Source: a virus. Taken from it: DNA of 42,061 nt. Both the position numbers and the translations under genes were made by a program. Positions within the stretch are counted from its first letter, which is position 1. Each line of letters starts with the position of its first letter. The DNA lies in IMG/VR virus record IMGVR_UViG_3300008116_000303, positions 1-42,061 of that record; one strand, given 5' to 3'. The notes beneath the pieces are model-generated. The model saw only the letters and a list, made by a program, of their open reading frames with translations, was not told where the DNA came from and did not search any database. Of the stretch, positions 1 through 42,061 are shown piece by piece.

Positions 1-813
1 TGCTCTACCTATCCATGCTTCTCCTGTATTTGATAATGATGCAGGAAATCTACCCATTCTAATATACTGCGTACCACCAGTACCCATTGTAAGAGTACCG
101 TTAAAAGTAAGATTAGTAGAAGTGCTACTACCTCTACTTGTTACGCTAGCAAGAGTGTCTGTTTCAGTGTAACTAGTTAAATATCCTGCAACGGCATGAT
201 TGCCCCAACCATAAGCAGTATCCCAGTTACTTTTATTATAACCAGATATTGCATTAGCACCATTAAAAAAGTTTTGAATCTGTGCATCTGTATAAGCATT
301 TGTTATACCATACCCAGAAATAGTTGTTGGAGTACTTGTTATCTTAGACCAAGCAAGAGATGTAATCCAAGCAGGATTAGCATATGTACTATCTGTACGT
401 ACATCACCTACTGTAAAAGATCTATTTGCACTAAGATCAAGAGCGGTACCATTTATAGTAAGAGTTCTAGAAGTAGGTACTTTTGCATCAAGAGCAGTCT
501 GTAAATCAGTCTGATTAGATAGAGTACCAGTAATAGTTCCCCAGGTAGTTCCTACGGTTGGTGAAACTTCAGCATAAGCTGATCCTGTCCAACGATAAAT
601 CTTATTAGTATCTTGGGCAACATATATAATACCAGTAGAACCTGTTGCAGGAAAACCTGCCAGGTTAGTATACTCAAGTATATCATCTACATAAGAAGGT
701 AACTGGGAAGAAGGTATCTTACCATCTACCAAGTCAGCTTTAGTGCTAAGATCAACACTACTGTTTGTAAGAGTGTTACCTGATATTGTTGCTATGTTAC
801 CGCTGTTAGGCAT
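1..813 (-). CDS. Tail fibre/structural protein, N-terminal part (runs off left edge)
   Basis: An open frame of 271 codons starts at ATG 813-811 (MPNSGNIATISG) and has no stop before the window edge, so the C-terminus is missing. The protein is rich in Thr, Ser, Gly and Asn. It holds modules typical of phage fibres: an IIYVAQDTNKIYRW segment (display/attachment type) and two motifs that recur in the next gene, LTINGTALDLSANRSF (about nt 400-470) and SNWDTAYGWGNHAVAGY (about nt 185-232). It lies at the distal end of the minus-strand structural operon, 16 nt after the stop of the neighbouring fibre gene. A role in the virion surface or host recognition is inferred from composition and position; no enzymatic motif is visible. 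Confidence 0.8.
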   Translation of the reverse strand, partial: MPNSGNIATISGNTLTNSSVDLSTKADLVDGKIPSSQLPSYVDDILEYTNLAGFPATGSTGIIYVAQDTNKIYRWTGSAYAEVSPTVGTTWGTITGTLSNQTDLQTALDAKVPTSRTLTINGTALDLSANRSFTVGDVRTDSTYANPAWITSLAWSKITSTPTTISGYGITNAYTDAQIQNFFNGANAISGYNKSNWDTAYGWGNHAVAGYLTSYTETDTLASVTSRGSSTSTNLTFNGTLTMGTGGTQYIRMGRFPASLSNTGEAWIGRA

Positions 814-829
814 ATCTTAATTCATATTA

Positions 830-2701
830 TTAGTTTACTAAAGCTAATGCTTTCCATCCACTAGAAGTATAAGCCCAAAGACCTTCTGTACCATCTGTCT
901 GATAAATAATGCTACCTACAGAAGGAGATGATATAGCGGACTTTTGAGTAGCTGTCATTCTTGGAGGAACAAAAGCTTTAGTAGTAGATGTTATAGTTAA
1001 GCTACCAGTAATAGTTTTATCACCAGTAATAGTTTCTGTTCCTGCAAGATGTACAACAGTATTATCTAGTGCATAACCTGCACTAGCGTGATTACCCCAT
1101 CCATAAGCTGTGTCCCAATTAGACTGAGAAGAAGTAGTAGGTATTGAGTATCCAGCTGTAAAAGTAACAGCAAGAGTACCTGATCCTGTAACTGGACTAT
1201 TTGCAACTGATAAACCAGTAGGTACAGAAAGACCTACTGAGGTAACAGTACCTACTGACCATGAACGATCAGCAGTAAGATCGTAAGCAGTTCCGTTTAT
1301 AGTTAGCTGCCTAGCATTTGTTACAGGAGTATACCCAAGAAGTGTTGCAATAGACTTCATCTTGTATAAAGATGAAGAGTTCTCATATGAAAGAACTGTG
1401 TTGTCAGCCGGTGTAGCTGTTATCTGTACATTATGTAATTCTTGTAGCTCAAAACCGTTCTGTACTTTTACAAAAATCTCACCGTTATTTTGTTGAGCCC
1501 TTGTTACTATACCAATAAATACTAGATGAGCTGGAGCATATGGTTTATTAAGTAAACCAAATATAAGCTGACCATTGGTACCTAGCCAAACAGGATCACC
1601 AGCAGAAGCTGTAGATGTATCTATTCCTGCAACAAGTCCTTCTGTGACTACAAATACTATATCATTCTGTGCCCCACCAGATGCTAGAAGACCCATTGTC
1701 TTACTAGATGTAGCTTCAGATGCATTAGATGCTTTACTAACAATCATGTTAGTTCCAGCATTTCCTGTACTGCTACTTACATAAACAGCAGTACCTACTG
1801 TCATAGCTTCTCCAAGCTTTACGTAGTGTTGAATCTGACTTGTATAGTTAGGTATCCACGCTACAGCATAGTTTGTTGCAGAAGTCTTTGCTAAAATATC
1901 ACCAGTGGCACCACCCGTTGGAAGAATATTCCAAGTTCTGTTAGCTGTTAAATCTTGAGTTATACCATCTATGGTAATTGTTCTGCTAGAAGATAGACCT
2001 CCACCAGCTACCCATGATATAACTTCTACATAATCCCCAGCAACACAAGCGGTATTAAGAACTACAGTAGTTCCATTACTTGCATTAAACTCAGATCCAG
2101 AAAGCTTAGAACCGTTATAAAAAACATCAACTGCCCCTATAACGTAGGAGCAGGAAAAAGTTGTTTGACCGGCAGTTGCTGTAAAGATGCAAATATCTCT
2201 AGAGCTAGGAGACTGCCCTACATAGTATGGAGAGTAAACAAAAACAGTAACAATATCATTTAAAGAAGCAGCATCGTCTAAGACAATAGTACTGCTATTA
2301 GTAGCAGTATAAAGATCATCATTTATATATACACCATTGACAAAAACATCTATAAACCCAGGTGTATATCCTCCTGATACAGTGAATGTTGTCTGTCCTG
2401 CTGTTGCAGTAAATACCTGTTTAGTTCTAAATGAAGCAAGGTTTCCTGCTCCTGATGCTGTTAAAACCCCAGTAATAGCATCTATAGAAAGACCAGAACC
2501 AACCTTTACACCTCCTAACGTACTAGCAGAGGCAATAGGTAAGCTGTAAGGTACAACGTAGCTTTGTACCCAGGCAGTTGTAGCCAGCTTGGTAGAGTTG
2601 TCATTTGCCGCAGGCGTCTGACCAGTAGCTGTATTATTTAATGTTACTACTCCATCTACCGTCAGACCAGCTTTAGCTAGTATGTCAGTTAGAAACTTCA
2701 T
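830..2701 (-). CDS. Large tail fibre-like structural protein
   Basis: 623 aa, low complexity, beta-rich and dominated by Thr, Ala, Ser, Val and Gly. The N-terminus (MKFLTDILAKAGLTVDGVVTLNNTATG) resembles that of the next gene upstream (MAKKFLTNLDL), a virion-attachment type start. Inside are two fibre repeats with the pattern LTINGTxxDLTAxR (around residues 245 and 485) and the SNWDTAYGWGNHASAGY motif shared with the gene at the left edge. The C-terminus (AFVPPRMTATQKSAISSPSVGSIIYQTDGTEGLWAYTSSGW) is a segment common at the end of phage fibres. Its neighbours on both sides are fibre genes. Receptor binding is inferred from this context. Confidence 0.82.
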   Translation of the reverse strand: MKFLTDILAKAGLTVDGVVTLNNTATGQTPAANDNSTKLATTAWVQSYVVPYSLPIASASTLGGVKVGSGLSIDAITGVLTASGAGNLASFRTKQVFTATAGQTTFTVSGGYTPGFIDVFVNGVYINDDLYTATNSSTIVLDDAASLNDIVTVFVYSPYYVGQSPSSRDICIFTATAGQTTFSCSYVIGAVDVFYNGSKLSGSEFNASNGTTVVLNTACVAGDYVEVISWVAGGGLSSSRTITIDGITQDLTANRTWNILPTGGATGDILAKTSATNYAVAWIPNYTSQIQHYVKLGEAMTVGTAVYVSSSTGNAGTNMIVSKASNASEATSSKTMGLLASGGAQNDIVFVVTEGLVAGIDTSTASAGDPVWLGTNGQLIFGLLNKPYAPAHLVFIGIVTRAQQNNGEIFVKVQNGFELQELHNVQITATPADNTVLSYENSSSLYKMKSIATLLGYTPVTNARQLTINGTAYDLTADRSWSVGTVTSVGLSVPTGLSVANSPVTGSGTLAVTFTAGYSIPTTSSQSNWDTAYGWGNHASAGYALDNTVVHLAGTETITGDKTITGSLTITSTTKAFVPPRMTATQKSAISSPSVGSIIYQTDGTEGLWAYTSSGWKALALVN

Positions 2702-2712
2702 TAAGTATTGTA

Positions 2713-3798
2713 TTATTTCTTGATTACTACACGATATGCGTTAGAAGCTGGAGCAGTAGCAAAGCTTACTGTTACAACTGAACTAGATGTGACATACACA
2801 TCTGCAAAAACCTCTTCTTTTGTAGAGTTATCGTAGATAGCCACAAGAACATCTGCTGCATTTAAACCATGCGTAAGAGCAAATGAAGTTGCTGAACCAT
2901 TACCAACGTTGGCAGCATAGCCACCAGTTCTGTTAGTAATATAAGTTACTAATTTATAAGGAGTTACAATACGTTCATCATCTAGACCAGCATCAGTTTC
3001 TGCCTGAGTGGCAATCTCTGCAATACCTGTTCTAGTTTCAGTTGCTGTACGTCCTGCTAATTTAAGAGGAGTAACAGCTGCTGTATCGTTAGTACCAGTA
3101 TTGGTTTCAGTTTGGGTAGCAATCTCTACAAGACCAAGTACAGATTCTGTAGCTTGATCACGGTTAACTTCCAAACGGATCCAGTCTGATTTCAGACTAG
3201 TGGATGCAGCATTTACTTTAGCAACAACAACGTCACCAACAGCAAAAGCTTCACTATCTACTGTACCTGCTACAGTTACGTACCAGTAGTCACCTGCTTT
3301 AGTGCCCGCAGTAGGAGAAGATCCTACAGGGAAAGAACCAGATGAAGCATCCCAACCACCTTCAAGGTTACCAAGACTAGCTACATTAGCGTCAACGTAA
3401 TCTTTAACAGCCTTAGTTGTAGGCATGTTGGTATCAGAAGCAGTGCCATCAACAGCAGTTTTAATATCTACTGCTTGAACGTCTGCTGTAGAACCAGTTA
3501 CGTTAGCAAGAACTTTAAGACTTGCGATCTGTTGGATCTTACCAAGAGTAACAAGTGTTACTTCATCACCATCTGCAGAATATGTAGCAGTAAGACCTGA
3601 TCCTCCGATTACTGAACGAAGATCACCAGAGATGTCTACCCAAGCGGTACCATCCCAAAAATAGATGCGAGCATCTGTTGTGTTAAAATAGATCTGACCA
3701 GAAACAGGACTACCAGGAGGTGTTCCTAGATTCTGGAGTGCTACGTTCAGAATCTGATTTTTGGTCAGGTCTAAGTTAGTTAAAAACTTTTTAGCCAT
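2713..3798 (-). CDS. Tail fibre protein with tandem fibre repeats
   Basis: 361 aa. The N-terminal segment (FLTNLDLTKNQILNVALQNLGTPPGSPVSGQIYFNT) is a common phage fibre start that leads into a trimeric shaft. At residues ~215-285 there are two copies of the classic fibre repeat with pattern GxxxIATQxETxxGxxDxxxVTPxKL (GLVEIATQTETNTGTNDTAA, then GIAEIATQAETDAGLDDERI). The last ~70 residues form a domain with the pattern HGLN..DVLVAIYDN..EEVFADVYV.SSSVVTVSFATAP, which also ends the next two upstream genes in diverged form. It lies 11 nt from the 623-aa fibre gene, suggesting one transcript. Host recognition is the likely role. Confidence 0.85.
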   Translation of the reverse strand: MAKKFLTNLDLTKNQILNVALQNLGTPPGSPVSGQIYFNTTDARIYFWDGTAWVDISGDLRSVIGGSGLTATYSADGDEVTLVTLGKIQQIASLKVLANVTGSTADVQAVDIKTAVDGTASDTNMPTTKAVKDYVDANVASLGNLEGGWDASSGSFPVGSSPTAGTKAGDYWYVTVAGTVDSEAFAVGDVVVAKVNAASTSLKSDWIRLEVNRDQATESVLGLVEIATQTETNTGTNDTAAVTPLKLAGRTATETRTGIAEIATQAETDAGLDDERIVTPYKLVTYITNRTGGYAANVGNGSATSFALTHGLNAADVLVAIYDNSTKEEVFADVYVTSSSVVTVSFATAPASNAYRVVIKK

Positions 3799-3818
3799 GG
3801 GGTTTAGAATTATAGATG

Positions 3819-4370
3819 TTAATTAAAATAAGCTTTTCCACTAAAAGGTGCAGAGAACTGTAGACTAACACTGTTATTATTGTTGTATACAACTTCTCCA
3901 ATAACCTCATTTCCTCCTGTATCAACAATTGATACTGCAGGATACTTACCCAAATTGTGCGTAATGTTCCACGTGGAATTAGCTACACTTTGTGTATGTA
4001 TATAAGAAAACTCTACAGAGTCAGATATAAAAGTATTATCTCTATAGGTTAACTTAACTGTTTCAGTTGTTTCCGTTCTGGAAACATCTACCGCCATTAC
4101 TGAACGGTTATATGCTTCTTGTATATACTGTATCTGAGTCTGAGTAAGTCCTACTTGTAACCATTGATTACCATTCCATACGTAAAATGTATCTACTGTA
4201 GTATCATATACTGTGACACCTTCATGAGTAGAGTTTAGAGTAGACGCCATTGCTGTCCTCTCTGCTGTAGAGACAGGATGCAACCTAGCATTGAGTAATT
4301 GATTATTACCCAGGTCTATGTCGTGATAGTAGACGACAGATGTTGGTATAGATGATCCTTCTTCTGGCAT
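3819..4370 (-). CDS. Small fibre/baseplate-type protein with shared C-terminal domain
   Basis: 183 aa. The first half (VVYYHDIDLGNNQLLNARLHPVSTAERTAM) is again the attachment type of start, followed by a display segment (EGVTVYDTTVDTFYVWNGNQW). The C-terminal 70 residues carry the pattern WNITHNLGKYPAVSIVDTGG-NEVIGEVVYNNNNSVSLQFSAP-GKAYFN, which is paralogous to the ends of the 361-aa and 198-aa neighbours. Its start codon overlaps the stop of the 198-aa gene by one base, indicating translational coupling. Function is inferred from domain sharing and position only. Confidence 0.78.
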   Translation of the reverse strand: MPEEGSSIPTSVVYYHDIDLGNNQLLNARLHPVSTAERTAMASTLNSTHEGVTVYDTTVDTFYVWNGNQWLQVGLTQTQIQYIQEAYNRSVMAVDVSRTETTETVKLTYRDNTFISDSVEFSYIHTQSVANSTWNITHNLGKYPAVSIVDTGGNEVIGEVVYNNNNSVSLQFSAPFSGKAYFN

Positions 4371-4966
4371 TATGATAAGTAGGCTTTACCTGCTACAGGA
4401 TTATTAAAGTATATTTTCATTCTGTTGTTGTCTATGATATCAATGATACCTTGTATATCATTACCAGAAATATCTTCTGTAAAGACATTTGGTATCAAAT
4501 TCATACCATGATTAATATCCCATACAGTAGATGCTACTTGCTGGTTGTGTACAAAAGAACTATTCTGATTAATGTTAATAGCAGGATTAAGGTTAATCCT
4601 TGTTATACATCCACCAGAATTAATTTCTATAATGTTTGGACCAGCACTTACAGTACCATTATATCCAAGTGCAAGATCTGCACTCTTACCTTCTTCTGAG
4701 ATAATATATCCGCGTCCGCCTTTAGAATAAAGAACGTCATCATAAGTAACTCCTAACCAGGTTCTATAGTTAATTGAAGCTGTTTCAAGAGCTCCATCAT
4801 CTTCATTAGCTTCCCAGTCTACTAGCTCCTTACGAATACTAGCAAGATCATCATCAATACTTGCCTTACAGGTATCTATCCCATAACGCAGTTTCTTGTA
4901 CTGACGATGCATAGCTTCTGCAAAGCTCTTATAATGTTTGGACTTATGTTGTAGAAGGGTTCTCAT
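4370..4966 (-). CDS. Structural protein sharing the fibre C-terminal domain
   Basis: 198 aa. The N-terminal ~75 residues are helical and charged (HKSKHYKSFAEAMHRQYKKLRYG), unlike the fibre starts downstream. The last ~65 residues (VWDINHGMNLIPNVFTEDIS-GNDIQGIIDIIDNNRMKIYFNN-PVAGKAYLS) match the C-terminal domain of the next two genes. The helical head may be a trimerisation or docking segment for this domain. Its start overlaps the end of the 51-aa zinc-binding gene by 23 nt in another frame, which is common in this operon. No enzymatic residues are recognised. Confidence 0.75.
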   Translation of the reverse strand: MRTLLQHKSKHYKSFAEAMHRQYKKLRYGIDTCKASIDDDLASIRKELVDWEANEDDGALETASINYRTWLGVTYDDVLYSKGGRGYIISEEGKSADLALGYNGTVSAGPNIIEINSGGCITRINLNPAININQNSSFVHNQQVASTVWDINHGMNLIPNVFTEDISGNDIQGIIDIIDNNRMKIYFNNPVAGKAYLS

Positions 4967-5099
4967 TAATTATTTGCTGAGCGGTTAATTTTTGTTCGTA
5001 GGCAGTAATACAGCTGCCGCATACTAATTTTCCATCTGAAGCTACCCTGTCTTGACATCCGCAGGTAATTGTAGCTCCACAATTTTGACATGTTCTCAT
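4944..5099 (-). CDS. Small cysteine-rich (zinc-binding) protein, 51 aa
   Basis: A short gene reading MRTCQNCGATITCGCQ and ending NENPSTT-stop. It has Cys pairs at residues 4/7, 13/15 and 27/30 (CxxC, CxC, CxxC), consistent with one or two zinc sites. It fits the gap between the 184-aa gene (start side at 5124) and the 198-aa gene, overlapping the latter by 23 nt. The ATG is at 5099-5097 and the TAA at 4946-4944. Function unknown. The cysteine spacing and its position in the structural operon make it a credible real gene despite its size. Confidence 0.72.
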   Translation of the reverse strand: MRTCQNCGATITCGCQDRVASDGKLVCGSCITAYEQKLTAQQIINENPSTT

Positions 5100-5123
5100 C
5101 TGGTTTTTGGTTTTATTTAGAAA

Positions 5124-5678
5124 TTAACAAGTGCACTGTATCTGACTTGTAATCTTATCTAGCCTTTTCTTTGCATAGATAAGAAGCTCAATACCTTCTT
5201 CAGGCTGATGAGCATATTCCACTTTTGCCTTTGCCGCCTCTATAAAACTTCTAATAAGACGAAGTTCCTTTAATTTTTCTTTAAGATCTGCATCTGGTTC
5301 ACAAGCTCCTAACTCCAACTCAGCTAAAAGATTGAAGTATCTGTTCATAGTCTGAGTAACTCTTAAATGATTATACTCAGTAAAGACAGAACTATTAGGA
5401 GAAACAGAATAACTAATAACGTAAATACCGTCAGGAAGAATTTCACTAGTTTGTCCACAACCTGTGCGTTGAAGACCCAAAGTACATGCATTTAGTACTA
5501 AGTTAAAATTAGGGAGAACCTCAATAGATCTAGGAAGGTTAAATCCTGGAGAAGTAATATTTAAAGTTCCACACTCTACGGGAAGTTCCGGAGCGTAACT
5601 ACTGTTGTCAACAATACGTAAAACCTTGATATTGTTGGACTCTGGCAGCTCTAAACTTAGCTGATGTTTGCTAGCCAT
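5124..5678 (-). CDS. Virion-operon protein of unknown function
   Basis: 184 aa. The first ~110 residues look beta-rich (LSLELPESNNIKVLRIVDNS, then ILPDGIYVISYSVSPN). The rest is helical with a charged helix (DLKEKLKELRLIRSFIEAAKAKVEYA), and the protein ends in CTC. It lies between a terminator-like hairpin (5761-5794) and the zinc-binding gene. A 14-nt motif shared with the scaffold-gene leader lies 45-58 nt upstream of its start, so it may open a separate transcript. No family is recognised beyond a likely tail or adaptor role from its position. Confidence 0.75.
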   Translation of the reverse strand: MASKHQLSLELPESNNIKVLRIVDNSSYAPELPVECGTLNITSPGFNLPRSIEVLPNFNLVLNACTLGLQRTGCGQTSEILPDGIYVISYSVSPNSSVFTEYNHLRVTQTMNRYFNLLAELELGACEPDADLKEKLKELRLIRSFIEAAKAKVEYAHQPEEGIELLIYAKKRLDKITSQIQCTC

Positions 5679-5722
5679 TATATTAAACTTTTATAATTTA
5701 TAGATTTGTGAGTACAGGTTCT

Positions 5723-5736
5723 CAATAATAATATAC
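5723..5736 (-). promoter_or_regulatory. Putative phage promoter motif, copy 1
   Basis: On the minus strand this reads GTATATTATTATTG, 45 nt upstream of the start of the 184-aa gene and downstream of a terminator-like hairpin. The same 14 bases occur once more in the window, upstream of the scaffold gene. Two identical AT-rich 14-mers both lying in leaders of virion transcripts suggest a late promoter element. No transcript evidence is available. Confidence 0.35.
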
Positions 5737-5760
5737 TGATTTTTTAGGAGTTTACCAAAA

Positions 5761-5794
5761 ACAAAAAGGGAGGGACCATTTGGTCCGCTCCCTT
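5761..5794 (-). terminator. Rho-independent terminator after the 448-aa structural gene
   Basis: On the minus strand AAGGGAG-C-GGACC-AAAT-GGTCC-C-TCCCTT folds into a near-perfect stem followed by a short U run. It lies 24 nt past the stop codon of the 448-aa structural gene. Confidence 0.8.
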
Positions 5795-5818
5795 ATGTTT
5801 ATGGTGCAGGGGAAAACC

Positions 5819-7165
5819 TTAGAATGACTCCAAAGATACCGCGTTACCAGCTGCAGTACAGCTATTTACAATGAAATCTGTAATGCTAGAAACCGCAGTT
5901 CCAGTTGGAACGTGAACTACTAACAAATACTGATCATTGTCAAAAGTGCTGGTAGGGTTGTTAAATCTTGGCACATTGTGCAAGATCAACACTTGATCAT
6001 AAAGAGCACTACGAGTTACTGTAGCCAAAGCTGGATCAGCTTCAATCTCTCTCATTCTCAAGCTATCAACACGGCTGCTGTCAGGGTAAGCGTTCTGCAA
6101 GTAACGTCCGTCAAGGATCAAGTCACGAAGAACTGTTTCACCAAGACCAGAAGCTTGTGCAGGAGCTTGTACTTCTGATACAGAAATACACTCTACTTTA
6201 CAAGGATCACCAGACTCGTCTACTACAGAAGCATAAACGAACAATGGTTCAAGATCATACTTGTCAGTTGGAGTAAAGGTACAGTTACCAAATGTAGTAT
6301 CTACATATGCAGCAACAATATCCATGTGAGAGTTTACACTACCCAAGCTAGAAGTAGCAGGAGTGTAACCAGCGGTAGTTTGTGCAGTATAGATAACCGC
6401 GTTACCATCTGTAGAGCTAATAGCTGCTGCAGAAAGAACTACGTTAGCATAGCCAGAGCTAGCTGAATCTGCTGCACCTACGCTTACTACCAAGCTATTA
6501 GGAGCTAAAGAAGCATGAACTACTTTTTCACCAGCTGAGAAGCTAGCAGCATCTGCGTTTGCTACAACAATAGTAGCAGAGCCAGAAGTAGGATTGATTG
6601 CTACAGAAGCTGTAGTTTCTTTCCATACTTTAGCTTGAATGAAGTCCTTCAACAAAGGAGCTTCGTTGATCTGATCTGCCCATTTCAAAAGAGCCACAGT
6701 TTGATCAATAGGACTGTTAGAAGAATCACAGCATCCTGTGTAAGCATCTAAAGTCTTGTACAACTGATGGTTCAAGAAACGAAGAGCAGGAGAACCTTTA
6801 ACATCAACACGTAGACGAACTGTGCTGTCGCAAGCAAGACCTGCACAAGCAGAAGCTTCTACTTTGATAATTTGGTTCTTAGCAGCCTTAGCAGAAACTT
6901 TGATAAGACGGCTGATGTACTTAGGGTTGATAGCCTTAGACTTCTTAGACTCTTTGTAACCACCGTGAACGGGGCCAATTTTGTCTGAAGCAAAACGACT
7001 ACCTTCAGCTAGGATGAACGGAGCAGCTTGAGCTGATACAACTTGGAAAGTCTTTGCATCAAAGAAACCAATTTGTCCTGCAGTCAAACCATCTGTACCA
7101 CCAGAGCTTTTAAGAGTTGTGCTCGCAGGGAGGAAACTCTTACGAAATGCATGAGGAAAATACAT
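5819..7165 (-). CDS. Abundant virion structural protein (tail tube/sheath candidate)
   Basis: 448 aa, starting MYFPHAFRKSFLPAS. Residues ~60-100 are basic (GYKESKKSKAINPKYISRLI). The middle (about residues 200-260) is a Ser/Ala/Val-rich beta domain (SGSATIVVANADAASFSAGE). The C-terminal part (YDQVLILHNVPRFNNPTSTF) is mixed alpha/beta. Its leader carries the TTATTAACCCCTAAAT motif also found before the capsid gene, and a strong terminator follows it. Together these suggest a highly expressed transcript. Position downstream of the neck genes and before the fibres fits a major tail or tail-tip protein. The specific identity is inferred; a portal-vertex protein is an alternative. Confidence 0.72.
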   Translation of the reverse strand: MYFPHAFRKSFLPASTTLKSSGGTDGLTAGQIGFFDAKTFQVVSAQAAPFILAEGSRFASDKIGPVHGGYKESKKSKAINPKYISRLIKVSAKAAKNQIIKVEASACAGLACDSTVRLRVDVKGSPALRFLNHQLYKTLDAYTGCCDSSNSPIDQTVALLKWADQINEAPLLKDFIQAKVWKETTASVAINPTSGSATIVVANADAASFSAGEKVVHASLAPNSLVVSVGAADSASSGYANVVLSAAAISSTDGNAVIYTAQTTAGYTPATSSLGSVNSHMDIVAAYVDTTFGNCTFTPTDKYDLEPLFVYASVVDESGDPCKVECISVSEVQAPAQASGLGETVLRDLILDGRYLQNAYPDSSRVDSLRMREIEADPALATVTRSALYDQVLILHNVPRFNNPTSTFDNDQYLLVVHVPTGTAVSSITDFIVNSCTAAGNAVSLESF

Positions 7166-7174
7166 GATTTTGCA

Positions 7175-7190
7175 ATTTAGGGGTTAATAA
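7175..7190 (-). promoter_or_regulatory. Repeated leader motif before 448-aa gene
   Basis: The minus strand reads TTATTAACCCCTAAAT, 10 nt before the ATG. The same 16 bases precede the major capsid gene, and close variants precede plus-strand genes at 24049 and 25597. It may be a translation-enhancing leader or part of a phage-specific start signal. Confidence 0.45.
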
Positions 7191-7204
7191 ATAAAAAAAA
7201 ATAA

Positions 7205-7621
7205 TTAGCTTAAAAACATTAATTTATACTTTACTGAAGCTATCAAACTCTTCATCTCATCTAACTGATTAACTATCTCAGAGAAAGGCATTATTTTTTG
7301 CAAGTCTGAGATCTCGTTATACAGTTCTTTCACATGTGCGAGAGCTTCTTGTACAGAACCACATTTATAAGGTGATACTGTAGGTATATCCAAGAGTTTT
7401 TCACGAGCTCCTTGGTATTGCTCGGTTACTGCATCTACAAGTCCAGGCATTCCTTCATAGAATTCACCAAGAGCTTTATGTGCAGAAAATGAACCAGGTC
7501 CAGAAATCTTAAGATGCAATTGATGCATACTTATAGTCAATGCTTGAGCATGAGCTATCATAGCTGCTGTCTCTGTACAAGGACCCATTGGACCAGGTCT
7601 AGGTATTTTACTTAGTGCCAT
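7205..7621 (-). CDS. Helical virion-operon protein
   Basis: 138 aa, mostly alpha-helical: ALTISMHQLHLKISGPGSFS, then VKELYNEISDLQKIMPFSEI and a final helix VNQLDEMKSLIASVKYKLMF. It has a Pro-rich start (KIPRPGPMGPCTETAAM). Its ATG overlaps the stop of the 233-aa gene by one base, indicating coupled translation. It sits between the head-tail connector candidate and the 448-aa structural protein, where phages often encode a neck, tail-completion or chaperone protein. No family recognised. Confidence 0.72.
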   Translation of the reverse strand: MALSKIPRPGPMGPCTETAAMIAHAQALTISMHQLHLKISGPGSFSAHKALGEFYEGMPGLVDAVTEQYQGAREKLLDIPTVSPYKCGSVQEALAHVKELYNEISDLQKIMPFSEIVNQLDEMKSLIASVKYKLMFLS

Positions 7622-8322
7622 TAGCTATTTCTTTGTGCATTTTGAACTTCTCTCTGATACTGAATCATGCTTTCCATATCTCCAGCAAGAATAGCTGCGG
7701 CTTCGTCTATAATGATTTCACAGATATCATCCTTTAGTTCACAGATTACATCTGTGGTGTAGGCACTACCTGTACTAGGGTTGACACAACCGTTAAACTG
7801 AACTTCTCTTGGTTTTCTATAATAAACAAGCTTTATGTCTTCAACATCAAACTTATTATTTGTATAGATCCTGATCTTATCTCCAATTATTGTACAGAAT
7901 GTTTCTCCCCAATCATAAGATGGTCCTTTAAACTCATCTGATATAAGAACATCTACGTTAGCTTCTTCTGCTTGATATACAGAAAGTTTAACCTTTGGAC
8001 AGCATTCAGTTTTACCATTAGCACTAACTCTTGCAAAGTGCAAGTAATTAAGTGGAATGTTAGCTGTTTCAAAGTATTTATTTCTTTTTGTGCCGGCAAG
8101 ATCTGCTTCACCAAGAAGAATCTGCAAGTCATCAATAATATTAATACTTTGTTCTGCTGTCTCTTTTTTAGAATTAAGTCCGTGAATCTGTCTACGAGTC
8201 CACTCAAGCTGAGCTTTATTAAAAGCTTCTTGGATCATCCAACACTCAATGTTGTCATAATCAAATGAAGCAAGCTTATTCAGCCTCTGCTTAAACTTAA
8301 TCTGTAAAAGGTTATTATTCAT
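7621..8322 (-). CDS. Head-tail connector (ring/adaptor)-like protein
   Basis: 233 aa. The helical N-terminus (LLQIKFKQRLNKLASFDYDN, WMIQEAFNKAQLEWTRRQI) is followed by a beta core (KVKLSVYQAEEANVDVLISD, KIRIYTNNKFDVEDIKLVYY) and a helical end (CEIIIDEAAAILAGDMESMI). A helical body with an inserted beta domain, encoded after portal and capsid genes, matches the usual layout of neck adaptor proteins in tailed phages. Its ATG is 6 nt past the stop of the 338-aa gene. The assignment is by architecture and position, not by a diagnostic motif. Confidence 0.62.
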   Translation of the reverse strand: MNNNLLQIKFKQRLNKLASFDYDNIECWMIQEAFNKAQLEWTRRQIHGLNSKKETAEQSINIIDDLQILLGEADLAGTKRNKYFETANIPLNYLHFARVSANGKTECCPKVKLSVYQAEEANVDVLISDEFKGPSYDWGETFCTIIGDKIRIYTNNKFDVEDIKLVYYRKPREVQFNGCVNPSTGSAYTTDVICELKDDICEIIIDEAAAILAGDMESMIQYQREVQNAQRNS

Positions 8323-8328
8323 ATCTTA

Positions 8329-9345
8329 TTATGCGTTCCAGTATTTTTCAACTTTCTTGGTTAAATCTATCAAGATCTCTTCATTCAGAGGGTTCTTTAG
8401 ATATTCTACAACATCACTCGGTGTTCTTCCAAGCATAGTAACTGTCTGCATATGATAGATAAAACCATCAGCTTTTGTAGCTATGAACTTATAGTAAGAA
8501 CAATCTTTTACAATAGCTCGGATCTTTAGCGTTTCCATATCCAGGTTAGCAGCATCCAAGAATCTTTGAGCGGTCTTACGTTTATCCTTTTCTATCAAGT
8601 CTCCATTAATATATTTATCCATGTTATCATAGATGATATCATTAGGAGTAGACTTTTTGTACTGTGCACTGTTTGGATCAAGAACCTTAGCTACATATAG
8701 TAACTTATTCTGGTTTTTATCAAACAGTTTTTGAAGTTCAGAAAGAGCTTTGTTGCGAAGCTTCTTAACTTCGGTCTGGATAGAAGCTGTTTCTTCTAGT
8801 TTGTCCAGATAAAATTTAGGAGGAACTGGCATTCTACGAGCTTCTTCTAAACTACGAGCTACAATTGAAAACCCTCCGGCATCTATTGCATAAATTCTAA
8901 TAAGATCATATGGATCTTTATCAGGCTCTAAGAATACAGGTTCATTACCACATCGGATCTTAATCTTGTCCCAGAAATCCGAGTTATCTGGTTTTAGTAG
9001 TTTGCACTTGTTCCAAAATTGTTCATCTGTTGGATCAATTACATTAGAAGCAAGTTCTTTTTCAAGCTGAGCTACTACTTGTCTAATTTGTTTAATCTTA
9101 GCTTCTTGCTCATCCATTGAAAGTTCTTTTACTTCAGGAGCAAACTCATTTAAACCAGTAAGGTATCTTTTGATACCGTTGATTTCTAAACAAGCTAATT
9201 GCTCTTCGTGAAAAGCTCCATCAAAAAGACTTAATCCGTACTTCTGAAGTCCCATGTTATCTACGATAGGATCAAAATAAGGACGGATAGCAATGCTAGA
9301 TCTTTTGTTCTGTGGATACTTCTCCACAATTGTTACTGCACTCAT
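8329..9345 (-). CDS. Structural/neck-region protein of unknown function
   Basis: 338 aa, start MSAVTIVEKYPQNKRSSIAI. It has a charged helical stretch at residues ~80-105 (DEQEAKIKQIRQVVAQLEKE), a central mixed region, and a helical segment at residues ~185-215 (EVKKLRNKALSELQKLFDKN). It ends PLNEEILIDLTKKVEKYWNA. It is the first gene after the capsid gene and is separated from it by a structured ~130-nt RNA leader, so its expression may be tuned separately from the capsid. No recognised family; a head-completion or inner-virion protein is plausible. Confidence 0.7.
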   Translation of the reverse strand: MSAVTIVEKYPQNKRSSIAIRPYFDPIVDNMGLQKYGLSLFDGAFHEEQLACLEINGIKRYLTGLNEFAPEVKELSMDEQEAKIKQIRQVVAQLEKELASNVIDPTDEQFWNKCKLLKPDNSDFWDKIKIRCGNEPVFLEPDKDPYDLIRIYAIDAGGFSIVARSLEEARRMPVPPKFYLDKLEETASIQTEVKKLRNKALSELQKLFDKNQNKLLYVAKVLDPNSAQYKKSTPNDIIYDNMDKYINGDLIEKDKRKTAQRFLDAANLDMETLKIRAIVKDCSYYKFIATKADGFIYHMQTVTMLGRTPSDVVEYLKNPLNEEILIDLTKKVEKYWNA

Positions 9346-9359
9346 GGTTTGCGTACAAC

Positions 9360-9495
9360 AGGTGAGACTCTAATAAACTAGATGTTCGGAAGAGTCGGAC
9401 CTAGATGCTGAGACCTAGGCGGGGTAAAATGACTCAGAGCTGATGCGGGTGTTTTAGCCAGCTGGGCTGGTAGCTGTTAACCGGCCTGAGTACTG
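9360..9495 (-). ncRNA. Structured leader RNA between capsid gene and next gene
   Basis: The only sizeable gap in the virion operon is clearly GC-richer than the genes around it and holds paired arms: GACTCT 9366-9371 with AGAGTC 9391-9396; CCTAG 9400-9404 with CTAGG 9415-9419; and ACTCAG 9432-9437 with CTGAGT 9486-9491, which encloses CCAGC 9458-9462 with GCTGG 9466-9470. It lies just before the 338-aa gene on the transcribed strand. It could be a processed small RNA, a regulated leader or an mRNA-stabilising element. Strand is inferred from the operon. Confidence 0.5.
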
Positions 9496-9509
9496 TTATC
9501 TTTATAAAT

Positions 9510-9535
9510 GCAGGAGAAGTTACGGCTCCTCCTGC
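9510..9535 (-). terminator. Hairpin downstream of major capsid gene
   Basis: GCAGGAG 9510-9516 pairs with CTCCTGC 9529-9535, 12 nt past the capsid stop codon. It lacks a strong U run on the minus strand, so it may be a partial terminator or a 3' stabiliser that raises capsid output relative to downstream genes. Confidence 0.55.
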
Positions 9536-9546
9536 TTTATTATAAA

Positions 9547-11166
9547 TTAGAATGATCCACCAGTAACAGGGTTTCTCATAACGATCTTCAACACCTTGGT
9601 TGGGTCTTTAACCCAGATAGCTGGCATTGTTTGTGTCATGAACACTCTGTAACCATTGAAGGCACCAGAGCTTTGGAAACCTTGAGTACGTCCCATGTAA
9701 TCCATGGTACCGTTCTGATAGAACCACTTCAATTGATTGTCCCAAGATAGCTTCAACAAGAAGATGTTGTCATTAGCGTTCTCAGTAATATCAAAGATAA
9801 TGAAGTTATAAGAAGATAGAGGGAAACCATCAATGATTGGGTTCTCAATATCGTTAGTATGAATGTTATCAAACGCTGGGTTCAATACAAACTTAACGTT
9901 AGCCAAGAAAGGAATAACGTATTGAGTGTATGCAAAACCAAAGTTTAGATCCATACCTTTACCAGTGATAGCTCCAATCTCAGAAGCATTAATAACAAGT
10001 CCGCTGTTGATAGCTTCCTTCTTAATAGCTTCGTTAACAAGCTTCATACCACCTAAGCCAGTTTGTACAACAAGCTGACGCTTAGGATCTGGTCCTTGGA
10101 ATTCAACTTTACCATTGAAGAAGTTGAAGATTTCAGACTTGAACAAGTCAAGATTGAAAGAACCTTTGTTGTAGATACGCTTGTAAGAGTTATCCAACTG
10201 CTTCCAAAGACCTACTGACAAACGGATATCATCTGGACCGTCTTGCTTAACCTTACCACCTTGACCCCACATTAAGTAGGTTTCAATGTCGTTAGCAACT
10301 TTTGTAAGGTGAGCAGCTTCCAAAGTAGTCAAGAATGTACGAGTAAGCTGACCAGATTGGTAAGCCTTCTTTACATAATCTTTACCCATTTTAGCAGCCA
10401 TACCTTCCAAAGAAGATACTGCAGGATCTACTGATTTGTCAAAGTTTCTCCAAAGCTCAATAACAGGAACTGTTCCGTCAGCTTTCAAGCCACCTTTCAT
10501 CATCAAGTCAGCACGAGAGCTGATAGAATAATGAACGTGAGCTTCAGCACCTCCTACATAGTTGTAGAATTCACGGAAACCAGCAGATACGTTACCAAGA
10601 TCAGAGAACTTCTCACCGTATTCACCACGGGCAGAACCCTTACGGAATACTTTAGTTCCTACTTTCAAGTACTTGTTATCCAAATACTTAGCATTGTCAT
10701 TGTTCACAAGCTGAACAGTGTAGATGAAACCGTCACCAGCTGGGATAATATCGTCAGCAGTGATGTACATTTCAACACCGTTGTATTTGTCATAAGTGAT
10801 GATGTCACCATGTCCAAAAGAACGCTTGTTAACTTTAATTTTAAAGCTCTGTCCGTCAATACCTTTAGTGGCATTTGCGGATTCTACATCTTCAATGATG
10901 TAAGGTAGATCCTGAGCTACAGGGATCTGCCATTTGTACTCACCACGTGCATTATCTACAGAGATAATGTTCTTTCCTCCAAAGCTGGACATCTGGTACA
11001 AAGGCATTTCTACCTTTTGAGCCATTGCCCATAGATCTACGGGACCAAGATCAGTTGGTTCCGCACTCTTAAGAAGGTTTGAAAGGTGGTAAGAATCTAC
11101 GTGTGAGCTAGTCTGATAGCTGGTATCTCGTAGAAATATACCATTGTTCAAAACAGGAGTTGCCAT
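9547..11166 (-). CDS. Major capsid protein
   Basis: 539 aa, starting MATPVLNNGIFLRDTSYQTS. It follows portal and scaffold candidates in the usual head-gene order and has the length seen for HK97-fold capsid proteins of large Bacteroidota phages. Features include an N-terminal arm of ~60 residues, a beta-rich middle (SFKIKVNKRSFGHGDIITYD, DGFIYTVQLVNNDNAKYLDN), a helix at residues ~255-300 (MGKDYVKKAYQSGQLTRTFL) and a beta-rich C-terminus (GYRVFMTQTMPAIWVKDPTK). Its leader has the TTATTAACCCCTAAAT motif, and a hairpin follows the gene. The call rests on position, size and composition; the fold itself cannot be checked here. Confidence 0.82.
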   Translation of the reverse strand: MATPVLNNGIFLRDTSYQTSSHVDSYHLSNLLKSAEPTDLGPVDLWAMAQKVEMPLYQMSSFGGKNIISVDNARGEYKWQIPVAQDLPYIIEDVESANATKGIDGQSFKIKVNKRSFGHGDIITYDKYNGVEMYITADDIIPAGDGFIYTVQLVNNDNAKYLDNKYLKVGTKVFRKGSARGEYGEKFSDLGNVSAGFREFYNYVGGAEAHVHYSISSRADLMMKGGLKADGTVPVIELWRNFDKSVDPAVSSLEGMAAKMGKDYVKKAYQSGQLTRTFLTTLEAAHLTKVANDIETYLMWGQGGKVKQDGPDDIRLSVGLWKQLDNSYKRIYNKGSFNLDLFKSEIFNFFNGKVEFQGPDPKRQLVVQTGLGGMKLVNEAIKKEAINSGLVINASEIGAITGKGMDLNFGFAYTQYVIPFLANVKFVLNPAFDNIHTNDIENPIIDGFPLSSYNFIIFDITENANDNIFLLKLSWDNQLKWFYQNGTMDYMGRTQGFQSSGAFNGYRVFMTQTMPAIWVKDPTKVLKIVMRNPVTGGSF

Positions 11167-11176
11167 AGGGCATCGG

Positions 11177-11192
11177 ATTTAGGGGTTAATAA
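11177..11192 (-). promoter_or_regulatory. Repeated leader motif before capsid gene
   Basis: The minus strand reads TTATTAACCCCTAAAT, 11 nt before the capsid ATG, identical to the leader of the 448-aa structural gene. It sits inside the scaffold-capsid operon, so a translational role is as likely as a promoter role. Confidence 0.45.
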
Positions 11193-11196
11193 AATA

Positions 11197-12492
11197 TTAG
11201 CGTTTAAAAATATTCTGTGGTCTAGATATTCTTCTTGGTCTTTGTTCATCCTCTTCCTGATAAGTAGAGACGTTTTTACGACTCTGCTCAGTCTTAAGCT
11301 GGCGTACTGTTTGTTCAACAGCTGCGTTCTTTCCTTGTTTTACAAGGTTCTGACGATATTCTTCAGGATTAGATAGTAACCAAAGAGCTTCAGCAATAAG
11401 TGGGTAGTTAGGCTCAACAAACTGATACTTCTCTAAAAGATGACCTAACTGGTTAGTTGGTCTTCCACTAATAGAAGGGTAGTTTGGTTGAACTAAACCG
11501 CTATACAACTGAGCCTGTGTTTTTTTATCAAGCTTAAGACCATTAATTTCTGCTGGTCTAAGAGCTTCAAACACATTTTGCATATAAGCTTGGGCAGCTT
11601 GTTCTTGCTGTTGTTTTCTAGATTCTTGCTCTGCAAGCTGACTCTGCACGATTTCTTCTTGCATTTGGTCAAGCTTGGGTTTGAACTGCTTAGCTTTCTT
11701 TTCCAGTACTCCAAGATCTTTCCAAGTAGTTAACTCTTCTTGGATCTCTTCATCTGTACCAAATCCTGTAGCTTGTAAATAAGACTTTACAATACCTTCC
11801 TGATCATTTTCATCAGCAGGATTTAAAGATCTAACCTGTTCAACTTGAGCTAAGGCTTGGAAAAGACCTTTAAGATCTTGTCCGCCATCTGCTACATACT
11901 TAGCTGCATATTGCAGCTCTTCAGGTAAAGACTCAAAGAACTCTTGTGGAGTTTTAGCAGCTACCTCATTTTTAAGGTTATCTATGTTAGCCTGCCAAAG
12001 CTCCTCTATATCTTTCTCTCCAAGAGTACCTAAGTAATCTTCAAGAGATTGTTTACTTTCATCATAGTCATCAAAGGCAAACATTTCCTTTGATTCTATA
12101 CGTTTTTTAAGAAACTCAACAAGACCAGACTTTTCAGTTTTAGGACGTCCGCCCTTTGACTTTTTCTGATCATCTTGATCTTCTTCATCTAACTCGTCAA
12201 AAACATCTGTTGATGTTCCACGAGAAACACTACCTTCTTTATCCTTATTTTCATCAGGATCTGGATCTGTGTCTTTTTTGTCATCTGAACTAGAATCATC
12301 TGTTTTATCAGGTTCATCTATAAAACTCAGATCAACATCTTTTTTACTAAAGATATTAGCTTTTTGTTCTGGTTTCTTAGTATCAACCCCGGTTGCGGTT
12401 ACTATACTATCGGCACCTGGTGCCCCCAGCCAACTATCTATATCTAGATCTACTTGCTGTACAGAGGTCTGCACATCTTTTTGGTTTTCCAT
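11197..12492 (-). CDS. Capsid scaffolding protein candidate
   Basis: 431 aa, very acidic and helical, directly upstream of the capsid gene (30 nt gap), where tailed phages normally encode the scaffold. Residues ~55-110 are an Asp/Glu/Lys-rich disordered stretch (DDSSSDDKKDTDPDPDENKD). Residues ~275-310 form a Gln/Glu-rich coiled coil (LDQMQEEIVQSQLAEQESRK). The C-terminus is basic (PRRISRPQNIFKR), as expected for a scaffold tail that binds the capsid. No protease motif is visible. A shared 14-nt promoter candidate lies 33-46 nt before the start. Confidence 0.78.
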   Translation of the reverse strand: MENQKDVQTSVQQVDLDIDSWLGAPGADSIVTATGVDTKKPEQKANIFSKKDVDLSFIDEPDKTDDSSSDDKKDTDPDPDENKDKEGSVSRGTSTDVFDELDEEDQDDQKKSKGGRPKTEKSGLVEFLKKRIESKEMFAFDDYDESKQSLEDYLGTLGEKDIEELWQANIDNLKNEVAAKTPQEFFESLPEELQYAAKYVADGGQDLKGLFQALAQVEQVRSLNPADENDQEGIVKSYLQATGFGTDEEIQEELTTWKDLGVLEKKAKQFKPKLDQMQEEIVQSQLAEQESRKQQQEQAAQAYMQNVFEALRPAEINGLKLDKKTQAQLYSGLVQPNYPSISGRPTNQLGHLLEKYQFVEPNYPLIAEALWLLSNPEEYRQNLVKQGKNAAVEQTVRQLKTEQSRKNVSTYQEEDEQRPRRISRPQNIFKR

Positions 12493-12524
12493 AACTTATA
12501 TTGGTTTTTTATGGTGTACTTCTA

Positions 12525-12538
12525 CAATAATAATATAC
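12525..12538 (-). promoter_or_regulatory. Putative phage promoter motif, copy 2
   Basis: GTATATTATTATTG on the minus strand, 33 nt before the scaffold start and in the 115-nt gap after the portal gene. It is identical to the element at 5723-5736. An imperfect CTTCAG/CTGAGG hairpin at about 12573-12591 lies just upstream and may end portal transcription. Confidence 0.38.
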
Positions 12539-12607
12539 AACTTTAAACTCTAAAAATTTAAAACCACCCCTCAGTATGGACCTGAAGTATGGATAATAGA
12601 GCTATAA

Positions 12608-15346
12608 TTATTTAGATTTCTTTCCAGAATCGTACTTATTCTTATTTTCACGAGCTATTTGTAGCTGTTTGTCAGCTATTTCTTTTTGAGCCTGAAGTCT
12701 TTCTCTCTCAATATTAACCTTTTGTGTATTCTGATTATTTCTATTTACCTCTTGCTCACGCTTAAAGTTCATAGTATCCTGGTAGTTATCCTGTTTTTGA
12801 ATATTTACCATGGCATCTTGATAATCAGACATCTGATTTTGGTTTATATCTGATGAAGCTCCATATCCAGCAGACCTTATTTGAGCTACAGTAAGTTGAG
12901 CTTGACGGTCAAGTTCAGCTTGCTCAGCTTTAAACTGAATATCCATTTGCTTCTGACGTTCTTGACTAGCTAACATTTCTTGTTGTAGCTGCTGCTGTTG
13001 TTGTTGCTCTGCTTGTTTTTGAGCAAGAGTTTTCTCTTCAGCAGACTTAAGAACACCTGTAAGTTCAGCTATAGACTCAGACTTGATTACGTTTCCTAAA
13101 TCATATATAGAAGCTCCAGTTGTATTATTATTTAGAGCAAGCTGTTTAAGCTGCTCCATTATAGCACGAGAGTTAGTCTTTGTTGTACAGAAAATATTTA
13201 GATCTCTCATTAAAAGATCTGTTCCGTTTATTTGGAAGTTTACTTTCTCATCAGCAGATGTAATATAGCTAAGTCTTACACTAGGCTTCTTTGCATGGTA
13301 ATATTGGGCAAGATCAGTTCTCATTTGGTGAACTCTTGGCATCAAATTATCACTATGCTGAATAAAGTATTGTTCTGTTTGAGCATATGAAGCATTCATA
13401 GCTTGCTCTACACCAGTAGCAGTTTGTTGACCAATCTGTTGTCCCATACGTTGAGGATTCAGACCAATAACTTCAAAAGCTTGTGTCTTAAAATAAGTAG
13501 CTAGGTTAATACGAGAAAGTAAACGATTAGTCTGTTCAAGGTTAAGAACCTGATAATGCTGGAAGTTTAGAGCATTCTCTGTATTTGTAATAGAAGTATC
13601 CAGGGGTAACATCTGGAAGTTCTTCATTGCCACATAGGCTTTGGCCAGATTATTTTTACCCCAGTCTTCTCCCATAGAGTGACGAGGTAAAGTGTTCTGG
13701 TCAAAAAGAATAACTGTACCTAGCTCATCCACAAGAATGTCAGCTATTTGGTTATTCACAATATTGTAACCTATCTGGTATGGCTTCATAAGATCAACCA
13801 ATGAAATACTGCGGGTGTTTCTATCACCAAATACAGAACCTTCCACTGGAAGCTTACAACCATAAAGTGTAGCATCTCCTTTAAACTGGAATGGAATACG
13901 TCCTGGTTTACCACCGTTAAGTCCAAGGTAAATAGGATTAATACCTCCAGGATTATTTTGACCCCAGAAAGCAGGACGATTAGGTCCAATCTTAATACCT
14001 CCCCAGGTTTCGTTAATCCAGATCCAGTCAATATGTTCGCCAAAGATTAAAGTATCTTTGGTCTTTTGTTTATAAAGGCTTGTGTTATAAAGAGGCTTAT
14101 CTGTTACTTTGTACTTTTCAGATACAATTTCCTGAATAGTTTCTCCTTCTTCAGTAATCTTTGTTAAGTGACCTACTTTACGTTGAGACTTCCAATAGAT
14201 TGTAGATACTCTTAGCATATGAGTCTTTCCAAAATCAATAGTATCTTCTGAGTCAGACAGTATCCACTCTACAATATCTCCTGTGCCAAATTGGGCGTCA
14301 TAAACAGATGTAAACTGGCGATAAGCTAAGCTAGGCATTTGCGTATTCCACTCATGAGATCTGGTAGGGTCATAGTAAGTACCGTCATTTTGATATCCTT
14401 GTACAGCATACCCAGCTGAACGTACCGGATAAATAGCTTCTAAAGCCTCTAACTGCTCTTGAGTCATCATCCAACCATACTTATCAATCACGTCTGATAC
14501 AGATAGTAAATCCATCTTACCTACCCAGTTACCCTGAGAGATATAACGTACATCTGGAGATTTATGATAGAATGTAAGAAGTGGGTTCCAAAGTTCTACT
14601 TCGTAATCATCTTCATTCATTCTAAAATGCCAAAACTCACGATCAGAAGTGAGCATATCTCTGAATGCTCTCTCTTCTAATTCTTGCATTTTAAATCTTT
14701 CTTCGTCTACAGACATCTGATGAGATGCCCACTCTTCTATAAGAGAACGATAATCCTTTTTAAAGAAGTCTTCTATTTCAGGTAAAGATTTAAGATTCTG
14801 TGGATTCATAGCTTGTTGAGCCTCTTCAGAATCCATAGACACACCCTGGTTGACTAACTGAGTCATGATTTTTACCTCTGCTTGCTGAACTAAAACATCT
14901 TCAAGCATCTGACGTTTAGCTTCTAGCATCTCATTATAGGAGATATCATCAACTGCTCTAAACATAATACGTGAGCTTCTTTTAGAAAACTCATTACATA
15001 AAACATTTACAACATTTGGGATAATAGGGTAAAACTTAAGCTCAAGAGCTGACATATCCTCCTTTGTAAGAGTATCTATCAGATCTGCCATCTCATTATC
15101 TTCTTCTACAATATAGTCTGACTTGTCAATAATACCTTTGGCAAGCTTATAGTTCTTCATAAGCCTGCGAGCATTACGTCTAAGCTGTTTCATCCCCTGA
15201 AACTCTAGCCAATCTAGGTTCCATGCTCTCCATTCTTCATCCTTTTCAGTCTCTGGTAGAAACTGAATAGGCTGGGTAAGGGTACCCATTTTGTTATAGT
15301 CGGCCTTTTTTCCAGCCTTTAAGTCAAGAGCATTATATATCTGCAT
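12608..15346 (-). CDS. Portal protein
   Basis: 912 aa. It lies between terminase and scaffold/capsid genes. The N-terminal third is helical and acidic (residues ~85-135). The body contains a wing/stem-like region, with a conserved-looking segment at residues ~625-690 (GLNPQRMGQQIGQQTATGVE, QAMNASYAQTEQYFIQHSDN) that I recognise from portals of crAss-like and related Bacteroidota phages. Residues ~790-905 are a Gln-rich coiled coil (EQQQQQQLQQEMLASQERQK), an extension longer than in typical ~500-600 aa portals, ending in lysines. The protein would form the dodecameric DNA gate at the packaging vertex. Confidence 0.85.
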   Translation of the reverse strand: MQIYNALDLKAGKKADYNKMGTLTQPIQFLPETEKDEEWRAWNLDWLEFQGMKQLRRNARRLMKNYKLAKGIIDKSDYIVEEDNEMADLIDTLTKEDMSALELKFYPIIPNVVNVLCNEFSKRSSRIMFRAVDDISYNEMLEAKRQMLEDVLVQQAEVKIMTQLVNQGVSMDSEEAQQAMNPQNLKSLPEIEDFFKKDYRSLIEEWASHQMSVDEERFKMQELEERAFRDMLTSDREFWHFRMNEDDYEVELWNPLLTFYHKSPDVRYISQGNWVGKMDLLSVSDVIDKYGWMMTQEQLEALEAIYPVRSAGYAVQGYQNDGTYYDPTRSHEWNTQMPSLAYRQFTSVYDAQFGTGDIVEWILSDSEDTIDFGKTHMLRVSTIYWKSQRKVGHLTKITEEGETIQEIVSEKYKVTDKPLYNTSLYKQKTKDTLIFGEHIDWIWINETWGGIKIGPNRPAFWGQNNPGGINPIYLGLNGGKPGRIPFQFKGDATLYGCKLPVEGSVFGDRNTRSISLVDLMKPYQIGYNIVNNQIADILVDELGTVILFDQNTLPRHSMGEDWGKNNLAKAYVAMKNFQMLPLDTSITNTENALNFQHYQVLNLEQTNRLLSRINLATYFKTQAFEVIGLNPQRMGQQIGQQTATGVEQAMNASYAQTEQYFIQHSDNLMPRVHQMRTDLAQYYHAKKPSVRLSYITSADEKVNFQINGTDLLMRDLNIFCTTKTNSRAIMEQLKQLALNNNTTGASIYDLGNVIKSESIAELTGVLKSAEEKTLAQKQAEQQQQQQLQQEMLASQERQKQMDIQFKAEQAELDRQAQLTVAQIRSAGYGASSDINQNQMSDYQDAMVNIQKQDNYQDTMNFKREQEVNRNNQNTQKVNIERERLQAQKEIADKQLQIARENKNKYDSGKKSK

Positions 15347-15351
15347 GATTA

Positions 15352-15630
15352 TTAATTATTTAGATCAGTTCCAGTCTGATTACTTATTGGAGAATTATAT
15401 GTTGAAAGAATACCTGATGATCCTGATGAAACGGTAATTGTTCCAATATTAGGATAAATATATGGATTAGTAACTGTCCAAGGAGTGGTTGTACTTGGAG
15501 TATATACAGGACCTTCTTCTGGCTCTTCCTCTTTTAAAAGAAGCAAAGCTTCCTCTAAAGTAAGGGAGCTTTCTTTAATTAAACGAGACAAAATAGTTAC
15601 TTTCTGTGCATGTAAAGGAACATTATCCAT
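15352..15630 (-). CDS. Small protein between portal and terminase
   Basis: 92 aa. Residues 1-40 form a helical acidic segment (LSRLIKESSLTLEEALLLLK) and the rest is a Pro/Thr/Ser-rich tail (PVYTPSTTTPWTVTNPYIYP). The ATG at 15630 shares a base with the terminase stop, and the stop is 5 nt before the portal start, so all three genes are coupled. Unknown function. Its position suggests a head-assembly or packaging accessory protein. Confidence 0.7.
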   Translation of the reverse strand: MDNVPLHAQKVTILSRLIKESSLTLEEALLLLKEEEPEEGPVYTPSTTTPWTVTNPYIYPNIGTITVSSGSSGILSTYNSPISNQTGTDLNN

Positions 15631-17849
15631 TATCTTATATTTTTAAAAGGGTTTCTAGGTGGTCTCATACCTGCAGAACTCCCTTTTGAAGACCCCATGT
15701 GTCTAAAAGGTCCCCAATTTAATTTACTAAATTTCTGGGAGTTATCCAAGTTTTCCTTTGTAACTTCTATACGTTTAGCCAATCCTCTATTAGCTTGCTG
15801 CACTTTAGCAAAGGCTACCAAAGAGCAAAAAGCTACCAATCGGTCAACGTTCACACCATCCTGATATGCCTGCATCTCTTTTAGAAGCATTATATCAGGT
15901 ATTCTTTCTACGCCATATATTGTTTTTATAATCTCTCCGTCTGGTTTTGTCTCATGATCTAACTCTTCTTTTAGGAACTCTATACCATAAGAAAGAATAT
16001 TTCCTTTAAAAAGAGTACCTACGTTCTTCCAGCCGTATTCCTGAAATACGTTTCTATTTGCTCCAAGATCTTTTAAGAACAAAATCATGTCTTTTGGTAC
16101 AAGATATCTTTGCTTTTTACGGCTAATCATGTATTGTATGAATAAAGCTACGTTGTTCTCTACAATAGTCCAAGCGTTATACCACTCTATTAAAAGCTCT
16201 AATCTTTCATGAGTTTTGTTAAGATCATCAAAACGTCCACACCATGAGGCTACAATTCTATCTCTTTCTATGGTATTTGTTACTTTACCATTACCCTCAT
16301 CTTTAATTATTTCAACAGGATTCTTGTAAATATATATGGCACATAGTGATTCTGAAGTAGTAGTCTTACCTTCTCCTACAGGATCTACTGAGCCATAATA
16401 CATTCCAAACTGAGGATCTTTAACAGGTCTTTCATAAATACAAACAACTCCTTCTTTGTCTTCTGTTTTCTTAGATATAGGAAACTCCATAATAGGAGTT
16501 TTTCTTGAAGGTTTGTCTACTATCTTTCCTTCAGAGTTTCTATATAAATCCAGATACTCAACAGAATAATCTTTATCCTGTATTCTTTGCATTTGTTTAG
16601 AAACTAGGTGTGGAGGAAATATAGATTCTTTTCTAGTAGCAAAAGCTTCTTCTATGTTAGTTGGTTTCTGAGATATCCTAAGCTGATATTGCTCAGGAGT
16701 TAGATCTCGCTTCCATTTTATTCTTTCTTCTTTAATAGCTTCTAAAGCTTCTTCAACTTTAGAATTACCATATTGATCTATAAAAGGAGGCATTGACCAC
16801 TGTTCAGGAATAAACAATCCTGTCTTTCCTATAGTTCCTTCTTTATCTATTAGATCAGATGGTACTGCATAAATATCATTAGCTTCTGGTTGAAGTACCA
16901 TAAGCTTAAGTGGTTCACAAGCATCAAGATCACCCACTGAACCAGCAGCTATAAACATACCTGTTGTAATCATACCACTCTGCATAGCAGGTCTCATATA
17001 CTCATAAGTAAGATCCATCTTTGGAGCAATCCCTCCTTCCTCATGAAAGAAATAAGTACAAGGACCACCTACACCATTTGTTGGATCTTTTTCAAAAGAG
17101 GTACCTGTAAGAATAGATCTATTTCCTTTATAAGTATCTCTTCCATTTATTCTTACTTTGATACGCTGCTGCCAAGAAAATACTTTATCAGGATCACTTG
17201 GTCTATACCAAGCAGTATGTTCATTAAGAAATGTACGATACTCTGTAAGCATACGCCAAGTACCTTTCTCAGATATATAATCTTTTAGACTCGCTCCCAT
17301 TTTAAGAACAGCACCTTCTTCAAAGACCCACATGTTAATTAGCTTAGCTGCATGAAAATAAGAGGAAGCAATCTGACGTTTCTTTAAAATAGCAGAGTGT
17401 CTATAGTGTAGCTCAGCTAACTGTTCATAAAGAGCCATGTGATACTGAGCATCTCTTACCTTAGCAAAGTCAAACCTCTTTTCTTCTTTGTCATAAATAG
17501 GCAAGAAGTTTAACCACATATAGTAGTCTCGCGACAAATACCAAGTTTTCGTGACATTATTCACGACACTTTTTACTATTATACCACTTCTGCATCTTTT
17601 CTTTTGCTCATTCCAATAGTTTATAAAGTCTTTTGTCTTTATAGGAGCTGGGCAATAGAAACCTTGTTGCTGAAACTTTTTAGCTTCAGCATTAAATATT
17701 AAAGAAGTTTCGTCAAAATCATATTGACCAGGTTCTTTAAATAAAGAAAGAACAAAGTCTCTAAACTCCTCTCTGCTATAGAAAGTAGTTAGATCCCATT
17801 GACCATTTTGATAAGTTGGTACTTCTATATAAATATTAGATAAGGTCAC
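15630..17849 (-). CDS. terL: Terminase large subunit (packaging ATPase/nuclease)
   Basis: 739 aa. ATPase: a degenerate Walker A at residues ~155-163 (LKKRQIASS, lacking GK[ST]), Walker B at 264-273 (CTYFFHEEGG) and motif III at 298-307 (MFIAAGSVGD). RNase H-like nuclease: D489 (YYGSVDPV), E564 (WTIVENNVA) and D652 (RIPDIMLLK) form a plausible acidic triad. This is the motor that translocates and cuts concatemeric DNA at the portal. It overlaps the 77-aa gene by 14 nt. The missing GKS is seen in other Bacteroidota phage terminases by my recollection, but deserves a check. Confidence 0.9.
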   Translation of the reverse strand: MTLSNIYIEVPTYQNGQWDLTTFYSREEFRDFVLSLFKEPGQYDFDETSLIFNAEAKKFQQQGFYCPAPIKTKDFINYWNEQKKRCRSGIIVKSVVNNVTKTWYLSRDYYMWLNFLPIYDKEEKRFDFAKVRDAQYHMALYEQLAELHYRHSAILKKRQIASSYFHAAKLINMWVFEEGAVLKMGASLKDYISEKGTWRMLTEYRTFLNEHTAWYRPSDPDKVFSWQQRIKVRINGRDTYKGNRSILTGTSFEKDPTNGVGGPCTYFFHEEGGIAPKMDLTYEYMRPAMQSGMITTGMFIAAGSVGDLDACEPLKLMVLQPEANDIYAVPSDLIDKEGTIGKTGLFIPEQWSMPPFIDQYGNSKVEEALEAIKEERIKWKRDLTPEQYQLRISQKPTNIEEAFATRKESIFPPHLVSKQMQRIQDKDYSVEYLDLYRNSEGKIVDKPSRKTPIMEFPISKKTEDKEGVVCIYERPVKDPQFGMYYGSVDPVGEGKTTTSESLCAIYIYKNPVEIIKDEGNGKVTNTIERDRIVASWCGRFDDLNKTHERLELLIEWYNAWTIVENNVALFIQYMISRKKQRYLVPKDMILFLKDLGANRNVFQEYGWKNVGTLFKGNILSYGIEFLKEELDHETKPDGEIIKTIYGVERIPDIMLLKEMQAYQDGVNVDRLVAFCSLVAFAKVQQANRGLAKRIEVTKENLDNSQKFSKLNWGPFRHMGSSKGSSAGMRPPRNPFKNIR

Positions 17850-18069
17850 TGCTTCTTGTTATTTCATGTATCATTTCTACGTCACCTTTTGATTTATGCA
17901 AAAGATCTATTAGAACGTTTAAATGTTTAGCTCTAAGAATATTATTACCCTCATAACCATTCCAATAGTTTACGTATAAGTCTCTAGGTATGGCACTCCA
18001 TACATCTGCAAACGGATTGTAATGAAATACCCAGTCGTGTAAATAGCCATTTGTAATTTCTTCTTTCAT
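17836..18069 (-). CDS. Conserved-looking small phage protein upstream of terminase
   Basis: 77 aa: an aromatic N-terminal half (HDWVFHYNPFADVWSAIPRD) and a helical C-terminus (LNVLIDLLHKSKGDVEMIHE). It overlaps the terminase start by 14 nt. I recognise this type of short protein from Bacteroidota phages and prophages but know no function. Candidates are a small packaging or regulatory factor. The tRNA cluster lies immediately upstream. Confidence 0.72.
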   Translation of the reverse strand: MKEEITNGYLHDWVFHYNPFADVWSAIPRDLYVNYWNGYEGNNILRAKHLNVLIDLLHKSKGDVEMIHEITRSSDLI

Positions 18070-18085
18070 AGTTTATTTTTTTTAG

Positions 18086-18167
18086 TGCCCCATAAGAGAC
18101 TCGAACTCTTATACCTTGCGGCACCAGATCCTAAGTCTGGCGTGTCTACCAATTTCACCAACGGGGC
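18086..18167 (-). tRNA. tRNA-Leu(UAG)
   Basis: 82 nt. Acceptor GCCCCGT pairs with ATGGGGC, the discriminator is A, and U8 is present. The D arm GGTGAAATTGGTAGACAC is Leu-like. Anticodon stem/loop CCAGA-CTTAGGA-TCTGG gives anticodon TAG (complement of 18131-18133). There is a variable arm, and the T arm is AAGAG-TTCGAGT-CTCTT. CCA is not encoded. Confidence 0.93.
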
Positions 18168-18172
18168 TATAG

Positions 18173-18243
18173 TTGCGGGGCCTAGAGTCGAACTAGGATT
18201 TCTGGGTTATGAGCCCAATGTGCTACCGTTACACCACCCCGCG
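18173..18243 (-). tRNA. Initiator-type tRNA-Met(CAU)
   Basis: 71 nt. With U8 placed correctly, the acceptor is CGCGGGG/CCCCGCA, so the first pair is C1:A72, the mismatch that marks bacterial initiator tRNA. The anticodon stem TTGGG-CTCATAA-CCCAG has the three consecutive G:C pairs next to the loop that initiators require. The discriminator is A. The 11:24 pair is U:A, not the A:U usual for initiators. The D stem is GTGT/GCAC and the T arm CCTAG-TTCGACT-CTAGG. CCA is not encoded. Confidence 0.85.
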
Positions 18244-18256
18244 ATAATTATTTAAG

Positions 18257-18351
18257 CTGTAGGGGGAGGATTTGAACCTCCAAATGAGCAGGGACTCCCC
18301 GCTCCCGCCTCCGAGACTGGGAGGTGCGTCTGCCAATTTCGCCACCCTACA
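18257..18351 (-). tRNA. Aberrant type II tRNA, positional anticodon GUC
   Basis: 95 nt. Acceptor TGTAGGG/CCCTACA is perfect, U8 and G9 are present, and the D arm GGCGAAATTGGCAGACGC is Leu-like. There is a long variable arm (GAGCGGG...CCCTGCTC) and a T arm GGAGG-TTCAAAT-CCTCC. The anticodon stem CCTCC/GGAGG is perfect, but its loop CAGTCTC lacks U33 (A instead) and puts GTC, an Asp anticodon, in a Leu/Ser-class body. The discriminator is G. It abuts the next gene (stop side at 18352). Decoding and charging identity are uncertain. Confidence 0.7.
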
Positions 18352-18864
18352 TTATTGATCATATGCTAAGTTCTGGCCACCACGTACTTGACTTTGCTGT
18401 TCTTCCTCAAGATCTCTGAGAGTTCCTTTGAAACTCTGACGTATAGCTTCAAACTTTGATGCTGCGTTAACAAGTGCCGTAATGTTACCATCTCTACCAT
18501 GCTCAATCTCTGTGGTCTCCATATATTTAGCAAGACGGTCAAGCATACTTTTAATTCCCGCATATGCTCGGTACGTTGGTGTTTCATAAAGTTTACGACA
18601 CATCGTAAGCCCATTGACAATAAGATCTTCATCAGTTGAAAACTCAGCACCAACCTCCTGAAGTATAATTTCTTCTTTTTCTGTTTCTGGTACATCAAAG
18701 AATGGGTTTAAATCTGGATTAGGACAAGTCATATAAAACAGATACGCATATATCTGTAAATATTCGGTAGGATATCCGATCATGATATCATGCAAAAACT
18801 TCAAAGTAAAACAGTGTTCACTTGCAGTTACTTGTCCGTTTTGTATATCAAATAGTCTAATCAT
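18352..18864 (-). CDS. Phage protein of unknown function before tRNA cluster
   Basis: 170 aa, mostly helical, start MIRLFDIQNGQVTASEHCFT. It has a motif-like segment YLFYMTCPNPDLNPFFDVPE at residues ~43-62 and a helical C-terminus with HGRDGNITALVNAASKFEAI, and it ends QNLAYDQ. The stop abuts the 5' end of the aberrant tRNA. Its start overlaps the 207-aa gene by 8 nt. I recognise the general type from Bacteroidota phages near the terminase gene, where a small-terminase or packaging role is conceivable but unproven. Confidence 0.72.
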   Translation of the reverse strand: MIRLFDIQNGQVTASEHCFTLKFLHDIMIGYPTEYLQIYAYLFYMTCPNPDLNPFFDVPETEKEEIILQEVGAEFSTDEDLIVNGLTMCRKLYETPTYRAYAGIKSMLDRLAKYMETTEIEHGRDGNITALVNAASKFEAIRQSFKGTLRDLEEEQQSQVRGGQNLAYDQ

Positions 18865-19480
18865 CGTTTGTCTTTATATTGTAATAATAAGAGTCTGTAT
18901 CTTCACTCACCCATTTATCAGATACTGTTTCTACACTCTTTAGTTCTGTATCAACTTTTATTTCTTTTGGTTCAATTGGAAAAGATTTTGTTATCCAGTT
19001 AGAGTCTTTCCAAAAGATTCTATTGTTAGGTTGGCATAATAAATAACCATCATCTGCTACAAGTATATGCCCACACTTATAATCACTTGGTTCATCTGAG
19101 TATGAGTTCTTGTACCAGTCTACTGTAAATAAATAGGTAGCCCATATTTTAGAACCATCTCTTAAAACTACTTGGCACTTCTTCTCGTATAAATAGTCAT
19201 AAGTAATAACTGATACGTTCTCACTAAAACAATCCCATAGTTGTTTAAAATGAAAAGGTACATCTGAAACAGGTTTATGTAAATATATTTCACTAATAGG
19301 TACTCTTGATCTTAACATACCATAGTCTGTCATCAAGTGAAAGGTAAGTATCTTTCCAGAGATTGATTGTACCCCAAATAAATAAGCAGAATGAAATATA
19401 TCATGATCACTCGGATCTTTTGTAAAGTATGATTGCCTTACAAGACATTTCAGATTATCTATGTTATGATTTAAAATCAT
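18857..19480 (-). CDS. Protein of unknown function
   Basis: 207 aa, beta-rich and aromatic: FHLMTDYGMLRSRVPISEIY, KKCQVVLRDGSKIWATYLFT, HILVADDGYLLCQPNNRIFW. It ends with a polar tail (DSYYYNIKTNDD). It overlaps the 170-aa gene by 8 nt and starts on the stop of the nuclease gene, so it is co-translated with both. No catalytic motif or membrane segment is visible. Its place next to the PD-(D/E)XK nuclease hints at DNA metabolism. Confidence 0.72.
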   Translation of the reverse strand: MILNHNIDNLKCLVRQSYFTKDPSDHDIFHSAYLFGVQSISGKILTFHLMTDYGMLRSRVPISEIYLHKPVSDVPFHFKQLWDCFSENVSVITYDYLYEKKCQVVLRDGSKIWATYLFTVDWYKNSYSDEPSDYKCGHILVADDGYLLCQPNNRIFWKDSNWITKSFPIEPKEIKVDTELKSVETVSDKWVSEDTDSYYYNIKTNDD

Positions 19481-20313
19481 TAACTCTTTGTCTTTAGTTT
19501 ATGACGGTTATCTTCTAACCAATGCAAACAAGAAATAACTTCTTGCTTTAAATAAGGAAGGTCATACTGCACAATATCTTTTACTATTGGATCACCATTT
19601 GTATCAAGAGCAGTGATTGGATTACCAAACTTATCTTTGTCTACTTCTTCAAACATAATATGATGAATTGTTAGACTTCCAAACTTTAACTTTGGGTTGT
19701 GCTTCAGTATAATAAACATGTAAAGACTTAACTGTAATGCATAGTGATTAAGATTACAATCATCAAGGTGAGTAACTGGTGCGGTCATCTTTTGAGTAAT
19801 GCCTTCCCAGTTTGTATATCCTTCTACTTTAATTTCTTTGTTTGTCTTATAATCAGTAATGTGTACTTCTCCGTTTACTACTTCTACCAAATCTGACTGA
19901 CCACATATACCAGCTGACTTTAGATAAACCATATGTTCTGGATACACACCATTAGAAAGCTTTTGGTTTGGAGAATATTTTATTCCTTCTCTTTCTATTG
20001 GTTTATACACAGGTATAACAGTACCATGTCTCTCCATAGTCTCTACTTCACATATGTCTCTTTCTCTACAGTTATGATACCAGGTTCCAAGAGTTGTTGC
20101 ACGATTAGCTTCTGATTTCCATGCATCCTTTATTTCTTCAGGAGTCATACCATACCATTTGCTCTTCTTGCTCTTACTTGATTTCTCTGCTATAATATCT
20201 GCTTCAAAAGGTTGTTTGAAGTTGGATATAAAAGAGGTTACACTTAACCAATTAATACCATCGGGTTCTACACTACTGTACTTGTGATGTTGTGGGGTGA
20301 ATGTAATTATCAT
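19480..20313 (-). CDS. PD-(D/E)XK nuclease (RecB/Cas4-like)
   Basis: 277 aa. The core motif is GQSDLVE (residues 138-144, D141) followed by VHITDYKTN (D154-x-K156), the PD-(D/E)XK catalytic arrangement. Upstream are GTWYH (residues ~76-80) and an acidic patch near residue 127. Downstream YALQLSLYMF matches the QxxxY motif of RecB-family exonucleases. Such phage enzymes trim DNA ends in recombination or replication. It overlaps the cysteine-rich gene by 4 nt. Activity and polarity cannot be read from sequence. Confidence 0.83.
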   Translation of the reverse strand: MIITFTPQHHKYSSVEPDGINWLSVTSFISNFKQPFEADIIAEKSSKSKKSKWYGMTPEEIKDAWKSEANRATTLGTWYHNCRERDICEVETMERHGTVIPVYKPIEREGIKYSPNQKLSNGVYPEHMVYLKSAGICGQSDLVEVVNGEVHITDYKTNKEIKVEGYTNWEGITQKMTAPVTHLDDCNLNHYALQLSLYMFIILKHNPKLKFGSLTIHHIMFEEVDKDKFGNPITALDTNGDPIVKDIVQYDLPYLKQEVISCLHWLEDNRHKLKTKS

Positions 20314-20639
20314 ATACCTAGTTTACTGTTTAACATATCCTCTTCGCTCTGATCCATCTCTGCTTTCCAATGACCCTTTGGACATTCTGAACTAAGTGAT
20401 CTGGTTTTAAATTTTAAAGAGCATCCGCATCCACCAAGTTCTTGATTGCAACATGGAGTAGTGCCAGGTACCATACATCCTTTATCATTCTCTGTATAAA
20501 GATCACAAAAGAAACATATCTTCATTCTTTCTTCTGCAATGGCTTCAACATCTTCTTTCTTAAATACAGAATTAGTGATCCCCTCCAGTATCTGGTTCTT
20601 GCTCTTCCATATTCTGATCACGTTGTCTCGTAGACTCAT
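20310..20639 (-). CDS. Cysteine-rich zinc-binding protein
   Basis: 109 aa. After a helical N-terminus (NQILEGITNSVFKKEDVEAI) there is a cysteine cluster: CFFC, then CMVPGTTPCC, then GGCGC and a final C before PKGHW, enough for two zinc sites. The first 20 codons overlap the 3' end of the HU/IHF-like gene by 68 nt in another frame, the longest overlap in the window. The encoded N-terminus looks like that of related phage proteins, so I keep this start. Function unknown; a small nucleic-acid or protein-binding ribbon is likely. Confidence 0.75.
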   Translation of the reverse strand: MSLRDNVIRIWKSKNQILEGITNSVFKKEDVEAIAEERMKICFFCDLYTENDKGCMVPGTTPCCNQELGGCGCSLKFKTRSLSSECPKGHWKAEMDQSEEDMLNSKLGI

Positions 20640-21003
20640 ATGCTGTTCTTTTGTGCATTTTAATAAATTCAGCTCTTTGGTTTTCTTCTTCCATGATCTT
20701 CTTTAGATTCCTAAGATCGTAGAGAGTCTCTGCTGTTTTATAACGAGCTGTCATCTGCTGTAAACCTTTTTGTCTGTTGTTCTCTTCAAACTTTTCAAGC
20801 ATTTCTATCTTGTCATCTAACTTCCAATGTTTAATTGTAAAGTCACCAAGATTTGTTAAATGTACTCTTGAGTGTTTGAGACTACTCAGACTTTTTCTTA
20901 CTTCTTGCCAGTAGTAGGAGATAATAGCTTCGGTGGCTTCTTTTGAAAGATTTGTTTCCTTGGCTACTTCTGGTATAAACTCTTTTGATTTTTTAGGACG
21001 CAA
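20572..21003 (-). CDS. HU/IHF-like DNA-binding protein
   Basis: 143 aa. Residues ~7-60 match the HU/IHF fold: FIPEVAKETNLSKEATEAII, then VRKSLSSLKHSRVHLTNLGDF, with the LG-F turn typical before the beta arm. The C-terminal ~70 residues are a long charged helix (KKIMEEENQRAEFIKMHKRT), an extension absent from cellular HU. crAss-like phages are known to encode IHF-type subunits. It may bend DNA in replication or packaging. It overlaps both neighbours. Confidence 0.75.
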   Translation of the reverse strand: MRPKKSKEFIPEVAKETNLSKEATEAIISYYWQEVRKSLSSLKHSRVHLTNLGDFTIKHWKLDDKIEMLEKFEENNRQKGLQQMTARYKTAETLYDLRNLKKIMEEENQRAEFIKMHKRTAYESTRQRDQNMEEQEPDTGGDH

Positions 21004-21355
21004 CGCATAAGAATTTATAATCCAGTAATATATTTCCAGAAGAGCTAACCTTCATTTCAGGATTAATATAAATTTTCTTCTTATTCTTTCCTTCCTTTTT
21101 TATCAGATTCTTTTTCTCAGCCTTGGTCAAACAATTACGCACAGACTGGGTTGAGGAAAATATCTTTTTATCAAAAGCTTTATTACAAAAACTTGTTAAC
21201 TCTTGGTCTCCTTCTATAGCAAGTAGTGTGAGGCAGTTTAAGTCTGCCTCACTTACAGGTATATCATACAGATAGCAGTGCGTAAGAATCTGATACTTGA
21301 CAACCTGCCAAGTATTCATTCTTACTCTTTTATCTACCTGATTAACTATTGCCAT
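20993..21355 (-). CDS. Winged-helix-like DNA-binding protein
   Basis: 120 aa. The N-terminal helices (WQVVKYQILTHCYLYDIPVS) and the central segment SSTQSVRNCLTKAEKKNLIK followed by KEGKNKKKIYINPEM resemble a winged helix with a basic wing. The pattern of counting residues DLNCLTLLAIEGDQELTSF is common in phage regulators with a helix-turn-helix. It starts at the acetyltransferase stop and overlaps the HU-like gene by 11 nt. It is probably a transcriptional regulator or replication accessory; targets unknown. Confidence 0.68.
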   Translation of the reverse strand: MAIVNQVDKRVRMNTWQVVKYQILTHCYLYDIPVSEADLNCLTLLAIEGDQELTSFCNKAFDKKIFSSTQSVRNCLTKAEKKNLIKKEGKNKKKIYINPEMKVSSSGNILLDYKFLCVAS

Positions 21356-21786
21356 TATAAATCTATTTTAAAGCTCATATAATCTTCCCCTGTCTTACCC
21401 CAGTTTTTGTAGAGTAATATAGGTTCTGCTCCCAGATTTTCAAAGATGTGCCAGGATGCTCCCTTTCTTGCTTCTCCTATAAGATGTTCGTACTTCATAT
21501 CCTTTGCCCACTCTAAGACGGTAGAGACAAGTTCATATCCCAAACCTTTTCCTCGGTGTGCCGGTAGTACGGTAAAACTATCTATATGAGCTACGTTGTC
21601 TGAACTCCAAGTCATAATAGCTTCTGCCATAAGTCCCTTCTTATCTCGGAACCATATACCTTGACATTCTTTATTTTCTTGGAGCATGAAAAGTTTATAC
21701 TTCTCATCCCAGCGTAGTTCTTTGGGATGCTCCCGTTCAAAGACAACTGTTTCCTTGTAATCTCTGAGCTTATAGAGCGTATTCAT
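21355..21786 (-). CDS. GNAT-family N-acetyltransferase
   Basis: 143 aa, the usual GNAT length. The acetyl-CoA binding motif A is visible as HIDSFTVLPAHRGKGLGYEL (residues ~73-92, R-x-x-G-x-G within RGKGLG). A C-terminal motif-B-like region HIFENLGAEPILLYKNWG follows. The substrate is unknown; phage GNATs can modify host proteins or small molecules. It sits in the minus-strand operon with its ATG one nucleotide before the 83-aa gene's stop. Confidence 0.85.
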   Translation of the reverse strand: MNTLYKLRDYKETVVFEREHPKELRWDEKYKLFMLQENKECQGIWFRDKKGLMAEAIMTWSSDNVAHIDSFTVLPAHRGKGLGYELVSTVLEWAKDMKYEHLIGEARKGASWHIFENLGAEPILLYKNWGKTGEDYMSFKIDL

Positions 21787-22038
21787 TTATTTTTCTTTTT
21801 TAAGACTTCTAGAAGTTTTTGGTTCCTCGTCTTCTTCCTCTTCTTTTGGAGGAGCTGTAATTTGGGCTATGAATGAAAGAGCCTTAAGTTCCTCAGCTCT
21901 ACCCACAGCTAAAGCGGTGTTTAGTTCCTGAAGCTCAAGCTGTACTCTCTTAACCTCAATTTGTTCTTGGAAGAAGTTAATGACCTCTTCTTTGCTTGGG
22001 GCCTTTTGTTCTTCTTGTTCTAAATTTTCTGTGCTCAT
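21787..22038 (-). CDS. Small charged helical protein
   Basis: 83 aa, very acidic at both ends (QEEQKAPSKEEVINFFQEQI; PPKEEEEDEEPKTSRSLKKE) with a central helix VKRVQLELQELNTALAVGRA that may form a coiled coil. Such small proteins open structural operons in several Bacteroidota phages, but I know no function. It adjoins the acetyltransferase with no gap. Confidence 0.65.
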   Translation of the reverse strand: MSTENLEQEEQKAPSKEEVINFFQEQIEVKRVQLELQELNTALAVGRAEELKALSFIAQITAPPKEEEEDEEPKTSRSLKKEK

Positions 22039-22057
22039 TGTTCTTTGGTTTTAATTA

Positions 22058-22348
22058 TTAAAGACTAATATCCCCCGCGTCCGTATCAGACGGACCCGCG
22101 TGATAAAGTTGAAACATAGTTAGGAATTCTTCATAGGGAGTATCAATAACATAAGTATCCCCATGGTCGGTAAATATAGTCGTACAATTATACACCATCT
22201 CTTCCTCGTCATCCGTGGTGAGCTTACAGGCAATAACTACATCTATATGAAAAGCAAAAGACAGCCACTTACCTTTATCAGGTATACCCATTAGATCAGC
22301 TTTCTCTATATCTATCGTGTGGCAATGGATGTTACAAGTGTGTATCAT
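22058..22348 (-). CDS. First gene of the minus-strand arm, unknown function
   Basis: 96 aa from ATG 22348 (MIHTCNIHCHTIDIEKADLM). An upstream TTG at 22375 would add nine residues but is less likely. It has a beta-rich middle (WLSFAFHIDVVIACKLTTDD) and an acidic stretch (DDEEEMVYNCTTIFTDHGDT), ending SDTDAGDISL. Four cysteines and several histidines could bind metal, but no ordered motif is clear. It is the promoter-proximal gene of the left arm. Confidence 0.68.
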   Translation of the reverse strand: MIHTCNIHCHTIDIEKADLMGIPDKGKWLSFAFHIDVVIACKLTTDDEEEMVYNCTTIFTDHGDTYVIDTPYEEFLTMFQLYHAGPSDTDAGDISL

Positions 22349-22375
22349 AGACTTTGGTTTTATGTCAGGGTACAA

Positions 22376-22609
22376 TTAAATATACCTAAAAAGTTTAAAC
22401 TCTCCAAATTTACTTATTATTACCTATTACTCTATACCCCCATTTATCAACAGCTGTGCATAACCCCCCCCGGTACTATATATCCAGTATGCTAGAGGTA
22501 GTGATGGGTACTTCATGGGTTTGACCCCGACTAGAACTTGGCACTGTGGTACCCCTATGGGTTCACGGTTGCAGTTACTTATTTTCTAACGCCTTAAAAT
22601 CTTTATGTC
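22376..22609. promoter_or_regulatory. Divergent control region between the two arms
   Basis: This region separates the minus-strand and plus-strand arms. TAAATTTG on the minus strand (22405-22412) fits the Bacteroidota -7 box TAnnTTTG for leftward transcription, but no good -33 TTG is seen. The plus-strand part is GC-richer, with a run of eight C, and has arms ATGGGTAC and GTACCCCTAT that can pair in the leader of the 99-aa gene. The segment TTTTCTAACGCCTTAAAATC before the ATG is related to the repeated leader motif. An origin cannot be excluded. Confidence 0.45.
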
Positions 22610-22909
22610 ATGGCAAAAGTTAAAGTAAAAGTTCTGAAAGTTTCAGACAAGACCACAAACGGTAATTTCATTCACACTCTGAAAACAGACGGTGAAACAA
22701 TCAAAGTCCTTGGACAGGATATGGTTGGTAACGGATTAACTTACTATGCAGCACTTAAAGGTGCAGCAAAAGTAGGTACCGAAGAAATCGTAGACCTATC
22801 TAGGTTTGACGTTGTGGAAAGACCTTATGAAGTTACAGACGAAGAGTCTGGCGAACTTCGTACGCTCATGTTGAAATGGCTCTATCCAAAGAGACCAAGT
22901 TCAAACTAA
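22610..22909 (+). CDS. Small beta-rich protein, first gene of plus arm
   Basis: 99 aa, starting MAKVKVKVLKVSDKTTNGNF. Alternating hydrophobic strands (FIHTLKTDGETIKVLGQDMV) and a basic end (LMLKWLYPKRPSSN) suggest a compact beta barrel, possibly OB-like, which would suit a single-stranded nucleic-acid binder; this is inference. It is followed at once by a terminator, so it is a single-gene transcript with a structured leader. That layout, plus its codon-rich Lys/Val composition, suggests high early expression. Confidence 0.72.
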   Translation: MAKVKVKVLKVSDKTTNGNFIHTLKTDGETIKVLGQDMVGNGLTYYAALKGAAKVGTEEIVDLSRFDVVERPYEVTDEESGELRTLMLKWLYPKRPSSN

Positions 22910-22914
22910 TTAAA

Positions 22915-22939
22915 GGCGGGACGCAAGTCCCCCTTTTTT
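22915..22939 (+). terminator. Rho-independent terminator
   Basis: GGCGGGAC-GCAA-GTCCCCC followed by six T, directly after the stop of the 99-aa gene. The stem has a GNRA tetraloop. Confidence 0.88.
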
Positions 22940-23008
22940 ACTTTCCCTTTTGATTGTCAATCAGTCAATCAGCATTCTTAATCATTTATAAACCAAACAT
23001 CCCTAATC

Positions 23009-23158
23009 ATGAAAAGATCTAAACGCCTCATGTTCCCATCTTGGGACTTCTTTAAAGCCTGGTATCTATCTATGAAAGACAGATTCTCCAAGCTTACTCT
23101 TAATCTTGTCCGCTATATCAGTGGCTCACACCACGTAAGAGTAGAGATAAGCTATTAA
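23009..23158 (+). CDS. Small basic protein, 49 aa
   Basis: ATG at 23009, TAA at 23156-23158. It reads MKRSKRLMFPSWDFFKAWYL and ends HVRVEISY. It is rich in Lys/Arg and aromatics with an amphipathic middle, so nucleic-acid or membrane association is possible. It lies between two terminators, preceded by a leader (ATCATTTATAAACCAAACAT) without a Shine-Dalgarno box, and immediately upstream of the large structured RNA. Function unknown. Confidence 0.6.
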   Translation: MKRSKRLMFPSWDFFKAWYLSMKDRFSKLTLNLVRYISGSHHVRVEISY

Positions 23159-23183
23159 GAGCGTTATAACTCGTTGATAATCA

Positions 23184-23219
23184 GGTGTGTCTGTGTGGTA
23201 GTTCAACAGACACCCTTTT
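23184..23219 (+). terminator. Terminator-like hairpin after 49-aa gene
   Basis: GTGTCTG 23187-23193 pairs with CAGACAC 23207-23213, followed by CCTTTTCTTATCCTTTT. A second small hairpin AAGTAC/GTACTT (23231-23236 with 23250-23255) follows. These either end the upstream transcript or form the first hairpins of the large RNA. Confidence 0.55.
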
Positions 23220-23220
23220 C

Positions 23221-24000
23221 TTATCCTTTTAAGTACTCTGTATTCCAAAGTACTTTTGCCGCGGATGAGATAGCTATAACTCATTATCCCTGGAGAATAG
23301 GCTATGTAGGAACCACAGTTAACGTTCATATTGTCTGATGTATCAGAAACGTTCTGCCTCTTACCTATTCTTACGGATATACAGACAGGGGGAGCAGTCT
23401 ATAAAAGGGCTCCCACCAATAATACTTTCTCCGAGTAATACACTATCGGTTGCAAACGGTGTGTATCATAAACCTACTGTCTCTTTGAAGACAGCTTGAT
23501 TAACCACCTAGTACGTGGAGGGGCTTGGAGAGAGTATTCAATGACATGCATGAGTTCCTATGTCTAATAGTCAATTAGGAGATGAAAACGTCCACCTACA
23601 CTATTAGCACCTCTTGAAGGTTAGGAACATGCATGTTTTATACTTGTCGGGTGTATATAACCGTCTTGTGTGTACCAATTGTACATCTCTTTCCGAGCTT
23701 CCTGGTTGTTAGGCTATAAAGAGTATTGTAACCAGGTTTCTGTTGGGCCACAGATACAGCCTACGGACAGTCGTCTTTATGACGGTTGCAAACGGTAGAC
23801 ATAGAGATGACTTCTGTTATCCTCTATGATGGAGAGATGTCTGGACCGCAAGGTCAGATCGGACAGCCTCAATGATATCATAGACCAAGGTATAAGATTT
23901 TTCTTATTATCTTATTATGTACCATTATGTATCCATTAGCCAAGCTGTATAGCTGGCAGTTTTCAACCCAAGCCTTGAGCAAGCTGGGCCATTTTACATA
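23221..24000 (+). ncRNA. Large ornate structured RNA (~780 nt)
   Basis: No coding frame of note, but many perfect helices. Domain A: AATACTTTCTCC 23421-23432 pairs 12 bp with GGAGAGAGTATT 23527-23538 and encloses hairpins 23438-23466, 23477-23494 and 23504-23518. Domain B: ACATGCAT+GTTCCTA 23544-23560 pairs with TAGGAAC+ATGCATGT 23622-23636 and encloses CTAATAGT/ACTATTAG. Domain C: ACATCTCT 23683-23690 pairs with AGAGATGT 23833-23840 and encloses CCTGGTT/AACCAGG, CGTC/GACG and CATAGAG/CTCTATG. More: GGGAGC/GCTCCC 23390-23414, AACGTT/AACGTT 23321-23353 with CTGA-TGTA-TCAG inside, GACC-GCAA-GGTC 23844-23855, and CCCA...TGGG 23967-23988. A 14-nt element CGGTTGCAAACGGT occurs twice. Compare with the GOLLD and ROOL giant RNA classes. 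Confidence 0.75.
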
Positions 24001-24022
24001 AACTACAAGCTCTCTTTACTAA

Positions 24023-24039
24023 TTATTAACCACCTAAAT
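24023..24039 (+). promoter_or_regulatory. Repeated leader motif before 24049 gene
   Basis: TTATTAACCACCTAAAT, 9 nt before the ATG. It is one of at least four copies in the window, counting the variants before the genes at 25597, 11166 (minus) and 7165 (minus). Confidence 0.45.
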
Positions 24040-24048
24040 ACTCAAAAC

Positions 24049-24237
24049 ATGAAGTATCTAATCAGCATTTTGTTACTCTCCATAGCCTTCATACCCTTTT
24101 TGCTATGGTTCTCTCTTGTTTATTTATGGACCTTTGATCCCACGCCAGTCAGACAACTTTGTCATGATTTTAGTGAGACCATAGAGTCTAACTACCGCAA
24201 AGCATTTCGTAGAAAACCTAAACGTAGAACCTTTTAA
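24049..24237 (+). CDS. Small single-pass membrane protein
   Basis: 62 aa. Residues ~3-29 form one hydrophobic helix (LISILLLSIAFIPFLLWFSL), followed by a soluble part ending in a strongly basic tail (RKAFRRKPKRRTF). By the positive-inside rule the C-terminus should be cytoplasmic. It precedes a second membrane protein, a secreted metalloprotease and a lipoprotein, which together look like an envelope-directed cassette. Function unknown; holin-like or superinfection-exclusion roles are possible but unsupported. Confidence 0.72.
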   Translation: MKYLISILLLSIAFIPFLLWFSLVYLWTFDPTPVRQLCHDFSETIESNYRKAFRRKPKRRTF

Positions 24238-24247
24238 ATCATCCTGT

Positions 24248-24451
24248 ATGAAAGCAACAAAAACAATGTTGGCCTTTGTAGTCACAAGTCTTATTACCTG
24301 GCTTTTTCTTGGCTCTCTCTTTTACTTATGCTCTGGCGATCTTTCCTTCCGAGAGGCTTGCACTCACGGTGGCGTAGCTATGCTTATGCTACTATTTGGA
24401 TGGATACCTGCCGTAATCGTAAGTATGGACGTAGACGAGAAGATTGCTTAA
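24248..24451 (+). CDS. Small two-pass membrane protein
   Basis: 67 aa with two hydrophobic segments: residues ~7-27 (MLAFVVTSLITWLFLGSLFY) and ~41-61 (HGGVAMLMLLFGWIPAVIVS), joined by a short polar loop with two Cys. It is 10 nt downstream of the first membrane gene and 100 nt before the metalloprotease gene, separated from it by a large inverted repeat. The size and topology are within the range of class II holins, though no lysin is seen nearby. Confidence 0.7.
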   Translation: MKATKTMLAFVVTSLITWLFLGSLFYLCSGDLSFREACTHGGVAMLMLLFGWIPAVIVSMDVDEKIA

Positions 24452-24454
24452 CAA

Positions 24455-24532
24455 GTATCACCAGAGATACTACATAACATAGTTCTATATAGTTATTATA
24501 TTATACTATGTTATAGATATCACTGGTGATAC
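24455..24532 (+). repeat. Long interrupted inverted repeat
   Basis: GTATCACCAG 24455-24464 pairs perfectly with CTGGTGATAC 24523-24532, and ATAACATAGT 24474-24483 with ACTATGTTAT 24505-24514. Internal loops separate the two and a 21-nt AT loop caps them. There is no U run, so a simple terminator is unlikely; an operator, RNA-processing site or translation regulator of the protease gene is possible. Confidence 0.75.
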
Positions 24533-24550
24533 CTCTTACACTATCATATT

Positions 24551-25162
24551 ATGAAAAAGATATATTTCACAGCTGTTTTACTGGTATCTGTACTGATACT
24601 TATTAGCGTCCAAGCAATGAATATAACCCAAACAATCTATATTCAACCGCTTGGCAAGGTTAAATTCGAGTATCTAACAGCAGTAAAACGTTCATTAGAG
24701 TCTTTTTATAAGGTAAAATGTGTAATCATGAGTCAAATAGATCCAACCGAAGATGTTATATCTAAACCTAGAAGACGTATTGATGCCTCTATGGCACTTA
24801 ATAAGTACAATTCTAGCAATCACACCATCATTGTGACTGAACGAGATATATCACACTTTAAATCAGTCTCTCAACCAGACTGGGGCATCTTTGGCCTTGC
24901 TACTAAACCTGGTAAAATAGCAATAGTATCAAGTTATAGATTACATAACCCTGATAAAAAACTCATAATCACTAGATTACAAAAGATAGCTATCCACGAA
25001 CTTGGTCATAATCTTGGTCTTGCTCACTGTAATAAAGATATCAAATGCTTGATGTCAGCAGCTGGCGGGACAATAAAACAAGTAGATCAAGAAGATATAT
25101 ACTTCTGTACATCTTGTAAAAGAAACCTCATTCATTCAACCTTATTAAATCTTGAAAGATGA
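24551..25162 (+). CDS. Secreted archaemetzincin-type zinc metalloprotease
   Basis: 203 aa. An N-terminal hydrophobic segment (residues 5-22, TAVLLVSVLILISVQAM) is a likely signal peptide or anchor. The zinc site HELGHNLGLAHC (149-160) is followed by C166, M168 and C186-T-S-C189, which reproduces the archaemetzincin signature HExxHxxGxxHC-x5-C-x-M-x17-CxxC. FGLATKPGKIAIVSSYRL upstream is also typical of the family. Catalytic E150 is intact. The enzyme would act in the periplasm or at the outer surface. It overlaps the lipoprotein gene by 4 nt (ATGA). Confidence 0.88.
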   Translation: MKKIYFTAVLLVSVLILISVQAMNITQTIYIQPLGKVKFEYLTAVKRSLESFYKVKCVIMSQIDPTEDVISKPRRRIDASMALNKYNSSNHTIIVTERDISHFKSVSQPDWGIFGLATKPGKIAIVSSYRLHNPDKKLIITRLQKIAIHELGHNLGLAHCNKDIKCLMSAAGGTIKQVDQEDIYFCTSCKRNLIHSTLLNLER

Positions 25163-25323
25163 AATCATCAAAAGATCTCACGCCTTCACAAGTAATACTA
25201 ATCATGATTATATTCATGAGTATACTGTCTGGGCTTACCAGTTGTTCTTCTACCAGAAACGGCTATGGCTGTAAAGGTAAAGAATCATGGGAAAAACTAG
25301 TTAGAAGGATAAATAGTCCTTAA
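25159..25323 (+). CDS. Small lipoprotein, 54 aa
   Basis: ATG at 25159 inside the ATGA overlap with the protease stop; TAA at 25321-25323. It reads MKSSKDLTPSQVILIMIIFM, then a lipobox-like LTSC (Cys29), then CSSTRNGYGCKGKESWEKLV. The mature part is only ~26 residues. Small lipoproteins with a GYGC-type motif occur in Bacteroidota genomes. Translational coupling with the protease suggests joint action at the envelope, for example targeting, inhibition or immunity; this is inference. Confidence 0.7.
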   Translation: MKSSKDLTPSQVILIMIIFMSILSGLTSCSSTRNGYGCKGKESWEKLVRRINSP

Positions 25324-25353
25324 ACAGGGTGTTTAATGGTTAAGTAAAGCAAG

Positions 25354-25383
25354 CCCGCTGACGTAACGTTGGCGGGTTTTTTT
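25354..25383 (+). terminator. Rho-independent terminator
   Basis: GCCCGCTGACGTAACGTTGGCGGG forms a nearly perfect stem followed by seven T. It ends the envelope cassette transcript. Confidence 0.92.
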
Positions 25384-25415
25384 CTCTATTTTTTTATCTT
25401 TAAATATAATTCCAC

Positions 25416-25562
25416 ATGGAAAAAACTCTAATCATGGGTAAAAGACATACCCTAAAATTTATTAAGAACACTATATTCTTTGGTTTCAGTTATGATAAAC
25501 CAAAGCTATACTTAGTATTCTTCTGCTTTATAATAGAATTAGACTTTCGTAAAAGCAAATAA
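25416..25562 (+). CDS. Small basic protein, 48 aa
   Basis: ATG at 25416 (an alternative ATG at 25434), TAA at 25560-25562. Reads MEKTLIMGKRHTLKFIKNTI and ends FCFIIELDFRKSK. Its strand-like, aromatic C-terminal half resembles that of the 51-aa protein at 28811 (both alternate F/Y/L/I and end with a charged tail). Function unknown. It follows a terminator, so it needs its own promoter. Confidence 0.55.
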   Translation: MEKTLIMGKRHTLKFIKNTIFFGFSYDKPKLYLVFFCFIIELDFRKSK

Positions 25563-25596
25563 GTTTTAATATTTCTAACCACCTAAATTCATTAAC

Positions 25597-26007
25597 GTGA
25601 AAACATTTCAGATTTCTCTAAATGGTATGGACCCTAGTAAGGTGTACATCCAACAAAAACGCTATGCAAACGGAAGAGTTCGTTTAGATCTATTAGATCT
25701 TATGGATGGTTTTCCTCACAGTATAGCAACAGTAAACTTACCAGATGTACTTCTGGAAGACAATGAGATTCTTGTAAAAGACTACTCAGAAAATGAAGGC
25801 ATGCTTGATTTCCTTACAGCAAACAATATTGTAATCCCAACAGATAAGGGAGTACATTCAGGTTTTGTATGGATACCAGTATGTAAATTAAATCCTGAAT
25901 CTGAGTGGGGATATGATCAAAGAGACTATCTTGATTATGTTATAGAAAAACATAACAAAGAACAAGAAGGTCTTGACGCAGTCATGTCTCAGTATGATCC
26001 GTCTTAA
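25597..26007 (+). CDS. Protein of unknown function (GTG start)
   Basis: 136 aa, start GTG 25597 placed 9 nt after the leader motif TTCTAACCACCTAAAT (25573-25588), which supports this start. The protein is beta-rich at first (KVYIQQKRYANGRVRLDLLD), acidic in the middle (DVLLEDNEILVKDYSENEGM) and helical at the end (RDYLDYVIEKHNKEQEGLDA). No family or catalytic motif recognised. The leader it shares with other genes suggests co-regulated early expression. Confidence 0.72.
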   Translation: MKTFQISLNGMDPSKVYIQQKRYANGRVRLDLLDLMDGFPHSIATVNLPDVLLEDNEILVKDYSENEGMLDFLTANNIVIPTDKGVHSGFVWIPVCKLNPESEWGYDQRDYLDYVIEKHNKEQEGLDAVMSQYDPS

Positions 26008-26019
26008 AATCATAATTAT

Positions 26020-26181
26020 ATGATACTAAGAATCATCTATTGGATATTAGACATTAAAAAGTCTGAGCCTTTCCAATTAAAAGAACGTAAACATGAACCT
26101 CCTGCACCAGGCTTTTATGAATGGTGCAAAGAGTTCAAAGTAGGAATCTTACATAATAAGAATTCTTATTTCCCGGATTAA
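26020..26181 (+). CDS. Small protein, 53 aa
   Basis: ATG 26020, TAA 26179-26181. It reads MILRIIYWILDIKKSEPFQL and ends HNKNSYFPD. There is a short hydrophobic N-terminus, then a basic and proline-containing region (KERKHEPPAPGFYEWCKEFK). It lies 12 nt after the preceding stop and is likely co-transcribed. Unknown function. Confidence 0.55.
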   Translation: MILRIIYWILDIKKSEPFQLKERKHEPPAPGFYEWCKEFKVGILHNKNSYFPD

Positions 26182-26283
26182 AATCCCCCAAGAAAGAGGT
26201 GTTGGACCTATTCTACTTCACAGAACGGGCAGTTGATGGTAAGCTCTAAACCATTACTTTTTTACTTAACTAATCTTAATTCT

Positions 26284-26559
26284 ATGGGTAAGTTTACACA
26301 ACATGCCTCACAAGAAAAACACAAAACCAGAGAATATATTCTGGAACAGATTCCAAAGTTAAAAAAGCGTAAGCCACGTCTTCTTACTTTACCAGCAGAT
26401 AATTTCATCTTTGAAAAGATGGTACTCAAACGTTATCCAAATGCAATCATTGATTGTATGGAGATAGACCGTGTATTATACCGTCAAGTAAAAGATAATC
26501 TTCCCTGTAAAGTAAACTATGAGTTCGGTCGGCAACCTATCTACTACAAACCTGTATAG
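26284..26559 (+). CDS. Methyltransferase-like protein, N-terminal fragment
   Basis: 91 aa from ATG 26284. It reads MGKFTQHASQEKHKTREYIL, then PRLLTLPADNFIFEKMVLKR and NAIIDCMEID, a pattern that resembles the SAM-binding beta1/beta2 region of a Rossmann methyltransferase-like phage protein. After VNYEFG the frame runs out (RQPIYYKPV-stop), just where the next open frame takes over. I read it with the next entry as one gene that lost an internal segment and its frame. No motif IV (catalytic) is left in either part. Confidence 0.6.
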   Translation: MGKFTQHASQEKHKTREYILEQIPKLKKRKPRLLTLPADNFIFEKMVLKRYPNAIIDCMEIDRVLYRQVKDNLPCKVNYEFGRQPIYYKPV

Positions 26560-26824
26560 TCTTATATCAGTAGCACAGACCTCTATTAAGAAGAACTGCA
26601 TATTTGCATTTACTTTATCCTCACATCGTGAGCAAAGAGGACAGATCTTTACAGAACTGTACAATTGTACAGATATTGATCAGTTCAGATATAAAGTATT
26701 TCCAGATATGCTTACAAAAATGGCCCGTATTTTTAATCCAAAGTTCAGTCTTCAAAAAATTCTGAGGTATCAGAACGAAGGTTGTCCTATTCCTATGTCT
26801 CTTTATTTATTTACCAATTCTTAA
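26519..26824 (+). CDS. Methyltransferase-like protein, C-terminal fragment
   Basis: 101 aa open frame overlapping the previous one by 41 nt in the +1 register. The useful sequence starts around GNLSTTNLYSLISVAQTSIK and continues with CIFAFTLSSHREQRGQIFTE and KMARIFNPKFSLQKILRYQN, resembling the second half of the same fold (strands 5-7). The region that should join the halves (a D-L-I-F/W-L-D type strand) is absent, so a deletion with frame loss is the simplest reading. It may still be translated from its internal ATG. Confidence 0.55.
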   Translation: MSSVGNLSTTNLYSLISVAQTSIKKNCIFAFTLSSHREQRGQIFTELYNCTDIDQFRYKVFPDMLTKMARIFNPKFSLQKILRYQNEGCPIPMSLYLFTNS

Positions 26825-26834
26825 AAAATCATTT

Positions 26835-27200
26835 ATGAAATTTCCAGTTGCACAAGTACGCGAAAACTTTATCAAAGATTGTATGTCAGGTAACTTTAAA
26901 ACCCAAGAGCTTATTAAGAAATATAAGTTCCCAAATGCTCAGGATTACTATCTGACAACTAGCATGTTAAGAAAGAAAGGATTACTTCCTAAATCTAAAT
27001 TGTCTGAATCTATTAAAAAGTATTGGGCTAAGAAAAAAGCTGAAACACAGGCTCCTATACAGACTAAGGTTACAAAAGATCAACCTTTATCTGATTTTAG
27101 AACTGTATACTTTAAAGACTTTACTGTTCAGATCCATAAGAAAGCTATGGCAAGACTTGTTGTAGATCACAACAATAACTTGCATATCTTGAACAGTTAA
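26835..27200 (+). CDS. HTH-type regulator, paralogue of 31340 gene
   Basis: 121 aa. The N-terminal helices VRENFIKDCMSGNFKTQELI and TTSMLRKKGLLPKSKLSES suggest a helix-turn-helix of the type used by phage regulators. A basic linker follows (KKYWAKKKAETQAPIQTKVT). The C-terminal strands FKDFTVQIHKKAMARLVVDH resemble those of the 113-aa protein at 31340 (FKVVVNGTEVNISGAKYVHV), so the two look paralogous. It directly precedes a structured RNA gene. DNA-binding is inferred. Confidence 0.68.
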   Translation: MKFPVAQVRENFIKDCMSGNFKTQELIKKYKFPNAQDYYLTTSMLRKKGLLPKSKLSESIKKYWAKKKAETQAPIQTKVTKDQPLSDFRTVYFKDFTVQIHKKAMARLVVDHNNNLHILNS

Positions 27201-27204
27201 ACTC

Positions 27205-27452
27205 GGTGAAGCTAGCGGCAGCTAGTATGGGCATGCTCATGCTCTAATCTTGAAAACAGGAATTGATCAACCATGAGCTACTACAGATGATATGGCTGTC
27301 GTGAGGGGGGCTTACGAAAAAGACTGCTGCTTTGATTAAGTTCATATTAGTCAGTTTGTCAGAGTAGTAAATAAAACACCGACACTAGCAGCTTAGCTGA
27401 CTAGAATTAGGAAACACCAACCACAATCAGTACGTCAAGCTGATTATTTTTT
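27205..27452 (+). ncRNA. Structured small RNA with terminator
   Basis: A non-coding stretch of ~250 nt. Helices: CTAGC-GGCA-GCTAG 27212-27225; GCTCATG 27235-27241 with CATGAGC 27272-27278; GCTGCT 27326-27331 with AGCAGC 27387-27392; TAGTCAG 27348-27354 with CTGACTA 27397-27403; TGTC/GACA 27357-27384. The GCTGCT and TAGTCAG helices interleave, which is a pseudoknot arrangement. It ends in a terminator, AATCAG 27425-27430 with CTGATT 27440-27445, followed by ATTTTTT, 18 nt before the next start codon. A discrete RNA gene is therefore likelier than a simple leader. Confidence 0.6.
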
Positions 27453-27470
27453 AACCTTAATTCATTAAAC

Positions 27471-28043
27471 ATGAAAAGTATTTGCTTAAACCACGATGGA
27501 GAAAACGCTGTTGAGATGTTTGATCTCACAAGAGAAGACGGCCATCGTATCAAAAACCTTATAACCTTTGAAACACTAAAAGGTTATTTATTATCTGATG
27601 AGTTATATACAGATGATACAGCTCCAAGAATTCTAACAACCAAATCAGGTTGTATAGAAAGATGCTTAGATCGTTTGTATACAGATTCTGAAAAAGCCTT
27701 TTTCTTTATGATATTTATTAATACTCATGAAGGCATTGGTAAAGCTTATTCTATATATAAGCATTTAGATGAACACATTGAAAGAATGACACAGAGCGAT
27801 GATTATAATAATCTTGATGACGGTATTGATGGTCAACTTAAAAAGCTTATTGTCAAGAAGATAAGTCAAGATATAAAAAAAAAGTTTGCTCTTATTGGTG
27901 AAGTTCTTGAATGTATAAAGAACAACAATTATAACTATGAGCTCTTTATGGATGAATTCAGCGAAAAGTATGATGATTTAACTGATGCTATTGCTGAAAA
28001 TTTAACAGAGCTCAGAAGAAGAATGAATAATGATGAGGATTAG
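27471..28043 (+). CDS. Protein of unknown function, 190 aa
   Basis: The start lies just after the leader TTTTTTAACCTTAATTCATTAAACATG, related to the repeated leader motif. The protein is acidic and helical, with MKSICLNHDGENAVEMFDLT at the start, a cysteine pair (SGCIERC, residues ~60-65), and a helical C-terminus (KLIVKKISQDIKKKFALIGE; LFMDEFSEKYDDLTDAIAEN). A strong terminator follows, so it is a single-gene transcript. No family recognised. Confidence 0.72.
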   Translation: MKSICLNHDGENAVEMFDLTREDGHRIKNLITFETLKGYLLSDELYTDDTAPRILTTKSGCIERCLDRLYTDSEKAFFFMIFINTHEGIGKAYSIYKHLDEHIERMTQSDDYNNLDDGIDGQLKKLIVKKISQDIKKKFALIGEVLECIKNNNYNYELFMDEFSEKYDDLTDAIAENLTELRRRMNNDED

Positions 28044-28054
28044 GGTTGGTAAAG

Positions 28055-28096
28055 TACCAGGAAGTCCCAGTAATGGGGCTTTCTTGGTATATTTTT
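28055..28096 (+). terminator. Rho-independent terminator
   Basis: TACCAGGAA-GTCCC-AGTAAT-GGGGC-TTTCTTGGTA forms a long hairpin (28055-28089) followed by five T. It ends the 190-aa gene transcript. Confidence 0.88.
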
Positions 28097-28125
28097 GTAG
28101 AACATAAAATAATTACATAAATTTG
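28094..28125 (+). promoter_or_regulatory. Bacteroidota-type vegetative promoter
   Basis: TTTG (28094-28097), a 20-nt spacer, then TAAATTTG (28118-28125), an exact match to TTTG-N19-21-TAnnTTTG used by the primary sigma factor of Bacteroidota. The ATG of the winged-helix gene is at 28134, so the mRNA would have almost no leader. Confidence 0.75.
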
Positions 28126-28133
28126 TTCACATT

Positions 28134-28421
28134 ATGACAGTCCTTAATCAAAGATTAAACGGTGGGTTTGGTCAGTGCACAACTACAGTAATGAGAGATC
28201 CGACTATTAGTCTGAGAGATAAAGCGTTGTATGCATATCTGTCAACATTTGCAGATAGTAGAAATAATCAGCTACGGGTCAGTGTGTATAAAATGGCAGC
28301 AGAATTAAACGTGAGTAAGATTACTGTAATAAGATCATTAAAAGCTCTGGAAGATAGTAATATTATAAAGAGAATGTCAATTGGAAAAGGTAAGTCAAAA
28401 GTTACTATTCTTTTAAAATAA
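28134..28421 (+). CDS. Winged-helix DNA-binding protein (replication/regulation)
   Basis: 95 aa. The sequence VMRDPTISLRDKALYAYLST and ELNVSKITVIRSLKALEDSN followed by IIKRMSIGKGKSKVTILLK matches the helix-turn-helix plus wing found in phage replication initiators and RepA/DnaD-like N-domains. It is short: only the DNA-binding domain is present. A host-type promoter lies directly before it, so early expression by host polymerase is likely. It could act as repressor, activator or origin binder. Confidence 0.8.
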   Translation: MTVLNQRLNGGFGQCTTTVMRDPTISLRDKALYAYLSTFADSRNNQLRVSVYKMAAELNVSKITVIRSLKALEDSNIIKRMSIGKGKSKVTILLK

Positions 28422-28437
28422 CTGACTGATTGTAATA

Positions 28438-28697
28438 GACTTATGTAAGTCGTAACGCCTTCGGGTAGCATTAACCTGTTATGATAGTCACAAACAAAGA
28501 AGGTCTGATCTTAGGAGCTATGTAGCGTATTAAATATAATTACCAGGACGAGTATCGGCAAAAGGTTCGTTTATACTTAGTAGTACGACATGAAGATAGA
28601 GCTCCGTCAAACGAACAGTATATCAACTGAGTAGCATGATCAAGGACAGCGTGGACCCATAAGAACTATTGAACCCTGAGGTAGACCTTTTTTTAAC
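28438..28697 (+). ncRNA. Structured RNA with long closing helix and pseudoknot
   Basis: A ~200-nt core is closed by AAAGAAGGTCT (28496-28506) pairing with AGACCTTTTTT (28683-28693). Inside, GTTCGTTT 28565-28572 pairs 8 bp with AAACGAAC 28609-28616, and ATACT 28573-28577 can pair with AGTAT 28617-28621, an H-type pseudoknot. A hairpin GACTTATGTAAGTC (28438-28451) lies just upstream. No coding frame fits. It follows the winged-helix gene and precedes the tmRNA region. Known class not recognised. Confidence 0.55.
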
Positions 28698-28703
28698 TAA
28701 TTC

Positions 28704-28781
28704 AGTCTAGCTAATAGACTTAAACTAGATGCCGGCATACCGTATCTGTGGCGTCACAGCAGATGGGATCTGGTATGCATC
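28704..28781 (+). promoter_or_regulatory. Compact hairpin cluster before 51-aa gene
   Basis: AGTCTA/TAGACT (28704-28720) is followed by GCATACC 28735-28741 pairing with GGTATGC 28772-28778, which encloses CTGTG-GCGT-CACAG 28746-28759 with an alternative ATCTG/CAGAT pairing. The alternatives share bases, so it could switch. It lies 30 nt before the start of the 51-aa gene. Confidence 0.45.
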
Positions 28782-28810
28782 ACAAGTATACCAACTTTTT
28801 AAACTTTTAT

Positions 28811-28966
28811 ATGAAATTAAAACTGAGTAGTCACTTTGATACTTATTACATTCTGCCAGGATTACGTATCTATTATGATACTTTTTATGAAGGAGGACTA
28901 TCACGTTTTTCCTTAGAAGTATTCTGGCTTAAATGGAGTATAGATCTGGTCTTTATAGACCGATAA
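28811..28966 (+). CDS. Small protein, 51 aa
   Basis: I choose ATG 28811 (MKLKLSSHFDTYYILPGLRI), since the longer frame from GTG 28748 lies within the hairpin cluster. The rest reads YYDTFYEGGLSRFSLEVFWL and KWSIDLVFIDR. It is strand-like and aromatic, similar in style to the 48-aa protein at 25416. Its stop is 7 nt before the 5' end of the tmRNA. Function unknown. Confidence 0.55.
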   Translation: MKLKLSSHFDTYYILPGLRIYYDTFYEGGLSRFSLEVFWLKWSIDLVFIDR

Positions 28967-28972
28967 GTATAT

Positions 28973-29653
28973 GGGGGTGCCTGGTTTTGACAGACATGTA
29001 GAGAGTTAGTAAACATGCGGACCTTTGGTAGAAGTGGTCCTTAAATAAACTGCAAACGATAAACGGCAAGACACAGTCTGACCGTGTAGCAGAAGGAGAA
29101 GCTATCTTGGCTTCTATCTTCGGTGAAGTAGCAGTAGCTGCCTAACCCTACGGGGGATCTATCCCTGGCAACAGAAAATAGTAAACTGACATGCCTTAAG
29201 GTTGGAACCCTGGATAGGCCCAGGAGAAAGGAGCTATAAACAGAGTTAGCCTTCGCATTAAGAACTACGTTCCCAAAGCGTAAATCTTTCCAGTTGCTCC
29301 CGACATGTCAACGAATAGACAGAGTCCTATGATGGTAGTTTACTACCGGATACTTATGGCGTGCTGATATTCAAAACCGCTCCGCACTGGAAGTTAGAAT
29401 AGTTATAAAAGGTTCTAACGAAGGGAGGATAAAAAGCAGCCTAATGATATTAAGAGCTATGCTCCCAAAATCACGAACCATCCTCCAGTACTCCCGAGCA
29501 ACAACTAAAACTGAAGTTGTAAATAGACAGTTAACTCTACGGTGCAGGCTGTCACAATTCTTCAAAGATTTGTGACATATCAGTACTAAGCATGTGATAC
29601 GTTTTACTTTCTTGTCTCTTGTTTGGACGCGGGTTCGACTCCCGCCACCTCCA
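28973..29653 (+). ncRNA. ssrA: tmRNA (transfer-messenger RNA), expanded
   Basis: 681 nt against ~350-400 usual. The acceptor GGGGGTG pairs with CACCTCC, with G3:U70 for alanylation and discriminator A. T arm GCGGG-TTCGACT-CCCGC. P2 is ACATGC 29013-29018 with GCATGT 29590-29595, and PK1 includes GGACC/GGTCC 29019-29040. The tag frame probably resumes at GGC 29065 (start GKTQSDRV) and ends GEVAVAA-TAA at 29143-29145, giving 26 codons; resuming at GCA 29052 would give ANDKRQDTV instead. Between tag and P2, a ~100-nt pseudoknot unit appears twice (29225-29322 and 29420-29530). It would rescue stalled ribosomes and tag products for proteolysis. Confidence 0.92.
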
Positions 29654-29684
29654 CTGCCTCATATGGCAAGCAAGCAATCGTTAA

Positions 29685-29716
29685 CCCTGGCGTTTCTACG
29701 CTGGGGGTATTTTTTA
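29685..29716 (+). terminator. tmRNA terminator
   Basis: CCCTGGCGT-TTCT-ACGCTGGGG with two wobble pairs, followed by GTATTTTTT, 32 nt past the tmRNA 3' end. Confidence 0.88.
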
Positions 29717-29728
29717 AATTAGTAGCTT

Positions 29729-29923
29729 ATGAATATATGCCCTATTTGTAATCAACAGTATACACCTGTAGATGTTCATGGACACGTACAATGTAGTGTC
29801 TGTAAGACAAACATACAGCCATGTTGTCAAGGAGACACTTGTAACATGACTTATTTAGAAGACAAAGGACCACAGTATGACTCTGCTGGGTTCCAAGAAA
29901 CAGACAGAGATGTCACAGAATAA
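29729..29923 (+). CDS. Small zinc-ribbon protein
   Basis: 64 aa with CPIC (residues 4-7) and CSVC (22-25) as a classic ribbon, followed by PCCQGDTC, three more cysteines that may form a second site. The tail is acidic (YDSAGFQETDRDVTE). It is the first gene after the tmRNA terminator and overlaps the next gene by 14 nt. This type is common in Bacteroidota phages by recollection; function unknown. Confidence 0.78.
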   Translation: MNICPICNQQYTPVDVHGHVQCSVCKTNIQPCCQGDTCNMTYLEDKGPQYDSAGFQETDRDVTE

Positions 29924-30203
29924 TCACCTTTTAATCTGTAGCTGTCATAGTACAGAACATCAAATGGTATTTTACAAATCTGATGGTACTGATTGGTATC
30001 CTCCAGAAGTTTATGTGCATGTACACCTAGTAAAAAGATCATTCTGGTACCGTTTAAAGTATGGACTAAAATATATCTTTGGACATACATCTAAATACGG
30101 TGCATGGGATGAGTTTATTATGGATAACTCACATATAAATGATTTAGAGAACATCATTAAACATCTAAAAGATGAAGAAGTACCAACAGCTCCCAATCCC
30201 TAA
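29910..30203 (+). CDS. Conserved-type phage protein of unknown function
   Basis: 97 aa from ATG 29910, which overlaps the zinc-ribbon stop by 14 nt; an upstream ATG at 29877 would lie wholly inside that gene. Reads MSQNNHLLICSCHSTEHQMV, then VHLVKRSFWYRLKYGLKYIF and GAWDEFIMD. The CSC-STEHQ and FWxRLKxGxKYIFG segments recur in small proteins of many tailed phages by my recollection, but without a known role. Confidence 0.75.
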   Translation: MSQNNHLLICSCHSTEHQMVFYKSDGTDWYPPEVYVHVHLVKRSFWYRLKYGLKYIFGHTSKYGAWDEFIMDNSHINDLENIIKHLKDEEVPTAPNP

Positions 30204-30756
30204 GGATTCAGCATGGAGCAGAAACAAATGGCTCAGATATGTGCCAACAAGTATTAAACAGTTCTTTCAAGGACTGAGAAACATTCTTAGATGGATGCCT
30301 ACAATCTATAGAGATAAGCACTGGGATCATTCTTTTCTTAACGATATACTGCAAAAGAAGTTAGAGTTCATGAGAGAAGAACTTGTTACAGCTAACCGTT
30401 TTGTTGGTGTAGAAAAAGTAAATAAAGATATAACCCTTGCTCTTAATCTATTAGAACGTATAAAACATGACTATTATGCCCTAGAAATGTATGAGTACAT
30501 CAAAAACTCTCATGAGTTTGTACCAGCAGACGTAACGGGTGATTACTTTGTCATGCAAGACACAATCCTAGAAGATAATCTAGAGGAATACTTAGCTAAA
30601 TATAAACATACAGCTAAGAAACTTCGTAAAAAGTATAAACTAAAACTTTATCAAACAGAAAAGCTAGCATTTAGAGTATCTGATTATAATCAGCAAAAGT
30701 GCGAGCGTATATTCTGGAAACTATTAAACTATAAACTTACCCATTGGTGGGACTAA
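30172..30756 (+). CDS. Phage protein of unknown function, helical
   Basis: 194 aa, start MKKYQQLPIPKDSAWSRNKW overlapping the preceding gene by 32 nt. It has a basic aromatic region (KQFFQGLRNILRWMPTIYRD) and a helical core (DILQKKLEFMREELVTANRF; LALNLLERIKHDYYALEMYE). The middle WDHSFLNDILQKKLEFM resembles a protein type seen in several phages, probably DNA-metabolism related, but I cannot name it. It ends KLTHWWD. Confidence 0.7.
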   Translation: MKKYQQLPIPKDSAWSRNKWLRYVPTSIKQFFQGLRNILRWMPTIYRDKHWDHSFLNDILQKKLEFMREELVTANRFVGVEKVNKDITLALNLLERIKHDYYALEMYEYIKNSHEFVPADVTGDYFVMQDTILEDNLEEYLAKYKHTAKKLRKKYKLKLYQTEKLAFRVSDYNQQKCERIFWKLLNYKLTHWWD

Positions 30757-30766
30757 AATTAAAAGT

Positions 30767-31306
30767 ATGATGACAGAAGAACGTTATAATGATATCAAAG
30801 AAGGATACATTAATAACATTAAAAGATTTATTGTTGAGGTAGGCGACATCTTTCCTCACGTAACTGTATTTGGTCTACATAAAGATGACCAGACTAAAAA
30901 TGCTATCATTCATATTCCTATTGATGATGAATTTATGAAGTCTGAAGAACGTAAAGAAACTTTTATCAATGATGTTGTACCTGAAGTAGCAAGAAAGATA
31001 AAAGAGCAGTTCATACCTGAAGGTGTAGCATGGACTTCTGAAGCATGGTTAAGAGAATCACCTGTTGATAAAGGTATACCCAATGACTGGAAGGAACTGC
31101 CAGTAAAAAAAGAAGTTCTCTTCATAAATATGGAGTTTGAGCACAAAAAAGAGATGATTGTATATGAGATCAAGAGACTTGGTAAGCAGGTTACTGAAGA
31201 TGGAGAAATTGTAGACCAAGTAGAACTTATAGAACAAGACTTCTCTAAAGGAGAATCATCTGGCGGTAGACTTACCGGCCTATACGAAAAGTTTATAAAT
31301 GCCTAA
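30767..31306 (+). CDS. Protein of unknown function, 179 aa
   Basis: Starts MMTEERYNDIKEGYINNIKR (either of two adjacent ATGs). The middle reads HVTVFGLHKDDQTKNAIIHI and SEAWLRESPVDKGIPNDWKE, the latter similar to regions of phage proteins with a helical plus beta fold. The C-terminus is strand-like, then acidic (VLFINMEFEHKKEMIVYEIK). A small terminator overlaps its stop codon. No family identified. Confidence 0.7.
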   Translation: MMTEERYNDIKEGYINNIKRFIVEVGDIFPHVTVFGLHKDDQTKNAIIHIPIDDEFMKSEERKETFINDVVPEVARKIKEQFIPEGVAWTSEAWLRESPVDKGIPNDWKELPVKKEVLFINMEFEHKKEMIVYEIKRLGKQVTEDGEIVDQVELIEQDFSKGESSGGRLTGLYEKFINA

Positions 31307-31318
31307 GGCATATTTTTT
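31299..31318 (+). terminator. Compact terminator overlapping a stop codon
   Basis: ATGCCTAAGGCAT is a short palindrome followed by six T. The TAA of the 179-aa gene is within the loop, and the stem is short, so strength is uncertain. Confidence 0.6.
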
Positions 31319-31339
31319 AATCCCTTAATAAAAAAAACC

Positions 31340-31681
31340 ATGTTTAAACCGAAACTGGAAGACAAGAAGCTACAGCAGATCAATAAAGATTTGTTAGATG
31401 GTAGCTCTCTTAAAATTGTAGCTGAAAAAAATGACGTTAGTTATCAGCACGTATGTTATTATCGTAAAAAGCTTGTTAAAGCTGGTGTATTAACACCATT
31501 ATATGAGAAAAGAAAGACAAGTAGAAAAAAAACAACTAACTTTAGCGTTAGAAAAACCTTGAAAAAAGTAACTGTTCCTACACCTCACACATTTAAAGTG
31601 GTTGTAAATGGTACAGAAGTAAACATTTCAGGTGCAAAGTACGTTCACGTACATCCTGACAAACTTGATGTTAAATATTAA
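31340..31681 (+). CDS. HTH-type regulator, paralogue of 26835 gene
   Basis: 113 aa. The helix-turn-helix is DLLDGSSLKIVAEKNDVSYQ followed by HVCYYRKKLVKAGVLTP (residues ~13-52). A basic linker (KRKTSRKKTTNFSVRKTLKK) leads to a C-terminal beta hairpin FKVVVNGTEVNISGAKYVHV. The layout mirrors the 121-aa protein at 26835. It probably binds DNA at phage promoters, with the C-terminal module serving for dimerisation. Confidence 0.72.
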   Translation: MFKPKLEDKKLQQINKDLLDGSSLKIVAEKNDVSYQHVCYYRKKLVKAGVLTPLYEKRKTSRKKTTNFSVRKTLKKVTVPTPHTFKVVVNGTEVNISGAKYVHVHPDKLDVKY

Positions 31682-31685
31682 TACT

Positions 31686-31862
31686 ATGTTTTTAAATTGG
31701 TTAAAAAAGCTTTTATCTTCTAAAAAGATCGAAGAGCTAGAAAAAGAGAACAGTGAGTTAAAAGAGAAATTGGTAGAAAGGCAAGAGCATATAAACAAAA
31801 CCAATGCTTACTGGAAGAAGAAAATGAACGATATCAATCGTACAAAGAAAGCAGAAAACTAG
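31686..31862 (+). CDS. Small coiled-coil protein with hydrophobic start
   Basis: 58 aa from ATG 31686, 5 nt after the regulator stop; an upstream in-frame start at 31632 would overlap that gene. Reads MFLNWLKKLLSSKKIEELEK, then ENSELKEKLVERQEHINKTN. The heptad pattern (I..L..E..EL..KL) suggests a coiled coil. The amphipathic N-terminus could attach it to membrane. Function unknown. Confidence 0.62.
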   Translation: MFLNWLKKLLSSKKIEELEKENSELKEKLVERQEHINKTNAYWKKKMNDINRTKKAEN

Positions 31863-31950
31863 TTATAGCTCTATTATCCGGAAATCTTGGTCAGAACTAT
31901 TTGAAAATCAGTACATATAGGTTAGCTTTATACTATATAAAGCAAGCCCT

Positions 31951-32214
31951 ATGTTATACCAGTTACCAAATGGTAAGGTAATTGAGATAAGCACAGAGCA
32001 GTACGTAGAAATGTCTGATGAAGAATTTGAGTATCTTATTGCATATAATTACGGAGACACTGTGGAAGATCCATGGTTTGGTTCCGTTCTTAGCAAAAGA
32101 GAACCCATTGTCTTTACAGAAGAAGTACCTGATGTACTACCTGACTTAACTAATATACCTGATGAAGACAAGATTACTTATTCCGATATAGATTATAAAC
32201 CGGAAGACGAATAA
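31951..32214 (+). CDS. Small acidic protein, 87 aa
   Basis: Reads MLYQLPNGKVIEISTEQYVE, then YLIAYNYGDTVEDPWFGSVL, and ends in an Asp/Glu-rich tail (YSDIDYKPEDE). It is strongly acidic, a trait shared by DNA-mimic or transcription-interfering phage proteins, though nothing specific points to that. Its transcript ends at the strong terminator at 32252. Confidence 0.65.
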   Translation: MLYQLPNGKVIEISTEQYVEMSDEEFEYLIAYNYGDTVEDPWFGSVLSKREPIVFTEEVPDVLPDLTNIPDEDKITYSDIDYKPEDE

Positions 32215-32251
32215 TTATTGCGTCCCCCTTACTTTGAAACAATACACTTAT

Positions 32252-32282
32252 CCCCTGAGATTTCTATCTCGGGGGTTTTTTA
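32252..32282 (+). terminator. Strong Rho-independent terminator
   Basis: CCCCTGAGAT-TTCT-ATCTCGGGGG gives a 10-bp stem followed by TTTTTT. It sits 38 nt after the 87-aa gene and 22 nt before the next ATG. Confidence 0.95.
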
Positions 32283-32304
32283 TTTACATTTTAAACTTTT
32301 ACTT

Positions 32305-32772
32305 ATGGGTAAAGTAGTAGTAAGTGCCGATAAGAACGGCAACATTGTCGGTGTATCCGAGAATAATCCTGAGTACGGTTACGTACGAGTAGAACAAACT
32401 GGTAGTTTTATCAATGATCAAGGTTGGTTACGTATTAGCAGACGTTCTGCATTGATCAAAGGTCTTGTTAAAGATCTTATTGAAACTAATTTCACAGAGG
32501 GTCAAGAACTTCCTGGCAGAATTGTGGTAATAGAGTCCTTAGAAGCTTTTAACACAGAGAACCCAGATAGAGATTTAAAGATTGCTGGTGACACAGGAGT
32601 AGTATGTAGAATAGATGATCAACCTATTTATCGTCAAAGCTTCTATACTACAAATGGTTCTATGCAAGACATACTTATCACTCATACAAATAGTGAAGAA
32701 ATACGTGAAGTACAAGCTGCTCAAAAAGCAGTTTCCTCATTAAGTATGAGAAGAAAAGAAGCTGAATTATAA
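32305..32772 (+). CDS. Protein of unknown function, 155 aa
   Basis: I choose ATG 32305 (MGKVVVSADKNGNIVGVSEN), because the longer frame from TTG 32218 would run through the terminator stem. The protein is beta-rich in the first half (YGYVRVEQTGSFINDQGWLR, then ELPGRIVVIESLEAFNTENP) and ends with a helical tail (VQAAQKAVSSLSMRRKEAEL). It is a monocistronic unit flanked by terminators. The compact beta core would suit a nucleic-acid-binding role, but no motif proves it. Confidence 0.72.
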   Translation: MGKVVVSADKNGNIVGVSENNPEYGYVRVEQTGSFINDQGWLRISRRSALIKGLVKDLIETNFTEGQELPGRIVVIESLEAFNTENPDRDLKIAGDTGVVCRIDDQPIYRQSFYTTNGSMQDILITHTNSEEIREVQAAQKAVSSLSMRRKEAEL

Positions 32773-32796
32773 GTCACTTATATTTAGTTTATAGTT

Positions 32797-32827
32797 AAAC
32801 CCAGTGCTGAAAAGCCTGGGTTTTTTT
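32797..32827 (+). terminator. Rho-independent terminator
   Basis: AAACCCAG pairs with CTGGGTTT around GCTGAAAAGC, followed by a T run. Confidence 0.93.
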
Positions 32828-32862
32828 ACTTTATTTACTTATCTTTATAAACCGGTAACACC

Positions 32863-33384
32863 ATGCCAAACAACCCTAACAAAACCATTACTGCAAACTC
32901 TAAAGGTATAGTTATATCTTTCAGAGACGAGTGTAAGCCTAGATATATAGCTTATAAATCCCCTGCTGTAGAAAAAATACAGCTTTACGGGAAGGTAAGG
33001 TATCAAGTGCTTGACAAACCTGAATTCAACAGGATACAGCAGAAGTTATATACTGAAGCTATTTATGGTCTTAATGTCTATGATAAAGAACAGCTATCTA
33101 AACTACCTACAAAGGAAACGTCTAGAATATTCTCTTTAAATAAGAGAGTACAGCACTTCTTAAATAGATGGAAACAAGAAATCATAGAGCTTGAAGTAAA
33201 CAATTTCTTATCATCCTTATTTCCCAACTCTAAAGTAGTCAAACACATGTGTGCTATAAACGGTTATAACCGAGCATATACAGACAGACATACTTTTAAA
33301 GAACTTGGTTTATCCCAAGACAAAATTGCAACCAAGCTTGTAGAAGCTGGATTATTACCTAAAAACTTTTTTCAGTTAACTTAA
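32863..33384 (+). CDS. Protein of unknown function, basic, 173 aa
   Basis: Starts MPNNPNKTITANSKGIVISF. Basic and helical, with VRYQVLDKPEFNRIQQKLYT and FSLNKRVQHFLNRWKQEIIE, and a C-terminus with HTFKELGLSQDKIATKLVEA, a helix-turn-helix-like stretch. Basic charge and helix content point to a nucleic-acid-binding protein. It opens the operon that includes the HNH nuclease. No family recognised. Confidence 0.7.
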   Translation: MPNNPNKTITANSKGIVISFRDECKPRYIAYKSPAVEKIQLYGKVRYQVLDKPEFNRIQQKLYTEAIYGLNVYDKEQLSKLPTKETSRIFSLNKRVQHFLNRWKQEIIELEVNNFLSSLFPNSKVVKHMCAINGYNRAYTDRHTFKELGLSQDKIATKLVEAGLLPKNFFQLT

Positions 33385-33388
33385 AATT

Positions 33389-33610
33389 ATGAAACACGTA
33401 TTCGTTACAGATAGTAATACTCAACTTATCCTTGTACCTGAATCTGAAACAGACAGATTATTATTAGACAGTGTTATGTCATCAGGTGCATCAACAGAAA
33501 TAGAATGGATCAGACAACCTGTTAGTGTTCTTGGCATAAGCGTCAAAGATAGTATTGTTATTCGTAAGAAAACATATAAACCAATAACTGAAGATGCAGA
33601 ACAAGCTTAA
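33389..33610 (+). CDS. Small protein, 73 aa
   Basis: Reads MKHVFVTDSNTQLILVPESE, then RLLLDSVMSSGASTEIEWIR, ending VIRKKTYKPITEDAEQA. It is strand-rich and of ordinary phage size, 4 nt after the preceding gene, and its last 17 nt overlap the HNH gene start in another frame. Function unknown. Confidence 0.65.
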   Translation: MKHVFVTDSNTQLILVPESETDRLLLDSVMSSGASTEIEWIRQPVSVLGISVKDSIVIRKKTYKPITEDAEQA

Positions 33611-33977
33611 AACATGTAACGGCTGCAATCAGCCCAAGCACATTTGGAAGTCTCACGGTAAAGAAAAATATTGTAAGGATTGCTGGTATAGTATGGAGCC
33701 ACCCAAGAAAATCTCACCTGTCTCTAAAAAGATGCGTGAGACAATGGATGAATACTCTAAAAGACGTGCTGCATATCTTATAATACATCCTAACTGTGAA
33801 GCTAAACTCATGGGTTGTTCTACTAAAGCCACAGATATACATCATAAAGCAGGAAGAGGAGAAAATCATTTAAAGATATCTACTTGGATTGCTGTATGTA
33901 GACAGTGTCATCAATGGATAGAAGAAAACCCAACTGAGGCTAAAGAACTTGGTTATTCTGAAACTAGAATAAAATAA
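33594..33977 (+). CDS. HNH endonuclease with N-terminal zinc ribbon
   Basis: 127 aa. The N-terminal ribbon is CNGCNQ...CKDC (residues ~6-29). The HNH core is DIHHKAGRGENHLKISTWIA (DIHH with catalytic His, GR.. loop, then N) followed by VCRQCHQW, with further Cys at CEAKLMGC and CRQC coordinating a structural zinc. The length is typical of a phage HNH enzyme. It may act in packaging, recombination or host DNA breakdown; no intron is linked to it here. Confidence 0.88.
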   Translation: MQNKLKTCNGCNQPKHIWKSHGKEKYCKDCWYSMEPPKKISPVSKKMRETMDEYSKRRAAYLIIHPNCEAKLMGCSTKATDIHHKAGRGENHLKISTWIAVCRQCHQWIEENPTEAKELGYSETRIK

Positions 33978-33981
33978 TAAT

Positions 33982-34203
33982 ATGCAAAATAAAAAAATTA
34001 AAAAGAATCCTATACTTAGCATTCTAAGTGGGCCTATGAATTTTACTTGTTTTAAAGAAGCACCTTATATAGCTTTTAAAAATCCAGATGGAACTTTGAG
34101 TAAAGAAAACACTCTTGTATGGAAGCTAGAAGATATCAAAAAGTTTCTTAAAGACAACATGAGTGAATTTCGTAAAAACATTTTAGCGCCAATGATATAT
34201 TAG
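33982..34203 (+). CDS. N-terminal part of a frameshifted gene
   Basis: 73 aa (MQNKKIKKNPILSILSGPMN, FTCFKEAPYIAFKNPDGTLS), ending prematurely with LAPMIY-TAG. At the AAAAA run 34174-34178 the reading frame can be restored by one extra base, after which the frame continues without a stop (RKHFSANDILASGFYEVALH) into the 34323 frame. I read this as the first third of a ~230-aa protein. No function recognised. Confidence 0.65.
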   Translation: MQNKKIKKNPILSILSGPMNFTCFKEAPYIAFKNPDGTLSKENTLVWKLEDIKKFLKDNMSEFRKNILAPMIY

Positions 34204-34322
34204 CCTCAGGTTTTTATGAAGTAGCTCTTCATAAAACATCTTTAGATAAGTCTAGATATAGAGCCTACGTACCTATACAGCTATCACAATCAAATAAAGA
34301 AGATGTTGAAACCATTCAACAA

Positions 34323-34676
34323 ATGAGAGCTAAAATTGATTCTACATTTATAATAACAGCGTTTAGGAACTATGCCGATCATGAACTTAAAATAGTAGCT
34401 GGTAAAAGTACAAGTAAACTTAATAATATTACTTATAATAATCTAAATAAACAAAGTATTCAAATTATTGATTCTAGCTGGTATACTACTATTACAAGAA
34501 CAGAAGGCTTTTTAGTAAAAGGACATCTTCGCATGCAACCCTGTGGTCCAAATATGTCTGAGCGTAAACTTATTTATATAGATAGCTTTGAAAAACATGG
34601 GTATACAAGAAAAGCAAAAATGCTTCCCCGAGATAATGCTTCTATTTCTACTATAACAGAAACTTTATATTCATAA
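34323..34676 (+). CDS. C-terminal part of the frameshifted gene
   Basis: 117 aa from the first ATG; the frame is open from about 34175. Sequence upstream of the ATG (NDILASGFYEVALHKTSLDK) is protein-like and not intergenic, which supports continuity with the 33982 frame. The C-terminal part reads HLRMQPCGPNMSERKLIYID and GYTRKAKMLPRDNASISTIT. It may be untranslated if the frameshift is real, or translated from the internal ATG. No domain recognised. Confidence 0.6.
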   Translation: MRAKIDSTFIITAFRNYADHELKIVAGKSTSKLNNITYNNLNKQSIQIIDSSWYTTITRTEGFLVKGHLRMQPCGPNMSERKLIYIDSFEKHGYTRKAKMLPRDNASISTITETLYS

Positions 34677-34685
34677 AACAAGATT

Positions 34686-35165
34686 ATGCACACAAAACTT
34701 ATTGGTCACGTAGGTGTAGACTCAGGTCAACTTATGTTATGTGATCCATGCTATATTGACTCAGAATGGAAAGATGAAGACTTTGAAGATGTCCGTGTAT
34801 ACAGACATAAAACTACTGGGGATATTCTTCAGTACAGAGTTGACTTTCCTCATTATGAAGCAGTTATACCAGAATATGGTAAAACTATGAATGAACTAAA
34901 TGCTACAGGTGAGTGGATAATGGAAACTGATTATCATACTCCTGTTAACTCATTTAGTTATAATGCTTGTGCTAAAGCAACATTATCAAAACAAGGCTAC
35001 GGTCAGTTAAACTATGCTCTTGGTCATCCTGGCGTAGGTGTAGCTTTTAGTACTGCTCATGGTGATGGTATATACCCTGTATATGCTACATATGATAAAA
35101 ATGGTCTATTATTAAAAGTAGAAGTCCATCTAGGTTCATCCTTAGATGATGACTCTGAATCTTAA
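34686..35165 (+). CDS. DUF4241-like protein
   Basis: 159 aa. The N-terminal GHVGVDSGQLMLCDPCYIDS and the C-terminal VGVAFSTAHGDGIYPVYATY correspond to the two conserved segments of the DUF4241 type of proteins (VDSG...DPCY and GDGxYPVY). The function of that family is unknown. The ending is acidic (LGSSLDDDSES). It precedes the helicase gene by 5 nt. The family call is from memory of the motif. Confidence 0.7.
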   Translation: MHTKLIGHVGVDSGQLMLCDPCYIDSEWKDEDFEDVRVYRHKTTGDILQYRVDFPHYEAVIPEYGKTMNELNATGEWIMETDYHTPVNSFSYNACAKATLSKQGYGQLNYALGHPGVGVAFSTAHGDGIYPVYATYDKNGLLLKVEVHLGSSLDDDSES

Positions 35166-35170
35166 TTAGT

Positions 35171-36307
35171 ATGAATAAAAGAGAAGAAATCCAGCAACAA
35201 GCCCTGGATGTAGCTAAGAAGTACAAACGTTGTGGTTTAGGTATTTCTATGGGTGTTGGTAAAACTCTCATAGGATTAAGATATCTTGAAGATCTACAAC
35301 AACAAAACATGCATAAGCTTAATGTGTTAGTCGTAGCACCCAAGCTTAGCATATTTGATACATGGAAAGATGATGCTGCAAAGTTTGATATCTCTGACAA
35401 AGTCATGGATAAAATAACTTATACAACTTATCTCTCTTTAAACAAATACAACCCACACAGCTATGATGTAGTTGTGCTGGATGAATGCCACAGTCTTCTT
35501 GACTCACATGAAGTCTTTCTTACAAGTTATCAGGGTAAAATATTAGGTCTTACAGGTACTCCTCCTAGATATACAAACACAGAGAAAGGTAAAATAGTAA
35601 TGAAATACTGTCCTATCCTGTATAAGTATATTACAGATGACGCTATTGATGATGATATTCTTAATGATTATAGAATCATAGTACACAAAATGCCACTATC
35701 TAAAGACAATACTATTCCAGTGTCTCTTAAAAATAGTAACTTCTACACATCAGAACAAAAGAGTTATGCATATTGGTCTAAGAGAATTATGGATGCACAA
35801 ACAAAAAAACAGGAGCAAATAGCCTCTGTTATGAGAATGCGGGTGCTAATGGATTTCAAGACAAAAGAAGAATATGCAAAATATCTAGTAAAAGAAATAG
35901 AAGACAAGTGTATAGTATTCTGTAATACCCAAGCTCAAGCAGATAGAATATGTAAGTATAGTGTGCACTCAGAGAATCCTGATGCAGAACGTAACTTAGA
36001 TATGTTTAAACGTGATAAGATTACTGAGCTATCATGTGTACTACAACTTAATGAAGGTGTAAACATACCAAATTTAAGAGCCGGTATTATCATGCATGCA
36101 TATGGTAATGAGCGTAAGTCATCTCAAAGAATAGGAAGACTATTAAGACTAAATCCTGATGATACAGCATATGTACATATTCTTTGTTACAAAGATACTG
36201 TAGATGAGAGATGGGTAGCTGAGGCATTAAAGGATCTAGATCCAAGAAAAATTAAGTATCACGATGTAAATATGTCAACGTATGATGAATCTTCACTTTA
36301 CAGGTAA
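35171..36307 (+). CDS. SF2 DNA/RNA helicase
   Basis: 378 aa. Motif I is SMGVGKT (26-32), motif II DECH (104-107), motif III LTGTPP (127-132), and motif VI QRIGRLLRL (319-327), with VFCNTQAQADRIC (~249-261) as motif IV. This is the compact core of a UvsW/Rad54-type superfamily 2 helicase without large accessory domains. Such proteins remodel forks and recombination intermediates in phages. It overlaps the next gene by 26 nt. It sits in a replication and repair cluster with UNG and the AAA ATPase. Confidence 0.9.
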   Translation: MNKREEIQQQALDVAKKYKRCGLGISMGVGKTLIGLRYLEDLQQQNMHKLNVLVVAPKLSIFDTWKDDAAKFDISDKVMDKITYTTYLSLNKYNPHSYDVVVLDECHSLLDSHEVFLTSYQGKILGLTGTPPRYTNTEKGKIVMKYCPILYKYITDDAIDDDILNDYRIIVHKMPLSKDNTIPVSLKNSNFYTSEQKSYAYWSKRIMDAQTKKQEQIASVMRMRVLMDFKTKEEYAKYLVKEIEDKCIVFCNTQAQADRICKYSVHSENPDAERNLDMFKRDKITELSCVLQLNEGVNIPNLRAGIIMHAYGNERKSSQRIGRLLRLNPDDTAYVHILCYKDTVDERWVAEALKDLDPRKIKYHDVNMSTYDESSLYR

Positions 36308-36680
36308 ATATATTAAACGTAATGGTAGGTTAGAGTTTTCTACACTAGCTGCATCAAAACAGTTTGAAATGTTTGTATCATATATTCCTGATGGACAAAT
36401 AGTAGAAGTATTCTATGAGCAACAGCATGATGATGGTACATTACCTCAGCTTGCTAAGCTGCACGTAATTATAAAGCAACTGGCTATGCATACTGGTGAG
36501 ACTGTAGAAAACATGAAACTACTTGTTAAAGACAAAGCAGGTTTATGTATAGCAAGAGAAGTATCTGGTAAAGAATACTTCTTAGCTAAAAGTTTTGCAG
36601 AGTGCTCCAAAGATGAGTTAAGTCTTGCTATACAAGCAGCAATGGAAATAGGTCAGGATATTAACTTTCCTGTGTGGTAG
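36282..36680 (+). CDS. Protein of unknown function after helicase, NinB-like feel
   Basis: 132 aa starting at the ATGATG inside the helicase tail. Reads MMNLHFTGKYIKRNGRLEFS, with a middle LPQLAKLHVIIKQLAMHTGE and a C-terminus SFAECSKDELSLAIQAAMEI. The general look (an opening beta-hairpin then helices) recalls small phage recombination proteins such as NinB, but this is weak. Its last 20 nt overlap the antiparallel gene. Confidence 0.6.
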   Translation: MMNLHFTGKYIKRNGRLEFSTLAASKQFEMFVSYIPDGQIVEVFYEQQHDDGTLPQLAKLHVIIKQLAMHTGETVENMKLLVKDKAGLCIAREVSGKEYFLAKSFAECSKDELSLAIQAAMEIGQDINFPVW

Positions 36681-36948
36681 GAGCATCATCAATGTTTTCC
36701 TCTACAACTAACCCTTTTTCTTGTGCGGTTGTTTCAATAGCAGTTATCATTAGTGATAAGAATGCTACGTGTTCATACCAGTCTTCTGTAAATTCCTTCT
36801 TCATTATTTTTTCCTGAGCTTCTAATATCTCTTCTTCTGTTTTATCAGCAAGAATAAAGAGTAGTAGTTTTTGGAAGTTAATAAGAGTATTACCACCAAT
36901 AGTAATTGGGAATACAGAATCTCTTTTTATAGACTTATAGACTGGCAT
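36661..36948 (-). CDS. Antiparallel small protein, 95 aa
   Basis: The only minus-strand gene inside the plus-strand arm. Starts MPVYKSIKRDSVFPITIGGN, then TEEEILEAQEKIMKKEFTED and FLSLMITAIETTAQEKGLVV, and ends DDAPTTQES, which reads as real, acidic protein. On the minus strand TAAATTTG lies about 12-20 nt upstream of the start region, a -7-like box, so it may have its own promoter. A translation-independent antisense effect on the 132-aa gene's 3' end is possible. Function unknown. Confidence 0.68.
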   Translation of the reverse strand: MPVYKSIKRDSVFPITIGGNTLINFQKLLLFILADKTEEEILEAQEKIMKKEFTEDWYEHVAFLSLMITAIETTAQEKGLVVEENIDDAPTTQES

Positions 36949-36981
36949 AAAATAATTATTTGTACAAATTTATAAAACTTT

Positions 36982-37698
36982 ATGATACAAACTGTAGATC
37001 TTGCAGAAATAAAAAGCAAGTTAATAGAAAAACTTGGACCATCAGGTTGGGCAACAAAGCTAAGAGGGTTCATTCAGTCTAGTGATTTTGATAAAATACT
37101 AGACAAATTACTGGAAGAAAGAGATAGTGGTAAAAGATTTACTCCTCCTCTTAAAGCCGTATTCAGAGCCTTTGAAGAGTGTCCAGAGAAAGATCTTAAA
37201 ATCATTATGATTGGTCAGGACCCATACCCTCACATGGGTGTAGCTGATGGTATAGCATTTTCTTGTGGTCTCACACAAAAACCTCAGCCTAGTCTGAAGA
37301 ATATGTTTGAAGCAATAGAAAAAACTGTACATCAAGAATGGCCTACTCATCAAGATCCAGATCTTACAAGATGGTCTAACCAAGGTATACTAATGCTTAA
37401 TACAGCATTAACTACCCAAATTGATAAAGTAGGAACTCACTATCATATCTGGCAGGACTTCATTATGTATGTGCTTGATATGCTTAGTCTTACAAACTCT
37501 GGTCTAATATTTATGCTATTCGGGGCAAAAGCTCATGAACTAGAATCAGTAATAGGACAGAACCATTATATTCTAAAAGCTAGTCATCCAGCATCAGCTG
37601 CGTATACAAAGACTACTTGGGATTGTAATGATGTATTTAATAAAGCCAACGAGATTATTGAAAAAAACAACGGGGTTTTATATAAAATAAACTGGTAA
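36982..37698 (+). CDS. ung: Uracil-DNA glycosylase (family 1)
   Basis: 238 aa. Motif A is GQDPYPHMGVADGIAFS (78-94, catalytic D80), the uracil-binding region ILMLNTALT includes N141, and the DNA-intercalation motif is HPASAAY (202-208, His202), a divergent form of HPSPLS. The enzyme removes uracil from DNA, generated by deamination or dUTP misincorporation. It is intact and slightly longer than the cellular norm. Neighbours are helicase and AAA ATPase genes, so a repair and replication role fits. Confidence 0.93.
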   Translation: MIQTVDLAEIKSKLIEKLGPSGWATKLRGFIQSSDFDKILDKLLEERDSGKRFTPPLKAVFRAFEECPEKDLKIIMIGQDPYPHMGVADGIAFSCGLTQKPQPSLKNMFEAIEKTVHQEWPTHQDPDLTRWSNQGILMLNTALTTQIDKVGTHYHIWQDFIMYVLDMLSLTNSGLIFMLFGAKAHELESVIGQNHYILKASHPASAAYTKTTWDCNDVFNKANEIIEKNNGVLYKINW

Positions 37699-37727
37699 TC
37701 AATTCTTAATTATTAATAACTACTACT

Positions 37728-38126
37728 ATGGCAGTAAACAAAGTAGATCTGTATGTATCACAGATCTTAGAAGACCTTAACAATGGTCTTACATGGTTAA
37801 AACGTGATGACATCGGTTACGGTAACATCCAAGAAAAGTACAATGCAAAAGATCAGCAGATTGCTATGATCCGTAAACATCCAGCTCTAAAAGATGCTGA
37901 GACAAACATCACCGTATTTAATATCATAGACGACACTAAAGATGAAAGAAACACCACCGTATCCGATAGAGAACGACATGAGACTAATGAGTCTGTGGAA
38001 CGCTTATCTAGCACTAGTACAAACAACACCACGTCTTCAGATGATTCTATACGAGAATACAAAGTTACTAATGGAGAAACATCTGTCACAGCAGATGAAG
38101 AACTCTCAGCCTTCATCAACCTCTAG
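37728..38126 (+). CDS. Acidic polar protein upstream of AAA ATPase
   Basis: 132 aa. The first ~65 residues are ordinary (MAVNKVDLYVSQILEDLNNG; IQEKYNAKDQQIAMIRKHPA). The second half is Ser/Thr/Asp-rich and likely disordered (NESVERLSSTSTNNTTSSDD), ending in VTADEELSAFINL. It lies 4 nt before the ATPase start, so it may be a cofactor or adaptor of the MoxR-VWA pair. No family recognised. Confidence 0.7.
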   Translation: MAVNKVDLYVSQILEDLNNGLTWLKRDDIGYGNIQEKYNAKDQQIAMIRKHPALKDAETNITVFNIIDDTKDERNTTVSDRERHETNESVERLSSTSTNNTTSSDDSIREYKVTNGETSVTADEELSAFINL

Positions 38127-38130
38127 TACT

Positions 38131-39546
38131 ATGCATCCAAGACCAAGTCCAACAGATAGTGCCACACTTTATAACGTAGGCACGCAAATGACAGGTAATG
38201 ATGGTAATATATGGGAAGTAAGAGCTTCTGCTACAGGTGTACAACGCTGGGTAAAAGCAAACTATGGTTTCTCACAAACACCTGTCAGAATAAATACTGT
38301 TCATTCTCATGGTATGAGTGCAACAACAGTAACTAATCCAGATGGTTCTCAACAATGGGTAGATACTACTATAGACCCAAATGCTCTACAAACTTTTAAA
38401 CACACAAAAATGTCTAAATTAAAGACTATTACAAAGAAAACTACGCAGGAAGTGCGTCAGATTGAAACTTCTTTAATCAATAAAGAAGAAGTATTTAAAA
38501 TGCTAGCCTTAGCAGAATCAACAGGTTTACCCTGTCTGCTAATTGGTGAACCCGGTGTTGCAAAGACAAAAACTGTATTAGAGTATGCCAAAGCTTGGCT
38601 GAACAAAGACGGTAAAATGACCGCTCAAGATTTTGCTAATAAAGTTTATATCCTTGAAACAGATGAGGGTACTAAAGCGTCAGAAATTAAGGGTATGCCT
38701 GATCTAGGTAGATTATTTACTGAGAATAAGTATGAACTTAATGCACCTATTGCAGATGCAGAGATCGTAATTATCAACGAGGTAGATAAAGCTGGTTCAG
38801 CTATCCGTAACGCCATGCTTGGTGTTATGAACGAGAAGTTCTTATTCAACGGTAAGAATAAGATCCCATGTAAATGGAAACTGTTCATTGCAACCTGTAA
38901 TGAAATCCCTAAAGATGAGCAAGACTCTCCATTCTGGGACCGTTTCATGTTAAAGATGACAGTAAACCGTGTATCTGCTGGTGAGCTTGTAAAGTATTAC
39001 CAGAAGGGTGCACGTAACTATCGTGAGAAGTTTAGTATTGGTGTACCTAATAGCACTGAAATAGAGCAAGTAGAAGTACCAGTAAATAAACTAGAAAAAT
39101 ATCTTGAAGTAGGCTACCAACATAGCTCAGACCGTACATTGACCTTTGTACCAAAGTTAACAAAGGCCATTAGTTATATCTGGGATATCAGTGTAGATAA
39201 AGCTTTGGTTAAAACAGCCCAGATAATGATCGGACAATCAGCAGGTTCTGAACTTCAGAATAAACTAATGAGTCCAGAGGTTAAGGCTGTTATGTCTAAA
39301 GTAGAAATGCTACACAGCTATACTACAAACGAACAACTTGAGCTTTCTATTGCAGATATAGAATCTCTTATCAATACTTATGTAAGCCGTGGTATCATGG
39401 ATGAAACACAAGTAGAAGAAATAGAGCTTTCTATGCAGTATATTCTATCTAATCATCCTGCTCGTAAAGACTATCAAACTTCAGAAGAGTTTGATGTAAT
39501 GATGGAAGCTGAAATGCCAGTACAAGAAGCATCAAACCCTTTTTAA
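38131..39546 (+). CDS. MoxR-type AAA+ ATPase
   Basis: 471 aa from ATG 38131, chosen because the longer frame from 37942 would overlap the upstream gene by 185 nt. Walker A is GEPGVAKT (139-146), Walker B EIVIINEVDKA (211-221), sensor 1 LFIATCNE (251-258), and an arginine-finger candidate is FWDRF (268-272). The N-terminal ~95 residues hold a small module TGNDGNIWEVRASATGVQRW that I associate with DNA-virus proteins. The adjacent VWA protein completes the chaperone pair seen in MoxR systems. It likely remodels a metal-dependent or multimeric target. Confidence 0.87.
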   Translation: MHPRPSPTDSATLYNVGTQMTGNDGNIWEVRASATGVQRWVKANYGFSQTPVRINTVHSHGMSATTVTNPDGSQQWVDTTIDPNALQTFKHTKMSKLKTITKKTTQEVRQIETSLINKEEVFKMLALAESTGLPCLLIGEPGVAKTKTVLEYAKAWLNKDGKMTAQDFANKVYILETDEGTKASEIKGMPDLGRLFTENKYELNAPIADAEIVIINEVDKAGSAIRNAMLGVMNEKFLFNGKNKIPCKWKLFIATCNEIPKDEQDSPFWDRFMLKMTVNRVSAGELVKYYQKGARNYREKFSIGVPNSTEIEQVEVPVNKLEKYLEVGYQHSSDRTLTFVPKLTKAISYIWDISVDKALVKTAQIMIGQSAGSELQNKLMSPEVKAVMSKVEMLHSYTTNEQLELSIADIESLINTYVSRGIMDETQVEEIELSMQYILSNHPARKDYQTSEEFDVMMEAEMPVQEASNPF

Positions 39547-39572
39547 AAACAGGTCATAGTAGAAATCCTAAA

Positions 39573-39602
39573 AAGATCCCGGTAATCACTCCGGGGTCTT
39601 TG
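39573..39602 (+). terminator. Hairpin between ATPase and VWA genes
   Basis: AAGATCCCGG pairs with CCGGGGTCTT around TAATCACT, with only TTT after it. It is likely a leaky terminator or stabiliser setting the ratio of ATPase to VWA protein. Confidence 0.6.
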
Positions 39603-39636
39603 CAGGAATTTTATGATCTATTAATTAAGTTATAAC

Positions 39637-41145
39637 ATGGCTTCAAGTAAACAATACAAGAACGTATATACGATTCTTGAAAAAGTAAAGAAAGGTGAAA
39701 TACAATCACACTATAAAACTAGTGATGGTTTATTCGGTAAGCTTAACTTTTATAAAAAAGCAGATCTTATCAAGCCCTATATTCACTACATAGATGAAGA
39801 TAAACTTGATAATATTATAGATTCAGCTATGAATAATCAAGCAAAAGTTAAGCAAGAGTATGACTACTTTTCTAAGAACAATAGTTTCAAATCTATCCCT
39901 GATGATAAAAAGCCAGATTTTCAAGCTTATCAACAGAAGATAAGGGATAATTATAAGAAGATCCCTGAACATCTTAAGTATGACATCTTCAAAATGTACT
40001 ACCATAAGATGAATAAACTTGAGTTTACAGAGCGTACAGATTCTAACCATACAAGATTTAGATTTCTTGAGAAAGCAAATAATCCTGTAGGTAAAATTAT
40101 GACAGAAGGTGGAAACCTTAAATCATCAGTATTTACTCGTAACATGATGATGTATTATCTAATGCAGCTTACTCAGCTAGAATATGTAGATCCAGATGCA
40201 GCACAAGACATTATGAATGGTCTTAATGGTCAATCTGCCTTTGATAATGAAGCAGCTGATAAAGCTTTAGATAAGATGTTTGGCTCTCAGACTAGTAAAA
40301 ATGCACTAGAAAGAGCTATGCAAGATGCTCAAGATACTTGTAAAATGATGGATGATAATCTTAGTAAAGATATTCAAGAGCAGATGTTTGATGAGGCTTA
40401 TAAAGAAAGAGGAGGAGGAGAAGCAGGAAAGTTAAGCCCTGATTATATGCGTCAGATAGCAGGAAGACTTGATAATATTAAAATGTCAATGTCATCTCTT
40501 AAAGAAAAGCTGAAAAAGCTTTTGGATAAGTCAGCTAGTTATTTCTCATCAAGAAGAATAACAACATATGATGACTTGTTTAATGCAGAGAGTATAGCTG
40601 GGCTAGAAGACTTTGAACTTCTACATCCAAAGTTGAGAAAAATCTTTGCTGAAGACTTACAAGTAAAGGATACAAAAGCTGTGGGTAAGATAGATGTGTA
40701 TGTAGATATATCCGGATCAATGTCATCTAATTGTGGATCACAAACAGATGATGGTCAGAGTATTTCTCGTATCAGCTTTGCTAAATCTATGTTAGCAAAG
40801 ATGAAAGAAATGGATATGTTAAACGATGTATATCTTTTTGATACCAGAGTAAAGAAGTATCGTAATGATTTAGTATCTATTTCTATGATAGACTGTAACG
40901 GTGGTACAAGCATTGATGTAGCCGTAAATAACATCATGAGAACAGATAAAAATGCTATCATTATTACAGATGCCGAAGATAGATGTAGAGTCTTTACAGA
41001 GAAAGCATTCTTTATTGGATTAGAAGGAGCAAGATTTACTTCTTTTGACTCAGAAGTAATTAAACAATACTCAAATAGAGGCCAAGTAGTAGTATTTGAT
41101 GGAACTAAAATTCACAAAGTTGATCAAGACGGAGTAACATTATAA
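39637..41145 (+). CDS. von Willebrand factor A (MIDAS) protein, MoxR partner
   Basis: 502 aa. The C-terminal VWA domain has the MIDAS motif D357-x-S359-x-S361 (VYVDISGSMSS), a downstream Thr in DCNGGTSID (~residue 424) and Asp in IIITDAED (~445). The first ~330 residues are helical and charged (NYKKIPEHLKYDIFKMYYHK; KMSMSSLKEKLKKLLDKSAS). Such proteins act as the metal-binding partner of MoxR AAA ATPases. It converges with the right-edge gene and overlaps its end by 6 nt. Confidence 0.88.
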   Translation: MASSKQYKNVYTILEKVKKGEIQSHYKTSDGLFGKLNFYKKADLIKPYIHYIDEDKLDNIIDSAMNNQAKVKQEYDYFSKNNSFKSIPDDKKPDFQAYQQKIRDNYKKIPEHLKYDIFKMYYHKMNKLEFTERTDSNHTRFRFLEKANNPVGKIMTEGGNLKSSVFTRNMMMYYLMQLTQLEYVDPDAAQDIMNGLNGQSAFDNEAADKALDKMFGSQTSKNALERAMQDAQDTCKMMDDNLSKDIQEQMFDEAYKERGGGEAGKLSPDYMRQIAGRLDNIKMSMSSLKEKLKKLLDKSASYFSSRRITTYDDLFNAESIAGLEDFELLHPKLRKIFAEDLQVKDTKAVGKIDVYVDISGSMSSNCGSQTDDGQSISRISFAKSMLAKMKEMDMLNDVYLFDTRVKKYRNDLVSISMIDCNGGTSIDVAVNNIMRTDKNAIIITDAEDRCRVFTEKAFFIGLEGARFTSFDSEVIKQYSNRGQVVVFDGTKIHKVDQDGVTL

Positions 41146-42061
41146 GTTCATCTTAGAACCTATTACCCCAAAGAATAACATAGGAATCTCAGGATTAGTA
41201 CTAAAACTAGTCCTGAGTCCTATGTTAAATTTAAAGCGTTTGGTTAAAGAATAATCCAATGCTGCTCCAGACATGAATGCCATGTCTGATGATTCAACGA
41301 ACTTACCTTGCCTGGTTAAGTATGTTAAAGGAGAACCTGACATATAGATATCAGGTGATATAGAAAGCTTTTTATTTATAGTAAAAGGCTTAGTATAAAA
41401 TAGAAGTATAGAAGACGTAACTGTGTATTCTTTATCTGCTGTAGCTACTGCTACGGTAGCATTGGCACCAGATACACCCCATTTACCTAATGGCCGGATG
41501 TATGCATATGTACCAAAACCAAAATAACTGCCAAAGGCGTAAGCTCCTGTGGCACCAAAGTTAGAAATAGACTTAAGCTTACCATCATCAAAGTGCATTT
41601 TAGTATAACGTGCACTTAGAGCAAACTGTTTTAAGTTGCTCCAAACCATCCCAGTTAGTCCCCAAGAGGACGCTCCTGTCATAGAAGACTGGGACATACC
41701 AAAAGTTGCAATAATATTCACTGACTTATCTAGAGATTGACCTCCGGTAAAGTCTGAATTAAATAATATTGGGTTTACTCTGGCTGCGGCCTTAGAGCCA
41801 CCCTTAGATCCCTTCCCTCCACCTTTGGAGCTTTGTTTGCTTTCACTCTTTTTATCTTCTGATTTAGATTCTGAACTACTTTCAGAACTGCTTTCGGAAC
41901 TACTTTCATTAGATGAGCTTTCATTAGAAGAAGAACTTTCACTGCTAGAGCTGCTACTACTAGATTCTGAGCTTGATCCCTGAGAACTGCTTGAACTACT
42001 GGCAGAGCTACTAGCAGCTGAAGAACTTGCAGAAGAAGCTGCAGTACTAGAAGCAGAAGAT
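41140..42061 (-). CDS. Serine-rich protein with C-terminal beta-barrel-like domain (partial)
   Basis: Open from the right edge to a stop at 41140-41142; the start is outside the window. About 75 residues nearest the edge are Ser-rich with Ala, Glu and Asn (ESSSSNESSSNESSSE style), then a basic hinge KGGGKGSKGGSKAAARV. The remaining ~200 residues alternate hydrophobic and polar residues with Gly/aromatic girdles (FGSYFGFGTYAYIRPLGKWG, FYTKPFTINKKLSISPDIYM), ending MLFFGVIGSKMNL, as in an outer-membrane barrel or a trimeric fibre. A short in-frame GTG at 41721 is not taken as the start, because the frame continues upstream. Confidence 0.75.
   Translation of the reverse strand, partial: SSASSTAASSASSSAASSSASSSSSSQGSSSESSSSSSSSESSSSNESSSNESSSESSSESSSESKSEDKKSESKQSSKGGGKGSKGGSKAAARVNPILFNSDFTGGQSLDKSVNIIATFGMSQSSMTGASSWGLTGMVWSNLKQFALSARYTKMHFDDGKLKSISNFGATGAYAFGSYFGFGTYAYIRPLGKWGVSGANATVAVATADKEYTVTSSILLFYTKPFTINKKLSISPDIYMSGSPLTYLTRQGKFVESSDMAFMSGAALDYSLTKRFKFNIGLRTSFSTNPEIPMLFFGVIGSKMNL

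Follow-up and report, generated by a model that had tools for sequence, protein, structure and literature searches.

Separable structured RNA modules behind a conserved leader in a phage genome, with a palindromic loop as candidate site of self-association

The window examined here is a stretch of 42,061 nucleotides, bases 1–42061 of an IMG/VR virus record (IMGVR_UViG_3300008116_000303) that totals 65,470 bases; the phage comes from uncultured samples. Its large terminase is ~25% identical to the terminases of crAss-like and Flavobacterium phages, suggesting that the host is likely to belong to the Bacteroidota. The phage context assigned when the DNA was first read from its letters alone (the sequence-only reading) was right. 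Large genes run leftward to the left of ~22.4 kb and rightward to the right of ~22.6 kb. The RNA region, which is intergenic and lies between co-directional small genes, had been described as the longest non-coding stretch. It does fall in the longest ORF gap, 22,910–24,048. A conserved 49-aa ORF (for which a Pfam search gave no match) occupies part of the beginning of this gap, however, leaving about 23,184–24,016 as strictly non-coding. The features of the region are as follows.

22918–22938, + strand: terminator-like hairpin and T-run of the 99-aa gene at 22610–22909, dividing that gene from the RNA region
23009–23158, + strand: 49-aa ORF (MKRSKRLMFPSWDFFKAW...), kept upstream of the leader in many relatives, with a translated relative in L186
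23184–23280, + strand: leader, consisting of a hairpin (23184–23214) and a conserved box, GCGGATGAGATAGCTATAAC (23261–23280); common to many relatives, whatever the cargo
23285–23390, + strand: module B, a structured RNA of ~106 nt
23390–23414, + strand: C1 hairpin, GGGAGC/GCUCCC, from sequence comparison
23421–23538, + strand: module C2, ~120 nt, a multi-hairpin domain closed by a 12-bp helix
23450–23455, + strand: UUGCAA palindrome in the C2 loop CGG-UUGCAA-ACGG
23544–23636, + strand: C3 hairpin domain, from the predicted fold, closed by a 9-bp helix (23544–23552 with 23628–23636)
23640–24016, + strand: module D, a structured RNA of ~375 nt, from homologues and covariation
23763–23817, + strand: P6 helix of D, 17–18 bp (23763–23781 with 23800–23817)
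23786–23791, + strand: UUGCAA palindrome in the P6 loop of D, a candidate self-kissing loop
23844–23855, + strand: GNRA-capped hairpin of D, GACC-GCAA-GGUC

Several other features of the window may be recorded. The RNA lies two small genes upstream of a gene for a peptidase of family M54 (archaemetzincin-like; 24551–25162, + strand, E 4e-15). Three tandem tRNA genes, Leu(tag), Met(cat) and Asp(gtc), are found on the − strand at 18085–18351, ~5 kb from the RNA region. A phage tmRNA match (28973–29656, + strand, 64.3 bits) spans 684 nt against a model of 374 positions, indicating ~300 nt of extra sequence, and tmRNA matches likewise occur in the related records G002, G004, G010 and G020. Two mostly intergenic stretches of the + strand also fold better than shuffled sequence: 25320–25600 (z −4.2), which includes a strong terminator-like hairpin, and 27201–27470 (z −2.4).

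The sequence-only reading took the region to be one RNA of ~780 nt occupying 23221–24000. It is not one indivisible RNA of that size but a train of separable modules, B, C2 and D, behind a conserved leader, and each of these three modules at least is found separately elsewhere. The limits required adjustment: the RNA modules begin near 23,285 and D extends to about 24,016, while 23,184–23,280 is the shared leader. Besides a near-identical phage (L003/L015; 99.8% identity), module D is present in three divergent relatives, with identities over its length of 78% (L012), 76% (L186) and 75% (L124/L185). L012 is without the middle ~260 nt (C1–C3), giving the order leader–B–D; in L124 D directly follows the leader; and in L186 it comes after a small ORF plus ~270 nt of different sequence. 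Module B is carried, with neither C2 nor D, by L110/L112, L188, L189 and L190, and C2, with neither B nor D, by L158 and L184. In L184 C2 is again preceded by C1, with an A-U pair in place of a G-C pair. C3 is present in the window and near-identical phages only; it is missing from L012, L184 and L158, and no divergent homologues of it were found.

Homologues were sought by scanning viral contigs with exact patterns; one such scan, with GGTTGCAAACGGT...GACAT, returned mostly chance matches but pointed to L012. A covariance-model search of 48–50 records for further copies of B or D found none beyond those known. Among the cultured phages searched there was no real DNA relative of the RNA region, and an exact-pattern search of GTDB genomes for B and D gave no match, arguing against prophage copies at that sensitivity.

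The cargo behind the leader (the hairpin plus GCGGATNANATNGCTATAA) varies widely among relatives. In some it is a small ORF (L158, L186, L032, L068, L089), in others a different structured-looking stretch (L110, L115, L037, L119, L061). Since the modules occur separately, and since cargo differs behind the same leader, the locus appears to be a slot in which RNA cassettes are exchanged, not the site of a single giant RNA.

Other recurrent elements were observed in these contigs. One structured element, AAUGC-ACCA/GUCA ... UUCCCAAGG ... CAGNUGUA ... UACANCUGA ... GCAGAGGG, is present in ten distinct copies, carried by L037, L118 (two copies), L119, L158, L110, L048, L106 and L154; the three loci scanned against Rfam (L037, L118, L158) gave no match. 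A second, ending in ...AGAAGCGGGGUA...GGAUAUAAUGCGAAGUGAAACC... and often followed by a T-run, is found in the cargo regions of L037, L052, L105, L109, L115 and L118; neither L037 nor L118 gave an Rfam match for it. In the cargo regions of L115 and L119 a GTCACCAAA-type motif is repeated a short way upstream of several small-gene start codons, where it might serve as a shared leader or promoter.

Placed as they are between co-directional small genes, the modules might instead be cis-acting elements in the 5' or 3' UTRs of those genes (attenuators, ribosome-site controls or processing signals), with no free RNA acting in trans. Two arrangements in relatives are consistent with this: the leader directly precedes ORF cargo in L158 and L143, and in L189/L190 a T-run and a gene come immediately after module B. 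However, relatives differ in the genes that follow D and B while the modules stay constant, D far exceeds most cis elements in size and elaboration, and the upstream gene has a terminator-like hairpin of its own. A role purely in cis is thus a possible but rather unlikely explanation. The leader box was also considered as a promoter, which is doubtful because a start codon immediately follows the box in both L158 and L143.

The evidence for structure is most extensive in module D. A structure built by hand on the window was scored on a MAFFT alignment of five sequences, a comparison that rests on four distinct lineages and on fragmentary contigs. Over its 70 pairs, 91.6% of cells are paired, and double compensatory changes are found at 16 pairs (29 cells). 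None of 500 shuffles reached this covariation score, although such shuffles ignore relatedness and the structure is partly derived from the window itself. When the 3' partners were slid by 1–3 columns as a control, pairing was 34–42% and only 0–5 pairs were doubly changed. In module B, compared across six sequences, 9 of 32 pairs are doubly changed. Covariation among homologues, proposed at the outset as a check, is therefore found in both modules.

Individual helices were largely as first described. The 12-bp helix closing a multi-hairpin domain is that of C2, in which AAUACUUUCUCC (23421–23432) pairs with GGAGAGAGUAUU (23527–23538). A 15-bp bulged helix had been listed; it is present, as P6 of module D, but is really 17–18 bp long. 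P6 has this length in all four lineages, being conserved through compensatory changes, and pairing its two strands from the same lineage usually, but not invariably, gives a more stable helix than mixing strands between lineages. The 8-bp closing helix of the same list has a possible counterpart in the 9-bp helix that closes C3. The GNRA-capped hairpin is likewise present, with the loop GCAA in the window and GUAA in the other carriers of D. The whole of D is closed by a helix GAGCUU/AAGCUC (23695–23700 with 24007–24012) and is followed by a U-rich tail.

The stretch 23160–24010 has a folding energy of −264.8 kcal/mol, whereas shuffled versions average −221.7 kcal/mol (z = −6.15, from 20 shuffles only). 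The impression that the stretch is packed with helices is thus borne out, both by folding better than shuffles and by pairing kept in divergent relatives. By part, z is −4.7 for B to C3 and −2.2 for D alone, and covariation, not folding energy, is the main evidence for the structure of D. The reverse strand folds equally well (z = −6.4), so energy alone cannot choose between the strands. Among the cells of module D there are 20 G.U pairs and 5 A.C cells, an excess which favours the + strand as the RNA strand, with the proviso that the helices were chosen on the + sense.

The equal folding of the two strands would also be expected if the structure acted as DNA, for example as an origin of replication, or as a site of cassette recombination or packaging that forms hairpins in single strands. 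The position near the point at which gene directions diverge, and the swapping of cargo at a fixed point behind the leader, are compatible with such a role. Against it, the preponderance of G.U over A.C is that expected of a + strand RNA, GNRA loops are kept, and the modules are also present at other places in other phages. A function of the structure as DNA is accordingly regarded as improbable.

The modules do not fall into a known family. A search of 22,900–24,100 against Rfam 15 at E<=10 gave three sub-threshold, chance-like matches, none of them to GOLLD, ROOL, OLE or HEARO, the four models that had been suggested for comparison. No description of modules B, C2 or D was found in the open-access papers searched. 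B, C2 and D are previously undescribed and belong to no convincing Rfam family; the initial judgement that the RNA was uncharacterised and could be placed in neither GOLLD nor ROOL stands.

GOLLD merits closer comparison. It forms a homo-oligomeric cage (a 14-mer) and is typically located near tRNA genes. Like the window RNA it is a large ornate RNA of phages, and it has a conserved 3' and a variable 5' part, much as D is retained where B and C vary in their presence, a likeness confined to overall build. The palindromic loop of GOLLD switches its central GC/CG, and a loop of D does likewise, probably in one event. A highly diverged GOLLD (or ROOL), in which D would be the 3' domain and B–C3 the variable 5' domain, could account for these likenesses, for the similar size and for the phage context, the more so as relatives bear GOLLD downstream of the same leader (~1.4–2.4 kb, in five contigs whose positions were compared). 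The GOLLD covariance model (RF02032; 416 positions, curated cut-off 150 bits) nevertheless finds nothing at 23.2–24.0 kb at E<=10, in B, C2 or D, yet detects divergent GOLLD in ten related contigs (L197, L198, L199, L200 and L214–L219); nine score 81–112 bits and the tenth 54 bits, every one under the cut-off but with E 1e-15 to 1e-32. In the reciprocal test, a covariance model of P5–P7 of D was significant in the four D-bearing records only and gave nothing at GOLLD loci. The helices and sequence of D are different, with a helix order unlike the Rfam GOLLD consensus, and D is smaller and can stand as a module where B and C are missing. For ROOL, also a large structured RNA of phages, the model (RF03087) matched neither the window nor any of 14 relatives, but gave 213 and 265 bits in two control phages. 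OLE and HEARO are large ornate bacterial RNAs, and OLE forms dimers and contains a loop whose palindrome switches; the window RNA differs in having no Rfam match to either at E<=10. Membership of GOLLD or ROOL is rejected by the covariance models (in both directions for GOLLD) and is considered very improbable. The suggestion of a divergent Bacteroidota member of these classes is thus not supported for the window RNA, though true divergent GOLLD is present in its close relatives.

GOLLD itself looks under-annotated in Bacteroidota-type phages. The copy in L200 adjoins a tRNA. Mutual exclusion of D and GOLLD was considered and set aside: no overlap was seen between 4 D and 10 GOLLD contigs, which is not significant.

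An overlooked or degraded protein-coding stretch is rejected and has a negligible probability: short ORFs of 53–67 aa overlap the 5' part, but no ORF of at least 50 aa lies entirely within 23,500–24,048, and indels of 1–2 nt among D homologues break reading frames while the helices are kept. The + strand of 23,285–24,016 is non-coding and structured, and the window RNA joins two properties of large structured non-coding RNAs of phages in general, absence of coding and structure backed by covariation.

The loop that caps P6, ACGGUUGCAAACGGUAGA, bears on how module D might work. At its centre the window, L003 and L012 have UUGCAA, where L124 and L186 have CUCGAG; the two differ by four changes, through which perfect self-complementarity is kept. 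The swap is probably one evolutionary event, and the chance of a palindrome is 1 in 64 for any 6-mer. The two bases in the middle (GC or CG) stand next to each other, which precludes their pairing inside a single chain, and in computed comparisons each version of the loop pairs more favourably with its own kind than with the alternative version. Changes of adjacent palindrome bases in OLE L9.3 and GOLLD L21a have been taken as evidence for intermolecular loop–loop contacts (Kretsch et al., PMC12286853). By this analogy with OLE and GOLLD, the palindrome kept through change suggests, with moderate weight, that D self-associates via its P6 loop. As the same UUGCAA loop occurs in C2, the loops of C2 and D could also pair with each other in the window phage.

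Conserved structure, modularity, cargo swapping and a palindrome kept through change are thus direct observations, and they can be joined in a single reading in which transcription, action in trans and self-association are conjectured. The conserved leader would be followed by a hypervariable cargo slot carrying the module train B, C2, D, transcribed from the + strand. Module D would be a self-contained RNA of ~375 nt, probably acting in trans, and its copies would probably pair through the 6-nt palindrome of the P6 loop; in the window phage this loop perhaps also pairs with the same palindrome in C2. Such pairing would resemble the use that GOLLD makes of its own, unrelated loops. The chances that this reading is correct as a whole are judged to be about even. 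A bolder version, tentative and rather doubtful, is that D represents a new class unrelated to GOLLD and ROOL which independently homo-oligomerises, possibly into cages, via palindromic kissing loops, and that its phages exchange RNA modules of this kind as cassettes in a dedicated slot where some relatives carry genes, with GOLLD just beyond.

To our knowledge, giant ornate phage RNAs are few in number. An additional class, unrelated and smaller, occurring in close relatives of phages that bear GOLLD, would provide a way to ask what such RNAs share. The presence of separable modules in one swap slot suggests that ornate RNAs may be buildable from exchangeable pieces, and the loop with the swapped palindrome offers a direct mutate-and-restore test of RNA self-assembly.
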